A stretch of 64,000 nucleotides of DNA from Prosthecobacter debontii (GTDB lineage Bacteria > Verrucomicrobiota > Verrucomicrobiia > Verrucomicrobiales > Verrucomicrobiaceae). The notes under the pieces are model-generated. The model saw only the letters and a list, made by a program, of their open reading frames with translations, was not told the origin of the DNA and did no database searches. A program made the translations under genes and the position numbers. Of the stretch, positions 1 through 64,000 are shown piece after piece. The stretch lies in the NCBI GenBank assembly GCA_945860295.1, contig CAMAQH010000002.1, forward strand, positions 62,001 through 126,000. Direction: 5' to 3'. How positions within the stretch are numbered: the first letter of the stretch is position 1; each line of letters starts with the position of its first letter.

Positions 1-1535
1 ACTAAACCTTTCGCATCCACATAGAAGAGAGTGTCGAGCGTAAAGCCAAGCGCTGAAATGATCTCCGGCGCAGCATCCACAGGCAGCCCAGCCTTAAGTT
101 CAAGTCGAGCCCGCGTGGAGACAGCAGCCCGCAAAATCTGACCCTGCTCAGCACGGCTTCGGAAGTAATTGCCACCGCGCTGCCCGCCTTCCTGCGAAAG
201 CTGCACGGACTGGCTGGTGATCGTGTTCTTGAGCTTCACCCAGGGCGTATCAGGCAGTGCGAGCGGCTCAACCAGCGCGGGTTGTTTCAGCTCAAAGCCA
301 CCACCGAGCAGCACGCCCGTGCGACTGGCCTGCTCTTGGGTAACATAGGCCGCAGCTTCCTCAGGCACGACATTGACGACGACAAGACGTGCGCCCATAC
401 CACCGACGCCATCTTGAAAAAGAATGATCACCACCATCATCAAACTGGCTCCGATGGAGAGCAGCGGTGTGGTCACAAAGAGCCGGTGCCTCTTCCCCTG
501 CGGCGCGAGCAAGAAGAGATTCACCGGCCCAACAAGAAGTCCAAAAATGATGAGGAACATGATCACCTGCCATGAGGCAAAACTGCGCGCGCCGAGCGAG
601 TCGAGCAGGCCCCAGTCCGGTTTCATGTGCGGCTTCGATCCCGTTTGGTTGGTGTAATCCACAGTCAGATTTTTCTCCCGACTTGGCTGACCCCAGTGGC
701 GTGCCACGGTCTTTTCAGAATCCAGATCCTTGCCATCCCAGGTCAGTAGATTCACTTGGCCGAGAGAAAGTCGATCTTCAGAATCAACGGTAATCCCGAG
801 CGAACTCAAAGTGATGGTGCCATTCACATAAACATCGAGCTGACCGCCGAGCCGCACCCACTGAATCACCGCCACACGCTGACCAGGCTTCATGGATAGC
901 CACTCGGTATTGGTCATCAGGCACACATCAAAACCACTCATACCACGCCAGTCTTCTGGGAGATCAACTGGAGTATAAACACTGCCAAACATCGCGCTAG
1001 CCCCCGCACTTTTCATGCGCTGCCCCACTTCATTTTTTAAACCTGCCAGGTTCCTGTCGGCGAGCATCTTACTGATCGCGATGGCTGGGAAGTCATGCAC
1101 GCGGTTGCTATAATCATTGAAGTCACGGTGTCCCGCACCAGCGGCAGCAAGGCTGATAAAAAGCCTGTGACTACTAGTGCCATAGCCCGCGCCGTTGCCA
1201 TAAGACACCGCCAGTGGCACAAGAAACGAGGCTGACGCAGTGCCACGCGCTGGCACGTTGATTTGAAAACGGCTGGCGTGTGTATTCTCTGATCGGAACT
1301 TCTGCGTCTGGGAGCGGAAGGAAAAATCCCAACGGCCATCTTCGTCTCCGACATTCGTCGCCACGATGCGCATGGGAGCGTAGCCAGTCGGCGGCAGCGG
1401 ATCATACACACTTCGGATATCCAAGGCCATGCCTGCTGCATCAGCAAGATTTCCACTCGTGATGCTATTTTGAGCATGCGCTACTGAAGTGATCAGCATT
1501 GCGTAAACCAAGACTGCGGCAGCACCTCTTCTCAT
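1..1535 (-). CDS. Exported membrane protein of a MoxR-type operon (partial, cut by left edge)
   Basis: An open frame runs from an ATG at 1535 to position 1 without a stop (about 511 codons), so the C-terminus is missing. The N-terminus is a signal peptide ending near AHA-Q (residues 1-22). Two membrane segments lie at about residues 322-342 and 347-368, separated by a short basic loop. Before them is a module with WVRLGG, reminiscent of the extracytoplasmic proteins that accompany MoxR ATPases; the part after them would be periplasmic again. The start codon overlaps the moxR stop as ATGA, so the two are translationally coupled. The family is not firmly named; a role in envelope-linked MoxR chaperone function is inferred from context only. 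Confidence 0.75.
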   Translation of the reverse strand, partial: MRRGAAAVLVYAMLITSVAHAQNSITSGNLADAAGMALDIRSVYDPLPPTGYAPMRIVATNVGDEDGRWDFSFRSQTQKFRSENTHASRFQINVPARGTASASFLVPLAVSYGNGAGYGTSSHRLFISLAAAGAGHRDFNDYSNRVHDFPAIAISKMLADRNLAGLKNEVGQRMKSAGASAMFGSVYTPVDLPEDWRGMSGFDVCLMTNTEWLSMKPGQRVAVIQWVRLGGQLDVYVNGTITLSSLGITVDSEDRLSLGQVNLLTWDGKDLDSEKTVARHWGQPSREKNLTVDYTNQTGSKPHMKPDWGLLDSLGARSFASWQVIMFLIIFGLLVGPVNLFLLAPQGKRHRLFVTTPLLSIGASLMMVVIILFQDGVGGMGARLVVVNVVPEEAAAYVTQEQASRTGVLLGGGFELKQPALVEPLALPDTPWVKLKNTITSQSVQLSQEGGQRGGNYFRSRAEQGQILRAAVSTRARLELKAGLPVDAAPEIISALGFTLDTLFYVDAKGL

Positions 1536-2551
1536 GCTGCCTCCTTCAATACCTTGGGCGTGGAGAGATTCTGCACCGGCACTTCTGCCACGACTGCGCG
1601 CACCACACTAGCACTCGTCCGGCCATCCATGCGGGCGGTGTAGTCGAGCAAGATGCGATGATTCAGCACCGCCAGCGCCAGCGCCTGCACATCTTCAAAG
1701 CTCGCATTGGGGCGGCCCTGCATCAGCGCACGAGACTTTGAAGCAGAAGCCAGGCTCAATGCCGCACGCGGGCTGGCACCGAAGCGCACCCCTTCCGACG
1801 CCTTCGACTGACCGGGATGTGTAGCATCGACGATACGTGCGATGTAATCGGCGACGATCTCCGGCAGATAAATGCGCCGTGCAGTCTGCTGGATGAGCGC
1901 AAAGTCCTCGCGTGTCGTGATCACCGGCACCTCCGGCTCCACACCGAGTTCGCGATGCGTCACGATCCTAGCCAGCGTCTCCGCGCTGTTGCGCAGGACT
2001 TCAAGCTTGAAGAGAAAGCGGTCCACCTGCGCCTCCGGCAGCGGATAGGTTCCTTCGAGTTCGATGGGGTTCTGCGTTGCCAGCACAAAGAATGGATCAG
2101 GCAGCGTGTGCGTCTGGCCGAGCACCGTCACGCGCCGTTCCTGCATCGCTTCGAGCAGGGCGGACTGCGTCTTCGGCGAGGCGCGATTGATCTCATCCGC
2201 CAGCAGCAGATTGGTAAAGATGGGCCCTGGCTGAAACACGAACTCGCGCCGCCCATCCACCTCTTGCAGCACGGGATTCCCCGTGATGTCACCCGGCAGC
2301 AGATCGGGCGTGAACTGCACTCGGCGCGTGGTCAGATTCAGCGCCTTCGCCAAACCTTTCACCAGCTCCGTCTTGCCAATTCCTGGCAGACCTTCCAGCA
2401 GCACATGGCCACGAGCGATGACACCGCAGAGCACAAGGTCGATCAACTCTCCCTGCCCAAACAGCACCTCATTTAACGCCTGTCGCAAAGCAGCGATAGG
2501 CTTCGAGGCGATTTCAATTTCAGTGTCCGAGGCGAACGAGTTGGAGAGCAT
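1532..2551 (-). CDS. MoxR-family AAA+ ATPase
   Basis: 339 residues, the normal family length. Walker A is GLPGIGKT (54-61), Walker B is LLLADE (115-120), followed by the INRASPKTQSALLEAMQE signature typical of MoxR, and a sensor-1 region ATQNPIE. MoxR ATPases act as chaperone-like remodelling machines, usually encoded with VWA/DUF58 and membrane proteins. Here the gene sits between a coiled-coil membrane protein upstream (49-base gap) and an exported membrane protein downstream (ATGA overlap), fitting that pattern. The substrate cannot be deduced. Family assignment is secure. Confidence 0.95.
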   Translation of the reverse strand: MLSNSFASDTEIEIASKPIAALRQALNEVLFGQGELIDLVLCGVIARGHVLLEGLPGIGKTELVKGLAKALNLTTRRVQFTPDLLPGDITGNPVLQEVDGRREFVFQPGPIFTNLLLADEINRASPKTQSALLEAMQERRVTVLGQTHTLPDPFFVLATQNPIELEGTYPLPEAQVDRFLFKLEVLRNSAETLARIVTHRELGVEPEVPVITTREDFALIQQTARRIYLPEIVADYIARIVDATHPGQSKASEGVRFGASPRAALSLASASKSRALMQGRPNASFEDVQALALAVLNHRILLDYTARMDGRTSASVVRAVVAEVPVQNLSTPKVLKEAA

Positions 2552-2600
2552 CGGTGCGGAGTTAAGCAGCGGAGAGGTCGTGGCGTCGAGAGGAAATGCG

Positions 2601-3926
2601 TCATTTAAAAACGCGCTTCAGAACTGCCTTCTCTACGGGTGTCAGTGACTCGCGCCAGACCTGCTGGCCGCCCTGGCCTTTGTTGCTGGTGTCACCAGCG
2701 GTGGTGGGGCCGGTGTAGGTCTTGTCCACGTCGTGTTTGCCATCCTGAAGACCGAGCGTGGCGCCGAGCTGGGCGCGTGACATGTCTTGATTGGAGACGG
2801 CTTCGTTTTTGTTCGTGCCAAAATCATTTTCGTCCTTGGACAGCGTCAGCGGTGCCGTGCCAGGACCGCGTGTGATACCTCCTTTGCCGGGCTGGTCACC
2901 TTCTTCGCCTTCGCCCAATCCTTCGGCCAGCAGATCATCCCTGCCTTCACCATCGCCGAGAAAGCCTTTACCGCCCATGCCTTCGCAGGTGCCACTCTTG
3001 TTTTTCAGCGACTCACGCAGTTGATCGAGCTGTTCTTTGGAAAGTGATTTCAGGTTCTTCGGATCAATCTGGGAGAGTTCATTTAATAGTTTCGGGTCCA
3101 GCTCCAACATGCCGCTCTTCATGCCTTCCAGCGCTTCATCAAACTCCTTGAGTAACTGCTCCTTCACCTGCTCAGAAAGTTTGTCAGCGTAGTTTTGCAG
3201 CGCGTTCAGGCTGCGCTCAGCTTTCTCCATGTTCTGTGATTGATTGGCGAGGTCGCACTGGAGTTGCTCTTTGAGTGTGTCGCTCGCGTTCAGGCTTTCA
3301 TGGCTGAACCATTTCTCCTGCGGCTGATCACGCAGCGTGTCGATCTTGCCCGCCTGCTCATCCTTCGACTCGGGCGTGACGACTTTCTCCTCCTGCAACT
3401 TTTCAAGCCACTGATCCATCTGCTGCCAGGCCTGCGGCTCCACGCTTGGCAGCGTCGCCGCCACATCAGGATTGATCGGAAGATAGAGCGCCGTGATCAA
3501 ACAAACCGCGCAGGCGGCGGACGGGCCACTCACACGCGACCAGCGCCATTCGAGCCCATCTGCGACAGTCGAAGGAATCTCCGGCCAAGCGCCACGCCCG
3601 AGTTGCGCCACGGTGAGTGCATTGTGCAGATGAAGCTGAGATTCGAGCCGCACCAGCGCTGCGTTTGTGGAGATGAAATGACGACGCGCCAGCAAACAAC
3701 TCGTCATCAGCGCCAGCAGCACAGCCGCTAACAACCAGGGCCAAATATGCATCAGATCGATCGCAGCGCCGCGTGATCGCACCCACACGATCATGGCGAA
3801 ACCAAGCGCTCCGGCGCTGAAGAGCAGCGGTGTGATTGATTCAAGCAGCCAACCCAGATTCACCTTCCGCGCCGTGCGGCGAGCCAGCCGATGCCAGCGT
3901 GTGGAGAGTGCAGCCTGATCATTCAT
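2601..3926 (-). CDS. Coiled-coil membrane protein of the MoxR operon
   Basis: 441 residues. A basic cytoplasmic N-terminus precedes two membrane helices (about residues 30-48 and 62-80), a third hydrophobic stretch lies near 135-150, and then comes a long, highly charged, Glu/Lys/Gln-rich helical region (about 170-310) that reads as coiled coil, followed by a Gly/Asp-rich disordered tail. Homologues of this layout are found upstream of MoxR ATPases in Planctomycetes and Verrucomicrobia; no catalytic motif is visible. First gene of the moxR operon. Function unknown; a scaffold or client of the ATPase is an inference. Confidence 0.8.
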   Translation of the reverse strand: MNDQAALSTRWHRLARRTARKVNLGWLLESITPLLFSAGALGFAMIVWVRSRGAAIDLMHIWPWLLAAVLLALMTSCLLARRHFISTNAALVRLESQLHLHNALTVAQLGRGAWPEIPSTVADGLEWRWSRVSGPSAACAVCLITALYLPINPDVAATLPSVEPQAWQQMDQWLEKLQEEKVVTPESKDEQAGKIDTLRDQPQEKWFSHESLNASDTLKEQLQCDLANQSQNMEKAERSLNALQNYADKLSEQVKEQLLKEFDEALEGMKSGMLELDPKLLNELSQIDPKNLKSLSKEQLDQLRESLKNKSGTCEGMGGKGFLGDGEGRDDLLAEGLGEGEEGDQPGKGGITRGPGTAPLTLSKDENDFGTNKNEAVSNQDMSRAQLGATLGLQDGKHDVDKTYTGPTTAGDTSNKGQGGQQVWRESLTPVEKAVLKRVFK

Positions 3927-3970
3927 GCTGAGGAGAGTAGCTCATCGACGCTAAATGCCAAGACCGTCAT

Positions 3971-4450
3971 TCAAGCCATCGCACACGCGGGGCATTGGCC
4001 GAAAAACTCCAACTCATGATACAGCTTTTGGAAGCCTGAACTTTTGGCGATCTGCTTTTCCAACTCCTGCACCGGGCAGTGGATGTCCAGTTTTTCAATG
4101 CGCCCGCAGTCATTGCAGATGAGGTAGTCGCTGTGCTCGCCCGGCAAGATCATCGTGTAATAAGCAGCGCGGTCATGCAGCCCGAGACGACGAATCAGCG
4201 CGCGCTCCTCCAGCTTCATGAGCAAGCGATACACCGTCGCCTTGTCAGCACCGCTGTCGAGATCCTTGGACTCAGCCACATCCGCCAGGGTCAGCGGCTG
4301 ACACGCGCCGATCAGGATGGAGAGCACATCTTCCAGTGCCTTCGTCCGCCGTAGCCCAGAAGCCCGGGCCCGATCCACCGCCTCACGCAGCAGTTTCTCC
4401 GGCTCGGCTCGGACACAGCCCTCGTGGTGGTGATGATGGTGCTTGCTCAT
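3971..4450 (-). CDS. Fur-family metal-responsive regulator with natural N-terminal His6
   Basis: 159 residues with a winged-helix DNA-binding part (TVYRLLMKLEE, about 72-82) and a dimerisation part carrying two CxxC pairs (C112/C115 and C153/C156) that normally hold structural zinc. The usual HHDHxxC metal-sensing segment is altered to EHSDYLIC, so the sensed metal may differ from iron; Fur, Zur, Nur or PerR roles cannot be told apart. Residues 4-9 are six consecutive histidines, very unusual for a native protein. The ATG lies 4 bases after the glgE stop, so it is probably transcribed with it. Confidence 0.9.
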   Translation of the reverse strand: MSKHHHHHHEGCVRAEPEKLLREAVDRARASGLRRTKALEDVLSILIGACQPLTLADVAESKDLDSGADKATVYRLLMKLEERALIRRLGLHDRAAYYTMILPGEHSDYLICNDCGRIEKLDIHCPVQELEKQIAKSSGFQKLYHELEFFGQCPACAMA

Positions 4451-4454
4451 GGTT

Positions 4455-6410
4455 CTACTGCTCCACTTTGAAGAGATGCATGGAAGTGCCTTCGGGGTTC
4501 AACGACACGTAGTTGTCGGCTCCGCTCCACACATAGATGTGGCCGTGCATGAGGTCCTGCACACGATAGGACCTGCTGCCATCAAGGCCCAGTGCAGCGA
4601 GATCGAGATGCACGAGGCCTGCGATGGGGGCGTGACCGTTGAGGCTGATGATGCAAAGGATGCGGTTGCTGTGATCCGGTGTGGACTTGCTGTAGCAGAT
4701 CATCTGCTCGTGATCGGCCTGATGGAAGACGAGGTTGTCGTAGAGATGCATCGCCGGATTGTCACGGCGGACGTGGTTTAGGCGGGCGATGAAGCCTTTG
4801 ATGTTTCCAGGCGCGCTGTAGTCGCGTTTCTTTAGCTCAAATTTCTCGGAGTCGAGGTACTCTTCCTTACCCGGCAGCGGTGCGTTTTCACACAGTTCGT
4901 AGCCAGCATAAATGCCCCAGGTGGATGACATGGTGGCCGCGAGTGCGGCGCGCAGGCGGAACATGCTGCTGGCTGCATTTTGCAGATAGAAGGGATGAAT
5001 GTCCGGCGTGTTCGGCCAGAAGTTGCCCCGGTAATACCAGCGCATCTCACCCTGGGTGAGTTCTTTGGCATACTCGGTTAGGCCAGCTTTGTCTTCACGC
5101 CAGGTGAAATAGGTATAGCTCTGCGTGAAGCCAATCTTGCCCAGCGCCTGCATCATCTTGGGTTTAGTAAATGCCTCCGCCAGGAAGATGATCGAAGGGT
5201 CCTTGCGATGCACGGTGCTGATCAGTTCTTCCCAGAAGGACACGGGCTTGGTGTGCGGATTGTCCACGCGGAAAATTTTGACGCCTTTGTCCACCCAGAA
5301 GAGCACGACGTCGATCAGCTCGCGCCAGAGATTTTTCCAGTCGGCGCAATGGAAGTTGATCGGATAGATGTCCTGATACTTCTTCGGCGGATTCTCAGCG
5401 TAGCGGATGCTGCCATCGGGACGCTGATAAAACCAATCCGGGTGATCTTTGACATAAGGATGATCGGGAGAGCAGTTGATGGCGAAGTCGAGTGCGATCT
5501 CAAGTCCGCGTTTCTGTGCCTCGCCGACCAGCCAGACGAAGTCGTCGATGCTGCCAAGCTGCGGCTCCACGGAGCGATGTCCGCCAGCCGCTGCGCCGAT
5601 GGCCCAAGGACTGCCGACATCACCAGGATAGGCGATCAGCGTGTTGTTCTTGCCCTTGCGCGCGGTGGTACCGATGGGGTGGATCGGCGGGAAGTAAATC
5701 GTATCAAAACCCATCGCCTTCGCGTCATCGAGGCGCGGCAGGCAATCACGGAAGGTGCTGTGCTTGTCAGGACGGCCTTCAGCACTGCGCGGGAAGAATT
5801 CATACCATGACGAGAAGCGCGCTTTCTCACGCTCGACGATGACGCACAGCGGCTCGGAGGTGGTGGACTGGCTGCGGTCGGCATAGCTGTCAATGAGCCT
5901 TTGAAGGTCTTCCGATAGCAGCACTTCCATCACTTCTTCGGCTGGCAAAGAGGCGAGCAGGTCGGCCACATCTTCGATCTGCGTGCCGCAATCCGCGGCA
6001 CCCGCAGCACGGGCGCGCTGAGCGGCTTCACGCAGCAACCGCGCGCCTTCCAGGGATTCGATGGGCACATCAGGATCTTTGGCCTGAACACGGATGGCGA
6101 AGGTTTTTTTCCAGCCACGAAAGCTGTCCGACCAGGCTTCGACCGCATACTCCCAGCGGCCCATGGATTCAAAGCTGCACGCGCCCTGCCAGCGGTCATT
6201 GTCGGTGGGCTTCATGGGTGATTCAAACCAGCGCTTGGCACCGATCATTCGCCATTTGAGCACAGCGGACATGACAACGTGTCCGTCCATGAAGATGTCA
6301 CACCACAAGTCCAACTGCTCACCGATGATGCGCTTGATCGGGTGCCGCCCGCCTTCGAGGCAGGGATAAAAATTCTCAATGACGACGGTGGGAGCTTGGA
6401 GTGTGGACAT
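4455..6410 (-). CDS. glgE: Alpha-1,4-glucan:maltose-1-phosphate maltosyltransferase (GlgE)
   Basis: 651 residues, GH13_3 type. GlgE transfers maltosyl units from alpha-maltose 1-phosphate onto alpha-1,4-glucans in the cytoplasm. The N-terminal beta-sandwich (1-110) and helical insert (115-185) precede the (beta/alpha)8 barrel. The family hallmark DNPHTKP contains the nucleophile (D383), and LAEAFTKP supplies the acid/base glutamate (E412); their 29-residue spacing matches Streptomyces GlgE (D394/E423). The YEFFPRS entry motif and AENPPKKYQD are also characteristic. No treS, mak/pep2 or glgB is in the window, so the maltose-1-phosphate source lies elsewhere. Upstream of a Fur-family gene by 4 bases. 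Confidence 0.95.
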   Translation of the reverse strand: MSTLQAPTVVIENFYPCLEGGRHPIKRIIGEQLDLWCDIFMDGHVVMSAVLKWRMIGAKRWFESPMKPTDNDRWQGACSFESMGRWEYAVEAWSDSFRGWKKTFAIRVQAKDPDVPIESLEGARLLREAAQRARAAGAADCGTQIEDVADLLASLPAEEVMEVLLSEDLQRLIDSYADRSQSTTSEPLCVIVEREKARFSSWYEFFPRSAEGRPDKHSTFRDCLPRLDDAKAMGFDTIYFPPIHPIGTTARKGKNNTLIAYPGDVGSPWAIGAAAGGHRSVEPQLGSIDDFVWLVGEAQKRGLEIALDFAINCSPDHPYVKDHPDWFYQRPDGSIRYAENPPKKYQDIYPINFHCADWKNLWRELIDVVLFWVDKGVKIFRVDNPHTKPVSFWEELISTVHRKDPSIIFLAEAFTKPKMMQALGKIGFTQSYTYFTWREDKAGLTEYAKELTQGEMRWYYRGNFWPNTPDIHPFYLQNAASSMFRLRAALAATMSSTWGIYAGYELCENAPLPGKEEYLDSEKFELKKRDYSAPGNIKGFIARLNHVRRDNPAMHLYDNLVFHQADHEQMICYSKSTPDHSNRILCIISLNGHAPIAGLVHLDLAALGLDGSRSYRVQDLMHGHIYVWSGADNYVSLNPEGTSMHLFKVEQ

Positions 6411-6560
6411 GAGTGGAGTCGGCCTTCATTCAGCGAAGATGGCCGCTGTAGGCAAGCAGAGATGTGAGCCGACTCACCCATGCGCAGTGAAACTCGCCGC
6501 GTGCCTGAGCACTCTTTTCTTGCGCTTAGGCGTATTTTCCGATGATGCTTGAATTACCTC

Positions 6561-8177
6561 ATGCACTCCGACTACTTCCAGCCAGAGAAACTTATCGCCG
6601 TCGGCCCAGCGGCAAAGGTTTATCGAGGTGTGGAAACGGCGACTGGTCGCAAAGTATTGATCAAAGCGCTGCTTGCTGATCATGAAGCCACGCACCTCCT
6701 GGATAGGGAGCGGCTGCAAATGTTAGCGCCTTCTCTGATGCAGATTCGGCATCCGCAGATTGCGGGTCTGATCACGCTGCTGCCGACTGAGGACGAGTTT
6801 GCGCTCGTCTATGATTTCATGCCAGGGATCAGCGGGCGCGCACTGCCACAGGAAAAAAAGCTGACGGCGGATGATGTGCGTGCTCTGGCTGTGCAGCTCA
6901 TGAATGCGCTGCTGGTGGGTGAGCATCTACGTCAGCCGCATGGCGATCTGAAGCCGAGTAATCTGATCATCACCGATCATCCCGGTGGTGGACTTTTTCT
7001 TCAGGTGCAGGACTGGGGACTCACACTGGCCCGCGCTGTACCGTCTCCAGAAACCCTTTGGTTCCGCGCCCCCGAGCTACTCCAGGGCGGACAGTCTTCA
7101 TCACAGAGCGATCTTTTCACGGCAGCGTCTAGCCTGTTCTTCTTGGCCAGTGGGGCGGCGCCAGCGCAGGGAAATACACCCGGAGAAATCCTCGCTGACT
7201 TCATCACCTTTGACCTGCGCGGCTCACTCGCCGTCATGCGGCCAGACATGGATCAGAGCTTTGGTGAATGGCTAGCTTGGCTGCTGACAGCCGCACCCAA
7301 TCAGCGCCCGACATCGGTGGCTCATGCACTGGATGCGCTCATGCGTTCGATGCAAACGAGCTTCGTTTATCAGCCACAGCATGCCCCTCAGATGGCGGCG
7401 GGTGCGGCCACGGGTATGCTCGTCGCAGGGTCCACTGCCCGAGCGATGCCGCGCCCCGCTGCCCCTCGCCCACCCAGCAGCAGCGTGCCCAAAGCGCGCG
7501 CTCCACAGCCTGCCACCACAGCGGCAGCCGCGACACTTCCGCTGACTCCTGCACCGAAGAAAAAACGCCTGAGTCCGAAGATCGTTTTCGCCATCGCACT
7601 AAATCTCGGTGTGCTGGCTGGACTAGTTTGGTTCTTCAGCCCACTGGCGGATCAGGGCGGCTGGCGGAAATGGTTTTCGCAGATGAACGATGTCGTCCAA
7701 GCCAGTGATCAGAATGCAGCCAAGGAAGAACCCAAGGCCACTGCGACTGAAGGTAAAGGCATCAAAGGCCGCTACATCCGCATCGAGATGAAGGGAAAAG
7801 GCATCATCAGCATGGCTGAAGTCCAGGTTTTCAGCGGCACGGAAAACATCGCCAATCAGGGCACTGCCTCACAGAGCACTATGCTAACGGACGGGGCCGC
7901 GGAGCGAGCTATCGATGGCAATACCGATGGCGACTCCAAGAACAACAGCATCACGCAAACTCACTTCAATGACAAAGACCCGCACTGGCAGCTCGATCTC
8001 GGTCATGAACTGTCACTGAACACCATCATCATCTGGAATCGCACGGACAAAGAGGAGAACATTGAGCGGCTGAAAAACTTCACTGTCTCCGTGCTCGACA
8101 GTCAGCAGAAAGTCGTCTGGGAAAAGCAGATCGACGAAGTGCCAAAGCCAAGCCGCAAGCTCATGCTCGGCGAATAG
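6561..8177 (+). CDS. Ser/Thr kinase-like receptor: kinase domain, membrane helix, F5/8-C-like domain
   Basis: 538 residues from the ATG at 6561; a TTG four codons upstream is a less likely start. Residues 5-260 are a protein-kinase fold: VLIK carries the ATP lysine (K35), HGDLKPSN (127-134) is the catalytic loop with Gly in place of Arg, and DWG (151-153) replaces DFG. The glycine loop is poor (VGPAAKV). A Pro/Ala-rich linker (about 270-335) leads to a membrane helix (340-360). The periplasmic part (405-535) looks like a discoidin/F5-8 type C galactose-binding fold. Catalytic Asp, Lys and Asn are kept, so weak activity is possible. Divergent from glgE. Confidence 0.8.
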
Positions 8178-8241
8178 CCACGGCACGCGAGACCGCAAGC
8201 CTGCGGTGGTATCTCACGGATTCTGCCATGAGTCTCTCATC

Positions 8242-10383
8242 ATGCCGCACCCACCACTCGCTACATGCACATTACCGACAGGCACACCGCAGTTGCAGGC
8301 ACTGTTTGCACCGCGCTCAGTCGCCCTGGTCGGAGCCACCGAGCGCACAGGCAGTGTGGGGCGCGCATTGCTGGAAAATCTCATCGCCTTCACAGGTGAG
8401 CTTTACCCGATCAATGCCAAGCATAACCAAGTGCTCGGTTACCGAACTTGGCCTAGCTTGAGCGCCGTCGGCCTGCCCATCGATCTCGCCGTCATCGCCA
8501 CACCAGCGGCGACCATACCCGAGATCATTCGCGAATGCGCCGCCTGTGGCGTGCAGGCGGCCATCATTATTTCCGCCGGGTTTAAAGAAACCGGCCCCTC
8601 AGGAGTCGCGCTCGAACAGCGCGTGCTCGAAGAATCTAGGCTCAGCGGCGTGCGCCTCATCGGCCCGAACTGCCTCGGCCTCATGGCACCGCATCTCGGA
8701 CTTAATGCCACCTTCGCCACCGCCATGGCTTTACCAGGGCGAGTGGCCTTTCTCAGTCAAAGCGGCGCGCTTTGCACCGCCATCCTCGACTGGAGCTTCC
8801 GACAGCGCGTGGGTTTTAGCGCCTTTGTCTCCGTCGGCTCCATGCTCGATGTCGACTGGGGTGATCTCATCCGTCATTTCGGCGATGATCCACACACCGC
8901 GAGTATCGTCATCTACATGGAGTCCGTGGGCGATGCCGCTGCCTTCATGGAGGCCGCGCGCTCGGTCGCTGCAAAGAAGCCCATCATCGCCATCAAAGTC
9001 GGCCGCACCGCCGCCGCTGCACGCGCCGCCGCCTCACACACCGGAGCAATGACCGGAAGCGACGACGTGCTTGACGCCGCCTTTGAGCGCGCTGGCGTGC
9101 TGCGGGTGGACACCATCGAGCAGCTCTTCGACATGGCCGAGGTGTTGGCAAAGCAACCTCTACCCACTGGCCCGCGTCTCGCCATCGTCACCAATGCGGG
9201 CGGCCCCGGCGCACTCGCAACCGATGCCCTCGTGCTTCATGGCGGTGAGCTCGCCGAGTTCACCACCGCCACACTTCAGCAGCTTGATTCCCAACTGCCC
9301 ACGCATTGGAGTCACGGCAATCCCGCCGATGTCCTCGGCGATGCCGATGCCACGCGCTACGCCACCACACTCCGAGCCATCGCCGATGATCCGCAGACCC
9401 ACGGCATCCTCGCCGTGCTCACCCCACAGGCTATGACTGAGCCGCTCGCCATCGCGGAATCCGTCATCGCTTTGGCCAAGACGACTAACAAACCATTGCT
9501 CGCGAGCTGGATGGGTGGCGATGCCGTCGAAGCCGCGCGTGAAGCCCTGAATGCTGGAGGCATCCCGACCTATGATTACCCTGATGAAGCCGCCCGCTCC
9601 TGGCAGTTCATGTGGCAGCGGCAGGAACGGCTTCGTTGGTTAGAAGAGACGAACCGCCTCGCCTTCACCGAGCGTCCATCCATGAATGAAGCGCGGGCAA
9701 TGATCGCCCGCCATCGCGCTACAGGCCGGACTTTGCTCACCGAGATTCAGGCGAAACAAGTGCTCGCGGCCGCAGGCATTCCTGTGCTGGAAACACGACA
9801 TGCCAAGAGCGTCGAAGAATCCATCGCCATCGCTCAGGAGATCGGATTCCCCGTCGTGCTAAAACTGCAAAGCCCCACCGTCACGCACAAGACCGACATC
9901 GGCGGCGTGCAGCTCGATCTACAGGACGCCGATGCCGTCCGCACCGCCTATCAGCAGATCAAAAAAGCCGTGCCGCCCGCCGACTTCGATGGCGTGGCCG
10001 TGCAGCGCATGATTCAGGAAAAAGGCCTCGAACTCATCTGCGGCTGCACCCACGACGCGCAGTTCGGCCCCGTGCTGCTCTTCGGAGCTGGCGGCGTCAT
10101 GGTCGAGGTCCTGGAAGACCGCGTTCTGCTCCTCCCTCCGCTTTCCCCCATGCTCGCGCTGGACCGCATCCGCCAGACCCGCATCCACCGTGCTCTGCTA
10201 GGCAATCGCCATTTGAAACCCGCCGACATGCGCGCCCTCGCCGATGTCCTCGTGAAACTCGGCGATCTCGTGCTCGCCTGCCCCGAGATCCAGGAGCTCG
10301 ACATTAACCCCCTCCTCGCCACCGCAAGCGGCGTCATCGCACTGGATGCACGGATCGTTTGCGGCAAGACATCCGAATCGTGA
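8242..10383 (+). CDS. ADP-forming acyl-CoA synthetase (acetate-CoA ligase type), fused alpha-beta
   Basis: 713 residues from the ATG at 8242; the frame extends 12 codons further to a GTG. The N-terminal CoA-binding Rossmann part (SVALVGAT near residue 28), a succinyl-CoA-ligase-like part, and a C-terminal ATP-grasp domain (about 490-705, VVLKLQSP and HKTDIGGV) are in the usual order. H266 in SHTGAMTG is the expected phosphohistidine. The enzyme interconverts acyl-CoA, ADP and phosphate with acid, CoA and ATP. Many relatives carry a GNAT acetyltransferase tail; this one stops after the ATP-grasp part. The acyl substrate cannot be inferred. Confidence 0.9.
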
Positions 10384-10484
10384 CCTGAGCATCTCAGGCG
10401 CCTCAATTGCGGCTGCGGCCAAAGCTGATTCGTTGTCATGGGTCGATTGTACGATTATCTCGCAAAAGCTCTGTGCTTCCACCC

Positions 10485-12677
10485 ATGTCCCCCTTTCAAC
10501 TCAACACCGAATATGCTCCGGCTGGCGATCAAGCGCAGGCCATCGAAAAGCTGGTGAAGTCCATTCACGCGGGGAATCGCCATCAAACGCTGCTCGGTGT
10601 GACAGGCTCTGGGAAGACTTTTACGATGGCGAACATCATCGCGCAGATTGGCAAGCCAGCGCTGGTGTTCTCGCACAACAAAACGCTCGCGGCGCAGCTC
10701 TACTCGGAGTTTAAGAACTTCTTCCCGAACAACGCCGTGGAGTACTTCGTCAGCTACTTCGACTACTACCAGCCCGAAGCTTACATCGCGCGCACGGACA
10801 CTTACATCGAGAAGGACTCGAACGTGAATGACGAGATCGAGCGGCTGCGCCTTTCCAGCATGGGCGGGCTCATCACACGGAAGGACGTCATCGTCATCGC
10901 CAGCGTGTCTTGCATCTACGGCCTCGGTTCGCCGGAAGATTACGAGGGCATGATGTTGCCAGTGCATGTTGGTCAGCAAATCTCACGCGAGACGCTGCTC
11001 ACGCGACTCGTGGACATGCTTTATGAACGCAATGATATGCAGCTCAAACGCGGCACCTTCCGCGCGCGTGGCGATGTGTTGGAGATCGTGCCCGCCTATC
11101 TCGACAGCGAGGCCATTCGCATCGAGTTTTTCGGCGACGAGATCGACCGCATCAGCGCCGTGGATGTGCTCACGGGCACCGTCACACTGAAGATGCCGAG
11201 TTACACGATCTTCCCTGCTAAGCAGTTTGTTACACCAGGCGACAAGCTTAAAAAAGCCATCGTTAAAATTCGCGACGAGATGACCGAGCGCGTGGCGTGG
11301 TTTGAACAGGAAGGCAAGCTGCTCGAAGCCCAACGCATACGAATGCGGACCGAGCACGACATTGAGATGATGCAGGAGATGGGCTTCTGCCAGGGAATTG
11401 AAAACTACAGCCGCCACCTCACTGGTCGCGAGCCTGGCGCCACGCCGGGCACGTTGCTTGATTTCTTCCCCGACGACTTCCTGTGCCTGGTCGATGAAAG
11501 CCACGCCACCATCCCGCAGATCGGCGGCATGTATGAAGGCGACAAGTCGCGCAAGACCGTTCTCGTCGATCACGGTTTCCGCCTGCCGAGCGCGCTCGAC
11601 AACCGCCCGATGAAGTTCCCCGAGTTCATGGATGCCGTGGGCCAGCTCGTCTATGTCAGCGCCACACCGGCACGCTTTGAGATCGAAAATAGCGTCGTCG
11701 GCAATGCCGGCTACATTCCGAATCAACGCGAACTCACAGATGGAAACGTGAGCGGCCCGGCTCCGATTGTGCGAGTCAGCGGCAGCTCGCAGCCCGTCGA
11801 AAAATTTGATGTTATGGGCAAGGGCAAACCGCTCGTCGTCGAACAAATCATTCGCCCCACCGGCCTGCTTGACCCCATCATCACCATCAAGCCGCTGAAA
11901 GGTCAGATTGATGAAACCATGGAGCTATGCCGGCAGCGCATCGAGCGGGGAGAGCGCGTGCTCGTCACTACACTCACCAAGCGCACCGCCGAGGACCTCA
12001 CCGACTACCTGCGCAATCTCGACTTTAAAGTTCGATACCTGCACAGCGACATCGACGCCATCGAGCGTGTTGAGATTCTCCGCAGCCTGCGCAAAGGCGA
12101 CTGTGATGTGCTCATCGGCATCAATCTTTTGCGTGAAGGTCTGGACCTTCCCGAAGTCAGTCTCGTCTGCATCCTGGATGCCGACAAAGAAGGCTTCCTC
12201 CGAAGTGAGACTTCACTCATCCAGACCGCAGGCCGCGCCGCGCGTCACGTCGCAGGAGAAGTCGTGCTGTTTGCTGACATCGAAACAAAGAGCATCAAAG
12301 CTCTGCTCAGCATCTGCAACTATCGTCGGCAAGTTCAGCTCGAACATAACACCAAGCACGGCATCACTCCGAAGACCATTCGCCGTGCCGTGCAGGAGTC
12401 GCTGAACTCCCTGAGTAAAGCCCGCGAACTCGAAGAAAACGTCCTGCGTGAAGGTGGCGGCGGCGACTTCATCGTCACCGATGTCATCCGCGAACTCGAA
12501 GGCGAAATGGCCGAGGCCGCCACCAAACTCGAATTCGAGCGTGCCGCTCTCATCCGCGATCAAATCCGCGAGTTGAAGAAACAGGCGGGCATGAACCCCG
12601 ACGACGGCGGGGCTTTACCACAGCCGAAAAAGGTCACCTACGCCAAGCCCAAACGCGGTGGGCGGAAGGGCAAGTGA
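10485..12677 (+). CDS. uvrB: Excinuclease ABC subunit B
   Basis: 730 residues from ATG 10485 (the frame opens 26 codons earlier but the family begins at FQLNTEYAPAGDQ). UvrB is the damage-verifying helicase of nucleotide excision repair and loads UvrC. Visible: Walker A GVTGSGKT, the beta-hairpin segment FDYYQPEAYI used to probe damage, LVDESH as DEAD-like motif II, GINLLREGLDLPEV and QTAGRAAR of the helicase core, and a C-terminal UVR motif (LEFERAALIRDQIRELK) that contacts UvrC. A Lys/Arg-rich tail ends the protein. Start distance from the preceding gene is about 100 bases, so it probably has its own promoter. Confidence 0.97.
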   Translation: MSPFQLNTEYAPAGDQAQAIEKLVKSIHAGNRHQTLLGVTGSGKTFTMANIIAQIGKPALVFSHNKTLAAQLYSEFKNFFPNNAVEYFVSYFDYYQPEAYIARTDTYIEKDSNVNDEIERLRLSSMGGLITRKDVIVIASVSCIYGLGSPEDYEGMMLPVHVGQQISRETLLTRLVDMLYERNDMQLKRGTFRARGDVLEIVPAYLDSEAIRIEFFGDEIDRISAVDVLTGTVTLKMPSYTIFPAKQFVTPGDKLKKAIVKIRDEMTERVAWFEQEGKLLEAQRIRMRTEHDIEMMQEMGFCQGIENYSRHLTGREPGATPGTLLDFFPDDFLCLVDESHATIPQIGGMYEGDKSRKTVLVDHGFRLPSALDNRPMKFPEFMDAVGQLVYVSATPARFEIENSVVGNAGYIPNQRELTDGNVSGPAPIVRVSGSSQPVEKFDVMGKGKPLVVEQIIRPTGLLDPIITIKPLKGQIDETMELCRQRIERGERVLVTTLTKRTAEDLTDYLRNLDFKVRYLHSDIDAIERVEILRSLRKGDCDVLIGINLLREGLDLPEVSLVCILDADKEGFLRSETSLIQTAGRAARHVAGEVVLFADIETKSIKALLSICNYRRQVQLEHNTKHGITPKTIRRAVQESLNSLSKARELEENVLREGGGGDFIVTDVIRELEGEMAEAATKLEFERAALIRDQIRELKKQAGMNPDDGGALPQPKKVTYAKPKRGGRKGK

Positions 12678-12732
12678 ACGACTCACGCGCTCACCCTGTC
12701 GCGCCTGTTTCTGCGTGCCTGCCGTCACATTC

Positions 12733-13176
12733 CTATTTGGTCGCTGGAGGCAGCTTGCACGACTGCCAAGAGAGAAAACGCCACTGGCCTTTCTCCTCAC
12801 GCCAAACCGCGAGGAAGCCGAGCACTGCATCCATTTCACCAGTAGCCGTCAGTGCTTTGACATGTGCGCGACCACTCATGAGTGCTAGACTTGGTGCTGG
12901 GAAAGTGAAGTTTTGTTCCTCGTAATCATAGCTGACATACTTCGTTTTCCCTGTGGTCAAGATGTCGATAAACGAGGCCTTCGTATCCACCACGCCGTTC
13001 GAGTGCGCGTATCGCAGGTCGTCGGAAAAAATGATGTGTAATGCATCGGAAGTCGGCGACTTCATCGCGATGATGCGAGCTGCATCAGCAGCCTTCACAT
13101 TGGCAAGTCGTGTATTTTCTTCGGCATGGGCGTTTAGGACGAACAGGAGCGCGAGTGAGGTGAGCAGGGTTTTCAT
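12733..13176 (-). CDS. Secreted NTF2-like (SnoaL/DUF4440-type) protein
   Basis: 147 residues from ATG 13176, giving a clear signal peptide (MKTLLTSLALLFVLNAHA). The mature part has the pattern of a cone-shaped NTF2-like fold: an N-terminal helix, the SDDLRYAHSNG strand typical of DUF4440 proteins, and a final W-rich strand pair (VWREEKGQWRFLSWQ). Such proteins are often of unknown function; no catalytic residues can be assigned. It starts 8 bases after the stop of the upstream alpha/beta hydrolase and is probably cotranscribed. The longer open frame upstream is a read-through of the neighbouring coding region. Confidence 0.8.
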   Translation of the reverse strand: MKTLLTSLALLFVLNAHAEENTRLANVKAADAARIIAMKSPTSDALHIIFSDDLRYAHSNGVVDTKASFIDILTTGKTKYVSYDYEEQNFTFPAPSLALMSGRAHVKALTATGEMDAVLGFLAVWREEKGQWRFLSWQSCKLPPATK

Positions 13177-13184
13177 GATGGCAG

Positions 13185-13955
13185 TTATTTGGCGTGTTTG
13201 AGAATGAAATCGACCAGTTCCTGGCACTCGAAGAACGACGGGCCCACCTTGTGCCCTTCGCCGGGGATCACTTTGACAGTGATCTGGCCGCCACCGGCTT
13301 CGTAACATTCTTTGAGGAGCATGGTGTTCAAATCATACGGCACCACGACATCGGAATCACCATGCACGGCGAACATGGGCACTTTATTGGCGAGCAGGCC
13401 CTTCAAGTTGTCGATGGGATTGAACTCGCTGAGCTTGGCGACGAGTTCGGGTTCGGTCATGGCGAAGTCGGCGAGTGTTTGCGGCTTCGAGTTCTTCAGC
13501 GACCAGCTTGCGAGATTGCAAACGGGATAGATGCCCACCCAAGCCTTCACTTTATCGGGATTCCGAAACGCCCACGCCAGCGTCATCATGCCGCCGCGAC
13601 TCTGGCCGAGCAGGATTGGCTTTGGTGAATAGCCGCGCTTCACCATCTCCTCATAGAACAGCGTAAACTTCGCTGTGCTCGTCGGTGAACCGCGCACCTC
13701 ACCGAGGTCAAAGCCTGCGATGCTGATGCCCGCTTTCATGAAGGCCTCGAAATACATCGGGCGTCCAGCCAGCGAGACGCCACCGTTCAATGTCGGCGCA
13801 TACCATAGCCACGGTTTGCCCTCAGCAGGCTTAGGCGCGGCATACGCCACGGCTTTGTGGCTCACGATCTCGAAGATCTCGGCTTTCTTGGGCAAAGGCT
13901 CCTGCGCAAGCAAAGGCAGCACGAAAAGAGTGGTGATGAAAGTGAAGAACCACAT
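13185..13955 (-). CDS. Secreted alpha/beta-hydrolase (dienelactone-hydrolase/esterase-like)
   Basis: 256 residues from ATG 13955, with a signal peptide (residues 1-18, ending LLAQ). The nucleophile elbow is GQSRGG, the acid is probably the Asp in HGDSDVVVPY and the base His is in PGEGHKVG, so the triad is complete. The fold is a prolyl-oligopeptidase/dienelactone hydrolase-like alpha/beta hydrolase. The substrate is unknown; secreted esterases of this kind are common in Verrucomicrobiota next to carbohydrate genes. Followed by the NTF2-like gene 8 bases downstream. Confidence 0.85.
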   Translation of the reverse strand: MWFFTFITTLFVLPLLAQEPLPKKAEIFEIVSHKAVAYAAPKPAEGKPWLWYAPTLNGGVSLAGRPMYFEAFMKAGISIAGFDLGEVRGSPTSTAKFTLFYEEMVKRGYSPKPILLGQSRGGMMTLAWAFRNPDKVKAWVGIYPVCNLASWSLKNSKPQTLADFAMTEPELVAKLSEFNPIDNLKGLLANKVPMFAVHGDSDVVVPYDLNTMLLKECYEAGGGQITVKVIPGEGHKVGPSFFECQELVDFILKHAK

Positions 13956-14005
13956 GGCGAAGCTATGAACGTGATCCGCACATAGGTCTGTTCGGGCTAC
14001 TTTTC

Positions 14006-15226
14006 TCAGTCCACCCTCACTGCCGCGCAAACCATCTCAAGCACGCGGTTCAGAGAGGCGGAACCCGCGCCTTCCATGAAGGCATTGCCGGGAAAGGGCT
14101 GCCAGTTGTCGCGGTCGTGTTTTTGCTCGGGCTGGGGAATGCGAGTGAGTGTTGGATCGTATTGGCCGTCTTTGCCGCCGAGTTTGTAAATCACGAGATC
14201 GAGTGATGGCACGACATAGAGGCAGAAACCACCCGCACCACTTTTCCAAAAAGCATCCTTCGGCGCACCGGCGACATGGCCGTCGGCGTTGTGCTCGAAC
14301 TGGAGACTGAAGGGCGTGTGTGGGTTGTAGGGGCTCCACATCTGACATTTTTGAATGTAATCAGGCGAGACGATCTGCTGGTCCTTCCACTTGCCGTTGC
14401 GGGCGAGGCAGTAGCCGAAGCGCATGACATCGGTGGCATGGAGCGCAGTGCTGCCGGCACCGTTCGCGTGCGGCATGACAAAGTCGCCACGATGCAGGCA
14501 GTAATCCCACGCGCCCCAGCCTTGCGGTTTGGCGAGACGTTCGTTGATAAAATCCTTCAACTCCATGCCACAGACATTGCGCAGCACGATGCTGGCGATA
14601 TGCGGTGAGGGCGATGAATAAGAGTAGCCAGCACCTGGATCGGTCCACAACGGGACATTGAGCGAGGAAGCATCGAGATCCTTGATGTTCTGTCCAGGCA
14701 CGGGCTTGAGCTGCTCTGGCTTCGGATCACCTTTGACGTAGCCGGTCGGAGTCTGGCCTTCGCCCCAATAGCCGGCGCTCATGCTGAGAAGCTGACCGAG
14801 GGTGATGTTCGCCTTGCGCGGATCATTGAGCGGGAAAGCCTGTGGCAGGTATTTCTCGGTAAAGACTTTCGTGTCGAGTCCTTCGGGAATCTTGGCTTTG
14901 AATTCATTCAGCATGATGCCGCAGGCGATGCTGCAAAAGGCCTTGCCGGTGGAGGCCATATCGGGATTTGCATTGCGGCTGGCGCGGCCAAAGTAGCGCT
15001 CAAAGCAGAGGTAGCCTTGGTGGACGACGACGAGACCGCCATTGCCCGTGGAGCGCTCAGTGATGGTGTAAGCGGGCTCAAGCTTGCTCAAATCCATACC
15101 CGCGAGATCGCGGATTTCTTGGGCGGTCTTCGCCTCGCGCCAGCCGCCCTCGCTGTCGGGCGGTGGAAAGTAGGTGTCGGCGGCGTGGACGGTGAATGAC
15201 AGGCAGAGTAGTAAGCAGTGGCGCAT
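14006..15226 (-). CDS. Secreted serine beta-lactamase-family protein (class C-like esterase/peptidase)
   Basis: 406 residues from ATG 15226 with a signal peptide ending near VHAAD. The SxxK motif is STGK within a hydrophobic helix, and a Tyr-containing YSYSS segment stands where the YxN motif is expected. A near-C-terminal KSGAGG segment fits the third motif region. Such proteins hydrolyse esters or D-amino-acid peptides in the periplasm; true beta-lactamase activity is not implied. The longer open frame upstream runs through a purine-rich repeat and is not used. Divergent from the Tat-exported gene at 15336. Confidence 0.85.
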   Translation of the reverse strand: MRHCLLLCLSFTVHAADTYFPPPDSEGGWREAKTAQEIRDLAGMDLSKLEPAYTITERSTGNGGLVVVHQGYLCFERYFGRASRNANPDMASTGKAFCSIACGIMLNEFKAKIPEGLDTKVFTEKYLPQAFPLNDPRKANITLGQLLSMSAGYWGEGQTPTGYVKGDPKPEQLKPVPGQNIKDLDASSLNVPLWTDPGAGYSYSSPSPHIASIVLRNVCGMELKDFINERLAKPQGWGAWDYCLHRGDFVMPHANGAGSTALHATDVMRFGYCLARNGKWKDQQIVSPDYIQKCQMWSPYNPHTPFSLQFEHNADGHVAGAPKDAFWKSGAGGFCLYVVPSLDLVIYKLGGKDGQYDPTLTRIPQPEQKHDRDNWQPFPGNAFMEGAGSASLNRVLEMVCAAVRVD

Positions 15227-15235
15227 AGTGGAAGA

Positions 15236-15330
15236 ACAGAAAAGACCAAAAGGACAGAAAGACCATATCAATCGCCGCATGAGTCTGTCCTTTTTGTTCT
15301 TTCCGTCCTTTCGGTCCTTCGCTAAACAGT
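15236..15330. repeat. Purine/pyrimidine-rich imperfect inverted repeat
   Basis: Between divergent genes, AAAAGGACAGA (near 15250) and TCTGTCCTTTT (near 15284) form a perfect 11-base inverted pair around a 25-base spacer. Flanking copies of a GGACxGAAAG-like unit extend the similarity on both sides (for example GTCCTTTCGGTCCTTC at the right). It may act as an operator, a cruciform or a dispersed intergenic repeat; nothing in the window distinguishes these. Confidence 0.5.
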
Positions 15331-15335
15331 GAGTC

Positions 15336-15986
15336 ATGTCTGATCAGCCCGTCTCTCTCTCCCGCCGTCATGCTCTCAAGTGGCTGGCTGGCACTGCCGC
15401 TGCACCTGCCGCTCTGGCCGCACCGCATGAGACGGAGCCTGCGCCGCCGGCGTATCCGACGCGCTTTTCGCTGCATGATCCTGATTTCACCAAAGCGATC
15501 ACCGGCCCGTGGGAGCGGCTGATGACGGCGGAGGAACTGAAGACGACAACGGCACTAGCCGATCTCATTTTACCCAACGATGCGAATGGCCCCGCAGCGA
15601 GCGAGGTGGGCGTGCCCGAGTTCATCAATGAGTGGGTCAGCGCGCCGTATGAGAAGCAGCGCAATGACAGCGAGATCATTCGCGGCGGTCTTGCCTGGTT
15701 GAATACGGAAAGCTTCAAACGCCACCAAAAGCGATTCGATGAACTGACGGAAGCAGAGCAAAGCGACATCGTGGATGACATCTGCGATTCGGCGAAGGCG
15801 AAGCCAGAAGACCGCGTTGGCGTGGTGTTCTTCAAAGAGTTCCGCCAGCTCTGTCTCGGCGGTTATTACACACACAGCGCGACGTGGAAACATCTCGGCT
15901 ATGTCGGCAACGTCACCATCGGCGGACCATATCCCGGCGTGCCGCAGGAGGTGATCGAGAAGTATGGACTGCAAGACGTGGCGTGA
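15336..15986 (+). CDS. Gluconate 2-dehydrogenase subunit 3-like protein, Tat-exported
   Basis: 216 residues. The N-terminus has a twin-arginine signal (SRRHALKWLAG) followed by an Ala-rich hydrophobic core. The mature part (about 60-210) has the alpha-helical layout of the gluconate 2-dehydrogenase subunit 3 family: LADLILPNDANGPAASEVGVPEFI, then FKEFRQLCLGGYYTH and a Gly/Pro-rich end. This small subunit normally serves as chaperone or partner of a FAD-dependent GMC oxidoreductase in the periplasm. No GMC gene follows, so the partner is elsewhere. Its TGA stop abuts the TGA of the convergent HAD gene in TGATCA. Confidence 0.85.
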   Translation: MSDQPVSLSRRHALKWLAGTAAAPAALAAPHETEPAPPAYPTRFSLHDPDFTKAITGPWERLMTAEELKTTTALADLILPNDANGPAASEVGVPEFINEWVSAPYEKQRNDSEIIRGGLAWLNTESFKRHQKRFDELTEAEQSDIVDDICDSAKAKPEDRVGVVFFKEFRQLCLGGYYTHSATWKHLGYVGNVTIGGPYPGVPQEVIEKYGLQDVA

Positions 15987-16736
15987 TCACGCCTGCGGTC
16001 CGCGTTCGCGGTGCATGCCGCAGAACTGCCGCAACATGGCGAACATATTCCCAACCCTGCCCCAGTAAGGGCGACGTGGTGTCAGCACGGTGACATCCGC
16101 CTGAGGAAAATGGGCGCGCAGTTTGGCACCTGGGTGCACAAGCACGCGGTTCCCGGTGAACTCCAGCAGCGGGATGTCGGCCGGACTGTCACTGTAAGCC
16201 CAGCAGTGAAAGCGCTGCTCCTCGGTAAGCGCGGCAACACCTGGTAGGCGTTCGAGCATCGCGGCGATCTTCGCTTCGCGCTTATTGTTCGGCCCGATCA
16301 AGGGCGGGCGCAGTGCCACGTCGTTGCCAATTTGAAATTGCGTGGCGATGCAATGATCAAAGCCAAGCACCTCGGCGATCTGATCGGCATAGAAGTCGGG
16401 GCTGGCGGTGTTGAGCACCAGCCTCCGGTTCTGATGCTTGTGGCGCAGGATCTCGGCACGCAGTTCCGGATAGATCCAGGTGTCCACGCAGTCGTGCGCG
16501 AAGTCGCGCGCCAGCCGCCGCAGATGCGCGCGCTTCATGCCCGCGAGGTAGGAATTGAAGGCGCGCTTCGCCGTCGCCGTGCTCACCAGTCCGACTGCGC
16601 GACCGAGTGCGAAGGGAATGAACCATAGATGCAGCACGATGCGCCAAGGTTGCCGCCGCAGGACGAAGTTGCAGAACAACGCCTGGGTATCAAAAGGCAG
16701 CAGCGTGTGGTCGAGATCAAAGAAGGCGTAGCGCAT
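15987..16736 (-). CDS. HAD-family phosphatase (subclass IB, SerB-like)
   Basis: 249 residues. Motif I is DLDHT (nucleophile Asp and acid Asp near residues 7-9), motif II is LNTASPDFYADQIAEVLG, and motif III is YSDSPADIPLLE. A hydrophobic cap region at about 30-60 is typical of HAD-IB phosphatases, which remove phosphate from phosphoserine or other small molecules. The substrate is not identifiable. It converges on the subunit-3 gene with stops directly adjoining. Confidence 0.88.
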   Translation of the reverse strand: MRYAFFDLDHTLLPFDTQALFCNFVLRRQPWRIVLHLWFIPFALGRAVGLVSTATAKRAFNSYLAGMKRAHLRRLARDFAHDCVDTWIYPELRAEILRHKHQNRRLVLNTASPDFYADQIAEVLGFDHCIATQFQIGNDVALRPPLIGPNNKREAKIAAMLERLPGVAALTEEQRFHCWAYSDSPADIPLLEFTGNRVLVHPGAKLRAHFPQADVTVLTPRRPYWGRVGNMFAMLRQFCGMHRERGPQA

Positions 16737-16772
16737 GGGGGAGGCAGTCGAAAAGGGTCAAGAGGTCAACGG

Positions 16773-17207
16773 TCAAGAACGACATTCGCGCGCCATCCGT
16801 GACCACACGGCTCTCACAATACTGACAGCTGGCCAGTAGAAAACCAAAGCGACACTATTCAACGTGATCGCCACAAACCATCCAAAGTATAGCGCTAATG
16901 ACCTGCCTGTATCCTGGCTCCAGCGAGTCAATGTGTCATAATAGGCTGGCGTTTCTTCATTGTTCGAAATGGTGCCATCGTGATTTAGATCAAAGCTTTG
17001 CAGCTTAACATCTGCGGCCTTCTGAGCGGCAATAGCGTGCCCAACGTAGAGCCCGTAAGTGACAACGACAGACACCGTGAGTATCCATAGAGTCGAGCCT
17101 TTGAGTGGAGAATTTTTCCAAAACAGACCACCAAGCCCGAAGATCACGAATGGTGATGTCAGAATTAGGATGGACATTAAATTTGGCAGCATTTGCAGCA
17201 TTTGCAT
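16773..17207 (-). CDS. Small membrane protein with an EF-hand-like loop
   Basis: 144 residues from ATG 17207 (a GTG one codon earlier is possible). Membrane helices lie at about 12-30, 40-60 and 108-132. Between helices two and three is DLNHDGTISNNEE, a good match to a calcium-binding EF-hand/dockerin loop (acidic positions 1, 3, 5, Gly6, Ile8, Glu12). The start overlaps the stop of the sulfatase remnant as TGATG. No family is recognised; calcium sensing at the membrane is an inference. Confidence 0.65.
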   Translation of the reverse strand: MQMLQMLPNLMSILILTSPFVIFGLGGLFWKNSPLKGSTLWILTVSVVVTYGLYVGHAIAAQKAADVKLQSFDLNHDGTISNNEETPAYYDTLTRWSQDTGRSLALYFGWFVAITLNSVALVFYWPAVSIVRAVWSRMARECRS

Positions 17208-17518
17208 CACTTGTAATCCTCCCCATTCAAACTCTTCGCGAAGCTTTCAAGCCAGTTCTCCAAAGCTTCCCGCATCTGTGGGACACGGTCGGGCTGTTCG
17301 GCGGAGGGGACGCAGCCCGCCGAGTGAAACTGATCAAAACACACCGCCTGCTTGGCCATCGCATCAAAGTTCGGCGTCTTGAGATCGGGATGTCCATTGT
17401 AGGCCATGTCGCCCCAGCCCTGATCATCCGCCATAACCAGCACGATGTTTGGCGGGGGTGTCGTGACTGCCTGGGCAGTGAGTGTGATCGCACCGAGAAA
17501 GGTGAGGAGATATTTCAT
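17207..17518 (-). pseudogene. Sulfatase remnant with a large in-frame internal deletion
   Basis: Reads as a 103-residue frame with a signal peptide from ATG 17518. Residues 27-65 match the N-terminus of formylglycine sulfatases ([20 protein letters not shown], then [10 protein letters not shown]). The sequence then jumps, around the place where the catalytic CxPxR should be (here CVPSA), to a typical sulfatase C-terminus ([14 protein letters not shown], then SLNGEDY). About 350-400 codons of barrel are missing, yet the frame stays open. It cannot be an active sulfatase. Confidence 0.8.
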
Positions 17519-17607
17519 AGCGCAGATTCTACCTGTCGGAGGCACCCAATGACAAGTGTGCGAATCGCAATGCTTGCGTTATTTCTGGAAACCGTTAATA
17601 TCTGCCT

Positions 17608-17892
17608 GTGATTCACAGTTTCTCATGTGAGGAGACAGCTAAAATTTGGCAAGGCACGCGAAGCCGACGCCTACCGTCCGACATTCAGGAGTTGGCGCGG
17701 CAAAAGCTGCGATTGATAAACAACGCTGCCAACTTGCAAGACCTGCGCATCCCGCCCGCCAACCGTTTAGAGCCGTAGAAAGGAAGCCGAAAAGGCCAGT
17801 GGAGCATTCGAGTGAATGACCAATGGCATATCTGCTCTCACTGGACGGCGGGCCATCACGCGGGGCCTGTTGACATTGTCGATTACCATTAG
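17608..17892 (+). pseudogene. higB: HigB-family toxin interrupted by an in-frame amber codon
   Basis: From GTG 17608 the frame matches HigB/RelE-type mRNA interferases over 95 codons: ELARQKLRLINNAANLQDLR, PPANRLEP, KGQWSIRVNDQWHIC and the ending VDIVDYH. Codon 57 (17776-17778) is TAG where relatives usually have Leu, one base away from TTG. The C-terminal half with the catalytic region would not be made unless the amber is read through. The frame is otherwise clean, suggesting recent loss. HigA follows 15 bases later in the same reading frame. Confidence 0.85.
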
Positions 17893-17907
17893 AACTCCAT
17901 AAAACGC

Positions 17908-18195
17908 TTGAAAAATATCCACCCCGGCAAAGTGCTCCTGGAAGATTTCCTGAGGCCTCTCGGCATCAGCCAGTATCGTCTCGCCATCGCCTGCGCCGTG
18001 CCGCATAGCCGGATCACTGACATCATCAAAGGGCGGCGCGGCATCTCTGCGGATACTGCACTGCGCCTGGCGCGAGCCCTGGGCACTTCGGCAGATTTGT
18101 GGCTTGGATTGCAGCGTGACTTCGATGTGGAAGAAGCCAGCCTGCTGAACGCTAAAAGCTACCAGGCCATTCCGCTGCTGGCCCATGCGGCTTGA
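17908..18195 (+). CDS. higA: HigA-family antitoxin (XRE-type regulator)
   Basis: 95 residues starting at TTG 17908; no ATG is available and the family begins with IHPGKVLLEDFLRPLG exactly here. A helix-turn-helix follows (ISQYRLAIACAVPHSRITDIIKG is the DNA-binding stretch, about residues 20-43), then the usual LRLARALGTSADLWLGLQ. HigA represses the higBA promoter and neutralises HigB. With the toxin interrupted, HigA would be an orphan or free to act as a regulator. Confidence 0.92.
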   Translation: MKNIHPGKVLLEDFLRPLGISQYRLAIACAVPHSRITDIIKGRRGISADTALRLARALGTSADLWLGLQRDFDVEEASLLNAKSYQAIPLLAHAA

Positions 18196-18222
18196 AGGTT
18201 CTTACAGACTCGCCAGAAAGGC

Positions 18223-18250
18223 GAAGGCCGTGACTTTCGTCACGGCCTTC
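18223..18250 (-). terminator. Intrinsic-terminator-like hairpin after the initiator tRNA
   Basis: A perfect 12-base-pair stem (GAAGGCCGTGAC and its complement) closes a four-base loop that reads GAAA on the minus strand. It lies 2 bases beyond the 3' CCA of the tRNA on the minus strand and is followed by a short T-containing stretch. Higher in GC than in U tail, so efficiency is uncertain. Confidence 0.65.
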
Positions 18251-18252
18251 AT

Positions 18253-18329
<77 letters not shown>

Positions 18330-18453
18330 TTCTGTGGTTGGCTCTATCGTTCACGGCTCATGGATAGCAACCTGTTTTTGCCCACTGCCCAAAGGCGGCC
18401 CTTGATGAAGCTCTTGCCAAGACTGCCGCTCTCCGCCTTGATGCGCGCTGCCT

Positions 18454-19338
18454 ATGTCCGACCTCAAATCCTACCTGACTGAACACTGTGCCTATGTTGA
18501 CTCTTGGCTCGACCGCCTGATCCCATCGGCGGAGACGGCTCCGGCAACGATTCATAAGGCGATGCGGTATAGCGTGTTCGCGGGTGGAAAGCGGCTGCGT
18601 CCGATTCTTTGTCTGGCGGCGGCGGAGGCTTGCGGCGGGACGAAAGAGAATACGGCGGCGGCCGCTTGTGCGGTGGAATGCCTGCACACTTACTCACTGA
18701 TCCACGATGATCTGCCGAGCATGGACAATGATGATTTTCGTCGTGGTGTGCCGACCTGCCACAAGGTCTTTGGTGACGGCATCGCGGTGCTGGCGGGTGA
18801 TGCGCTCCAGGCGCTGGCTTTTGAAATGGTGGTGAAGACGCCTCTCACAACGCGCTATCATGCGGGAGATCTTGTGCATGAGATGGCGGTCACGGCGGGC
18901 AGTCTGCATCTCGTCGGCGGTCAGGTGGCGGATCTTGAGGGCGAGGGCAAGAAGCTGCCGCTCGAAGCGCTGCGTTTCATTCATGAAAACAAGACGGCGG
19001 CGCTGCTCACCACAAGCCTGAAGCTCGGCGGTATGAGCGCGAATGCTACGCCGGAGCAACTGGCAGCGCTGCGTGACTTTGGCATGGCCACAGGACTCGC
19101 GTTTCAAATCATCGACGACATTCTCGACGTGACCCAGACGAGCGAGAAGCTGGGCAAGAGCGCAGGCAAGGATCTGGCTTCCGAGAAATCCACCTACCCG
19201 GCGCTGATCGGGCTGGAGGCATCACGCGATGAGGCGCATCGACTCACGCAAGTGTCGCATGACGTGCTGGGCATCTTTGGTGAAAACGGCGGGCGTTTGC
19301 GCGAGCTGGCGGACTATTTGTTAGCTCGCGATTATTGA
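18454..19338 (+). CDS. ispA: Polyprenyl (farnesyl/geranylgeranyl) diphosphate synthase
   Basis: 294 residues, typical of short-chain trans-prenyltransferases. The first Asp-rich motif is DDLPSMDND and the second is FQIIDDILDVT; GGKRLRP near residue 44 binds isopentenyl diphosphate. The residues before the first Asp motif (LHTYSLIHDDLP) suggest a C15/C20 product, but chain length is not certain. Isoprenoid precursors feed quinones and undecaprenol. No dxs neighbour is present. Confidence 0.92.
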   Translation: MSDLKSYLTEHCAYVDSWLDRLIPSAETAPATIHKAMRYSVFAGGKRLRPILCLAAAEACGGTKENTAAAACAVECLHTYSLIHDDLPSMDNDDFRRGVPTCHKVFGDGIAVLAGDALQALAFEMVVKTPLTTRYHAGDLVHEMAVTAGSLHLVGGQVADLEGEGKKLPLEALRFIHENKTAALLTTSLKLGGMSANATPEQLAALRDFGMATGLAFQIIDDILDVTQTSEKLGKSAGKDLASEKSTYPALIGLEASRDEAHRLTQVSHDVLGIFGENGGRLRELADYLLARDY

Positions 19339-19351
19339 TACCATGCTCACT

Positions 19352-19385
19352 CCTTCATGCTGCGCACCTTCATGCTGCGCACCTT
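19352..19385. repeat. Tandem duplication of a 15-base unit
   Basis: CCTTCATGCTGCGCA occurs twice head to tail and is followed by a further CCTT, just downstream of ispA. It is noncoding and looks like a slippage product. Confidence 0.85.
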
Positions 19386-19399
19386 TTCGGTGTAAAAAG

Positions 19400-20144
19400 T
19401 CATTTGCAGACTGAGACTTTCTTTCGTTCCAACATGTGTAGCGACCAATGGTAACGCGACTTTATAAAGAAATAGCCACCCCTCACTTGCAGTCGTGACC
19501 ACAGCACAGGCAGCATGGCGGTGCCAAAGACCGCCATCGCAGGCACCAGCACGATGTAGAGCGCGTTGTCGTCCTCTGCTTTTTCCTGAAGCCCGAGAAA
19601 GCCCATGCCCACTGCCACACTGACAAAAACGATGGTCAATCCCAAACTGGAGCGGACCACCTCAAGGCGTCGTAAGCGATGCACCAGTGCAACAAAAAAA
19701 CAGTGTAGGCGCGACATAACCCAGATGTGCAAAGCCCTCTGAGAGCTGCGTCTGCCAGTTCAGCCCTACTTTGCGCAAGATCGTATCAAAAATGGCACCC
19801 GTCTTCGTCGGCTCATAAGGCAGATGGCACTCCAGCATTTTGAAAACAGGCGTCCATAACAAAGGCTGCAAACGTGACTGCGTGATCTCAGGCATCGCGA
19901 CAGGAGACGGATCTTTGTCAGGCGCATTCAGCCGCATTCAGCCGCACCCAGGCATAAGGGCGGATGACTTTGTTTTGAAAACCATGTCCACGCGCCAGCT
20001 CGCGAGCGAACTGCGCCTGCTCCATTCCAGGGGCGCTACTCAGACCACGAAACGTGATGAACACATGCACCAGCGCCAGCCCAATGGCCACGGCGTAAAA
20101 GGCAAACCGGATCAACGGATTGCTGGCAGAGGTGAGTTCGGCAT
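19400..20144 (-). pseudogene. Frameshifted membrane-protein gene, probably a glycosyltransferase-39-like remnant
   Basis: Three overlapping minus-strand frames join into one protein if small indels are undone. Near 19925-19944 the ten bases GCATTCAGCC are repeated exactly (plus strand), shifting frame between WVRLNA and PDKDPSPV. At 19688-19696 a run of seven A (plus strand) has one too many, shifting frame between APTLFF and VALVHRL. A third shift near 20120 may separate the ATG at 20144 from NPLIRFAF. The conceptual protein has N-terminal and two or three C-terminal membrane helices; FRGLSSAPGMEQAQFARELARG resembles large membrane glycosyltransferases, which would mean an internal deletion as well. 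Confidence 0.7.
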
Positions 20145-20250
20145 GGAATGACGGCAGGCGATGGTCTGCCTTAGTTTCAGCTCATTTGCAATGCTTGACC
20201 CAAGCTCCCGCGAGGTTGCTACGAGAGCCCAGCCGAGCATACTACCACCC

Positions 20251-20709
20251 ATGTCTGATTCCCAATCCGCCGATCTCTCCCTGCTCGGGCGCTCCGAGCA
20301 CCGCCTCCCTACCTCGCCCGATGAAGCCGCGCTGGAGACTTTTCCGAACCGCACGCCGGGCCGCAATTATAGCATCTATCTCAGTGCGCCAGATTTCAGC
20401 TCACTCTGCCCCGTGACCGGCCAGCCAGATGCCGCACATGTAGAGATACTCTACATTCCTGATGAGCGCTGTGTGGAGACAAAGTCGCTCAAATTCTATC
20501 TCGCCAGCTATCGCAATCACGCCTCCTTCAACGAAGCCATCGTCAACCGCATCCTCGACGATCTCGTCAAAGCCTGCGCGCCAAAGCAAGCCATCGTTCG
20601 CGGTCGCTTCGTCCCACGCGGCGGCATTCAGCTCACCTGCGAGGCACGGCATCCGAATCGCGAAGTACCGCTGGAGTGGCCCGTGTCATCACTGAGCACT
20701 AATCACTAA
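20251..20709 (+). CDS. queF: NADPH-dependent 7-cyano-7-deazaguanine (preQ0) reductase, type I
   Basis: 152 residues from ATG 20251, the usual length of the unimodular YkvM/QueF type. It reduces preQ0 to preQ1 in queuosine synthesis. The catalytic Cys is in SLCPVTGQPD, and the NADPH-binding ETKSLKFYL motif (normally ESKSLK) follows, with SYRNHASFNEA after it. The substrate-binding RGRFVPRGGI segment is near the C-terminus. The frame opens upstream of the ATG but the extra residues are unlike the family. queC begins 8 bases after the stop. Confidence 0.95.
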   Translation: MSDSQSADLSLLGRSEHRLPTSPDEAALETFPNRTPGRNYSIYLSAPDFSSLCPVTGQPDAAHVEILYIPDERCVETKSLKFYLASYRNHASFNEAIVNRILDDLVKACAPKQAIVRGRFVPRGGIQLTCEARHPNREVPLEWPVSSLSTNH

Positions 20710-20717
20710 ACTAGGTT

Positions 20718-21407
20718 ATGTCGAAAACACTCATCTTACTCAGCGGCGGCATGGACTCCACCGCCGCACTTTATTGGGCGCTTCGTGAGCACGAAGTCGT
20801 CGGCGTGGTGAGCTTTGATTACGGCGCAAAGCATAACCACAAGGAGATCTATTTCGCTCAATTGCACTGCCAGCAGCTCGGACTGCGGCATGACATCGTG
20901 GCACTGCCGTTTGTGAATGATCTCTTCAGCTCGGATCTGCTCAAGAGCGGCGGAGACGTCCCCGAAGGACACTACGCAGACGAAAACATGAAGCGCACCG
21001 TCGTGCCGTTTCGCAATGGCATCATGCTCGCCATCGCCTGCGGCATCGCTGAGTCGCGTGGAGCCGAGGCTCTCGTCATCGCCGCGCATTGCGGAGATCA
21101 CGCCATCTATCCCGACTGCCGCGAGCCCTTCATGCAGGCCATCGCCGAGGCCATGCGTCATGGGACCTACGCCCGCATCGAGCTACTGCGGCCCTTCATT
21201 GCCATCGACAAAACCGGCATCGCCAAACTCGGTCATGAACTCGGCATCGACTTCGCCCAGACCTGGAGCTGCTACAAAGGTGGCGACCTCCACTGCGGCA
21301 CCTGCGGCACCTGCGTCGAGCGGCGCGAAGCCTTCCTCCAGGCTGATCTAACTGATCCGACGTTGTATGTTTGCAACGGGCCGTTGCCTCAGAAGTCGGC
21401 GCTCTGA
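20718..21407 (+). CDS. queC: 7-cyano-7-deazaguanine (preQ0) synthase
   Basis: 229 residues. QueC converts 7-carboxy-7-deazaguanine with ammonia and ATP into preQ0. The PP-loop is SGGMDS (residues 9-14), FDYGAKH and the GNAH-like region follow, and the C-terminal zinc site is formed by cysteines in SCYKGGDLHCGTCGTC. It directly precedes QueF chemically and follows it genetically, forming a two-gene queuosine operon; queD and queE are not here. Confidence 0.96.
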   Translation: MSKTLILLSGGMDSTAALYWALREHEVVGVVSFDYGAKHNHKEIYFAQLHCQQLGLRHDIVALPFVNDLFSSDLLKSGGDVPEGHYADENMKRTVVPFRNGIMLAIACGIAESRGAEALVIAAHCGDHAIYPDCREPFMQAIAEAMRHGTYARIELLRPFIAIDKTGIAKLGHELGIDFAQTWSCYKGGDLHCGTCGTCVERREAFLQADLTDPTLYVCNGPLPQKSAL

Positions 21408-21467
21408 TCATTCAACGGATTTTCTATTGCCAAGCGAAGCGGCTTTAAGTCCGCTCTTAAAACGACC

Positions 21468-22123
21468 ATGGAAACACCGCTCTCACCCCTCGACTTCGCC
21501 CGCCCTGCCCGCCGACTTTACGCTGACCGCGAGGAGTAGATCCAGCCGTCCGCGCCGTGATCAAGGCGCGCCATGGCGTCTAATACCTCGCCAATGCCTA
21601 AGTCCGCGTCGTCGATGACGAAGACAACGAAGTCGCGAAAGACGACACATCCGTGGGCGAGCTCATCATTCGCGGCAACGCCATGATGCGCGGCTACTAT
21701 TACGACATTACCGCGACGGAGAAAGCCATCCGCAACGGTTAGTTTCACAGTGGCGATGCTGGCGTCGTCCATCCCGATGGCTACATCGAAATCAGCAACT
21801 TCTGGAAGGACATCATCAGCGGCAGTGAAAACATCTCCTCCGTCGAAGTCGCAGGAGTGCTGCTGCGTCATTCCGCCATCCAAGAATCCGCTGTCGTCTG
21901 TCTGCCGCACGAAAAATGAGGCGGAACCCCGCAAGCCTTCACCGTTCTCAAACCCGGTGCCGAAACCACGCCCGAAGCGCTGTGTCTGTTCTGCCGCGCA
22001 CACCTCGCCCACTTCAAAGTGCCGCACGGCCTCGAGTTCATTGCTGAATGGCCCAAGACGGCGACCGGCAAGATTCAGAAGTGTGTGCTCCGCGACGGTC
22101 GGGCGAATATCACGCGACAGTGA
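21468..22123 (+). pseudogene. Acyl-CoA synthetase (AMP-forming) gene remnant
   Basis: From ATG 21468 about 22 codons match the N-terminus of medium/long-chain acyl-CoA ligases (PLDFARPARRLYADRE), then the sequence jumps to their C-terminal third. There the frame contains two TAA (near 21579 and 21600), one TAG at a Trp position (AIRNG-stop-FHSGD) and one TGA at another Trp (HEK-stop-GGTPQAF). Clear family blocks are GELIIRGNAMMRGYY, HPDGYIEI and PKTATGKIQK. Roughly 350 codons are deleted. The 3' end overlaps thuA by 14 bases. Confidence 0.85.
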
Positions 22124-22898
22124 CCAAGGCACCGTCTTCGAGATGCACGGTGCCGCCGCGCACGGCGATCTTCTCCAGCGCCTGCTCAACCGGCACATGA
22201 CGCGGTGTGTTCGCTGCCGCGCCTTGCGGGCGTGCCCAGCGGATGCCGTTCGCGATCACGCGCTGCACATCCGGCATGTGGTAGATCGGATACACCTCAT
22301 GCCCTGGGCTGAAGTAAAAGATGCGCCCGCTGCCACGCGTCCATGTCGCCCCGCTGCGGAAGACCTCGCCACCTTGGAACCAGGACACAAAGATAAGCTC
22401 ATCCGGCGTCGGGATGCCAAAAGGCTCGCCATACATCTCCGATTGCTCGATCTCAATGCAGTCGCCGAGCCCTTCGGCGATGGGATGCCCCGGGTTCACC
22501 ACCCACACTCGCTCGCGCTCGCCCGCTTCACGCCAGCACAGCGCGCAGCTCGTTCCCATCAGCCGCTTGAACACCTTTGACCAATGCCCCGAGTGCAAAA
22601 CGATCAGCCCCATTCCCGCGAGCACCCGCTGCTGCACCCGTGTCACCGTTTCATCGAGCACCTGATCGTGCGCCGCATGTCCCCACCACAGCAACACATC
22701 CGTTTCATCGAGAACCGCCTGTGACAGGCCCTGCTCCGGCTCATCGAGCGTCGCCGTGCGGATGATGAAGTCGTCATGCATGCCCAAAGCCTCCGCCAGC
22801 GCGCCATGGATGCCCTTCGGGTAATTTTGAGCCACGACAGGGTTTTGACGCTCGTGCACGAATTCGTTCCAGATGGTGACGCGAAGGGGAGTGGGCAT
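22110..22898 (-). CDS. ThuA-like (trehalose utilization) protein
   Basis: 262 residues from ATG 22898. The fold is a class-I-glutamine-amidotransferase-like flavodoxin architecture: [35 protein letters not shown] and a C-terminal [10 protein letters not shown] segment are typical of ThuA proteins. In rhizobia ThuA/ThuB take part in trehalose and sugar oxidation; in Verrucomicrobiota the family is expanded and its chemistry uncertain. No signal peptide, so cytoplasmic. The stop overlaps the acyl-CoA ligase remnant on the other strand. Confidence 0.88.
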
Positions 22899-23075
22899 AA
22901 TCGTTACCAAATCGCACTCTCGGGCCCTATCAAACGCGCATTTCAGCGCAAGCCGGAGGCTCACAAGAAATTAACCTGTGGTGCAACCACCAGACCCGCT
23001 AGTCCTAAACCGACCATGGCCCTTGCCGGAACGCATCCCGAATAGGGGGCAGTGGAGCAGTTCGTATTCGGTGGG

Positions 23076-23357
23076 TCACTTGCTGCGTTTTTTCGCGGCT
23101 TTGATGACTGTCGCCAGTGCGGCTTTGGCATCCCAGGCTCGGGGTTGTTCGATGCCTTTGCTGGTCCATTCCATGCCGCCATCGATCCAGTCTTCACGCC
23201 ATTCTTCGTAGCTGATGCCGTCGTCGTCATCGCTGACGCCGAACTGGAATCCGCAAGACGGACAGATCTCAAAGGAGCCGCCGCCAGAGCTGCTGCGCGG
23301 GGATTCGTGCAGTTTGGCATAACCACAGACAGGACAAGAGTGGGAGGAGGTTTTCAT
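23076..23357 (-). CDS. Small zinc-ribbon (CPCC-like) protein
   Basis: 93 residues from ATG 23357. Two Cys pairs, CPVCGY and CPSCGF, about 25 residues apart should bind one zinc, and are followed by an acidic GVSDDDDGISYEEWREDW helix and a Lys-rich end. This resembles the Cys-rich CPCC family, often found near toxin or immunity genes but of unknown function. No partner gene is visible here. Confidence 0.75.
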   Translation of the reverse strand: MKTSSHSCPVCGYAKLHESPRSSSGGGSFEICPSCGFQFGVSDDDDGISYEEWREDWIDGGMEWTSKGIEQPRAWDAKAALATVIKAAKKRSK

Positions 23358-23526
23358 TTGAAGGGGAGCCGAATCATGCATGGTCATCGTAGCCAGACGA
23401 TGACCGATGCCAACCTTGATCAGAGAGAAGAAAAGACGCTGCCTACCGCTAACGTTTGTGCTTGTCACTCGTTACCAGTTGCCGTTTCGACCGCCTACTG
23501 GCAGTCTTGCTTTTTTCTCACATCCC

Positions 23527-24516
23527 ATGATCCGTCCGTTAATCCTTATCGCCGCACTGTCGCTTCTCAGCGCCTGCGACAAACAACCTGTCACTGTAAC
23601 CAAGTCTGCGAAATCTGCACCCAAGGCTACAGAATCGAAAATGGCGGATGCCAAGCCTGCAAGCGCGTCAGCTCCAGCCAAAGAGACGAAGTTCCCTGAG
23701 GCGGTGGATATTGGCGGATTTGGCAGTGCTGAACCGGTGGAGCGCAAAGATATGCCGACACGCGGCATCATTGCCTTTGGGCCTGGCGATTATGAGCACT
23801 CAAACGGTGCGCATTGGGAGACTTACGCATGGACGAAATTTAAGGCGAAGCGCTTTGGTCGCTACAACGTCCGTCTGACTTACACTCTGAAAAGCGCGAC
23901 TTTGGGGATGCAGTTCCGGCTTGGAGATCTGGCGGTGAAAAAGACGCTGCATTCAGCCTATCAACCGACAAAGACTTATTTGGGTGGGGTATATATCGCT
24001 CGGCAAGGAGACTTACCCTTCTCCATGCTGACTGCACCAGCGGAGAACGCTGGATTCACGATCCATGAGATAGCTCTGATCCCAGCAACGGAGGGTGGGG
24101 AGATCAAACAGGTGGCTGACGGAGTGATCACACTGAATGCCAAAGACGCGACGACGTGGTCCGAGACCCTGCGCTATGAGCCGAAGACCGAGAAGAATTG
24201 TCTGGGCTATTGGACTGATCCGGCGGACTTTGCGGAGTGGGAATTTCAGGTCACCAAACCCGGCCGCTACAAAGTGTCTGTCTTCCATGGTTGTGGAGGC
24301 GGCAATCACGGCAGCGATGTGGAAATCAAACTCGGCAACCAAGCTCTGAAATTCACCACACTCGATACGGGCGGATTTCAGAACTGGAAGGAGGTGCCCG
24401 TAGGCGAGATCGAGATCAAGGCTGCTGGCACGCACCGCTTGATGATTGATCCGCTGAACAAAGTGAAGTCTGCAGTGCTCGATGTGCAGAAAATCGTGCT
24501 GATACCTGCGAGCTAA
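23527..24516 (+). CDS. Lipoprotein with two carbohydrate-binding-like beta-sandwich domains
   Basis: 329 residues from ATG 23527; the frame extends further upstream without a sensible start. The N-terminus is a lipoprotein signal with lipobox LLSAC (lipidated Cys 17). A Lys/Ala-rich linker is followed by a first sandwich (about 70-190) and a second (about 200-325) with the pattern seen in CBM6/DUF5077-like modules (EWEFQVTKPGRYKVSVFHGC and a final HRLMIDP strand). It may bind glycans at the outer membrane. The next gene starts 4 bases later. Confidence 0.72.
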   Translation: MIRPLILIAALSLLSACDKQPVTVTKSAKSAPKATESKMADAKPASASAPAKETKFPEAVDIGGFGSAEPVERKDMPTRGIIAFGPGDYEHSNGAHWETYAWTKFKAKRFGRYNVRLTYTLKSATLGMQFRLGDLAVKKTLHSAYQPTKTYLGGVYIARQGDLPFSMLTAPAENAGFTIHEIALIPATEGGEIKQVADGVITLNAKDATTWSETLRYEPKTEKNCLGYWTDPADFAEWEFQVTKPGRYKVSVFHGCGGGNHGSDVEIKLGNQALKFTTLDTGGFQNWKEVPVGEIEIKAAGTHRLMIDPLNKVKSAVLDVQKIVLIPAS

Positions 24517-24520
24517 AACC

Positions 24521-25438
24521 ATGCGCGTGCTGTATTCTTTAGGCTGGCTGATTTTAGCTGCGGGCGTGATCCTGCAACTCTGGCTCAAAGATGGTAACGT
24601 GGCCTGGGCACTGCCTTTTTATGGGATGCCTAAACCATGCCTGATTGTTCTGGGCCTTGTGCTTATGGCGTGGCCACGACAAGCCCGTAACATCCGCCTC
24701 TTGGCCGTCACGAGCACCATGTCCATCACCTTATGGTGGATCTCAGTCTCATGGTGCACACCGCAGAAAATACTGACCACTGATGCAAGTCACCCAACGA
24801 GCGATGTGGTGACCATCCTCTACTGGAATCTCTGTCGGCCTTCAGGGTTGGATCAAGAAATGGTGGATTTGGTGAAGGAGCTACAACCTCAATTGGCGGC
24901 CTTTGTGGAGCCAGGCAAAAAGGCAGGAGAGCTCATCGAACATTACCAATCCATGCTGCCTGGCTATGAGGCCGCATGGATGCCACGCGGCATCTTTTGG
25001 TTATCTAAAGTGCCCTCACTCTATCACGAACGTGGCAAGCTCGACAGTATTGGTGCCTTTGCACGTTTTGATGTGGACGGTCTCGGTGCGACCTTTCCGG
25101 TGCTGGTCGTCGATGTGTATCCGGAGCCATTTCATTCACGACAACAGCAATTGCAGGATGCTCTGGCCCAAACTCTAGGTCGTCGCGATGCCATAGTTGT
25201 GGGGGACTTCAACACTCCGCTGGAGTCCATACACTTGACCCATTTTCGCAAAAACTTCGTGGAGGCATTTGAAGTAGCGGGCTCAGGACTCAAAGAAACA
25301 TGGCCCTGTGGGTTGCCTCTATTGAGCCTCGATCATGCCTGGGTCGGTCCTGACTGGGAGGTTGTTGAGGCAAAGAAAATTTGGCGACTCACGGGTAGTG
25401 ATCATGCCGCTATCTTTGTGACGCTGCGCCGAAGGTAA
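24521..25438 (+). CDS. Membrane-anchored endonuclease/exonuclease/phosphatase-family protein
   Basis: 305 residues. Three hydrophobic segments (about 5-22, 38-55, 60-78) precede the EEP domain. The catalytic signatures are YWNLCRP (Asn), AAFVEPGK (metal-binding Glu), VVGDFNTP (Asp/Asn) and GSDHAAIFVTL (Asp-His), so the site is complete. The layout is like YafD/YbhP-type proteins, where the EEP domain faces the periplasm. Substrate could be a nucleic acid or a phospholipid. Cotranscribed with the lipoprotein upstream. Confidence 0.85.
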   Translation: MRVLYSLGWLILAAGVILQLWLKDGNVAWALPFYGMPKPCLIVLGLVLMAWPRQARNIRLLAVTSTMSITLWWISVSWCTPQKILTTDASHPTSDVVTILYWNLCRPSGLDQEMVDLVKELQPQLAAFVEPGKKAGELIEHYQSMLPGYEAAWMPRGIFWLSKVPSLYHERGKLDSIGAFARFDVDGLGATFPVLVVDVYPEPFHSRQQQLQDALAQTLGRRDAIVVGDFNTPLESIHLTHFRKNFVEAFEVAGSGLKETWPCGLPLLSLDHAWVGPDWEVVEAKKIWRLTGSDHAAIFVTLRRR

Positions 25439-25447
25439 TCCGTCAAC

Positions 25448-25996
25448 TCAGTCGAGCGACCACTCCACTGCCACACTTTGCTCGCGGCCATTGCGGTCAT
25501 GGTACTTCACATGACCATTCCTGGCACCGTATTCGTGCACGCACTTAGTTACTTTTACATCGAAGGCACAATACTCGGCGATCTCCGCCATCTTACCCTG
25601 CTGCCACCAACGAATAGCCTCGAGTCCATCGGCGGTTTTGCCCGTGCCGAGGCTAGCCGCAGCCACAGATTCGAGTTTGAGCCGATGACCGAGTTTCTTC
25701 TCCAGTTCAACCAGCAGATCCAAGCTGCGGACTTGATCGCGGAAATCAAAAATGGTGTGGCCCATGACCACCTCGTAGTCAAAACTGATGTGGTTGAACC
25801 CGACCACAAGATCTGCACGCACGAGCTGGTTGATCAGCTCGTTGGTTTCGTCTTCTTCATAGATGAGGTATTCGCCCAGCTTCGTGCTATACGTCACCGC
25901 GATGGAGATACCCATCTGATGCTTGTTTCCCCAGCCGCCCACGTCATTCGCGGTGCGGCGGGTTTCCAAGTCAAAGTAAACAATGTCCCGAGCCAT
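25448..25996 (-). CDS. DEDD-type RNase H-like exonuclease
   Basis: 182 residues. DEDD acidic residues are in FDLETRR (Asp8, Glu10), GFNHISFDYEVV (Asp) and YCAFDVKVTK (final Asp, with the Tyr four residues before it suggesting the DEDDy type). This resembles the RNase_H_2/YprB-like nuclease domain. It begins 9 bases after the infA stop, so it is in an operon with translation initiation factor IF-1. Target (RNA or DNA) is not determinable. Confidence 0.82.
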   Translation of the reverse strand: MARDIVYFDLETRRTANDVGGWGNKHQMGISIAVTYSTKLGEYLIYEEDETNELINQLVRADLVVGFNHISFDYEVVMGHTIFDFRDQVRSLDLLVELEKKLGHRLKLESVAAASLGTGKTADGLEAIRWWQQGKMAEIAEYCAFDVKVTKCVHEYGARNGHVKYHDRNGREQSVAVEWSLD

Positions 25997-26005
25997 CGTA
26001 CAGAA

Positions 26006-26584
26006 TCAGAGACGATAAACGATGCGCGCCTTATCCATGTCATAGGGCGACATTTCGATCTTCACATTGTCGCCGATGACGAGACGAATGAACTTTTTGC
26101 GCATCTTCCCAGAAATGTGGGCGAGCACTTCATGTTCATTCTTCAATTTCACACGGAACATGGTTCCAGCGAGCACGGCAGAGATTGTGCCTTCGAGTTC
26201 GATGGCTTCCTCTTTCTGTTTCGTATCATCCTCAACAGGTTCCGGGCGGCGCACTGGTGCCGAGTAGCCACGACCTCGGCCGCGACTTCCGCCGCGACCT
26301 TTACCATTGCCAAAACTGCCTCCGGGACGCGAGGGTCCGTTGTAGGGACGCGGTGCACCTCCGGTGCTTCCTGGGGCACCTGTAGCTCCCGTTGCCGGTC
26401 CAGTCGCACCGGCTGGGCGCGGCGGCCCGCCAGTGTAAGGGCGTGGCGGCCCTCCTGTGCTCGAGCCGGCTGGTCCGGTCGCTGGGCGCGGCGGGCCTCC
26501 TGTAGCGGGACGTGGTGGTCCAGAAGTGGGTCCGCGATGCGGGCCTGGGCGGGGATTGTTACCTTTGTAGTTCGGGGATGCCAT
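26006..26584 (-). CDS. infA: Translation initiation factor IF-1 with long Pro/Gly/Arg-rich N-terminal extension
   Basis: 192 residues against about 72 for normal IF-1. Residues 123-192 are a full S1-like OB-fold IF-1 ([48 protein letters not shown]), which binds the 30S A site during initiation. Residues 1-122 are low complexity: GGPPRPATG-type repeats up to about residue 60, an Ala/Thr/Gly stretch, then [11 protein letters not shown] (96-106), an RG-rich RNA-binding type sequence. No Met lies between residue 1 and the core, so the short form would need a non-ATG start. Followed by a DEDD nuclease gene. Confidence 0.93.
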
Positions 26585-26842
26585 GCTATTGCCAGAATGC
26601 TGGTGACCAAGCGCATTGACAACCGTAATTTTTTATCGTTCCACGAGCATGCCTCAATGTCAGAGATCCTTTGCGAACAAAACAGATTCAATCGGCTACG
26701 AAGGCGCGTGCTCGAAAGCGCTTGTGCTCATCTATTGGCATCGCGCAAATTGAATTTGTAATAGTTGTCGCATAGGCGTGTTGGACAGTCATCCGATGAT
26801 AAAAATGCTTTTATGACGCCCGTAAACTTGCCGATACAAGCA
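26585..26842. other. Intergenic region between divergent infA and the PUR gene
   Basis: Together with the following promoter this 339-base gap holds no recognisable gene. A plus-strand frame opens at 26765 but only its part from 26924 is family-like. It must carry the promoters of both divergent genes; AT content is a little higher than the surrounding coding DNA. Confidence 0.6.
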
Positions 26843-26870
26843 TTGACATCGGGGTCGCAGTTTCTAAACT
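26843..26870 (+). promoter_or_regulatory. Probable sigma-70 promoter for the PUR-family gene
   Basis: TTGACA at 26843-26848 and TAAACT at 26865-26870 are separated by 16 bases, close to the housekeeping consensus, and lie 54 bases upstream of the start codon. Confidence 0.6.
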
Positions 26871-26923
26871 CGCCGCGAATTTCGAAAACCAACAGCAAAG
26901 GGACAAGGGGAGGTCATCAGGCA

Positions 26924-27175
26924 ATGAGGAATGACGAATTTGAAGAGCCAAAGCGCGGCAGCCCGCCGCTGCATTCGGAAAAAATTGTGACAGACAGAAA
27001 GATATTCTTTCTGGATCTAAAGGAAAACGAACGTGGTCGCGTGATCAAAATCACCGAGGATGTGCGTGGCCGGCGTGACACAATCATGCTGCCACTGGAG
27101 GCTGCGGACGAGTTTTTGGACGCCCTCCAGCGCATCCTTGAAGCCGAGCGCGACATGCCAGAGCTAAGTCTCTAG
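26924..27175 (+). CDS. PUR-family (DUF3276) single-stranded nucleic acid-binding protein
   Basis: 83 residues from ATG 26924, chosen because it follows an AGGGGAGG ribosome site and the family starts here. The single PUR repeat is seen as KIFFLDLKENERGRVIKITED, RRDTIMLPLEAADEFLDAL. Bacterial proteins of this type (Borrelia, Bacteroidetes, Verrucomicrobia) bind single-stranded nucleic acids as dimers and may be regulatory. It has its own promoter and lies upstream of rpsA by 160 bases. Confidence 0.88.
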   Translation: MRNDEFEEPKRGSPPLHSEKIVTDRKIFFLDLKENERGRVIKITEDVRGRRDTIMLPLEAADEFLDALQRILEAERDMPELSL

Positions 27176-27336
27176 CTGCAGCCCACTTTCCCCTTGCCAA
27201 AAGGCGGATCGCTTCGATTATCACGGCCCTTTTGTCCGGCAGCCCATGGTTGCGCGGGACATCAGCCCGCCTAGCCCCTCCGGAGTGGAAGGTCCAGCGC
27301 GGTATCCCACCAACACTCCCAACCCAAAAAAATAGC

Positions 27337-29010
27337 ATGAGCGCACAAACACTCTCGGAAATGATCGCCGCATCATTCCGCGAACTCCACGAAGGATCCA
27401 TCGTCAAAGGCAGGATCCTTGAAATCAAACCGCAAGTCGTCCTCGTGGACATCGGTTACAAATCCGAAGGAGCCATCCCCTCCAACGAGTTTGAAGATGA
27501 AGACATCCAGGTCGGAGACGAGATCGAAGTCCTCCTCGAAAAACTGGAAAATGATGAAGGCATGGTCGTCCTGTCGAAGGAAAAGGCCGCCTACAAACAG
27601 AACTGGGAAAAGATTGCGATGGTGTTCCGCGATGGCGGACTCGTCAAAGGCAAGGTCAAATCCGTCGTCAAAGGTGGCCTCATGGTCAACGTCGGCGTCG
27701 AAGCCTTCCTCCCCGGTTCCCAAATCGACATCATCCCGCCGAAGGATCTCAACGAATACGTTGGCAAGGTCTTCGAATTCAAGATCGTCAAGATCAACGA
27801 CGACCGCAAAAACATCGTCCTCTCCCGTCGCGAAGTCATCGAAGCAGAGCGCGCCGAGCAGCGTCAGAAATTCCTCGATGGTGTCACCCCTGGTGACAAG
27901 GTCATCGGCGTGGTCAAGAACATCACCGACTTCGGTGTGTTCGTGGACCTCAATGGCATGGACGGTCTTCTCCACATCACCGACATGTCGTGGGGCCGCC
28001 TAAACCATCCTACCGAACTGGTCGGAATCGGTCAGCGCCTGGAAGTGCAGATCCTCGAAGTGAACCGCGAAAAAGAGCGTGTCTCCCTCGGCCTCAAGCA
28101 GCTCCAGAATAACCCTTGGGAAAACATTGAAGGCCGCTACCCATTGGGCCAGAACGTACGCGGCAAGGTCACCAAGCTCGTCGCTTACGGTGCCTTCTGC
28201 GAAATCGAAGAAGGAGTCGAAGGTCTTATCCACGTCTCCGAGCTTTCCTGGACCAAGCGCATCGCCCGTCCATCCGATGTGCTCACTGTGGGTCAAGAGA
28301 TCAATGCCGTCGTCCTTGGCATCAACAAAGACGAGCGCAAGATTAGCCTCGGCGTCCGCCAGCTGGACACCAATCCTTGGGACGACATCGACGTCCGCTA
28401 CCCGATCGGCACCCAGATCACCCGTCCGGTCCGCAATCTCACCGCTTACGGCGCCTTTGTGGAACTGGAAGAAGGTATCGACGGCATGATCCACGTCTCC
28501 GACCTCAGTTGGACACGCAAGATCAACCACCCATCCGAAATGCTCAAGAAAGGCCAGGAAGTCGAAGCCACCGTGCTCGGCATCGACAAGGCTAATCAGC
28601 GCATCAGCCTCGGCATGAAGCAGCTCGATACCGACCCATGGTCGATTATCGACACCCGCTTCAAGGTAGGCGATGTGGTGAAGGGCAAGGTCGCCAAGAT
28701 CGCCAGCTTCGGAGCCTTCATCGAACTCGAAGGTGACATTGACGGACTCGTTCACATCTCCCAGCTCAGCGAAGATCATGTGGCGAAGGTCAAAGACATC
28801 ATCAATGTCGGCGACGAAGTCGAAGCTCGCGTCATCAAAGTGGATAAGGTGGAGCGCCGTATCGGCCTCTCCGTCAAGGCCATGAACTACAGCGAAGCCG
28901 ACATCCAGAAGGAAAGCCAGGCCTTCGAAGCCCTCCGCCCAAGCACCGACCTCGTCGGACTCGAGCAGGCCTTCAAGTTCGCCAGCGAAGAATGGCGTCC
29001 GGGCGAATAA
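27337..29010 (+). CDS. rpsA: 30S ribosomal protein S1
   Basis: 557 residues from ATG 27337 (the open frame upstream is leader). Six S1 OB-fold repeats follow one another: two divergent N-terminal ones that dock on the ribosome, and four better conserved RNA-binding ones recognisable by DFGVFVDL, AYGAFCEIEEG, AYGAFVELEEG and SFGAFIELEG, each followed by LIHVSELSW-like strands. S1 brings mRNA to the 30S subunit. The leader lacks a strong Shine-Dalgarno, as is usual for rpsA. A strong terminator follows. Confidence 0.97.
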   Translation: MSAQTLSEMIAASFRELHEGSIVKGRILEIKPQVVLVDIGYKSEGAIPSNEFEDEDIQVGDEIEVLLEKLENDEGMVVLSKEKAAYKQNWEKIAMVFRDGGLVKGKVKSVVKGGLMVNVGVEAFLPGSQIDIIPPKDLNEYVGKVFEFKIVKINDDRKNIVLSRREVIEAERAEQRQKFLDGVTPGDKVIGVVKNITDFGVFVDLNGMDGLLHITDMSWGRLNHPTELVGIGQRLEVQILEVNREKERVSLGLKQLQNNPWENIEGRYPLGQNVRGKVTKLVAYGAFCEIEEGVEGLIHVSELSWTKRIARPSDVLTVGQEINAVVLGINKDERKISLGVRQLDTNPWDDIDVRYPIGTQITRPVRNLTAYGAFVELEEGIDGMIHVSDLSWTRKINHPSEMLKKGQEVEATVLGIDKANQRISLGMKQLDTDPWSIIDTRFKVGDVVKGKVAKIASFGAFIELEGDIDGLVHISQLSEDHVAKVKDIINVGDEVEARVIKVDKVERRIGLSVKAMNYSEADIQKESQAFEALRPSTDLVGLEQAFKFASEEWRPGE

Positions 29011-29044
29011 GCCTAGACACCCCGTTTCAAATCCAATCCCCGGA

Positions 29045-29071
29045 GGGACGCCACAAGGCGTCCCTTTTTTT
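29045..29071 (+). terminator. Intrinsic terminator of rpsA
   Basis: Perfect 8-base-pair stem GGGACGCC/GGCGTCCC with ACAA loop, followed by seven T. Confidence 0.95.
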
Positions 29072-29115
29072 GTGCACGGAAGATGTGCTCACGCCGTTCG
29101 TTAAACTTCACCCGC

Positions 29116-30003
29116 ATGAAATTCATCCTCCTCGCCCTCACATTACTAACCACCAGCCTCTTCGCCGTACGCCCTATTCTCTGCTGTGATTATGGTGGCG
29201 GCAAAGTGACCATCCTCTCTGCCAGAGGTGAAATCGAATGGCAGGTGGAAGCCAAAAGTCCGCAGGACTGCTGGCAGTTACCGAATGGAAACATTCTCTT
29301 TGCCTATGTCGCTGGGGCCAAGGAAGTCACACGCGATCAGAAAGTCGTCTGGGAATACAAAGCACCTGAAAATGTGAAGGTCGAGTGCCACGCCTGCCAG
29401 CCTCTGACAGACGGCAACGTGCTCGTCGTCGAGTGCGGTACGAGTCGCATCATCGAAGTCGATCGCGCCGGTAAGATCGCCAAAGAAATCAAGCTCACCA
29501 CCAAGCCCGAGGTAAAGCTGCATAACCAATTCCGCGGCACGCGCAAAACTTCCGATGGCCATTATCTCGTCTGTTTCAAAGGCGAGAGCAAAATCGTCGA
29601 ACTCGACGGCGAAGGCAAAGTGCTGCGCGAAGTCCCCGTCACTGGTGATCCCCATGAAGTCGTGCAGCTAGCCAATAAGAATCTCCTCATCACTTGCGGC
29701 GACGGACACAAAGTCGTCGAAATCGATCCCAGCGGCAAAACGGTGTGGGAACTCGACGAGAACGACCTGCCCGGTAACACCCTGCGCCTCATGGCTGGCT
29801 GTCATCGCCTGCCGAATGGTAACACGATCTTCGCAAACTATCTCGGTCACGGCCATCTGGGCGAGCAGTCTCAGTTCTTCGAGCTGACACCTGACAAGAG
29901 AGTCGTCTGGGCCTTTGAAGACAAAGGCCGCTTCAAGACCATCAATCAGATCATGGCACTCGATGACAAAGGCGACGTGAGCAAAGGCGAAGTACACCGC
30001 TGA
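29116..30003 (+). CDS. Secreted beta-propeller protein (PQQ/NHL-like)
   Basis: 295 residues from ATG 29116, with signal peptide MKFILLALTLLTTSLFA. The mature part has repeated blades with the pattern xxRLPNGNTLxxxxGxxxxIxEIDxxGKxxWE: CWQLPNGNILFA, VDRAGKIAKE, VELDGEGKVLRE, EIDPSGKTVWE, CHRLPNGNTIFA. It is probably a periplasmic propeller of the PQQ-like/arylsulfotransferase-like superfamily; ligand unknown. The stop TGA abuts the stop of the convergent folP within TGATCA. Confidence 0.8.
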   Translation: MKFILLALTLLTTSLFAVRPILCCDYGGGKVTILSARGEIEWQVEAKSPQDCWQLPNGNILFAYVAGAKEVTRDQKVVWEYKAPENVKVECHACQPLTDGNVLVVECGTSRIIEVDRAGKIAKEIKLTTKPEVKLHNQFRGTRKTSDGHYLVCFKGESKIVELDGEGKVLREVPVTGDPHEVVQLANKNLLITCGDGHKVVEIDPSGKTVWELDENDLPGNTLRLMAGCHRLPNGNTIFANYLGHGHLGEQSQFFELTPDKRVVWAFEDKGRFKTINQIMALDDKGDVSKGEVHR

Positions 30004-30837
30004 TCAGCGCACCGACCACAGCACTTTCACGGCCTGTGCCGCTGCCTGCACATTGTGGACGCGGAAGACCTGGGCACCACGCTGCATCCCAGCGGCGATG
30101 CAGGCCACGGTTCCTGCATCGCGCTCCAGCGCAGGCAATCCGAGCACATCGCCGATGACCGTTTTGCGTGACACCGGCAGCAAGATCGGTAGCTCAAATC
30201 GATGCAGCCGTTCCAACTCCCGATAGATCACTAGGTTGTCATCACGCTGCTTCGCGAAGTCGATTCCGGGGTCAAGGATGATGTTCTCACGCGGCAGTCC
30301 CACGCTCTCTGCCATGATCAGCTTCTGGGTAAAGAAGTGCTCCAGCGTGTCCATGATGCTCTCATACTTCACATGCGTGTGCGACACCTTAGGCTGACCG
30401 ATACTGTGCATGATGAGCAGGCTCGCGTTGTGCTCGGCACAGAGTTTCGCGTTAAAGGCATCTGGCAGGCCACTGATATCGTTGATCAAGTCACCGCCCT
30501 CTGGCAAAATTGTGGCGATGACATCGCTGCGCCAAGTATTGATCGAAAGCAGTGGCGAATTGTGATGAGCCTTCAGCTCAGGCCACTTCGCCAGAAAGGG
30601 AAGTAGCCGGTCGATCTCTTCACTTACGCTGATCGCCTCACGATTCGTCCGCGCACTTTCCGCACCGATGTCGATGATGTCCGCACCATCTCGAAGCATC
30701 TGCTCGGCCTGGGCAAGCGCCGCCGTCGGGTCCAGCGTGCCATCACCACAAAACGAATCATCATTGATGTTCACGATCCCCATCACCAAAGGCTGGCGCG
30801 GAAACTCGATGGTGTACTGGCGTGCTCTCCAAATCAT
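30004..30837 (-). CDS. folP: Dihydropteroate synthase-like protein (divergent)
   Basis: 277 residues, the normal length. DHPS joins 6-hydroxymethyl-dihydropterin diphosphate with p-aminobenzoate. The motifs are recognisable but altered: MGIVNINDDSF for MGILNVTPDSF, DIGAESART for DIGGESTRP, SINTW for SVDTY, LINDISG intact, DPGIDFAKQRDDNL for DPGIGFGKT, SRKTVIG for SRKSFIG, and FRVHNV at the end. Lys and His of the active site remain. It may be the genuine DHPS of this lineage or a paralogue with another pterin role. No other folate gene is adjacent. Confidence 0.78.
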   Translation of the reverse strand: MIWRARQYTIEFPRQPLVMGIVNINDDSFCGDGTLDPTAALAQAEQMLRDGADIIDIGAESARTNREAISVSEEIDRLLPFLAKWPELKAHHNSPLLSINTWRSDVIATILPEGGDLINDISGLPDAFNAKLCAEHNASLLIMHSIGQPKVSHTHVKYESIMDTLEHFFTQKLIMAESVGLPRENIILDPGIDFAKQRDDNLVIYRELERLHRFELPILLPVSRKTVIGDVLGLPALERDAGTVACIAAGMQRGAQVFRVHNVQAAAQAVKVLWSVR

Positions 30838-30877
30838 GTGCTGTGCCTTTAGAGCGCGTGCTCACACTGTCCAGCCC

Positions 30878-31138
30878 ATGCGCGGCTATTTGCATGGTGA
30901 CGGCATCATCCTCCGCAACATCAAATCGGCGAACATTTTGCTCGATGCACAGGTCAAGGCGGAGGCATCAGATTTCACGCTGGCGCGGCACGTAGGCGGT
31001 GCGTGTGCTGCGCGTGAGTTGGTGCTTCGCCAAATGATTCTAACGCAGCACCGTCGGCGGCTCAGAGTGCATTCGACCATTACATACCACCGGAGAAGAG
31101 ACGGCTATCACCACATTCGTCCTAGATCATGCCGGTGA
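30878..31138 (+). pseudogene. Protein-kinase catalytic-core relic
   Basis: About 40 codons from 30878 match the catalytic loop and activation start of a Ser/Thr kinase: YLHGDGIILRNIKSANILLD, SDFTLARHVGG. The HRD motif has become LRN and DFG has become DFT, and neither the N-lobe nor the C-lobe is present. The remainder of the frame to the stop at 31138 is not family-like. A decayed fragment, not a functional gene. Confidence 0.65.
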
Positions 31139-31208
31139 CGCAGCCTTTCATTCGGGTTCATGACAGGGCAGTTGCTTCCCTTTCTGCTTCAGGCAATGTG
31201 GGCTCGCT

Positions 31209-32348
31209 GTGACGCTCACTCAGGACAGAAATATTCAGACCGGACTCGCTGGATCCTTTGTGATCCACGCGATCGCGTTGCTGGTTCTGCTGTGGAGTTT
31301 CACGACAGAGCCAGGCAAACGTTTGCTGGAGCCGCCGGCGGTGAAGGAAGAGACAGTGCAGGACGTGACGATGATCTACCCCGAGCAGATCATCCCAGCG
31401 CCGCTGCTGCCAAAGCCACCACCGCCAAAAGCCTACATCCGCACGACTCAGAATGATGGGATCGCAGCGACTCCTAAGGGCGCGGCTTTTCAATCCGACC
31501 GTAACACGCGCGCAGCCAGCAAGCTACCACCGAGATCAGACGCCACACTGATGATGCCGACCACTGACGGCACCGCGCCGACGAAGAGGGAGTTGGCGAA
31601 TCGTGATTATCGGGATGGGCAGATCAAGAATGACAACGCGCCGCCAGCCAATGCCACACCGCTGGAAATGCGCACCCCCCAGCAGCAGCCGACTCCGCCA
31701 GTACAGCCCACACAGGTGGCAAAAGCCACGCCAGCCGATGCCACACCGCTAGTTAAGATGATGGAGGAACTGGACAAGGACGCCGCGCGGCTCGATCCGA
31801 ACCGATTGCCTATCGAAGTGCGCAAGGCTGAAAAGCAAAAAGTCGCCGAACAAACTCCACCGAAACCTCAGGTGCGTGAACCTCAAGACCAGTCCCCGCC
31901 TATGCCCAAAGCAATCCCGGTGACTGATCCGCTGAAGATTACCGCTGGCAGACCTGAAAGAGATGCCTTCAATCCTTTCACACGCACCGGCAAACAAGAT
32001 GGAGCGATCAATCGTGAGGGCGAAAACGCCGTCGATTCGGAAGCCACGCCGCTGGGCAAATACATGCGCCAAGTCACTGGGGCGGTGGAGAAAAAGTGGC
32101 ATCTCTATGTCAATCTCGGCAAGGACTCGATCAACTTTGGTCGGGTGCGCTTTCGCTTCTATGTGGACAAGCGCGGCATACCACAAGATCTCAAAATTCT
32201 CTCCGATGCCCGTGATGCCGATCCGCGCATGAGAGAGTTGACGTTGCGCGCCATTCTTGATGCGCAGATCCCACCGATCCCAGCCGACCTGCTACCCACG
32301 CTGGATGAAGATCGCGTGAAGATCGAGTATGAAGCCATTGTCTATTGA
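31209..32348 (+). CDS. TonB/TolA-like protein
   Basis: 379 residues from a GTG at 31209. A short cytoplasmic end and one membrane helix (about 13-31) are followed by a Pro-rich, Ala/Thr/Lys-rich periplasm-spanning region with long charged helical parts (about 170-210) and a compact C-terminal domain (about 285-379) with VRFRFYVDKRGIPQDLKIL, like the TonB/TolA fold. TonB-type proteins pass proton-motive energy to outer-membrane transporters. No exbB/exbD gene is adjacent. The next gene begins 3 bases after the stop. Confidence 0.82.
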   Translation: MTLTQDRNIQTGLAGSFVIHAIALLVLLWSFTTEPGKRLLEPPAVKEETVQDVTMIYPEQIIPAPLLPKPPPPKAYIRTTQNDGIAATPKGAAFQSDRNTRAASKLPPRSDATLMMPTTDGTAPTKRELANRDYRDGQIKNDNAPPANATPLEMRTPQQQPTPPVQPTQVAKATPADATPLVKMMEELDKDAARLDPNRLPIEVRKAEKQKVAEQTPPKPQVREPQDQSPPMPKAIPVTDPLKITAGRPERDAFNPFTRTGKQDGAINREGENAVDSEATPLGKYMRQVTGAVEKKWHLYVNLGKDSINFGRVRFRFYVDKRGIPQDLKILSDARDADPRMRELTLRAILDAQIPPIPADLLPTLDEDRVKIEYEAIVY

Positions 32349-32351
32349 GCC

Positions 32352-33239
32352 GTGATCGTCCACACACTCGACCTGCATTTTCAAAACACGCCTGGGCTGA
32401 TCGCTGCCTATGTGATCGAGACGAGTAGCGGTCTGGTATTGATCGAGACCGGACCGGGCTCGACGCTCGAAAAGCTGCGGGATGGCATTTGCGCACTTGG
32501 GCTGGATGAAAAGAACGTTAGGCATGTCTTCATCACCCACATCCACCTCGATCATGCCGGAGCTGCTGGCTGGTGGGCGCAGCGGGGCGCGCAGGTGTAT
32601 TGCCATGAAAAGGCAGCACGGCACTTGATTGATCCCGCCAAGCTGATCTCTAGCGCACGGCAGATTTATGCGGAGCGCATGGACTCGCTCTGGGGTGAGA
32701 TGCTGCCTGCACCGGAGGAGCGCGTCACCGTGCTAGCCGATGGCGAAAGTGTGACGGTGGGAGATGTCACGATCAGCGCCTGGGACACGCCGGGCCATGC
32801 GCGGCATCATCATGCTTTCGTGATCGGCGATGTCTGCTTCACGGGCGATGTGGCAGGGATGCGTTTGGCGGGGACTAACTATCTCTCCGTGACTGCCGCA
32901 CCACCGCAGTTTGAACCCGTGGCTTATATGGCCTCGGTAGGTCGGCTCGCTAGGGCAGGGTTTAGAAAGCTTTATCTCACCCACTTCGGTGAGATCACCG
33001 AAGTGGCGGCGCATCTGGCCGAGTATCGGCAGCGCATCCAGGCCGTGCATGAGGCCGTGCTCCGAGATCACGCCGCTGGCTTGACCACCGTGCAGATTCG
33101 CGCCCGCTATGAAAGTCGCGAGCACACGCTCGCCACAGCGCTCGGTGTTACCGCCACCGACTGGGAGCGACTGGAGCAATCGAACAACACGAACATGTGC
33201 GCCGACGGCGTGCATTTATCTGTGGTGAAATCCTATTAA
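32352..33239 (+). CDS. Metallo-beta-lactamase-fold hydrolase
   Basis: 295 residues from a GTG at 32352. The metal ligands are in THIHLDHAG (HxHxDH), TPGHARHHH, FTGDVAG and YLTHFGE, a complete binuclear site of the glyoxalase II-like type. Length and the extra C-terminal helical part (about 220-295) suggest a hydrolase of thioesters or lactones; specificity unknown. Tight spacing indicates cotranscription with the TonB-like gene, and galM follows 14 bases later. Confidence 0.88.
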   Translation: MIVHTLDLHFQNTPGLIAAYVIETSSGLVLIETGPGSTLEKLRDGICALGLDEKNVRHVFITHIHLDHAGAAGWWAQRGAQVYCHEKAARHLIDPAKLISSARQIYAERMDSLWGEMLPAPEERVTVLADGESVTVGDVTISAWDTPGHARHHHAFVIGDVCFTGDVAGMRLAGTNYLSVTAAPPQFEPVAYMASVGRLARAGFRKLYLTHFGEITEVAAHLAEYRQRIQAVHEAVLRDHAAGLTTVQIRARYESREHTLATALGVTATDWERLEQSNNTNMCADGVHLSVVKSY

Positions 33240-33253
33240 CCTTATTCCGAACA

Positions 33254-34330
33254 ATGCGAGACACTCCAAAACCTGAATCTTTTGGCTCGATGCCTGATGG
33301 CACGGCTGTCGATGTTTTTACTCTCACGAACAGCCGTGGTCTGAGAATGCGGGTGATGACTTACGGGGTGGTCGTGCTGAGTCTGGATGTGCCGGACCGG
33401 ACGGGCACGCTGGCAGATGTGGTGCTGGGACACGGCTCTTTGGAGGCTCATCTGCGGGACGCTTCCTTTCACGGCACGTTGGCGGGGCGGTATGCGAATC
33501 GAATCGCGCTGGGTAAATTCACACTGGATGGCAATGAGTACACAGTCGCCACGAACAACGAGCCAGCAGGCATTCCCTGCGCGCTGCATGGAGGGGTGAA
33601 GGGTTTTGATAAAGTCGTCTGGAAAGCAGAAGGCCTGAGCTGTGCGGAGGCTCAGGGCGCGCGCTTTCATCACACCAGCCCAGATGGTGATGAAGGCTAC
33701 CCTGGCAATTTGGAGGTGAGCATCACCTACTGGCTGACTGACAGTGACGAATGGCAGATCGAGTATGAGGCACACACGGACAAAGCCACTCCGGTGAATC
33801 TGACTCAGCACGCTTATTTCAATCTGAAGGGTGAAGGCTGCGGCGACATTTTGGATCATGAGCTGACTCTCCATGCGGCGCGTTTTACGCCGGTGAATGT
33901 GGGCTTGATTCCGACAGGTGAGCTGCGCGCAGTGGCAGGAACACCGCTCGACTTCACAGCACCGAGCGTGATCGGCGAACGCATCGAAGCCGATGACGAG
34001 CAGCTTCGATTCGCACGTGGTTATGATCACAACTTTGTGCTGAATCATGCTGATGACGATCTCACGCTGGCAGCGCGTGTTCATGAGCCGGTGAGTGGTC
34101 GAGTGATGGAAGTGCTGACCACGGAGCCGGGCGTGCAGTTTTATACCGGCAACTTTCTCACTGGTGAGCACTGCGGCAAATCGGGGCAGCCTTACCCGTT
34201 CCGCCATGGTTTCTGTCTGGAGACGCAGCACTTCCCCGACTCGCCAAATCAGCCCAGTTTTCCGAACACGATCCTGCGGCCAGGTGAGACGCTGAGAAGC
34301 AAGACGATCTACCGCTTCCTTACCGCTTGA
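33254..34330 (+). CDS. galM: Aldose 1-epimerase (mutarotase)
   Basis: 358 residues from ATG 33254. It interconverts alpha and beta anomers of hexoses. The family blocks are GRYANRIALGKF, LHGGVKGFDKVVW, the catalytic His in NLTQHAYFNL and the catalytic Glu in FCLETQHFPDSPN, with ARGYDHNFVL between. No signal peptide, hence cytoplasmic. No leloir-pathway genes adjoin it. Confidence 0.95.
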   Translation: MRDTPKPESFGSMPDGTAVDVFTLTNSRGLRMRVMTYGVVVLSLDVPDRTGTLADVVLGHGSLEAHLRDASFHGTLAGRYANRIALGKFTLDGNEYTVATNNEPAGIPCALHGGVKGFDKVVWKAEGLSCAEAQGARFHHTSPDGDEGYPGNLEVSITYWLTDSDEWQIEYEAHTDKATPVNLTQHAYFNLKGEGCGDILDHELTLHAARFTPVNVGLIPTGELRAVAGTPLDFTAPSVIGERIEADDEQLRFARGYDHNFVLNHADDDLTLAARVHEPVSGRVMEVLTTEPGVQFYTGNFLTGEHCGKSGQPYPFRHGFCLETQHFPDSPNQPSFPNTILRPGETLRSKTIYRFLTA

Positions 34331-34352
34331 AGCTCTTTATTCTCTGCGCTCT

Positions 34353-35792
34353 ATGCTGAGGTTTTCTCCTGCCACACTGCTACTCATCCTACTCCTGGGT
34401 GGATCAGGCATGGGCTGGTGGCTTTCTCAAAGGCCTGCTAGCAAAGCGCCAGACGGACCAGAGCCAGAAGATCTGCGCAAACAGGTGACGCTGCTCGAAG
34501 GTCAGGTGGAGTATCTGCAAGGCCAAGTCGGCGCGCTCCAGGAAGAGAACACGCAACTGATCCAAAAGCTGGGCACGCTGGGAATGAAAGGTGTCGCCAA
34601 GATGGATGACGCGCCCGTTCCCGCAAATGATGAGCCGCCAGACTTTGTCGGTATGGGTCTAGACATGATGAAATTCCGCAAGCTACAAGCTCTGCCAATC
34701 CCGACGATGGGAACCAGTGCGGCAGAAGTAGAGCGCGTGATTTTACAATGGCTACGCAAGCAGCAACCGGGAGATGAAGCGCCGCGTTTTGGGCTGGCTT
34801 TGACGGCTCTCGGCTGGATCGATAAACCTGTCGATCCCCTGCCCCTGCGCGCTGCGGTATTGGCCCGCCAGATCGGCGGCTGGTATGATCCTGAGTCGAG
34901 CACGTTGATGGTGACGGATGAAAAACCTGCGCCGGGAATGCCTGCACCTGATCGACCGCTGGCGATCGCGTTTGGCCAGCTTTTGCGGGAGTATGGGAGC
35001 ACGTTGTTTCCGGGGGAGCAGGCTGAAGTCCACTCCAAACTCAGCACTGACGAGCGCATCGCGCGTGAGGCTTTGATCGCGGGTGATGCTGGTCTCACAC
35101 GCTTTTTGTTTGGCATTCAGAATCCCATCCCGCAAAGCCCGAACGATCTGCCCGCAGATGATCCTGATCATCCGATCAATCAGGTGCCGATGCCGGTGTA
35201 TTTGAAGGAGTTGGCCATGTTCCCTTTCAGCAGAGGCTTTGAGTTCAGCCAATCTCTGCACAGCGCGGGCGATTATGCCCAGATGAATGCGGCCTACTCA
35301 CGCCCACCGACATCATGCGCTGAAGTCATCGAGCCTGAGCGCTTTCTCGATGCCACGCGGCTACCGCCTGCTCCGGTCACTATATCTTCCACAGAGATCG
35401 AGAAGACGCAGCCCTACTGGGATGACCGGCTGGGTCGCTTCGCCACTTTTGTCGCGCTGCGCACCTACAACAGCGAAGAAGAAGCGGGCAAAGCCGCACG
35501 CGGCTGGAAGGGAGATCGACTGCTCGCCTATGCCGCGCCTGATGCACCGCGCGACCACGCCGCTTGGCAGACGCTTTGGCTGACTGAGGCAGACGCCGTG
35601 GCCTTTTTCAAAGCGATGCGCAGCTGCCTTTCTCAGCGCTATGACGCCAGCCTCAGCACCGACACGCTAGGCCAAGTCACGCTCGAAGCTCAGGGCCGTC
35701 ATGTGCGCTTGATCACGAATCGTGACGGTCTCGGCGTGTTGCTCATAGATGCGGCCACACCAGCATTTGCAGAAGCCCTGACGCGGCTCTAA
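34353..35792 (+). CDS. Membrane-anchored coiled-coil protein with an inactive-looking gluzincin-like domain
   Basis: 479 residues. An N-terminal anchor (about 5-25) is followed by a coiled coil (about 38-72) and a large domain (from about 110). The latter has GGWYDPESSTLMV, then AIAFGQLLREYG where related putative zinc peptidases have an HExxH helix, and REALIAGDAGLTRF where their third ligand Glu sits. With His/Glu residues missing from the central helix it is probably not a peptidase. The C-terminal part (about 360-470) is unrecognised. The acyP start follows the TAA directly. Confidence 0.6.
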   Translation: MLRFSPATLLLILLLGGSGMGWWLSQRPASKAPDGPEPEDLRKQVTLLEGQVEYLQGQVGALQEENTQLIQKLGTLGMKGVAKMDDAPVPANDEPPDFVGMGLDMMKFRKLQALPIPTMGTSAAEVERVILQWLRKQQPGDEAPRFGLALTALGWIDKPVDPLPLRAAVLARQIGGWYDPESSTLMVTDEKPAPGMPAPDRPLAIAFGQLLREYGSTLFPGEQAEVHSKLSTDERIAREALIAGDAGLTRFLFGIQNPIPQSPNDLPADDPDHPINQVPMPVYLKELAMFPFSRGFEFSQSLHSAGDYAQMNAAYSRPPTSCAEVIEPERFLDATRLPPAPVTISSTEIEKTQPYWDDRLGRFATFVALRTYNSEEEAGKAARGWKGDRLLAYAAPDAPRDHAAWQTLWLTEADAVAFFKAMRSCLSQRYDASLSTDTLGQVTLEAQGRHVRLITNRDGLGVLLIDAATPAFAEALTRL

Positions 35793-36080
35793 ATGAGGCG
35801 GTTCATGCCAGCCAAAAAAGTCATCTATTCAGGCCGCGTCCAAGGCGTCGGCTTCCGTTATAGCACCAAGCAGATCGCGGCAGGCTATGAAGTCACGGGC
35901 AGCGTGAAGAATCTCCCAGATGGCCGCGTGGAATTGCAGGCGATGTCGCATGATGCTGACGAACTCGAGGGCTTCTTGGCCGCCATTGATGAAAGTAATC
36001 TCGGCTCTCTCATCAAGGAGCGTGAGGTGAGCAGCATTCCTGTTTCCCCTGGTCAGCGCGGGTTCACGATTGTGAAGTAG
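35793..36080 (+). CDS. acyP: Acylphosphatase
   Basis: 95 residues (or 91 from the second ATG at 35805). The small ferredoxin-like enzyme hydrolyses acyl phosphates. The phosphate-binding loop is GRVQGVGFRYST with the catalytic Arg, and the catalytic Asn is in VKNLPDGRVE; both are intact. The ATG immediately follows the upstream stop, so translation may be coupled. The 3' end overlaps the convergent rsmH by 17 bases. Confidence 0.95.
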   Translation: MRRFMPAKKVIYSGRVQGVGFRYSTKQIAAGYEVTGSVKNLPDGRVELQAMSHDADELEGFLAAIDESNLGSLIKEREVSSIPVSPGQRGFTIVK

Positions 36081-37137
36081 CCTTCACCGCCCAGCGCAGC
36101 TTTGCTGCAGACGAGCGCGAATTCGCACGTTGTTCATCCATGGTGGCACGAATTACTTCGTCTGATATTTCCAAATACACGCCACTGCGCAGGCCATCTT
36201 GAAAGGCTTTTTTCACACGCCGATCTTCACCCGAATGAAAGGTGAGCATGGCGACGCGACCACCAGGCTTCAGTGCAGCGGGGATCGCCCGCAGTAGGCT
36301 ATCCAACGCACCAAACTCTTCATTAACAGCGATGCGGATGGCCTGAAACACACGCCGCACGCCGGCATCAACATCATCAGTGCTGGTGCGTACGGGCAGA
36401 GCCTGTCTCACGGCTTCAGCAAGAGCGCGCGTCGTCTTCAGAGGCGATTGTTTGGCACGCAGACAGAGGCTTTTAGCCAAGAGCGCCGCGTTGGGTTCAT
36501 CCGCATTCCCTGCCAGTAGCGATGTTAGTTTTTCCTCAGAGATGTCTGACAACCACTGTGCCGCTGACACGCCGCGCTGGGGATTCATCCGCATGTCCAG
36601 CGGGCCGTCCACTTTGAAAGTGAAGCCACGCGCTGGGTTGTCGATCTGCATCGAAGAAAGACCGAGATCGGCAAAGATCACATCCACACCTTCATGCCAA
36701 CCTTGCTCCACCAGCGCTTTGGTGAGGCCAGCGAAATTACAGCGTCGCGTGGTGAACGTTTCTGCCGTCATCCCCGCCGCCCGTAAGCGTGCTTCAGTCC
36801 GCTCGATCTCGATAGGGTCGGCATCAAGGCTCAACAGATGACCGTCCGGCTGAATATCCTGCCACAAGGCACGAGTGTGGCCACCATAGCCAAGGGTACA
36901 ATCCACCGCACGCTCGCCGGGCTGTGGGAACAGGCACTCCAGCACTTCGTTGACCATGATCGGCACATGCTGACCGGCGGGCGTCTTGCCAGCAGCCAGT
37001 ACTTTGGCGACTTCATCAGGGTAGCGCTCGGCATTTAGCTCCTTGTACTTCTGATCAAAGCGGCGCGGGTTCTTGCCGCTGTAGCGCTGTCTGCGCTTAT
37101 GCACTGGCGCGCTGCTAGGTTCAGCCTCAGAGCTCAT
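36064..37137 (-). CDS. rsmH: 16S rRNA (cytosine1402-N4)-methyltransferase
   Basis: 357 residues from ATG 37137. RsmH methylates C1402 in the 30S decoding centre with SAM. HVPIMVNEVLECL marks the normal start of the domain at about residue 58, so there is a basic N-terminal extension of nearly 60 residues. TLGYGGHT is the SAM-binding loop, FADLGLSSMQID and RMNPQRG follow, and SGEDRRVKKAF near the end is typical. It starts inside the end of mazG (11-base overlap). It lies outside any division-gene cluster: no mraZ, ftsL or ftsI neighbour. Confidence 0.96.
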   Translation of the reverse strand: MSSEAEPSSAPVHKRRQRYSGKNPRRFDQKYKELNAERYPDEVAKVLAAGKTPAGQHVPIMVNEVLECLFPQPGERAVDCTLGYGGHTRALWQDIQPDGHLLSLDADPIEIERTEARLRAAGMTAETFTTRRCNFAGLTKALVEQGWHEGVDVIFADLGLSSMQIDNPARGFTFKVDGPLDMRMNPQRGVSAAQWLSDISEEKLTSLLAGNADEPNAALLAKSLCLRAKQSPLKTTRALAEAVRQALPVRTSTDDVDAGVRRVFQAIRIAVNEEFGALDSLLRAIPAALKPGGRVAMLTFHSGEDRRVKKAFQDGLRSGVYLEISDEVIRATMDEQRANSRSSAAKLRWAVKATSQS

Positions 37138-37471
37138 TGTATTTGGTGTTGTTTCCCCGCGCCTTCTCGACGGGATAGCGCTTCTCATTGCGGTCAATCT
37201 TCGCCTGCATGGCTGCGGCAAGCGGCATGTCTAAATTATGTGCGAGTTCAAAGAGCAGGATCGCCACATCGGCAATTTCATCCATGATCTCAGCGCGCTT
37301 TTCGATCACGACCTGCGGTGTTTGCTCCGGTGTTTTCCAAACAAAGTGCTGCATCAGCTCACCTGCCTCTGCGGCGATAGCGACTGCGAGATCCTTGGGA
37401 TTGTGAAACTGCATCCAGTTCCGGGCGTCGCGAAAGGCGCAAATGCGCGCGGTGATTTCTTCGATGGTCAT
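37127..37471 (-). CDS. MazG-like nucleotide pyrophosphohydrolase (dCTP pyrophosphatase type)
   Basis: 114 residues. The metal-binding helices are AEAGELMQHFVW (ExxE) and DEIADVAILLFELA (ExxD), as in the all-alpha dCTPase/RS21-C6 group. Such enzymes cleave (d)NTPs to NMP and pyrophosphate and help sanitise nucleotide pools. First gene of a short operon with rsmH, which overlaps its 3' end. Confidence 0.9.
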   Translation of the reverse strand: MTIEEITARICAFRDARNWMQFHNPKDLAVAIAAEAGELMQHFVWKTPEQTPQVVIEKRAEIMDEIADVAILLFELAHNLDMPLAAAMQAKIDRNEKRYPVEKARGNNTKYNEL

Positions 37472-37576
37472 GGCCGTATCAAAGCGCCCGCTGGCCCCGA
37501 CTGCAAGTGGTCGCCAACATCAGTGCTGGCAGACTCCCGAAAGAAGCGTCTTAATACCGCCGTGATTTACGCCTCC

Positions 37577-38884
37577 ATGCTCTACTCTTTTCGCCTTGCT
37601 CTTATCAGCGCTGCCGCTTGCTCCACGCTCAGCGCCCAGATCACCACGACACCTTTGTTTTGGCCGGACAAAAACGGACCGACCTATGATGGCGTCGTGC
37701 CAGCGGCAGAGGCCGCGCGCCTGCCACTGAAATGGAATGCGGAGTTGGGCGAAAACATTGTCTGGAAGACCGACCTCGAAGGTGATGGACACAGCACACC
37801 TGTGATCGGTGGCGATCGCGTTTGGTTCACCGCTGCGACAGAGGATGGGAAGAAGATGTATGTCTATGGCATCGACCGCCTGAGCGGGAAGATCGTGCAT
37901 CACATCCTGTTGTTTGAAAATGCTGACCCTGAGATACTGGGTAATCCGTTGAATAACTATGCCGCCCCATCGCCCGTGCTTGAGGCGGATGCGCTCTATG
38001 TCCATTTTGGCACTTATGGCACAGCGCGACTTGATCCGCAGACGGGCAAGACGGTGTGGCAGCGTCGGGACATCAATGCGCGCCATTTTAGAGGTCCTGG
38101 TTCGTCGCCCATTCTTCACAGGGAACTGCTGATCCTGACTTTTGACGGCATTGACCAGCAATATGTGACTGCCTTGGACAAGAAGACGGGAACGACGGTG
38201 TGGAAGACTAGCCGAACGACCGATTACGGCGATCTCGATAAAGAAGGCAAGCCGACCCGCGATGGCGATATGAGGAAGGCCTATCACACTCCCAGTGTGT
38301 TCGATCTTGCTGGTAAAAGCACACTCGTCTCTGTCGGTTCGCGCGCGGCCTTTGGCTATGATGTCGCGACCGGCAAGGAACTATGGACGATACGTCATGG
38401 TGGCTTCAATGCCGCCATTCGCCCACTGATTCATCAAAAGATGCTCGTTCTAAACACGGGTTCTGAGCGGGCACATACCCTGGGGGTGCGGATTGATGAC
38501 AAGATGAGCGGCGACATCACCGAGAGCCATGTTGTGTGGGATCGTGAGAAGCGGAATGCTAGCGAGTCCTGCTCAGTGCTGGCCAGTGAGCTGCTGTTTC
38601 AGACAACCCGCGGCGGTATCGTCACCTGCATGAATCCGCAGACGGGTGCTGATGTGTGGGAAGATCGTTTCCCTGGCCAGCATCTGCCCTCCCCCATTGC
38701 CGCAGCAGACCGTCTCTACTTCAGCAATGATCGAGGTGACACACGCGTGATTAGGGCCGCAGACAAGTTTGAAATCCTAGCGGAAAACAAACTGCCGGAT
38801 GCGATGACGTCCGCTCCAGCCGTGGCTGACGGGGCCATTTTCATCCGCACAAAGAAGCAGCTTTTTAAGATCGCCGCGAAATAA
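37577..38884 (+). CDS. Secreted PQQ-like beta-propeller (BamB-like) protein
   Basis: 435 residues from ATG 37577 with a signal peptide (to about residue 20, TLSAQ). Repeated blades of type GxxxWxxxxxGxG are visible: LGENIVWKTDLEGDGHSTPV, DPQTGKTVWQRRD, DKKTGTTVWKTS, VATGKELWTIRHG, NPQTGADVWEDRF. The architecture is that of PQQ-binding-like propellers. Without a dehydrogenase signature it is probably a scaffold or an uncharacterised periplasmic protein. The long frame upstream of the ATG is antisense to mazG. Confidence 0.85.
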   Translation: MLYSFRLALISAAACSTLSAQITTTPLFWPDKNGPTYDGVVPAAEAARLPLKWNAELGENIVWKTDLEGDGHSTPVIGGDRVWFTAATEDGKKMYVYGIDRLSGKIVHHILLFENADPEILGNPLNNYAAPSPVLEADALYVHFGTYGTARLDPQTGKTVWQRRDINARHFRGPGSSPILHRELLILTFDGIDQQYVTALDKKTGTTVWKTSRTTDYGDLDKEGKPTRDGDMRKAYHTPSVFDLAGKSTLVSVGSRAAFGYDVATGKELWTIRHGGFNAAIRPLIHQKMLVLNTGSERAHTLGVRIDDKMSGDITESHVVWDREKRNASESCSVLASELLFQTTRGGIVTCMNPQTGADVWEDRFPGQHLPSPIAAADRLYFSNDRGDTRVIRAADKFEILAENKLPDAMTSAPAVADGAIFIRTKKQLFKIAAK

Positions 38885-38892
38885 CCACCAGT

Positions 38893-38909
38893 TGCCCATG
38901 CGATGGGCA
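38893..38909. repeat. Short palindrome after the propeller gene
   Basis: TGCCCAT-GCG-ATGGGCA, a perfect 7-base inverted repeat 9 bases past the stop. No T run follows, so a terminator is not proven. Confidence 0.4.
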
Positions 38910-39050
38910 TACATCGCGGAACCGCTCTTTGGCTTGTCAATGCTGGAGTTGAACGACTTAGCTTCCATCGCAGTCCTGATTTGGGGAAATGTGTCATAAG
39001 GTGACAAAACCTTCGCAAAGTCCCAAAGTCATGCTATTGGTTGCACCCCT

Positions 39051-39374
39051 ATGGCAACGATACCGACTCGCAAAACACGTTTCTCCCGCCGCGTCCCTGA
39101 CCATGTAACTGATGAATTAGTCAACGTACTGTCCATTGGTGACACTCTTGACTTCAATTCTCTGTTCAAGCTGGTCTATGACAACCTGAAATTGAAGAAC
39201 GCCGTGAGCGGAGGAGAAGAAATGCTCCGCCTGCGTTCCTATGAAAAGCTTCAGGGTCTAGTGAGCCGCGGCCTCTGCGCCAAGGTTGCTAAAACCTATC
39301 GTGGCCTTGAAGGTCTGCGTGCCGCCCATCAGGCGACGATCGCAGCCCGGACAGCCGCTGTAGCAGCTCGGTAA
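39051..39374 (+). CDS. Small conserved basic protein of unknown function
   Basis: 107 residues, rich in Arg, Lys and Ala, no signal peptide or membrane segment. The first 20 residues are basic and unstructured; the middle (about 25-95) is predicted helical (DELVNVLSIGDTLDFNSLFKLVYDNL, then a MLRLRSYEKLQGLVSRGLCAKV helix), ending in an Ala-rich tail. It could be a nucleic-acid-binding or ribosome-associated protein, but no family is recognised. A strong hairpin follows. Confidence 0.7.
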   Translation: MATIPTRKTRFSRRVPDHVTDELVNVLSIGDTLDFNSLFKLVYDNLKLKNAVSGGEEMLRLRSYEKLQGLVSRGLCAKVAKTYRGLEGLRAAHQATIAARTAAVAAR

Positions 39375-39393
39375 TTTCTTTCCCAAAAAATGC

Positions 39394-39425
39394 ACGGGCC
39401 GTCTTCCTGATCGGAGACGGCCCGT
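39394..39425. terminator. Bidirectional terminator-like hairpin
   Basis: Perfect 11-base-pair stem ACGGGCCGTCT/AGACGGCCCGT with a 10-base loop. Six A on its left give a T6 tail for the minus strand; on the plus strand the tail is weak (GTTGCGTT). Confidence 0.7.
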
Positions 39426-39543
39426 TGCGTTATCTGCCGATGAGCGGGCAGCCGACTATCGATCCACCTTCGTTTGAATGCGCATAGGGATTTGACGCTC
39501 CAGCCAGCATCGGCTACTTCTCCACTCCCCTCCTACCTGAGCC

Positions 39544-39918
39544 ATGCTTGAGAACTATCTTCCCGTCCTGCTCCAGATCGTCATCGCTGGCGGTTTCGCC
39601 TGCGTCACGCTCTTGATTTCCGTGCTGCTTGGAAAAGCGGCCTCCCGCAATACGATCAAGGACAGCGCCTACGAGTGCGGCATGCTGCCACTTCAAGAAG
39701 GTCAGCCGCGATTCAGCGTGAAGTTTTATGTCGTGGCGATGCTTTTTGTGCTCTTCGACATCGAAGTCGTCTTTCTTTACCCTTGGGCGATTATCTTCAA
39801 GGATTACATCGCCGTCTTTGGTTCCGGCATTTTCTTCACGGCCTTGAGTTTCATCAGCATCTTGGGCGTCGCCTTTGTTTATGCTTGGCGCAAAGGAGCG
39901 CTCGATTGGAAGAACTGA
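39544..39918 (+). CDS. nuoA: NADH-quinone oxidoreductase subunit A
   Basis: 124 residues with three membrane helices (about 8-28, 62-82, 92-112). The conserved loop between helices one and two is YECGMLPL, and KFYVVAMLFVLFDIEVVFLYPWA is the signature of helix two (quoted in part: FDIEVVFLYPWA). NuoA is part of the membrane arm of complex I near the quinone site. It stands alone: the next gene downstream is a degraded Dabb gene and then minus-strand mlaD, with no nuoB. Confidence 0.95.
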   Translation: MLENYLPVLLQIVIAGGFACVTLLISVLLGKAASRNTIKDSAYECGMLPLQEGQPRFSVKFYVVAMLFVLFDIEVVFLYPWAIIFKDYIAVFGSGIFFTALSFISILGVAFVYAWRKGALDWKN

Positions 39919-39939
39919 ATGCCTTTGGGTTCTAAACCC

Positions 39940-40262
39940 ACTCCTCACGATTTGCCGACCTTTGCCTCTTCAAGCTCAAGCCCGAGGTCACACCTGAAAA
40001 GCTGGAGGAGATAATGTACAAACACGGGTGCAATTGCTGCACGTGCCTGAAGTGACAGTGAAGACTGGGGAGGCGTGTGAATCCAAGCAATTCCTCTCCC
40101 TGGTTCGTGTGCCTCGAAGTCGAAAGCATGGACAAGCTGACGATTTGCCAGGACGACCCGTATTACTTCAAGCATCCGGAAGAGGTGCTCAAGCCAAGTG
40201 TCTCTTAGCAAGAGGCCCCGGCCTTTGAGATGGAGCCGCGTAATGACGTGAAGTATTCCTAA
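39940..40262 (+). pseudogene. Dabb (stress-responsive A/B barrel) domain gene remnant
   Basis: Three plus-strand frames together spell a Dabb-domain protein: LFKLKPEVTPEKLEEIMYK in one, QLLHVPEVTVKTGEACESKQF in the next, and FVCLEVESMDKLTICQDDPY and EMEPRNDVKYS in the third, with a TAG inside KPSVS-stop-QEAP. At least two frameshifts and one stop are needed, so it is decayed. The final TAA at 40260-40262 is 2 bases before the mlaD stop on the other strand. Confidence 0.8.
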
Positions 40263-40264
40263 TC

Positions 40265-41305
40265 TCAGCGCCTGAAGATCGGACCCGGTTTCGTTGGCTC
40301 TTCCTTGGCCTTTTCTTTCTCTGCACTGTTGCGGTAAAAAATAACTCCGTTGCGCTTGAGATTGGAGATCAAGTCTTTGAAATCCAGCTTCAAGTCGGCG
40401 TCATTCATCAAAGCACCGAACAGGCCTTTACTCGAGTTGATGTTACGCGCTGCGGTGACGAAACTGTCTGCGGCCTTTTTTATGGATTGCAGGGATTCAT
40501 CTGCCGAGGTCATGACTTTATCAGCCTTGGCGATTGCAGGGTCCAGCTTATCAAACATAGGACCGAGCCGCTTGGATTGGTCCTCAATGCTTTTAGCTGC
40601 GGATTTGAAGCTTGTGGCAGCGTCTTTGAGTTCAGCGATAGCTGTCTTCAGATTGGTGGCGTTCTCCTCGCCGAGCACCTTGTCATCCACTCGCGTCATG
40701 GTCTTGTTCAGGTGCTGCATGCTTTCTTTGAAGTCAGTGATGGTGGCATCTGAGAGTGCCCCCTTGTTGATCTTTTCCATCGCGCCCTTCACATCGGCGA
40801 GTGCGATGCGGACGTCATCAAGAACGACATCCACCTTTTTCCCGACGACCTCGGCTTGGCTTTGCAAGTCTGACAAACCTCCCGATTTGATGCCCTCGAT
40901 GATGGCGTTGTGATCTTGTGGCAGGAAGTCCTTGGTTTCTTTGCCGGAGGGTTTTATATCGATCAAAGCATCACCCATGAGGCCGGCAGAACCGATGGCG
41001 AAAGCGGCATCGGTGGGAATTTTCACATCATGAAACAGCTCCAGGTCGAGAATGACCCCTGTGAAGGTAGGATTGAGGCCGGGCTTCTGACTGACCTTTC
41101 CCACGCGTGATCCGCCGAGGAAAACAGGCGATCCTTCTTTGATGCCTGAGGCATTCGGGAAGGCGACGCGAAGGTGGTAGGTGTCCTTGAAAACTTCTCG
41201 AACGCGCCCGAACTGGAGAATGAGGCCGCCAAACATGAGCAAGCCGACGAACAGGAAGAGTCCGACGAGCATTTCGGTTTTTTTATCGCTATCGATCATG
41301 GTCAT
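40265..41305 (-). CDS. mlaD: MCE-domain lipid-transport protein (MlaD-like)
   Basis: 346 residues. A membrane anchor (about 12-30) is followed by the MCE domain (about 40-115) with AFPNASGIKEGSPVFLGGSRVG and SAGLMGDALIDI, then a long helical/coiled-coil region (about 150-300) rich in Ala, Lys and Asp. MlaD-type proteins form periplasmic rings that move phospholipids between membranes. It ends the operon mlaE-mlaF-mlaD. Confidence 0.93.
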   Translation of the reverse strand: MTMIDSDKKTEMLVGLFLFVGLLMFGGLILQFGRVREVFKDTYHLRVAFPNASGIKEGSPVFLGGSRVGKVSQKPGLNPTFTGVILDLELFHDVKIPTDAAFAIGSAGLMGDALIDIKPSGKETKDFLPQDHNAIIEGIKSGGLSDLQSQAEVVGKKVDVVLDDVRIALADVKGAMEKINKGALSDATITDFKESMQHLNKTMTRVDDKVLGEENATNLKTAIAELKDAATSFKSAAKSIEDQSKRLGPMFDKLDPAIAKADKVMTSADESLQSIKKAADSFVTAARNINSSKGLFGALMNDADLKLDFKDLISNLKRNGVIFYRNSAEKEKAKEEPTKPGPIFRR

Positions 41306-41327
41306 GGGCGGTGGGATTGTGACATAC

Positions 41328-42125
41328 TTAGCCAGTGATGTTGGAATGGCCGTTGATGAAGTCCTGCACGATGGGGTCGGGTGACGCCTCTAGTTCGGCA
41401 GGTGTGCCAAGGAAATGAATCTTGCCGCGATAAAGCATGGCGACACGATTGGCGATTTTGAAAACACTGCGCATGTCATGCGTGACAATGATGGAGGTGA
41501 CTCCATAGCGGCGCTGCATACGCAGAATCATCTGGTCGATAATATCGGAGCCAATGGGGTCGAGGCCCGAGTTTGGCTCGTCATAAAGAATGCACTCGCT
41601 GCGGGCAACGATGGCACGGGCAATGCCGGCGCGTTTGCGCATGCCGCCGGATAAGCTGGTGGGATATTTATCCAGATGGTCATCAAGATCGACGGCCGTC
41701 AGCGCCTCAAGAACACGTTGTTTGATCTCATTGCGATCACACACGCCGCTTTCCAGTAGCGGGAAGGCCACGTTTTCCTCCACGGTCATGCGGTCAAAAA
41801 GCGCGGCACCCTGAAACAGCATACTGACCTTCTGGCGGATGGGTGCCATCTCGCGTTCATGCAGGCGGTTCACATGCATTCCAGCCACGAAAATATCACC
41901 CTCATCAGGCTGAATGAGGCCGATGATGTGCTTGATCATCACCGTCTTTCCCTCGCCGCTCGGGCCGATGACACAGAGCGTCTCGCCGTGATAGAGCTTG
42001 AGGTCGATGCCACAAAGCACCTCCTGATTGCCGAAGTGTTTATGAATACCCCGCAACTCGATGAAAGTCTCGGCGCTAGCACTCTGTGCCACTGCTGGAT
42101 GCATGCTGGAGGGTGCGGCGGCCAT
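41328..42125 (-). CDS. mlaF: Lipid-transport ABC ATPase (MlaF-like)
   Basis: 265 residues. Walker A is GPSGEGKT, Q-loop LFQGAALFD, signature LSGGMRKR, Walker B CILYDEPNSGLDP and the switch His in VTHDM, all as in MlaF (the Glu after the Walker A Ser is characteristic). It drives the MlaE permease. The N-terminal 20 residues are Ala/Ser-rich and extra. The start lies 3 bases after the mlaE stop. Confidence 0.95.
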   Translation of the reverse strand: MAAAPSSMHPAVAQSASAETFIELRGIHKHFGNQEVLCGIDLKLYHGETLCVIGPSGEGKTVMIKHIIGLIQPDEGDIFVAGMHVNRLHEREMAPIRQKVSMLFQGAALFDRMTVEENVAFPLLESGVCDRNEIKQRVLEALTAVDLDDHLDKYPTSLSGGMRKRAGIARAIVARSECILYDEPNSGLDPIGSDIIDQMILRMQRRYGVTSIIVTHDMRSVFKIANRVAMLYRGKIHFLGTPAELEASPDPIVQDFINGHSNITG

Positions 42126-42127
42126 GG

Positions 42128-42931
42128 CTAGACGCTCCCAATCGGAAAGGCGTAGTTAAGGAGGATGGAGAGGAAAAAATTAACAATAAGCAGGACCAGC
42201 GAGGAGATGACCACCGCTCTGGTCGTGCCCGCGCCGACGCCGACCGCACCGTTTTCCGCTGAGAGTCCCTGATGACATGAGATCAGGGTGATGAGCATTC
42301 CAAACACGAAACCTTTGATCATGCCGATGGATAGATCCTCCATGTTCGTGTGATCGATCATGTGCGTGAGATACCATGAGGATGGCATGTCATAGCCAAA
42401 GCTGGTGACCATGTATGAGGCGATGAGGCCGAAGGAAATGCTCTCCGCCACCAAGAAAGGCATCGAGATCATCATCGCCAAAAAGCGCGGTAGCACGAGG
42501 TAATCGACAGGATGCACACCCATGACACGCAGAGCATCCACCTGCTCAGTCACCTTCATCGTGCCTATGTCGGCAGCCATTGCAGCACCGACTCGACCAG
42601 CGACCATTAGCCCAGCCAGCACGGGCCCTAGCTCACGGCAAAGCGCCACGGAAACAACCGCGCCGACAGTGGTTTCAAAGCCAAATTCCTTGAACTTCGC
42701 GTAGCTCTGAAAAGTGAAAACCGCGCCAGTGAATGCGCCAGTGACAATCACAACGGCCTGCGAGCCATAACCTATCTCCACAATCTGGCGTGCCACCAGT
42801 TTCAGCCGCCAGACACCAGACCGCACAGCAATCAGCAACTCAGTCGCGAGTGCGGTGAGCTGTCCGAGGTAAGTCAGGAAGTGAAGAAAGGTGCGACCTG
42901 GTAAGGTCAGCAGTCCGGCAGAGGTGGCCAT
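42128..42931 (-). CDS. mlaE: Lipid-transport permease (MlaE-like)
   Basis: 267 residues with five membrane helices. The family core AVVIVTGAFTGAVFTFQSYAKF, ELGPVLAGLMVAGRVGAAMAADIGTMKVTEQVDALRVMGV region is present (shown in short as LGPVLAGLMVAGRVGAA), with a C-terminal VNFFLSILLNY helix. It is the first gene of mlaEFD; no mlaB (STAS) or mlaC gene is nearby. Confidence 0.95.
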   Translation of the reverse strand: MATSAGLLTLPGRTFLHFLTYLGQLTALATELLIAVRSGVWRLKLVARQIVEIGYGSQAVVIVTGAFTGAVFTFQSYAKFKEFGFETTVGAVVSVALCRELGPVLAGLMVAGRVGAAMAADIGTMKVTEQVDALRVMGVHPVDYLVLPRFLAMMISMPFLVAESISFGLIASYMVTSFGYDMPSSWYLTHMIDHTNMEDLSIGMIKGFVFGMLITLISCHQGLSAENGAVGVGAGTTRAVVISSLVLLIVNFFLSILLNYAFPIGSV

Positions 42932-43071
42932 CAGGCGCGCATCATGACACCAACTGGAGCAAAGGCAATCACGCCAGCAGCATGTTTGATCAGGCGTTTC
43001 GGCACAGCGCCTATAACAGAATCAGGGTCATGCAAAACGGCAATTGACAGCGCTCAAGTTCTCCAGAACAT

Positions 43072-43095
43072 ATCATCGTATACTGATGCGATGAT
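43072..43095. promoter_or_regulatory. Inverted repeat over a -10 box upstream of ahcY
   Basis: ATCATCG and CGATGAT are perfect 7-base arms separated by 10 bases, and a TATACT -10-like box (43079-43084) lies at the left end of the spacer. It is 40 bases upstream of the ahcY start, a good position for a repressor such as SahR-type ArsR proteins of the methionine cycle (inference). Confidence 0.5.
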
Positions 43096-43135
43096 TCGTT
43101 TCATTTTAGCCTAACCCACACCCCACCCACACCAC

Positions 43136-44539
43136 ATGTCCGACTTTAAAGTAAAAGACATCGGCCTCGCCGATTTTGGCCGTAAAGAACTCGACATCGC
43201 CGAGCACGAAATGCCAGGCCTAGTCGCTACACGTCAGAAATACGGCCCAAAGCAGCCACTCGCTGGCGTTCGTATTACAGGCTCTCTGCACATGACCATC
43301 CAGACTGGCGTGTTGATCGAAACTCTGAAGGAACTCGGTGCTGACGTGCGCTGGGCTAGCTGCAACATTTTCTCCACCCAAGACCACGCTGCCTCCGCCA
43401 TCGCCGCCACTGGCACACCAGTGTTCGCTTGGAAGGGTGAGACCCTCGAAGAATATTGGTGGTGCACCTGGAAGGCCATCATCTTCCCAGGCGGCCTCGG
43501 ACCACAACTCATCGTCGATGACGGTGGTGACGTGACTCTCCTCATCCACAAAGGCTACGAGATGGAAAACGGTGATAAGTGGATCGACACCCCGTCTGAC
43601 AATCACGAAGTCAAAGTCATCAAAGACCTGCTTCGTGACATCGCCAAGAACCAGCCTGGTATCTTCCACACGATCGTCAAGGATCTCAAAGGCGTGTCCG
43701 AAGAGACCACCACGGGCGTGCATCGTCTCTATGAAATGGCCAACGCAGGCAAGCTCCTATTCCCAGCCATCAACGTCAACGACAGCGTCACGAAGTCCAA
43801 GTTCGACAACCTCTATGGTTGCCGCGAGTCTCTCCTGGACGGCATCAAGCGCGCCACCGACGTCATGATCGCCGGTAAAGTAGGCGTCGTTTGTGGTTAT
43901 GGCGACGTCGGTAAAGGCTGTGCTGCTGCCCTCCGAGGCATGGGCGCACAGGTCATCGTCACCGAAATCGATCCCGTGTGTGCCCTCCAAGCCGCCATGG
44001 AAGGCCATCGCGTCATGCCGATCGAAGATACCCTCGGCATCGGCGACATCTACGTCACCACCACCGGTAACAAAGATATCATCACCGTCGAGCACATGGT
44101 CGCCATGAAGGACCAAGCCATCGTCTGCAACATCGGCCATTTCGACAACGAGATCCAAGTGGACAAGCTCGACAAACTTGCTGGCGTCAAAAAGCTCAAC
44201 ATCAAAGCTCAGGTGGACAAGTATACCTTCCCTGCTGGAAACAGTATCTACATGCTGGCTGAAGGGCGTCTCGTGAACCTTGGTTGCGCCACTGGCCACC
44301 CGAGCTTCGTCATGAGCAACAGCTTCACCAACCAGACACTGGCTCAGATTGAGCTCTGGGAAACCAAAGACAGCCGTTCAATCGGCGTCACCGTCCTGCC
44401 GAAGAAGCTCGATGAAGAAGTCGCCCGCCTGCACCTCGACAAGATCGGCGTGAAGCTTACCGTGCTCTCCAAAGAACAAGCCGACTACATCGGCGTCCCC
44501 GTCGAGGGCCCCTACAAGGCCGCCCTCTACCGCTACTAA
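43136..44539 (+). CDS. ahcY: Adenosylhomocysteinase
   Basis: 467 residues. It hydrolyses S-adenosylhomocysteine to adenosine and homocysteine, closing the SAM cycle. The NAD-binding [18 protein letters not shown], the substrate region [31 protein letters not shown] and the C-terminal tail KAALYRY with its NAD-contacting Lys/Tyr are intact. About 40-residue insert near position 150 matches the longer bacterial type. Single gene with its own promoter and terminator. Confidence 0.98.
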
Positions 44540-44563
44540 GAGCGGCAAAGCCAAAAAACCATG

Positions 44564-44592
44564 AGAGCGGCCAGCAATGGCCGCTCTTTTTT
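44564..44592 (+). terminator. Intrinsic terminator of ahcY
   Basis: Perfect 10-base-pair stem AGAGCGGCCA/TGGCCGCTCT with GCAA tetraloop, followed by six T. Confidence 0.95.
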
Positions 44593-44679
44593 CCTTGTCA
44601 CCTTGCTTCATGACAGAAAGGTGCAGCCTCAACTAGCAATCGAAGTTGTTGTTGTGCTAGCCGTGGCGAATGAATAGTG

Positions 44680-45900
44680 ATGGATACCTTTTTTAAAGAA
44701 CTCGGGAGCAAGGTGCTGGAGCAGTGGAAGCGGGAGAATTTTTCTTTGGGAAAGTTCCCTGAGATCGCGCGCCGGGCCCTGGAGGCGCGGCGGCCTTCGG
44801 AGCATGTGGATTTGTCGGCCTTCATTCAGGAGTTTTTGCTCAATGATGAGCAGCCGCTGCAAACTCAGTCGGGCTTTGGTCAGCCGGAATTGGTGGCCTA
44901 TGATCACCCACGGTTTTACATCCAGATTTTGTTTTGGATGGATGGGACGACAGATATTCATCAGCATGAGTTCTCGGGGGCTTTTCATGTGATGTCGGGG
45001 TCTAGCATCCATGCGCACTATGAGTTTGAAAGGGCGCAGACGGTGACGCCGCATCTGCGAGTGGGGGAGGTGCGGATGAAAAACATCGAACTGCTGGAGA
45101 CGGGCCGCACGGTGCCGATCGTTTCGGGTCAAAGCTGCATCCATTCGCTGTTCCATCTGGATACGCCGTCGATCACGGTGGTGGTGCGCACGCAAAATGA
45201 TCCAGGGATGAATCCGCAGTTCAATTATCTGCCGCCGCACATGGCGGTGGACCCAATGTTTAATGACACTTTGACGATGCGTCGCAAACAGCTACTGGAT
45301 CTTTTGGAGCAGATCGAGGAGCCAGCCTACTCGGACCTTGTGCTAGAGATGATCGGGGACTTGGACTTCGAGCGCGGGTTCTACATTCTGCAACACTGCA
45401 TGGGCCGTTTGGCTGATCTCGGCGACTGGGGCTCAGCACTTGCTGCCTTTGAGAAAAAGCATGGTGTGCTGGCGGCAGGTGTGGCGGCGACACTGGATGA
45501 GGGCGTGCGGCGTGATGCGATCAAAGGCATGCGCAGCTCGATCTCGGAGCCTGAGCATCGGTTCTTTCTGGCGCTGCTGATGAATGTGTCAACTCGCGCT
45601 GACCTGCTCACTTTGGTGGCTCAAAGATTCCCAGAAGTGCCACCCGTGGAGACGGTCCTGCGCTGGGCACAGGAGCTGGAGGAGGAGTCGCCTTTTGGCC
45701 TCGTGATTCTCGATGCGTGTTTCCCAGAGACGTTGGAGATCGCTATCGAAGAGCAATCCGCACTTTTCCTGGCCGCCTTACGACACTTCATGGTAGGCGG
45801 GAAGAAATCGCCAGATGAACTCCGCGCTCTGTCAGCCAAGCAAGTGAAGGAACTGCGCGGCATCTTCACCGTCTCTAGCCTGCGTGTTCTCGTCGGCTGA
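44680..45900 (+). CDS. Cupin-like protein with helical C-terminal part, function unknown
   Basis: 406 residues from ATG 44680 (a GTG one codon earlier is possible). The middle (about 75-170) looks like a cupin barrel: FYIQILFWMDGTTDIHQHEFSG with a HxHxxxxG-like metal motif, HVMSGSSIHAHYEF, and a second motif SCIHSLFHLDTPS. A helical first part (1-60) and a long helical C-terminal part (200-406) flank it. Cysteine dioxygenase-like or other cupin enzymes are possible; no family can be assigned. No signal peptide. Confidence 0.7.
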   Translation: MDTFFKELGSKVLEQWKRENFSLGKFPEIARRALEARRPSEHVDLSAFIQEFLLNDEQPLQTQSGFGQPELVAYDHPRFYIQILFWMDGTTDIHQHEFSGAFHVMSGSSIHAHYEFERAQTVTPHLRVGEVRMKNIELLETGRTVPIVSGQSCIHSLFHLDTPSITVVVRTQNDPGMNPQFNYLPPHMAVDPMFNDTLTMRRKQLLDLLEQIEEPAYSDLVLEMIGDLDFERGFYILQHCMGRLADLGDWGSALAAFEKKHGVLAAGVAATLDEGVRRDAIKGMRSSISEPEHRFFLALLMNVSTRADLLTLVAQRFPEVPPVETVLRWAQELEEESPFGLVILDACFPETLEIAIEEQSALFLAALRHFMVGGKKSPDELRALSAKQVKELRGIFTVSSLRVLVG

Positions 45901-45928
45901 AGTCAGCCGCACCGATTCCGTTTGCCGA

Positions 45929-45942
45929 TTGGTCACGACCAA
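45929..45942. promoter_or_regulatory. Small palindrome upstream of the transglutaminase gene
   Basis: TTGGTC-AC-GACCAA, perfect 6-base arms, 52 bases before the start codon. A possible operator; no T tail follows. Confidence 0.3.
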
Positions 45943-45993
45943 CGAAATGAAGGCCCTTCTAATCCAAAGGTATTTCTCCACTAATCGCACCTC

Positions 45994-46800
45994 ATGATCC
46001 TCGATGCCACCTGTCAGCTAGATTACCAGACCACCGTGGAGGTGCCGACCATTTTCATGCTGCGCCCGCGTAGTGGCTGGGCGCAGTGGGTGATGCGAGA
46101 GGAGTTACATATCCGCCCGCAAGTTCCGGTCATCGAGTTCACGGATGTGTATGGCAATCTGTGCCAGAGAACAGTGATGCCGGTGGGTGATTTTCATCTC
46201 TCGGTCAAGTATCGCGCACAGGTTTCAGACTCCTTCGATGAGGACTTGTTTGCGCCACTGATGGCGGTGCAAAATCTGCCGCCCAATCTTTTGCACTACT
46301 TACTGCCAAGCCGCTATTGCCAATCAGATCAGCTTCTCGTGCTGGCTAATTCCATCGTTGAATATTTGCCCATGAACTACACGCGGGTCGCCGCCATACG
46401 CAGTTGGATCTACCACAACACGGCCTACGTTTCAGGCTGTAGCGACAGCTCTACATCTGCTCTGGAGACGGCAAATACACAGCGCGGTGTGTGTCGCGAC
46501 TTCGCGCATCTCGGTATCGCTCTATGCCGAGCGATCAATGTGCCGGCGCGTATGGTAGTAGGGTTTTTGTATCAGCTTCAGCCGATGGATCTGCATGCTT
46601 GGTTTGAGGCATTCATCGGCGGGCGCTGGTTCACTTTTGACGCCACAGAACTGGTGACGAGCGGCAACCGCATCGTCATCGCCTATGGCCGCGATGCCGC
46701 TGATGTGGCGTTGGCCACGATGTTTGGCACCTTCACGATGCAGAACATGCATGTCACGGTGACTGCCGTGAATGCGCAGTCCTCAAACCGCACTTGGTGA
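45994..46800 (+). CDS. Transglutaminase-like cysteine protease family protein
   Basis: 268 residues. An N-terminal beta-rich domain (about 1-110) is followed by the transglutaminase core with the triad Cys in GVCRDFAHL, His in MDLHAWFEAFIGGRW and Asp in FTFDATE. Such proteins are usually peptidases or amide hydrolases and often neighbour the zinc metallopeptidase gene found next. The last 18 bases overlap that gene on the opposite strand. Confidence 0.9.
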   Translation: MILDATCQLDYQTTVEVPTIFMLRPRSGWAQWVMREELHIRPQVPVIEFTDVYGNLCQRTVMPVGDFHLSVKYRAQVSDSFDEDLFAPLMAVQNLPPNLLHYLLPSRYCQSDQLLVLANSIVEYLPMNYTRVAAIRSWIYHNTAYVSGCSDSSTSALETANTQRGVCRDFAHLGIALCRAINVPARMVVGFLYQLQPMDLHAWFEAFIGGRWFTFDATELVTSGNRIVIAYGRDAADVALATMFGTFTMQNMHVTVTAVNAQSSNRTW

Positions 46801-47859
46801 GGGCGGGGCAGCACCCCAGATCGTGGCGTAATGATGCGCGAGACGCAGCTTTTGTGCGACTCTCACAGAGATGACAAAGGGATACAAAGACTGCTCTCCC
46901 ATGCTGTGGGAGATCTCATTGAGCACAGTCGAAAGACACATCCAGCGCTGCAGCCTGGCTAAAAAATAACCATCGGCGATGCCGCACTGAGGCAGCATGG
47001 GAGGCAGTGTTCCCGCCGCTGCAGGCAGCATCACCAAGGGCAGCGCGAGGTGTTTGACATGAATACCCAGGCTCTCACAGGTCTCTAGGCCATCGACGAT
47101 TTGCAGGTAGTGCGCCCACGTCTCTGCCCAATCCTCCCAGGGGTGTGCGGCCGCATAAGCCGTGATGAAATTCTGCTCCCAGCCGACAGTAGCAGGGCGT
47201 TCATAATGGGCGCTCAGCGCCGCTGAGTAATCCAGCCACTCATCACCAAAGCGTTCCCGAAACGCTAGCCGCAGCGGATCGTCCCAGGTCAGTTCGGACA
47301 AACAACGCTGCCACAAATAATGCGCACTCTCATGACGGAAATGACCAAGTAAGGTGCGGCTATTTTCGCCGAGCTGTTGTCGATTGATCTGGCGATATGT
47401 GTCATCGGCTTCCTCCAAATTCACCGTGATCACGCCATTCAAGTGACCCGTGGTTACGCTGGGATTCGATAGCGTGCTAACGATGTCAAAGGCCAGGCCA
47501 GTTTTTGGATTCTCGGCCTTGGCTGGCAAGGGAAGACCGAGATGCAGTAGCGTGTAAATGAGCCGCCGTTTGGCCATCTCCATGCGACCCCACAGCATCA
47601 AATTACGGCCTATGCGGAGATCTGGGATCGTGCGGTTCATCCGACAGGCTACACACAGAGTGGATTTGGCATCTGCTGGCATTAGCCAGTTACAAACACC
47701 ATGTTTGAGACCGTTCTCACAAAGCTTCATCTCTGTGCCAGCACTCAGCCGCACCATCTCAGCCGCCCCGGGTTCATAGCCCACTTTGCTGCCACACTTC
47801 AGGCACTTGGAACTGCCGAAGAAAAGTACATTGCCGCAGTCACAGGTGAATCGTTGCAT
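46783..47859 (-). CDS. Zinc-ribbon zinc metallopeptidase-like protein (Peptidase_Mx type)
   Basis: 358 residues from ATG 47859. The N-terminus holds zinc-ribbon Cys pairs (CDCG, CLKCG) and further Cys (CENG, CVAC) up to about residue 85. The catalytic helix is HFRHESAHYLW (HExxH), followed by the third-ligand region EDWAETWAHYLQ. This composition defines the putative zinc-binding metallopeptidase family frequently next to transglutaminase genes. The substrate is unknown. Convergent with the transglutaminase gene. Confidence 0.88.
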   Translation of the reverse strand: MQRFTCDCGNVLFFGSSKCLKCGSKVGYEPGAAEMVRLSAGTEMKLCENGLKHGVCNWLMPADAKSTLCVACRMNRTIPDLRIGRNLMLWGRMEMAKRRLIYTLLHLGLPLPAKAENPKTGLAFDIVSTLSNPSVTTGHLNGVITVNLEEADDTYRQINRQQLGENSRTLLGHFRHESAHYLWQRCLSELTWDDPLRLAFRERFGDEWLDYSAALSAHYERPATVGWEQNFITAYAAAHPWEDWAETWAHYLQIVDGLETCESLGIHVKHLALPLVMLPAAAGTLPPMLPQCGIADGYFLARLQRWMCLSTVLNEISHSMGEQSLYPFVISVRVAQKLRLAHHYATIWGAAPPSPSAV

Positions 47860-47989
47860 ATCGAAAAATCGTCTCCTCAATGGAGACAACTTTCATCGTC
47901 GCTTTCCACCCCTCTGTCATGCGAAGCTTGGAATCACAGCAGCAGTATGGGGCATCAGACCACTTGCGATTCGATCTAAGGACGCCACA

Positions 47990-48592
47990 ATGCGCGTTAT
48001 GAAATTACTGCTAGCCGCCTTTCTCGCTGCCATCGTCTCCTTTGTCTGGGGCTATGTGTCCTGGATGCAGCTCGGCTGGCATAACGCGGGCGTTCGCGAC
48101 TTCAAGGATGAGGTGGCTGTGGCTGAAGTGATCAAGGAAAACGCCACCAATGGTAGAGGCATCTACATGCTGCCCTATGAGCGCAAGCCACAGACCTTTG
48201 CGTCTGAAGAAGAGAAAGCGCAATTGGTCGCAGCCCACGAGAAGGCGTATGCCGATGGTCCTTACATGTATGCTATCGTGCGTCCCGGTAAAACGGACGT
48301 GGACATGACGGGGAGTCTCATCCGCAGTTTCAGTCGCTCGTTAGTCGCCTGTATTCTGGTCGGGGCACTCATGACTCAGTTGGTCATTGGCTACGCTGGG
48401 CGCATTGGTTTCGCAGCGGCTCTCGGGGCATTTGCTGGGCTGGCTGCGGACATGCAAACTTGGATCTGGTTTGAGCTGCCGACTCGTGATCTGATCGTGA
48501 ATATGGCAGACCACTTCATCGAGTGGTCGCTCGCCGGAGCTGTGCTGGGCTTGTTTCTTGGGAAAGACCCCACCGCAAAAGACCACCACTGA
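47990..48592 (+). CDS. Inner-membrane protein of unknown function
   Basis: 200 residues from ATG 47990 (AAGGA 8 bases upstream; ATG 47999 is an alternative). Membrane helices lie at about 5-25, 112-132, 138-155 and 172-188, with a periplasmic, charged loop of about 85 residues between the first two. The final DPTAKDHH end is cytoplasmic. No family recognised. The frame extends upstream antisense to the metallopeptidase gene but without a plausible start. Confidence 0.75.
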   Translation: MRVMKLLLAAFLAAIVSFVWGYVSWMQLGWHNAGVRDFKDEVAVAEVIKENATNGRGIYMLPYERKPQTFASEEEKAQLVAAHEKAYADGPYMYAIVRPGKTDVDMTGSLIRSFSRSLVACILVGALMTQLVIGYAGRIGFAAALGAFAGLAADMQTWIWFELPTRDLIVNMADHFIEWSLAGAVLGLFLGKDPTAKDHH

Positions 48593-48599
48593 TCAGGGG

Positions 48600-49082
48600 C
48601 TACTTTTGCAGCACGAGCACGAACACGAGCTGCCCTTCGCGCCACTTGGGTCCACCGATGAAAAGCGGGCTGCCTGCTTTCAGCACGGCATCTGTCTTCA
48701 CCAGCACCTGCTGATCGCGCCAGAATTGTAGATGCAGGTTCATGCCGCCGCCTTCAGCCGGGCCTTTGGAGTCCACTTTGAGAAATAGATCTTTCGTGGG
48801 CACTACCCAAGATTCATACTCGCGAAACACGTCCTGCAAATGCTGGCCGAGGATCTCAAAACGTTGATACGGGAAGACTTTTCCGAGCCTCTGCGGGATG
48901 TCGGCAAAGTCGGCTGGAGCCTGCTCGTTCGAGCCGACGAAGCCCTTGGCATTATTCGTCGCATAGACGAGCGCTCCCCAGACTTTCCCATCCGTCGCAG
49001 GCTTAACCACGGGTATAGGCTGCTGGGCATTTGCCAAAGTCAGCGCGCCAGTCATGATGGCAAAGATGAGGAGCCAATTCAT
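48600..49082 (-). CDS. Secreted protein of unknown function, sigma-operon member
   Basis: 160 residues with a signal peptide (MNWLLIFAIMTGALTLANAQQ). The mature part is beta-rich with Trp and charged residues; no catalytic motif. It is the last gene of an operon sigma factor - anti-sigma factor - secreted protein, starting in the ATGA overlap with the anti-sigma gene. A substrate or modulator of the anti-sigma pathway is an inference. Confidence 0.78.
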   Translation of the reverse strand: MNWLLIFAIMTGALTLANAQQPIPVVKPATDGKVWGALVYATNNAKGFVGSNEQAPADFADIPQRLGKVFPYQRFEILGQHLQDVFREYESWVVPTKDLFLKVDSKGPAEGGGMNLHLQFWRDQQVLVKTDAVLKAGSPLFIGGPKWREGQLVFVLVLQK

Positions 49083-49708
49083 CCGCGTGGAGTTGCTGAA
49101 AGTAGGCGGGGTTGATTGCGCACATCCTTTGAAACGACGAGCACAACCTCACCGCTCTTGCCGTAGAGCGTGGTCGTAGCCACTTCCTGATCGGTTTCCG
49201 TGCGCTCGATGTAGTAGCCGACGATCTTTCGATCCGCAGGGATCGCCTCTACACCGTCGAGCATCAGCACCGTGGCTTGGGCTTCATCTGAGTGGAAGGT
49301 GCGCGCATGGACAGACGCATTCGGCACATAAATACTGAGCACGACGCTATCACCCGCCGCCGGGCCTTTTTGCATGATCATGAATCCTGCAATCGCCACT
49401 GCCGCCGTCGCAGTGATCAATGTCGGCAGACGCAACCAGTCCAGCCATGAGGCACGCGCTTCAGGGATGAGCGGCTCTTCCTGAGCAAGTCGCACTTGGA
49501 TCTGACTGTTGAAAAAGTCCCCATAAGGCACCGTCATCTCGGCAGGCAAATGAGCGCGCAGGTCGCTGCTCATGCGTTGCATCATCTCGACTTCGGCTTT
49601 GAGGTCGGGGTCGGCAGCTAGGCGTGTGGAGAAGCGGGCGCGCTCGGCGTCAGTCATCTCACCGTCCAGCCAGCGGATCAGGTCATGGTCTTCAGAGGGC
49701 GTTTTCAT
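49079..49708 (-). CDS. Anti-sigma factor (transmembrane)
   Basis: 209 residues. The N-terminal 50 residues have the anti-sigma pattern (DHDLIRWLDGEMTDAERARFSTRLAADPDL; quoted in part: LIRWLDGEMTDAE) without the usual zinc HxxxCxxC. A membrane helix (about 97-114) leads to a periplasmic beta-rich domain (about 120-209). It overlaps the sigma gene by 17 bases and should hold that sigma at the membrane until a signal arrives. Confidence 0.85.
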   Translation of the reverse strand: MKTPSEDHDLIRWLDGEMTDAERARFSTRLAADPDLKAEVEMMQRMSSDLRAHLPAEMTVPYGDFFNSQIQVRLAQEEPLIPEARASWLDWLRLPTLITATAAVAIAGFMIMQKGPAAGDSVVLSIYVPNASVHARTFHSDEAQATVLMLDGVEAIPADRKIVGYYIERTETDQEVATTTLYGKSGEVVLVVSKDVRNQPRLLSATPRG

Positions 49709-50303
49709 AAGCGTCTTTCAGCATCTCTTGCAGTTTCTTGCGGGCGTAAAAAAGTCGGCTCATCACCGTGCCGAGTGAGCAGGGGATCGTTTGCGCAATT
49801 TCCTCATAGGCTAAGCCCTCCACCTCACGCAGCAGGATCACCTGCTTGTGCTCGGGGCTGAGTTTCGCGATGGCGTCATTGATGCGTTTGCCCAACTCAG
49901 CATTTTTTAAAGCTATGTCAGGGGCGGGTTCATTGCGTGGCACGGCTTCAGCGCCAGCCGCCACTCGATGCTCCGTGCGCGAGTCATCAAACTCTCCATC
50001 ACCGTGCATCTTTTTCTTCCGCAGCCAGTCATAGGTCACGTTGTGCGTAATCCGGTAGAGCCAAGTGTAAAAGGCCGAGTCCAATTTGAAATTTGGCATG
50101 GCTCGCCAGGCTTTAATGAAAGCCTCCTGCGAGAGGTCCCAGGCCTCTGTCTCATTCTGGATCATGTGATAAGTCATCGCGTAAACCTTTCCCCGGTAGC
50201 GGGACACAAGCACATCAAAGGCACGGGTGTCGCCCGCCTGGCAGCGCTTGACCAAGTCGGAATCCGAGACTTCGCCAGGTTCAGGCGCAGTGGAGGCGGG
50301 CAT
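49692..50303 (-). CDS. ECF RNA polymerase sigma factor
   Basis: 203 residues from ATG 50303. Region 2 is seen in DLVKRCQAGDTRAFDVLVSR, MIQNETEAWDLSQEAFIKAW, and region 4 in LSPEHKQVILLREVEGLAYEEIAQ with SLGTVMSRLFYARKKLQEML for -35 recognition. A linker rich in Asp/Arg separates them. It is the first gene of an operon with its anti-sigma factor. A perfect palindrome lies about 60 bases upstream. Confidence 0.93.
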   Translation of the reverse strand: MPASTAPEPGEVSDSDLVKRCQAGDTRAFDVLVSRYRGKVYAMTYHMIQNETEAWDLSQEAFIKAWRAMPNFKLDSAFYTWLYRITHNVTYDWLRKKKMHGDGEFDDSRTEHRVAAGAEAVPRNEPAPDIALKNAELGKRINDAIAKLSPEHKQVILLREVEGLAYEEIAQTIPCSLGTVMSRLFYARKKLQEMLKDAYENAL

Positions 50304-50362
50304 TATTAGGAAATGGCAGAGGCTAGAGACGGGCGCGGGAATCGCGCTATTCACACCATTTT

Positions 50363-50379
50363 CACCGAGTAACTCGGTG
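50363..50379. promoter_or_regulatory. Perfect palindrome upstream of the ECF sigma gene
   Basis: CACCGAG-TAA-CTCGGTG, 7-base arms, in the leader or promoter of the minus-strand sigma operon. It could be an operator or a leader hairpin. Confidence 0.4.
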
Positions 50380-50509
50380 CCGTCAAAGACTTGCCATAGC
50401 TTCGCGAGAATAGTCCTCTCGCGGACGCATCAAATTTCAAAAAAGAAAAGCGCGGCCAGCGCGCTAGAACGCGCCGTAATCGCCACTAACCAAAACAAAA
50501 ATTCTCATT

Positions 50510-51694
50510 ATGTTCAACGCTCCCATGCCTACCGTCCAGACGACCGCCAATGGTCGCAAGTTCCCGAAGTTCGATCTCTATCGCCTTCTCTACACCGTTT
50601 TTCAGCCCACCTTCGGCTGCAAGATCTGCATCCTTATCGACCTGCCAGATCTAGCCGAAGCCAAAGGCATGGCCTTCCTTCAAAACCCAGTCCGTGCGGT
50701 GCAGGGTCAGGCCTACCGAGCCTTCCATCAGGGCCTGCACAATGGTGTCATGGACGAGCTCGCTCTCAAAGGTGGCGAAATGTATGCCTACAAGCAGACC
50801 ACCGGCAGCAATCTCGACCTGCCTGACGAGTGCGTCGATATGGAAGGTAACCCCTTCAGCCTCGAAGGAGACATCTACCCGAACTACGACATCATCCTCT
50901 GCATCTCCACCTTCTCCGCCACCGCACCGCTGACCGCTTTTGCAAAACAATATGGCTTCCGTGGAGCTACCTTGCATGGCGTCAATGACATCATCCTGAA
51001 CTCCGGCCTCGCCGTCGATTATGAGGAGGTCAGCCGCGATGCAGAGAAGCTCCGCCTCGCCATGACTCGTGCCGACAGTGTGGAGATCGACTTTGCCCTA
51101 GAGTCTGGTGAAGTCCTCACCGCCAAGCTTGAGCTCAACGCCCAGGAAGCTCAAAAATCCCACGGACTCTGCCGTGGCACCACGCCTGATGTCGCCAATC
51201 TCCCTGCCGGCGAAGTCTATTTCGTCCCCACCAGTGCCGAGGGTTTCTTCCCGATGAAGTATGAAGACGGCACCCTCGGCAAACTCACCGTTACTGGCGG
51301 GTGCATCGTCAAGAGCGAGCTCATCTCAGGTGACCCCGCGACCATCGCCGCGCACAACGCCAAGCTGCTCGACGATCCCATGACCGGTGTCCTCGGCGAG
51401 CTTGGCTTCGGCACCCAAGTTCTCCCAGTCTCCGGCTCAGACATCCAAGACGAAAAAGTTCTCGGCACCTGCCACCTCGCCACGGGGCGGGACGATCATC
51501 TCGGCGGTCACATCACCCCGGCCCAGTTTAAGCGTCACCAAAACGCCACCCACGACGACATCCTCTTCGCTCCGCACAAGACCCCGAACTTCGACATCAA
51601 ACAGGTCCGCATGAATCGCGGCAGCCAACAAGAGATTCTCATCGAGCACTTCCAACCCTCGAAGTATCTGCTCGATGCACTGGCCGCAGAATAA
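50510..51694 (+). CDS. Aminopeptidase T/M29-like protein
   Basis: 394 residues (ATG 50525 is an alternative start). The second half follows the M29 pattern: DVANLPAGEVYFVPTSAEG, TGGCIVKSELISGDPATI, GELGFGTQ, DEKVLGTCHLATGRDDHLGGH, with the acidic and His residues that bind two metals in leucyl aminopeptidases of this family. The first half is the family's alpha/beta domain. Cytoplasmic, likely a metallo-aminopeptidase; exact specificity unknown. A terminator follows. Confidence 0.85.
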   Translation: MFNAPMPTVQTTANGRKFPKFDLYRLLYTVFQPTFGCKICILIDLPDLAEAKGMAFLQNPVRAVQGQAYRAFHQGLHNGVMDELALKGGEMYAYKQTTGSNLDLPDECVDMEGNPFSLEGDIYPNYDIILCISTFSATAPLTAFAKQYGFRGATLHGVNDIILNSGLAVDYEEVSRDAEKLRLAMTRADSVEIDFALESGEVLTAKLELNAQEAQKSHGLCRGTTPDVANLPAGEVYFVPTSAEGFFPMKYEDGTLGKLTVTGGCIVKSELISGDPATIAAHNAKLLDDPMTGVLGELGFGTQVLPVSGSDIQDEKVLGTCHLATGRDDHLGGHITPAQFKRHQNATHDDILFAPHKTPNFDIKQVRMNRGSQQEILIEHFQPSKYLLDALAAE

Positions 51695-51741
51695 TGACCG
51701 CTAGTTGGAGTTAGTAATCTGCCTGACTTCTCACGAAAAAG

Positions 51742-51775
51742 CCCACGCCGCTCGGTAGCGACGTGGGCCTTTTTG
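51742..51775. terminator. Bidirectional intrinsic terminator
   Basis: Stem GCCCACG/CGTGGGC with a 14-base loop, TTTTT on the plus side and AAAAA on the minus side, between convergent genes. Confidence 0.9.
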
Positions 51776-51804
51776 CATCTTGCAACCGAGACGGTTGCCG
51801 CTAT

Positions 51805-53355
51805 TTAGCTAACTTCAGGAAGCTTGAACTCCGCGACGTAGTTTTCAGTCGCGAGCTTGTTCGCCTCCTCGGCAAACTCGCCGATGAACTTCTCGGACAC
51901 AGGATCGAATTCGAGCCATGGGCCAGCGTTGATCTTGTCCACGTTGAGGTCGATTTTGTTGTCCACGAGGTTCTGCACGAAGTGCTCGAAGGTCTCAATG
52001 CCGGCCTTGTCGTTTTTGAGGCGCTCCTTGACTTCATCGACGCTCGTGGCTTTGCCGAGGCGGTAGTTGATGTTGGCGAGGTGAGCGAGCGAGGCGGCGT
52101 GGAAGCCGTGGGAGACGTGGAGGTTCGAGTTCACCAGCTTACCTGCACGCACCGAGTTGATGAAGTTGAGCATGTGGTCCGAGCCATCGTTGAAGTTGTC
52201 GAACTTCATGACGGTCTTACCCTCGTTGTCGTAGGCCTTGGACTCGATGACGTAGCCGCCTTCGCAATGAATGACGTTGCCGACGCGCGCGGCGGCGGTC
52301 TTGCCATTCACTCGATAAACTGGCTCCAGTTTCCAGTTCATGTCCTTCAAAGGAAGACCGCGGTTATCGAAGATGAACGGAGCGGGCTGGTAGTCGTAAA
52401 AAGCGAGCTGGTTATTGGCGGTTTCACCGTCGTCATCGTAGCCCCAGCGACCACCGAGACTCATCACGCGCTTGGGCAGCAGCTCTGGATTGCCCAGTGC
52501 CCAGCGGCCCACATCGGTCTGATGTGGTCCTTGGTTGCCGATGTCGCCATTACCAAAAGCCCACTGCCAATGCCAGTCATAGTGGAACTGCGTCCGGGCC
52601 ACTGAGCTGATGCCACGCGGACCCGCCCATAGCTTATAGTCCACATCTACCTCCTGTGGTTTTCCAGCGGGATCAGACTTGATGTCCCGCAGATCGTGGA
52701 AGGTGCCTTTGACCACGCCATCTTTTGCCACGACTGGCGCGGCTAATTTGCCGATGGACTCGCGCTTTTTATAATTGATGCCGCGTGAGAGCGTGACCTT
52801 ACCGATGTGGCCTTCCTTGACCCAATCCATGGCCTGCTGCCAGCCGGGGCTGGAGCGGCGCTGCATGCCGTGCTGAACGACGAGTCCTCTCTTCGCGACT
52901 TTTTCGGCAGCGATCACGAGCTGGCGGCCTTCCCAAATGTTGTGGCAGACGGGCTTCTCGACATATACATGCTTGCCATGCTTCATGGCCGTCATGGCGA
53001 TGAGCGTGTGCGTGTGGTTTGGCGTGGCGATGGTGACAGCGTCGATCTCGGGGTCGAGCATGAGCTTCCGGTAATCGGTGTAAGCAGTGACGGTGTTGTT
53101 TTTCTTCGCCTGGCTTTCGACGCCCCTCGCGAGCACGTTGCTGTCCACGTCGCAAAGAGCAACGATGCGCACGCCGGGAATTTCTTCCAGGCTCTTGATG
53201 TGGCCTGCGCCACGTCCGTTGAAGCCGATGACAGCGACACGCACATCACCGTTGGCGCCGATGGGTGCGGAGAAAGATCGGTATGTGGCGAGTCCGGCAG
53301 CGCCGGCGACGGTGCCGCGCATAAAGCTGCGGCGACTAGTTTGGGTTGGGTTCAT
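51805..53355 (-). CDS. Gfo/Idh/MocA-family oxidoreductase, Tat-exported
   Basis: 516 residues from ATG 53355. The N-terminus is a Tat signal (SRRSFMRGTVAGAAG). The Rossmann domain starts at VRVAVIGFNGRGAGHI, the substrate/cofactor motif EKPVCHN contains the usual catalytic-type Lys, and the C-terminal beta-sandwich domain has WAFGNGDIGNQGPHQTDVGRW. Exported Gfo/Idh proteins are abundant in Verrucomicrobia and Planctomycetes, acting on sugars or cofactor-bound substrates in the periplasm; substrate unknown. Confidence 0.9.
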   Translation of the reverse strand: MNPTQTSRRSFMRGTVAGAAGLATYRSFSAPIGANGDVRVAVIGFNGRGAGHIKSLEEIPGVRIVALCDVDSNVLARGVESQAKKNNTVTAYTDYRKLMLDPEIDAVTIATPNHTHTLIAMTAMKHGKHVYVEKPVCHNIWEGRQLVIAAEKVAKRGLVVQHGMQRRSSPGWQQAMDWVKEGHIGKVTLSRGINYKKRESIGKLAAPVVAKDGVVKGTFHDLRDIKSDPAGKPQEVDVDYKLWAGPRGISSVARTQFHYDWHWQWAFGNGDIGNQGPHQTDVGRWALGNPELLPKRVMSLGGRWGYDDDGETANNQLAFYDYQPAPFIFDNRGLPLKDMNWKLEPVYRVNGKTAAARVGNVIHCEGGYVIESKAYDNEGKTVMKFDNFNDGSDHMLNFINSVRAGKLVNSNLHVSHGFHAASLAHLANINYRLGKATSVDEVKERLKNDKAGIETFEHFVQNLVDNKIDLNVDKINAGPWLEFDPVSEKFIGEFAEEANKLATENYVAEFKLPEVS

Positions 53356-53495
53356 AAAGAGTAAGATACGCTCTGGTTTGACACTGAATCCGCCGACGAA
53401 ATGTCTGCGAGAGAATTGAAGGCTATCAAGAACGAAGGCGCGGCTGCAAACTTTCTTTTGCCCCATCTCAGGTCACAAAAGCACACACTATGGCC

Positions 53496-54341
53496 TCAAT
53501 GGCTGAGTTCGATATTGTCGATCAATCGGGCTTTATCAAAGAACACGGCTAAGGCGATGAGGCTTTGGGAGTGGGCGATGTCGAGAGGCTGAAGGCTGTG
53601 CTGATCGACGAGGGCGATGTAGTCCACCCTTCCGAGATTCGCGTGAGCGGCAAGATACTCCTGGATGAGATGGGTGAGGTTTTTCGCACCCGTGACACCA
53701 CTCTGACAGGCTTCGCGTGCCTCGATCAAAGCGGCCCGCAGAGCGGGGGCCTGGGCGCGCTCGGCGGGGCTGAGGTAGCGGTTGCGGGAACTCATAGCCA
53801 GGCCATCGGACTCGCGCACGGTTTCGATGCCGTGGATCTTCACCGGCATGTCGAGATCGCGGACTAGGCGGCGGATGATGGCGAGTTGCTGGTAGTCTTT
53901 CTTGCCAAAGACAGCTTCGTCCGGCTGCACGAGATTGAAAAGCTTGGCGACCACGGTGCAGACGCCGTCGAAGTGTCCGGGGCGGCTGGCTCCGCAGAGG
54001 ACGGTTGAGAGGCTGCTCTCGCTGATCTTGATGCTGCGGTCAGCGTGATAGACCTCCTTCATGGTCGGCGCGAAGACCATATCGGCACCGGCTTCACGAC
54101 ACATCATGAGATCGTTTTCCAGAGTGCGCGGGTATTTATCGAAGTCTTCGTTGGGACCAAATTGCAGGGGATTCACAAAGATGCTGGCGGCTACTTTAGA
54201 CTCGGGTCCAGAAAGCGTGCGTGCTTCACGGACCAGCGTCGTGTGGCCTTCATGCAGTGCGCCCATGGTGGGCACGAAGATGACATGTCCGGCGTTTTTC
54301 CTCCAAGCGCGGAGGTCTTTCACGGTCTCGATCAGGGTCAT
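53496..54341 (-). CDS. panC: Pantothenate synthetase
   Basis: 281 residues. It condenses pantoate and beta-alanine with ATP. Nucleotide-binding PTMGALHEGHTTL (HxGH), FVNPLQFGPNEDFDKYPR, FGKKDYQQ and MSSRNRYLSP (KMSKS-equivalent) are all present. It starts inside the ATGA overlap with the ABC permease gene upstream, so the vitamin gene is the last of an operon with an unrelated ABC transporter. panB and panD are elsewhere. Confidence 0.97.
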   Translation of the reverse strand: MTLIETVKDLRAWRKNAGHVIFVPTMGALHEGHTTLVREARTLSGPESKVAASIFVNPLQFGPNEDFDKYPRTLENDLMMCREAGADMVFAPTMKEVYHADRSIKISESSLSTVLCGASRPGHFDGVCTVVAKLFNLVQPDEAVFGKKDYQQLAIIRRLVRDLDMPVKIHGIETVRESDGLAMSSRNRYLSPAERAQAPALRAALIEAREACQSGVTGAKNLTHLIQEYLAAHANLGRVDYIALVDQHSLQPLDIAHSQSLIALAVFFDKARLIDNIELSH

Positions 54342-55186
54342 GATTTCAGGTCTCGGGATTCAAAGGCTGCCGCCCCCAGAACAAAGAGGGAAAGGTTCAC
54401 GGCCATGAGCGCGGTGTAGTCGCGAATGATGATGGGCCAGGGCGGATTTTCGATGAGCAGACGAGCCCAGCTCACGATGTGTTTGCTGAGCAGGAAGTGG
54501 TCGTAGTCCTCCATGAAGCCTGTCTCACGCAGGATGCGATCAATCAGGATGTAGGATAGTGCACCGATGGTCGCCGCCGCCGGTTTGATGGGAAAACAGG
54601 ACAAGAAGAACGCGATGCTGCTGATCGTGGTCATGCTCAGCGAAAGGAAAACCGAAGCGAGGGCGAAGTGCTGCAAACCAGGCACCCAATCATAAAAAGT
54701 CAGCAGTCCGATCTCCGGGATCATGACAAAGAAGCCGCCGCCCCAGCCTTTGAGCACGACACCGAGCACAAACGCTGACCAAGTGATGAATTGGACGAGC
54801 GCGAACGTGTAGCCGATGCAGGTAAGGTATTTGATGAACAGCAGCCGCACCCGGCTGATAGGCCTAACTAAAAGCAGGCGATAATGACCGTCCTCGCCCT
54901 CCTTTGCCACGATGTCTCCGGCCACGAGCGCCAGATAAATGGCTCCCAGCAGCACCACCGATAAACCGAGGATGATCTGTGCCAGGGTGAGCGCTGAGTA
55001 ATATTGCTCAAAGGCCTGCCCCTGACGTGAAATCATGCGCTCAAAAATGCGCTCCACGCCTTTGAGCCGGAAGATGATCAGGATCACGATTTCCAGCCCG
55101 AGGAACGCGCCAAAGCCGATGTAGGTGCGGCGCCGCGCGAAGAGTTTCAGCAGTTCACCCTGCCACTGACGGAAGAATAAAATCAT
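54338..55186 (-). CDS. ABC-2 type transporter permease
   Basis: 282 residues with six hydrophobic segments (about 20-40, 75-98, 120-145, 165-188, 200-220, 255-275). The loop GEDGHYRLLLVRPISRVRLLFIKYL is typical of ABC-2/NatB-like permeases. It pairs with the ATPase encoded just upstream (ATGA overlap). The exported substrate is unknown. Confidence 0.88.
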   Translation of the reverse strand: MILFFRQWQGELLKLFARRRTYIGFGAFLGLEIVILIIFRLKGVERIFERMISRQGQAFEQYYSALTLAQIILGLSVVLLGAIYLALVAGDIVAKEGEDGHYRLLLVRPISRVRLLFIKYLTCIGYTFALVQFITWSAFVLGVVLKGWGGGFFVMIPEIGLLTFYDWVPGLQHFALASVFLSLSMTTISSIAFFLSCFPIKPAAATIGALSYILIDRILRETGFMEDYDHFLLSKHIVSWARLLIENPPWPIIIRDYTALMAVNLSLFVLGAAAFESRDLKS

Positions 55187-56076
55187 GCGCCGGTCATCCC
55201 CAGATAAAACTCTTCCAACGTGGGTTTGTGCGGCTGCCAGGAGTCCACACGCACGCCGGCATCTACCAGCAGCTTCAGCATCTCATGCCCGACGGCATGC
55301 GCAGGCACAGAGACGATGTTCGTCACAGGGTCCATCATGGCCGCAGCGCGGGAGATCACCTCACGCGCCTTCGCCAGATCGCGTGTTTGCAGGATGAAAG
55401 CCGACTTGCTCTTCTCCTGCGAAGGCACGGGGCCTTCATACATCTTACGGCCTTGCTTGAGAATGACGCAGCGATCACACATCAGCTCCACCTCGCCGAG
55501 CAGATGGGAATTGATCAGGATGGTCATGCCAAATTCGGAGCGCAGCTTCATCACGAACTCGCGAAATTCACGGATACCCTCGGGATCGAGTCCGTCAGTG
55601 GGCTCATCGAGCAGCAGACATTTGGGCATGGGCAGCAGCGCTTGTGCCAGCGCCAGTCTTTGCCTCATACCGTGACTGTAGGTTTTCGTCTTGTGATTCG
55701 CGCGCTCGCCTAGGTTCACCAGCTTCAAAATGCGCCGAGCTTCGGTTTCATCCCACCAGCCAGAGAGAGAACACAGCACGCGCAGGTTTTGCCAGCCCGT
55801 CAGGTAATCATAAAAATGCGCCGCCTCATAGATGGCCCCGACGTGGCTGAGCGCCCGCGACCGCTCATGCTGCACCGAGTTACCTGCAATCCGCACCTCA
55901 CCGCCATCCGGCCGCACCATGCCGAGCGTTATGCCGAGCACGGTGCTCTTGCCCGCGCCATTGTGGCCCAGCAGGCCCAGAATCTCACCCTGGCGCAGAT
56001 CGAAACTCACATCATCCAGGGCAAGCTGGTCTTTGCGCCAGCGCTTGGTGAGATTTCGAACTTCAAGGAGAGCCAT
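55183..56076 (-). CDS. ABC transporter ATPase (ABC-2 type)
   Basis: 297 residues from ATG 56076. Walker A GHNGAGKS, Q-loop region, signature YSHGMRQRLALAQA, Walker B LLLDEPTDGLDP and switch His in NSHLLGE are complete. A C-terminal domain (about 215-297) is typical of the CcmA/NatA group. Cotranscribed with the permease; first gene of the operon that ends with panC. Confidence 0.94.
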   Translation of the reverse strand: MALLEVRNLTKRWRKDQLALDDVSFDLRQGEILGLLGHNGAGKSTVLGITLGMVRPDGGEVRIAGNSVQHERSRALSHVGAIYEAAHFYDYLTGWQNLRVLCSLSGWWDETEARRILKLVNLGERANHKTKTYSHGMRQRLALAQALLPMPKCLLLDEPTDGLDPEGIREFREFVMKLRSEFGMTILINSHLLGEVELMCDRCVILKQGRKMYEGPVPSQEKSKSAFILQTRDLAKAREVISRAAAMMDPVTNIVSVPAHAVGHEMLKLLVDAGVRVDSWQPHKPTLEEFYLGMTGA

Positions 56077-56120
56077 TGTCGCAGTGTGGCAAGCAAGATG
56101 GAGCGTGGCAAGGACTCGGC

Positions 56121-56702
56121 TTATGAATGCACCGCAGGGATCACCCCGATCCTCGTCTCCACCGGACAGCTCTGGAAATCGGGCACGAGTTGCCCCCACA
56201 TCTTGCGCACCGCTTGGGCCAGCAATTGCACATCGCCGCGCGCATCGTGGCGCTTCACGCCTGCGGTGGACAGACCAAGTCTTTGCAAGATCGGGTCCAA
56301 GCCATGCCCACCGCGTCCACCCCAGATCTTCCGAGAAAACGCCCGCGAATCCAGCATCGCCGTCTCCCGCACTGGCAGGCCATGGCGCGTGCAGTTTTCC
56401 GCGATGAAGCGCATATCAAAGCCCGGCCCATTGTGCGCGATGAGTGTCGCTTCATCACCCACAAAGCGTGAAAAATTTAACAGCGCTTCAACGGGCGAGG
56501 GCGCCTGTGCTACCTGAGATTGCGTGATCCCTGTCAGCCCCGTGATGAAGCTTGGCACGCGTTGCTGAGACTTGACAAAGGTGTCAAAGCTCTCCTCCAC
56601 ATCCCAGCATCCTGCCTGCACCTTCACCGCCGCGATTTGGATGATCTCGTTGTAGTATGGCGACAGGCCAGTGGTTTCGAGATCGAAGATGATGAGGTTC
56701 AT
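56121..56702 (-). CDS. DnaQ-like 3'-5' exonuclease (DEDDh)
   Basis: 193 residues from ATG 56702. DEDDh residues lie in FDLETTG (Asp, Glu), LIAHNGPGFDMRFI (Asp) and KRHDARGDVQLLAQ (His, Asp). This is the PolIII-epsilon-like exonuclease fold; the protein is shorter than true DnaQ and lacks its polymerase-binding tail, so it is more likely an RNA or repair exonuclease. It may share an operon with the ABC genes downstream (44-base gap). Confidence 0.9.
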   Translation of the reverse strand: MNLIIFDLETTGLSPYYNEIIQIAAVKVQAGCWDVEESFDTFVKSQQRVPSFITGLTGITQSQVAQAPSPVEALLNFSRFVGDEATLIAHNGPGFDMRFIAENCTRHGLPVRETAMLDSRAFSRKIWGGRGGHGLDPILQRLGLSTAGVKRHDARGDVQLLAQAVRKMWGQLVPDFQSCPVETRIGVIPAVHS

Positions 56703-56838
56703 GGGAGAATGGACGCGAAGTCTGGCGGTCTTCGCAGACGCTGTCCACACCGCTGATACCCATCATCACACCTGTCTGATCTATTTCTTTGCGACCGATA
56801 AGATTGAACGCAGGGTGATGGTGATCTTGAGTTCTTTA

Positions 56839-57213
56839 TTAGCGGATGCTTAGGGCAGGCTGATCGTGGCGGGCTTGCGGTCCATGGTAAAACACGGTGG
56901 GGCGGGACAGGACTCGCTCTTTGCCGGTGCTTTTCGTGACTTCGGTAACGACGACTGAAAGCAAGATTTGCTGGGGTCGCTGATCCAATCCAACAATCGC
57001 TTTGAGGAAGACGCTGGCTTTTGGGTGGTCTCGATGAATCGAGACAGAGTTCTTGTCGATCTGGAGGCTGGTCACTCTGTCAGCGATCTCAGAATAATGG
57101 TTCTTGAGGGCCTGGTAGGCCTCCGTCGCTTCAAGGTAAGAGAGGGGGATTTCCTGGATGGATCCGCTGTCGGCAGCCGAGGCAAAGCCGGACGGTGACA
57201 GGAGATTCATCAC
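56839..57213 (-). CDS. Small secreted secretin-domain-like protein
   Basis: 124 residues from GTG 57213, but the in-frame codons upstream to an ATT at 57270 encode an obvious signal peptide core (KKIAALLLVMNLL), so the true start may be a non-ATG codon there. The mature part (from about residue 20) reads like the N1/N2-type domain of secretins: IPLSYLEATEAYQALK, FLKAIVGLDQRPQQILLSVVVTEVTKSTG, PTVFYHG (quoted in pieces). The beta-barrel is missing, so it is a free-standing domain of unknown role. Confidence 0.65.
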   Translation of the reverse strand: MMNLLSPSGFASAADSGSIQEIPLSYLEATEAYQALKNHYSEIADRVTSLQIDKNSVSIHRDHPKASVFLKAIVGLDQRPQQILLSVVVTEVTKSTGKERVLSRPTVFYHGPQARHDQPALSIR

Positions 57214-57354
57214 AAGGAGGAGCGCAGCGATTTTTTTATGGAATGCAGTGGACCATGCCGCGAGGCGAATGACTCAACCTAAATTCGCAGTTGAGTGAGG
57301 CACAGGCAAAACCCGTTGGACTTCCAAACATTTTTAACTCAGAAGTCAATTTGT

Positions 57355-57422
57355 AAGGTAGGGCGGATGATCCGTCATCCGCCTTCAAAGAACTGAGCGT
57401 GGAGGACCAAGCTCCCTACCTT
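57355..57422. repeat. Nested palindromic element (REP-like)
   Basis: Outer arms AAGGTAGGG (57355-57363) and CCCTACCTT (57414-57422) enclose a perfect 9-base hairpin GGCGGATGA-TCCG-TCATCCGCC (57362-57383) and a weaker GGAG...CTCC hairpin. It ends at the metG stop codon. It could be a dispersed intergenic repeat, and the hairpins may also help end metG transcription. Confidence 0.6.
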
Positions 57423-58996
57423 CATGCGGCGGGGGCGGCGATTTCTAGACGAGGGAAGAGGGGCGCGGGGGAGCCTAGCTGGTGGCCATTTGATAACATG
57501 CCCCATTTCAAATCACTGAGCACGAAGCCGGGCGGCATGTCCCAGCCAATCTGCGCGCGGGCGGTGGCCATGGCATCTGGCATGATGGGATTCAGCAGGA
57601 CGCTGAGATGCACCCAAGCCTCGGCGAGATGATACAGCACGCTGTCGAGACGGGCGGCCTGGGCAGGATCTTTGGCGAGGGAGAAGGGCTTGGTACTGTC
57701 CACAAAGGCATTGGCATGGGCGACGATCTTCCACGCGGCGGCGATGCCTTCGTGGATGGCCCAGCTTTCCATCTTTTCTAAATAGACGGGCAGGGCTTCG
57801 GCGACGGTCTGGCGCAGGGCGGCGTTTTCGGCGTCGTCATAGCCACCGGCGGCGAGTACGCCACTGCGATATTTCTGCGCCATGTTGATGCTGCGGTTGA
57901 GCAGGTTACCCAGGCCGCCAGCGAGCTCTTTGTTATACGACATGACGAGTCGCTCATCGCTAAAGTCGCTGTCGTAGCCGGTGGCGATGTCGCGCATGAC
58001 GTAGTAGCGCAGGCCATCGGCAGTGAAGGTGTCGGCGAGGACATTCGGGTCAATGACGTTACCAAGGCTTTTGCTGATCTTGGCACCTTTCATGTTCCAC
58101 CAGCCGTGGACGATGAGGCGCGGCATCTGGTCATCGCTAAAACCGAGCGCGTGGAGCATGATGGGCCAATAGACCGCGTGAGCGGGAACGAGGATGTCTT
58201 TACCAATGACATGCGCTTCTGAGGGCCAGAGCTTGGAGAAATCTGGCAGGCCTTCGTTGCCACACTCTTCGGCGAGGTATCCGGCGAAGCTGATGTAGTT
58301 GGTTAGTGCGTCAAACCAGACGAAGTTCACGAACTTCTCATCAAACGGCAATGGGATACCCCAGGTGAGGCGCTCGATGGGGCGGGAGATGCAGAGGTCG
58401 AGGTCTTTGCCTTCGAGAGCGTTGAGCACGTCATGCGCACGGTGCGCAGGGAAGATGAAGTCGGGATGGGATTGGATGTAACCTTTGAGCCACTCGACGT
58501 GGTCGCTGAGCTTAAAGTACCAATTCTCTTCTTCGAGTTCGACCACCTCACCCCACTCGGAGCCAAAGCTGCCATCGGGTCCGCGTTCTTTGTCGGTGAG
58601 GAACTGCTCCTGGCGCACGGAGTAAAAGCCAGTGTGACCTTTTTTATAGAGCTGGCCGCAGTCGTGGAGCTTTTGCAGCATGGCCTGGACGACACGCTTA
58701 TGACGCGGGTCGGTGGTGGCAGCCCAGCCATCGTAGCGGACGTTGAGCTTGTCCCAGAGAGATGTAAAATGCTCGGTGATGCCATCAACAAAAGCTTGAG
58801 GTGTGAGGCCGACTTTCTCGGCGCTCTTCTGCACTTTTTGGCCGTGCTGATCGACGCCTGTAAGGAAGAAAACCTCACGCCCGGTAAGCCGCTGGAATCG
58901 CGCCATGACGTCAGCCAACACTTTCTCATAGGCGTGCCCGATGTGCGGCGGCGCGTTGGTGTAGTCGATGGCGGTGGTGATGTAGTACGGTTTCAC
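57422..58996 (-). CDS. metG: Methionyl-tRNA synthetase
   Basis: 524 residues. HIGH is PHIGH (17-21) and the KMSKS motif is KISKS (306-310). Between them the connecting domain has YSVRQEQFLTDKE where zinc-binding enzymes have Cys, so this belongs to the zinc-free MetRS type. WFDALTNYISFAGY and the IGKDILVPAHAVYWP region are typical. The protein stops after the anticodon-binding helices and lacks the C-terminal tRNA-binding dimerisation domain seen in some MetRS. The 3' end meets a palindromic element. Confidence 0.96.
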   Translation of the reverse strand: MKPYYITTAIDYTNAPPHIGHAYEKVLADVMARFQRLTGREVFFLTGVDQHGQKVQKSAEKVGLTPQAFVDGITEHFTSLWDKLNVRYDGWAATTDPRHKRVVQAMLQKLHDCGQLYKKGHTGFYSVRQEQFLTDKERGPDGSFGSEWGEVVELEEENWYFKLSDHVEWLKGYIQSHPDFIFPAHRAHDVLNALEGKDLDLCISRPIERLTWGIPLPFDEKFVNFVWFDALTNYISFAGYLAEECGNEGLPDFSKLWPSEAHVIGKDILVPAHAVYWPIMLHALGFSDDQMPRLIVHGWWNMKGAKISKSLGNVIDPNVLADTFTADGLRYYVMRDIATGYDSDFSDERLVMSYNKELAGGLGNLLNRSINMAQKYRSGVLAAGGYDDAENAALRQTVAEALPVYLEKMESWAIHEGIAAAWKIVAHANAFVDSTKPFSLAKDPAQAARLDSVLYHLAEAWVHLSVLLNPIMPDAMATARAQIGWDMPPGFVLSDLKWGMLSNGHQLGSPAPLFPRLEIAAPAA

Positions 58997-59130
58997 GATT
59001 TAAAAATGGGAGAGGCAAGCTGTAGGCGCATCGTGTGCGGGGAGCAACTGCGGCCGAGTTCTCGCATAAAAATGAAGCGCCGCCTGGGGAGCGAACCCGC
59101 AGACGGCGCGACGTGACTGAATAAGCCTGA

Positions 59131-59259
59131 TTACTTGTGGCTGCAGCATGCGGCAGGCTTTGCAGCCATGTCGCAACTGGAGCAGGCCTTCTTCTTGGAC
59201 GCGCAGGACGCGAACATGAGTGAGGCGACAGCAAGTGTGACGGAGAGAATTCGGATCAT
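59131..59259 (-). CDS. Cys-rich mini-lipoprotein
   Basis: 42 residues, below common gene-finder limits. From ATG 59259 a lipoprotein signal (hydrophobic core, lipobox FASC, lipidated Cys18) is followed by a mature peptide of about 25 residues with paired and grouped Cys: ACSSCDMAAKPAACCSHK. Four mature Cys plus His suggest metal or thiol binding. Lies next to a second small lipoprotein of the same strand; function unknown. Confidence 0.75.
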   Translation of the reverse strand: MIRILSVTLAVASLMFASCASKKKACSSCDMAAKPAACCSHK

Positions 59260-59315
59260 AGGGATTAGCTGGTTGGTATCTTGTTTCTACGAAGCCGGGC
59301 CCAATGGCCATCAGC

Positions 59316-59429
59316 CTATTTGCTCATCATCATTGGAGCTGGCGCTGGAGGTGGTGGTGACTTGGAAGCGCAGGAGACGAGTCCGCCAGCGATGACCGAT
59401 GCCGCGAGGGCGAGGAGTGCGTATTTCAT
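59316..59429 (-). CDS. Pro-rich mini-lipoprotein
   Basis: 37 residues from ATG 59429; the frame opens earlier but only this start gives a lipoprotein signal. The lipobox is LVSC (Cys20), followed by SKSPPPPAPAPMMMSK-like Pro/Met-rich tail. The open tail is too short to fold. Such tiny lipoproteins recur in Verrucomicrobiota and may tether the outer membrane to peptidoglycan or modulate it; this is inference. Confidence 0.7.
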   Translation of the reverse strand: MKYALLALAASVIAGGLVSCASKSPPPPAPAPMMMSK

Positions 59430-59567
59430 AGTGTGATGTTTGTGGTGTTTGTTATTGCTTTCATAGACACGTTGATAGCGCCTGAGAATTATTAAGGAAT
59501 AACAACAAATCGAAGCTTTGCCAACAGACAATTAGGCTCGATGCGGTGAAATCTCCTACCTAGATTA

Positions 59568-61784
59568 TCAGCGGGCAGGCGGCGGCAGGTCAACGATCTC
59601 CTCTTTCAGGGACATCGGCGGCTTTAAACCAAGGCCACCCGCTGATGGCGCAGTCGGCGGCGATGGGGCAGTCGGTGCCGGCATGGAGTCAAGGACCGAG
59701 ACGGCCTTGGGCACTGAGTTCGCCCTCGGCGGAGAGACGACTTTAAGGACGCGCGCTTCTAGTGAGGGCGCGCGAGAGGGTCCTGTTTTTTTTTGCCAAG
59801 TGGCGTCACCCGATAGATGCGCCAACGCACCGCCGACGATCATGGAGCCACCGATGAAGACTGCGGCACGCAGCCAGAACGGCACGAAATCATCTGGCGG
59901 CAGCAAGGCTTCGTTCGGGTTGATGGTGGGCGGTGCGTCAGATGCAGTCTTCGCCCAATCGGGACCGGAAGCAGGCGATATCTCACTGGTGCCTCGGAAT
60001 AGCAGCTCCGCAAAACCTATGCTCGGCCGGGCTTCTGTTTCAGACTCAAAGCCCCTGGTGAGTGGCATAGGGCCTGAGGGTTTGCTTTCTTTTGGCGTGG
60101 GCAGTGGTCGACTGCGAGAATCTATGCTCTGCGCAGGCTCCAGAGGTTTTGAGGCTGGTGCGACGGCTGGTTTTGCCAAGCCAAGATACTCAACGACGCG
60201 AGCATAACGGGTAAGAAAGTCGCCACGCTTTGCAGACATACTACCGCGTCCTTTGGCGAGTTCGTCATCAATTAGTCGAGTCACGGTTTCAGTCTCTCGA
60301 TTGCTTGCGGGCACTTCTGAAATCGCGCCGGGCAGTGGCTCTAGTGCTAGAAGAAAATGACCCACTGCGGCGAGCCAAGCTGAGTCCCAGAGGCTGCTGC
60401 CTGTTGCGCCAGAGCTCAACGGCGGCAGAACCAATGCTGGGTCAGTGCCGCGTCCTGCCATGGAGGCGAGAGTTGGGTGAACCCGCAGCATGACGGAAAA
60501 GGTGGGCCAGTCGGTGAGCTTGGTCAGCAGCAGTTTCATGCTGCGTGCGTCTTCTCGCGGGAAGCCGGTGAGTAGAAAAACGTCCTCAAGACGAATGCGG
60601 CGCGCGTCGATGCCGGATTTCTCCAACTGACTCAATGCGCCGTCCAGTCCCGCTAACACGATGTAGGTTTCATGCACATTGAGAGCACACCTTTCACGCA
60701 GCAGATCGGAAAGTGTGATGCCCTCTGCCAATTCTTCGACCATGCAGGTGAGTCCCTCTGACTCGTGGACCAGAACCACGGGGACGATAGCGGGGAAGTC
60801 ATGCTTCTTATCGAGACGGAATACTTTCTCATCGGCGGCCTGAACGGCGGATGACGCAAGCCCGAGCGGCGGCACCTGCTCGATGAGCACGGCACGTCCT
60901 GTCTTCGTGAGGATGCCACGCATGGAGTACGGATTAGCCATGTCAAGCCGCTGACTCTGAATGCGAATACGATTCACCACCGCACGGGCCACGTCTTGAT
61001 AGCCAGCCAGTTGCTGCGCGAGCAGTGCGCGCGGCTTTTGCGCCGTCGGGATCTCTTCGGACAGTGTCTCTGGCACCAGTTTCAGCAAGTCTGCGAGCAG
61101 ACTCTGCATGGACGTGACACTGTCTGGGGCGGCTGAATCGAGGCAGGCATTTAGTAGCTCCGTAAAGTCTGCAGCTGGCAGAGGCCTGTCTGGTAGATTA
61201 GGGCCGCCACCGGAGTGCTCTTGAAGGAAGTTTTTCAGAAACTTCGCCTGCTTTTCAAAAGCTGTTTTCAGGCCGCGTACTTTTTTTTCCACGCCAGTGA
61301 GCACACGGAAGTCAGCCACCTGAACCTGGATCGTCTGTGGTCCTGTCTGGAGCAGACGCAGAGAATCGAGAGGTTTCCACGGCATGGCATCTGCACGTGC
61401 GGCGAGCGCGGCCACAGCTTCTAGGGCGCGGCAGGACAGCATCACCGCCAGCCAGCTAGGTATTTCCGTCTGGCGCGCTAGGTAGTTTTGCAGTGACTCG
61501 CCATCGACATTGCCCGTAATGTAGAAAGGATTCCCCTCGTCCTCACCGAAGTCAGACACACGCGCCAGCAACGGATGCCCTGCCTTTTGCAGCTTGCGGC
61601 AATTCTCCTCAAATCCCGCGCGGTCCGCAAGTGCTTCCAACAGAACGTGGCAGTGGACAAACTCCAACTGCTGAGTGTCAAAGGCAAGCACGTTCACCTG
61701 CTCGTCATTGCGAGCCAGTTCCACATTACTGCCGTCCACGTTTTGGACGATCTGGTAGTGCCTGAAAAGACTGGGTTCCGGCAT
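59568..61784 (-). CDS. Tandem pseudokinase membrane protein
   Basis: 738 residues. Two kinase-like parts lie in tandem: the first (about 1-200) with LLARVSDFGEDEGNPFYITG-like hinge text, the second (about 285-480) with VVLVHESEGLTCMVEELAEG. Neither has VAIK, HRD or DFG, so both should be catalytically dead. A Pro/Ser-rich linker (about 540-635) precedes a membrane helix (636-657) and an 80-residue Pro-rich periplasmic tail. The kinase-like parts are cytoplasmic. It may be a scaffold or nucleotide sensor for envelope signalling. Confidence 0.7.
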   Translation of the reverse strand: MPEPSLFRHYQIVQNVDGSNVELARNDEQVNVLAFDTQQLEFVHCHVLLEALADRAGFEENCRKLQKAGHPLLARVSDFGEDEGNPFYITGNVDGESLQNYLARQTEIPSWLAVMLSCRALEAVAALAARADAMPWKPLDSLRLLQTGPQTIQVQVADFRVLTGVEKKVRGLKTAFEKQAKFLKNFLQEHSGGGPNLPDRPLPAADFTELLNACLDSAAPDSVTSMQSLLADLLKLVPETLSEEIPTAQKPRALLAQQLAGYQDVARAVVNRIRIQSQRLDMANPYSMRGILTKTGRAVLIEQVPPLGLASSAVQAADEKVFRLDKKHDFPAIVPVVLVHESEGLTCMVEELAEGITLSDLLRERCALNVHETYIVLAGLDGALSQLEKSGIDARRIRLEDVFLLTGFPREDARSMKLLLTKLTDWPTFSVMLRVHPTLASMAGRGTDPALVLPPLSSGATGSSLWDSAWLAAVGHFLLALEPLPGAISEVPASNRETETVTRLIDDELAKGRGSMSAKRGDFLTRYARVVEYLGLAKPAVAPASKPLEPAQSIDSRSRPLPTPKESKPSGPMPLTRGFESETEARPSIGFAELLFRGTSEISPASGPDWAKTASDAPPTINPNEALLPPDDFVPFWLRAAVFIGGSMIVGGALAHLSGDATWQKKTGPSRAPSLEARVLKVVSPPRANSVPKAVSVLDSMPAPTAPSPPTAPSAGGLGLKPPMSLKEEIVDLPPPAR

Positions 61785-61932
61785 GGGACAGCGTGGGGGA
61801 AAGAATGAGTGAGCTTAAGTCTCGCCGAAAGGCAGCGTTTGACGAAAGAGCTCTATAAAGGATGGCATCGGGTAAAATATCAACACCGCACTTGCCATCT
61901 GCCCCTAGCTTTTGATAAAACCCATTTGTCCT

Positions 61933-62511
61933 ATGAAAAGCCCGCTCACCGCCGCCCTCATCATCGCCAATGCTCTGTCCGCCTCTGCGGTGGATTTCAC
62001 TAAAGAGGTCAAGCCAATCTTTAACCAAAAATGCTATGCCTGCCATGCGGTGAGCAAAGGCAAAACCAAGGTAGATCTGGCACTCGACACGCCTGAAAGA
62101 TTGGCAGAGGTCATCAAGCCTGGCGGTCAGATCATCCCTGGTGATCCGGCTAAAAGCTCACTGCTTACCTCATGCAAACTTCCCGACGATGATGATGACT
62201 CGATGCCGCCGAAGGGAAAAAATCGTCTCACACCCGCAGAACTGATCACGCTTGAAACGTGGATCAAAGAAGGTGCCAGCATGACAGGTGGTGCAGCTCC
62301 GCCTGTCGCAGCTGCACCGCCGGCCGCAGCTCCGACTACGGGTGGCACCCAAAGCTGGACCAGTAATGATGGCAAAGCTATCCAAGCCACATTCATGGGC
62401 CTGCAAGGTGATGGTGTGCTGCTGAAGATGGCGGGCAACGGCGAGACTTTCCTCGTCCCGCTCGCCCGTCTCTCAGCAGACAGTCAGGCGCAAGCCAAAG
62501 CGGCGAAGTAA
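61933..62511 (+). CDS. Secreted c-type cytochrome with SHD1-like C-terminal domain
   Basis: 192 residues from ATG 61933 with a signal peptide (to about residue 19, ASAVD). One haem motif CYACH (residues 34-38) and a probable axial Met in SMPPKGKNRL fit the small cytochromes of the PSD1/Planctomycete cytochrome C type. After a Pro/Ala linker (about 120-140) an SHD1-like domain (about 142-188; TSNDGKAIQATFMGL, FLVPLARLS) follows. This combination is characteristic of the Planctomycetes-Verrucomicrobia group. Electron partner unknown; convergent with guaA. Confidence 0.88.
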   Translation: MKSPLTAALIIANALSASAVDFTKEVKPIFNQKCYACHAVSKGKTKVDLALDTPERLAEVIKPGGQIIPGDPAKSSLLTSCKLPDDDDDSMPPKGKNRLTPAELITLETWIKEGASMTGGAAPPVAAAPPAAAPTTGGTQSWTSNDGKAIQATFMGLQGDGVLLKMAGNGETFLVPLARLSADSQAQAKAAK

Positions 62512-62521
62512 ACTGCAAGGT

Positions 62522-64000
62522 TCACTCCCACTCGATGCTCGCAGGCGGCTTCGTGCTGATGTCGTAAAGCACGCGGTTGACACCTTTGACCGTGTTAAGA
62601 ATCTTGTTGGAGGTGTTGCGCAGCACTTCATAGGGCAGCTCAACCCAGTCGGCCGTCATGGCGTCCTCGCTGATGACGGCGCGCAATGAAATGGCTTGCT
62701 CGTAGCTGCGTTCGTCACCTTTGACGCCCACCGTTTTCACCGGAAGCAGCGCAGCATAAGCCTGCCAAACGTGCTGATACCAGCCACTGCGATGCAATTC
62801 GGCGATGAAGATGGAATCCGCCAACTGTGTGGCAACAATGCGCTCAGGCGTGATCTCACCTGGAATGCGCACAGCGAGTCCTGGGCCGGGGAATGGATGA
62901 CGCCAAAGCGCTCGATGCGGGATGCCGAGGCTTGCGCCGAGGGCGCGGACTTCGTCTTTAAAGAGTTCGGCGAGTGGTTCGAGCACCTTGCCCTGCTCCT
63001 TGAGTTCCATGATGCGATCCACTCGGTTGTGGTGCGTCTTGATCTTGCTGGCGATGGAGCCGCTGGTGGCGCTTTCGATGACATCAGGATAGAGCGTCCC
63101 CTGGGCGAGTAGTTCGACATTGTCGGCCACTTTCCAGAACTCCTCGACAAAGAGCGTGCCGATGATGCGGCGCTTCTGCTCGGGATCAGTCACACCTTTG
63201 AGCGCGCCGAGGAAGATCTCGCTGGCATTGATCTGTTCGATGGGCACGCCGACTTCACCGAAGAGCACTTTGACCTCTGCGGCCTCGTTCAAACGCATGA
63301 GTCCAGTGTCGATGAAGATGCAACGGACTTTGACGCCGGCTTTGTGCAGCAGGACGGCGAGCACAGTGCTATCAACTCCACCAGAGACGCCACAGATGAC
63401 TTCACGATCACCCACCTCAGCCTTGATGTTCTCGATCATCTGCTCTTTGAAAACATTGATGTCAAACTTGGCGAGGGTGGCCCCGCTATTGGTTAGGAAG
63501 TTTTTCAGGATGGCCGTGCCCTCGTGTGAGTGTGTGACCTCGGGGTGAAATTGAATGCCCCAGCAGCGATCACTCCACTTGAGAGCGACGGGGATGCCGT
63601 CTTCGTTCGTGGCGATGACTTGAGTGCTGCTGGCAAGATTCGCACAGGTGTCGCTATGACTCATCCAGACCTGGGATTCATGGGAGATGCCTTTGAATAG
63701 ATCGTCATGGTTGGTAACGACCAGCTTGGCCGGGCCATACTCTCGAGTGACGCCAGGCTTCACGGTGCCGCCATGCTTGATGTTCAGGAGTTGCATGCCG
63801 TAGCACACGCCTAGAACGGGCACGCCAAGAGCCATGAGCTTTTCAAAATCGACATCCGGTGCATCATGATCCGAGGTGCTGCGTGGTCCGCCGGAGAGGA
63901 TGATGGCACCTGGGTTCTTGAGCTTTGCCAGCTCAGCCGGTGGATACAAATGCGAGACAAAGCCCAGCTCGCGAACACGGCGGACGATGAGTTGAGAATA
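62522..64000 (-). CDS. guaA: GMP synthase (glutamine-hydrolysing), N-terminus cut by right edge
   Basis: The frame runs from the stop at 62522 through the right edge; about 492 codons are inside and 10-15 N-terminal residues are missing (YSQLIVRRVRELGFVSH precedes the first possible internal start, a TTG at 63949). GuaA turns XMP into GMP. The class I amidotransferase has Cys in GVCYGMQLL and the HPEVTHS His/Glu; the ATP pyrophosphatase has SGGVDST; the C-terminal dimerisation part ends SIEWE as in the family. The 3' end is convergent with the cytochrome gene. Confidence 0.97.
   Translation of the reverse strand, partial: YSQLIVRRVRELGFVSHLYPPAELAKLKNPGAIILSGGPRSTSDHDAPDVDFEKLMALGVPVLGVCYGMQLLNIKHGGTVKPGVTREYGPAKLVVTNHDDLFKGISHESQVWMSHSDTCANLASSTQVIATNEDGIPVALKWSDRCWGIQFHPEVTHSHEGTAILKNFLTNSGATLAKFDINVFKEQMIENIKAEVGDREVICGVSGGVDSTVLAVLLHKAGVKVRCIFIDTGLMRLNEAAEVKVLFGEVGVPIEQINASEIFLGALKGVTDPEQKRRIIGTLFVEEFWKVADNVELLAQGTLYPDVIESATSGSIASKIKTHHNRVDRIMELKEQGKVLEPLAELFKDEVRALGASLGIPHRALWRHPFPGPGLAVRIPGEITPERIVATQLADSIFIAELHRSGWYQHVWQAYAALLPVKTVGVKGDERSYEQAISLRAVISEDAMTADWVELPYEVLRNTSNKILNTVKGVNRVLYDISTKPPASIEWE

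Follow-up and report, generated by a model that had tools for sequence, protein, structure and literature searches.

The single IF-1 found in a Prosthecobacter debontii genome carries, ahead of a complete core, a 123-residue arm which is predicted to be disordered and positively charged, and comparison of infA sequences indicates that such arms are an order-wide trait of the Verrucomicrobiales able to sit at either end of the factor, not a feature of one protein. We propose that this cationic arm, resembling the tail of eIF1A, helps 30S subunits to initiate translation without Shine-Dalgarno (SD) pairing, a function to which we assign a probability of about one half. The usual picture of IF-1 is of an unvarying core of ~70 residues. 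A selected, disordered arm that occurs throughout an order, at one terminus or the other, suggests that one bacterial lineage has remodelled this A-site factor, and the arm would be a concrete, deletable candidate element for SD-less initiation in bacteria with an intact anti-SD. Throughout, the window refers to the whole 64,000-nucleotide stretch of DNA that was analysed.

The infA gene of the window

The infA open-reading frame (26006..26584, minus strand) is complete and encodes 192 amino acids, with an ATG start codon and a stop codon at 26006-26008. TIGR00008, the NCBIfam equivalog model for infA, matched residues 124-192 over its full length (model positions 1-69 of 69) at 100 bits, above the cut-off of 61.15 which assigns a protein to the IF-1 equivalog, and the Pfam eIF-1a family PF01176 matched residues 128-191 at 75.5 bits (cut-off 30.2). 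This core (residues 124-192; 26009..26215, minus strand), delimited by TIGR00008, the AlphaFold2 strands and matches to IF-1 structures in the PDB, was modelled as an OB fold, whose five strands and one short helix fall within residues 129-191 and have high pLDDT, with block means of 84–93 from residue 131 onward, the input being an alignment of 22 sequences including the window protein. The TIGR00008 match bears out the original prediction of a complete IF-1 at the C-terminal end, and the 122 residues which it placed before the core become 123 at the boundary of this model.

A PF01176 search of the whole source genome (95.3% complete) returned one match, the infA of the window, and the second standard infA that the prediction had named as its own counter-case was not found in that search. 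Same-genus genomes with a PF01176 match had one each, whilst five same-genus genomes had none (G006, G019, G021, G023 and G028), four of these five being <90% complete. Judged by these profile matches, the window open-reading frame is the IF-1 of this genome. It is like other bacterial IF-1 proteins (PDB 1AH9, 2N78, 1HR0 and others) in its full core, in the one copy found and in the OB fold of its model, but differs in what precedes the core: the 12 solved sequences have 71–87 residues with the match beginning at residue 2–10, whereas here a 123-residue arm comes first.

The arm (residues 1-123; 26216..26584, minus strand) is rich in Gly, Pro, Arg and Thr, and was delimited by composition, pLDDT and selection. 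AlphaFold2 placed no secondary structure at residues 1-128, pLDDT block means were 36–51 for residues 1-120, and the net charge is +12 over the 125 residues following Met (up to residue 126), making the arm, by prediction, an unstructured and positively charged terminal tail of the kind found in eIF1A. Structure prediction, composition and selection therefore all agree with the disordered, Arg-rich arm first proposed for this IF-1. It contains an RG-rich segment (residues 94-106; 26267..26305, minus strand), which overlaps the only tandem array found, and gives way to a charged linker between arm and core, recognised from its sequence (residues 115-126; 26207..26242, minus strand), in which K124-E126 is invariant across the 22-sequence alignment (window protein included). 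The absence of Met between arm and core was likewise confirmed, there being no ATG in between and one in-frame GTG, at Val111 (26252..26254, minus strand); because proline occupies this position in four close relatives (L012, L062, L063 and L065), this GTG is not a conserved internal start.

Several trivial origins of the arm were rejected. Assembly error in the repeat, which had been raised as a possible artefact, was not borne out, since closely similar arms recur in the separately assembled relatives L062, L063 and L065. Recent tandem duplication was rejected because one short DNA array was found in the arm, with a 12-bp unit in 2.8 copies (26267-26300). GGPPRP as a genome-wide fashion was also rejected, as its codon pattern occurs four times in the genome, three of them in infA.

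Distribution of the arm in Verrucomicrobiales and the class

Looking for the extension in infA of other Verrucomicrobiota, as originally suggested, revealed an arm in nearly all Verrucomicrobiales examined. Among 194 infA genes of this order (one per genome), 162 encode an N-terminal and 29 a C-terminal arm, called by a start rule with thresholds of ≥18 residues for N-terminal and ≥22 residues for C-terminal arms; the remaining three were G439 with a 16-residue basic N-terminal extension, G445 with none, and G499, which is cut by a contig end. No clear arm at both ends was found among the 194 genes: four (G047, G036, G488 and G477) were flagged at both termini by the 18-residue rule, but have an ATG ≤8 codons from the core and were counted as C-terminal. 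The 194 comprise the 188 matched genomes of 191 searched, minus G491 and G535, which were removed for having a weak paralogue match only, plus eight less complete genomes (G014, G016, G025, G026, G031, G034, G038 and G045). PF01176 had no match in three of the 191 genomes (G028, G462 and G443), and the second copies L108 (G484) and L166 (G049) stand outside the counts.

In families f1, f2, f4, f5 and f6, the arm is as a rule N-terminal, whilst family f3 is divided between five genera with C-terminal arms (g3, g7, g11, g215 and g216) and five with N-terminal arms (g8, g12, g14, g218 and g219). The N-terminal arms have a median length of 42 residues and range from 18 to 195 (n = 166, including the four doubly flagged genes later counted as C-terminal); in the same set, Gly (19.6%), Pro (17.3%) and Arg (15.9%) are prominent, and none of Val, Ile, Leu, Met, Phe, Tyr, Trp and Cys exceeds 1.3%. 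Net charge is positive in 158 of the 166 N-terminal arms, or 164 when the last 12 residues are left off, and in 29/29 C-terminal arms. By the start rule, seven of the 162 N-only arms have a net charge of zero or slightly below it, and in six of these seven the rule chose an ATG 19–20 residues before the core despite an earlier ATG. Longer arms tend to have a higher net charge (Spearman 0.44), which means that the charge is not kept at a fixed value.

Many genomes of the order also have a second, divergent IF-1-like PF01176 match (E-value ~1e-9 to 1e-4). These weak matches occur in genomes of f2, f3, f4 and f6, with none listed for the genus of the window; one of them, L166 (G049:C37), scores a much weaker 47.8 bits with the core profile, and such matches were kept outside the counts.

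Beyond the order, a short, basic C-terminal tail of 14–24 residues is encoded by 29/30 and 18/20 of the translated loci in two sets from elsewhere in the class; this sample covers 71 of 81 class genomes, with loci translated for 49 of the 71 and three second copies (L415, L421 and L422) included. The ten class genomes left out belong to families f10, f11, f15, f18, f19 and f21 and some are tail-less (L033, L034, L038, L045 and L057, whilst L040 has 13 residues); in the six loci of f10, f11, f15, f18 and f21, the core is followed by two residues, except in L040 with its 13. In the phylum-survey loci L032-L061, those six included, ≤13 residues follow the core, mostly two. Many related families of the class, though not every one, thus have short C-terminal basic tails.

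Selection on the arm

Pooled arm dN/dS in seven groups of close relatives was 0.29, 0.23, 0.07, 0.05, 0.30, 0.24 and 0.48, the value of 0.07 coming from the window's group (four usable pairs, five genomes); an eighth group had no usable pairs. Core dN/dS was 0.01–0.07 and core divergence far below that of the arm, which implies that the exact sequence of the arm is not critical. The third codon position was the most variable in 7/7 groups, accounting for 157 of 180 arm differences in the window's group. In three Prosthecobacter-type groups (the genus of the window), 136/136, 50/50 and 44/44 gaps within the arm were multiples of three, compared with 2/120, 0/12 and 7/26, respectively, upstream of the start, and in a group with AUC starts the corresponding figures were 139/211 in the arm and 0/119 upstream; gap and substitution counts come from pairs with shared ancestry, and the events are not independent. 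The arm, as read from these substitution and gap patterns, is evolving in frame as a constrained protein, and its recurrence in frame across the order with coding-type substitutions and indels places it beyond chance.

Shine-Dalgarno use and the start codons of infA

The ATG of the window infA (26582..26584, minus strand) has no SD word of ≥4 bases 3–12 nt upstream. In the window as a whole, such words precede 5 of 41 open-reading frames (12%) against a background of 18%, and 7 of 46 in a looser set. The counts, apart from the looser set, used open-reading frames of ≥200 amino acids with first-ATG starts, a rough assignment, in 60–100 kb per genome (20 kb for G163). Among genomes of the class, the percentage of open-reading frames with SD words and the background percentage were 24/20 in G015, 11/23 in G446, 19/20 in G046, 17/24 in G302, 15/21 in G039, 23/22 in G140, 21/21 in G085, 20/13 in G067, 19/20 in G174, 31/22 in G313 and 10/22 in G177. 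In three tail-less genomes from other classes, the values were 63% with a background of 12% (G166), 65% with 16% (G101) and 80% with 16% (G163, with 10 open-reading frames).

Nine tail-bearing genomes or families sampled therefore make little use of SD sequences, as do some tail-less relatives; the IF-1 tail of G174 has 13 residues, and the tail status of G313 was taken from its family f8, where two genomes (L408 and L409) have C-terminal tails. SD-poor genomes without an IF-1 tail were G067 (L057) and G085, in which the open frame, at 78 amino acids, is too short to include one. Among the lineages sampled, tails were confined to those that are SD-poor, and SD-poor lineages need not have tails. 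A strict equivalence between the tail and SD loss was rejected, as SD-poor, tail-less members of the class exist (G085 and G067). Akkermansia muciniphila is reported among SD-scarce organisms with a conserved CCUCC (PMC10783764).

The start codons of infA show a pattern of their own. In 24 of 193 assessable infA genes, all from family f2, no ATG, GTG, TTG or CTG lies in frame upstream of the core, and in 19 of these 24 an AAGGAG stands 4–9 nt before an ATC, ATT or ATA codon (ATH) at the head of the arm (L002-L006, L112, L113, L117, L118, L126, L129, L181, L197, L202, L203, L291, L293, L294 and L297). By their sequence, these 19 relatives therefore have the AUH start behind a strong SD that is typical of infC, which the window infA does not; the other five (genera g220, g224 and g225) are without such an SD, and GTG is the second core codon in five of the 24. 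Thirty genes were classed as ATH with SD, a class itself defined by AAGGAG, so that the 24 genes are the independent test of the association. A canonical codon lies somewhere in frame upstream of the core in 11 of the 30, making their start less certain; in eight of these 11 it includes an ATG (G039, G041, G045, G145, G426, G515, G522 and G539). Two f1 genomes classed as ATH without SD (G468 and G496) are ambiguous, a GTG standing immediately ahead of the ATH codon. Finding AAGGAG ahead of an ATH codon is not in itself diagnostic, since 100 kb of G046 contains two further open frames of this kind, and the case for ATH starts rests on conservation and on the absence of other start codons.

Amongst ATG-class infA genes, 144/154 (the window's included) are without an SD word of ≥4 bases. 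Together with the 19/24 above, this means that a weak start codon is mostly accompanied by a strong SD, and an ATG mostly by none. Both arrangements were seen within genus g2 of f2, where infA starts with ATC or ATT behind a strong SD in 14 genes and with ATG in 22 (for example, L002-L006 vs. L171-L173).

In Escherichia coli, IF3 is reported to discriminate against the AUU codon of its own gene infC, which limits its level (PMC9410913). The relatives' infA genes are alike in appearing to open with AUC, AUU or AUA behind AAGGAG, but the gene is a different one, autoregulation is suggested by analogy, and the window infA starts with ATG. In the lineages with an AUC, AUU or AUA start behind a strong SD, the fidelity of start-codon selection would adjust IF-1 output, just as it does that of IF-3 through AUU, and we infer from this analogy that the ATH start of infA may serve self-control in those relatives. 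IF-1 dosage may then follow start-codon fidelity in the way that IF-3 dosage does. As the window infA has an ATG without an SD, this regulatory step is not directly applicable to it. A second precedent is rpsU (bS21), which is reported to keep a very strong SD for feedback control in SD-blind Bacteroidia (PMC9976891); the likeness lies in a lineage with little SD use in which one translation-apparatus gene has a strong SD, whereas the gene here is infA and its start is non-AUG. In our own searches, bS21 was present in 25/25 genomes, and rpsU starts could be read in 7 of the 25 loci, with no AAGGAG in the five from this class. The gene infC was found in 40/40 genomes searched, with an apparent ATH start in many loci.

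A candidate role for the arm in 30S initiation

With IF-1 in the A site of the 30S subunit, a flexible Arg/Gly/Pro arm could reach along the 16S rRNA, the mRNA channel or IF-3 and supply a non-specific electrostatic grip, which would stabilise the mRNA and start-codon selection on messages lacking SD pairing. The parallel is eukaryotic eIF1A, whose basic N-terminal tail stabilises closed initiation complexes where the start site is weak; in yeast, this basic tail is reported to contact tRNAi, mRNA or 18S rRNA and to favour weak start sites (PMC5756025). The two factors share a homologous OB core and an unstructured basic tail (in the window protein, by prediction). They differ in that the yeast contact residues lie within positions 7–16 in the account given in the same paper, whereas the arms of the order are Gly/Pro/Arg-rich, of low complexity, up to 195 residues long and sometimes C-terminal. 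The window protein also falls far below the equivalog models for eIF1A and aIF1A (TIGR00523, 25.2 bits vs. 102.9; NF003082, 19.2 vs. 108), and the likeness of the arm to the eIF1A tail is one of character rather than of common ancestry.

An arm at either terminus would work if the only requirement is for a flexible, positively charged extension close to the decoding site. A similar pattern is known from the mitochondrial IF3 of yeast (Aim23p), in which either the N- or the C-terminal extension is reported to suffice (PMC6321546); it is alike in being an initiation-factor extension in an altered translation system, with an echo of the one-end-or-other pattern, and unlike in being IF-3 rather than IF-1, and mitochondrial. 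Since the human mitochondrial IF3 is reported in the same source to function in yeast without extensions, such extensions need not be essential. Similarly, SD-less initiation does not strictly depend on the tail, because the tail-less, SD-poor G085 and G067 exist, and G445, the one genome without an arm, was weighed against a role for it. Of the roles originally suggested for the arm (altered initiation, mRNA recruitment or condensates), the context favours one in 30S initiation. A fuller scenario, in which a class largely abandoning SD use evolved an eIF1A-like IF-1 tail that gave partial mRNA anchoring and relaxed start-site stringency, with AUC, AUU or AUA starts and strong-SD self-control arising later in some lineages and either terminus serving, is one we hold tentatively, as possible but doubtful in its entirety.

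Other readings of the arm account for part of these observations. It may be a tolerated by-product, low-complexity termini growing and shrinking where the exposed ends of IF-1 accept them, with selection acting only against stops and against hydrophobic or acidic residues. The wide range of lengths (18–195 residues), the strong differences in sequence between genera, and the predominance of Arg among charged residues, which GC-rich sequence of low complexity might well show, would all suit this explanation; it sits poorly with a single clear absence in 193 assessable genomes, with the part of f3 that has its arm at the other terminus instead, with arm dN/dS of 0.05–0.30 in 6/7 groups, and with a charge which is mostly positive and recurs in the short basic tails of many related families, and we consider it unlikely. 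Slightly less likely still is that the arm docks electrostatically onto another factor instead of RNA, pairing with the acidic C-terminal tail of IF-3 and coupling both fidelity factors on the 30S subunit. The C-domain of IF3 is reported to be able to contact IF1 on the 30S subunit (PMC8266586), and IF-3 of the order has an acidic C-terminal tail in 29/29 parsed loci (31 tried), with net charges of −4 to −22. Outside the order, the C-terminal net charge of IF-3 was +4 in G106 and 0 in G067, whose IF-1 has no tail, and −6 in G174, with its 13-residue IF-1 tail, although this comparison is drawn from 3 of 30 IF-3 loci that could be parsed. IF-3 in the genus of the window also has a long Gly/Pro/Arg-rich N-terminal extension, found in seven same-genus loci and in L306 from the window genome (L212, L213, L217, L219, L221, L233, L236 and L306). 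In most of these loci, the acidic C-terminal tail of IF-3 is His-rich.

Condensation or localisation of initiation complexes, driven by the RG-rich arm in an RNA-dependent manner, would draw on the RG-rich, Gly/Pro-rich segment and its predicted disorder. The arms of many relatives are, however, ~30–40 residues long without long RG repeats, and the C-terminal versions of related families, at 14–24 residues, are short for a general condensate role, making this explanation improbable. Most improbable of all is that the core alone is made from an internal start, the upstream frame being open by chance. Possible internal starts do exist, in the GTG at residue 111 of the window protein, in an ATG near the core in some relatives (for example, L008 and L170) and in the GTG that forms the second core codon in five of those 24 genes in which no start codon lies upstream; but the GTG at residue 111 is not conserved, 24/193 genes have no ATG, GTG, TTG or CTG upstream of the core and 19 of these have AAGGAG at the head of the arm, and substitutions and indels in the arm follow the patterns of coding sequence. 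A cationic arm that assists 30S initiation thus remains our preferred reading. Titles and abstract openings in the open-licence PubMed Central literature yielded neither an extended bacterial IF-1 nor a non-AUG infA; passages of a preprint from 2026 that deals with IF1 and IF2 describe an extension of IF2, not IF1 (PMC13345285), and a passage of PMC5037330 has nothing bearing on IF1 termini.

Genomic neighbourhood of infA

A gene of the RNase H-like/3'-5' exonuclease family (PF13482; 25448..25996, minus strand) lies 9 nt downstream of infA in the window, and a gene of this exonuclease family is present in the infA locus of 51/54 family f1 genomes. A sequence pattern for ribosomal protein L36 was found beside infA in 8/30 phylum-survey loci, compared with 0/194 loci of the order and 0/50 further loci of the class, as if infA in the order and class had departed from the usual ribosomal gene cluster. 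Upstream of infA and divergent from it is a gene for a PurA-like ssDNA/RNA-binding protein (PF04845; 26765-27175, plus strand), which adjoins the gene for ribosomal protein S1 (27232-29010, plus strand); the PurA-like gene was present in the infA locus of only 2/194 genomes, these loci being only a few kb long.
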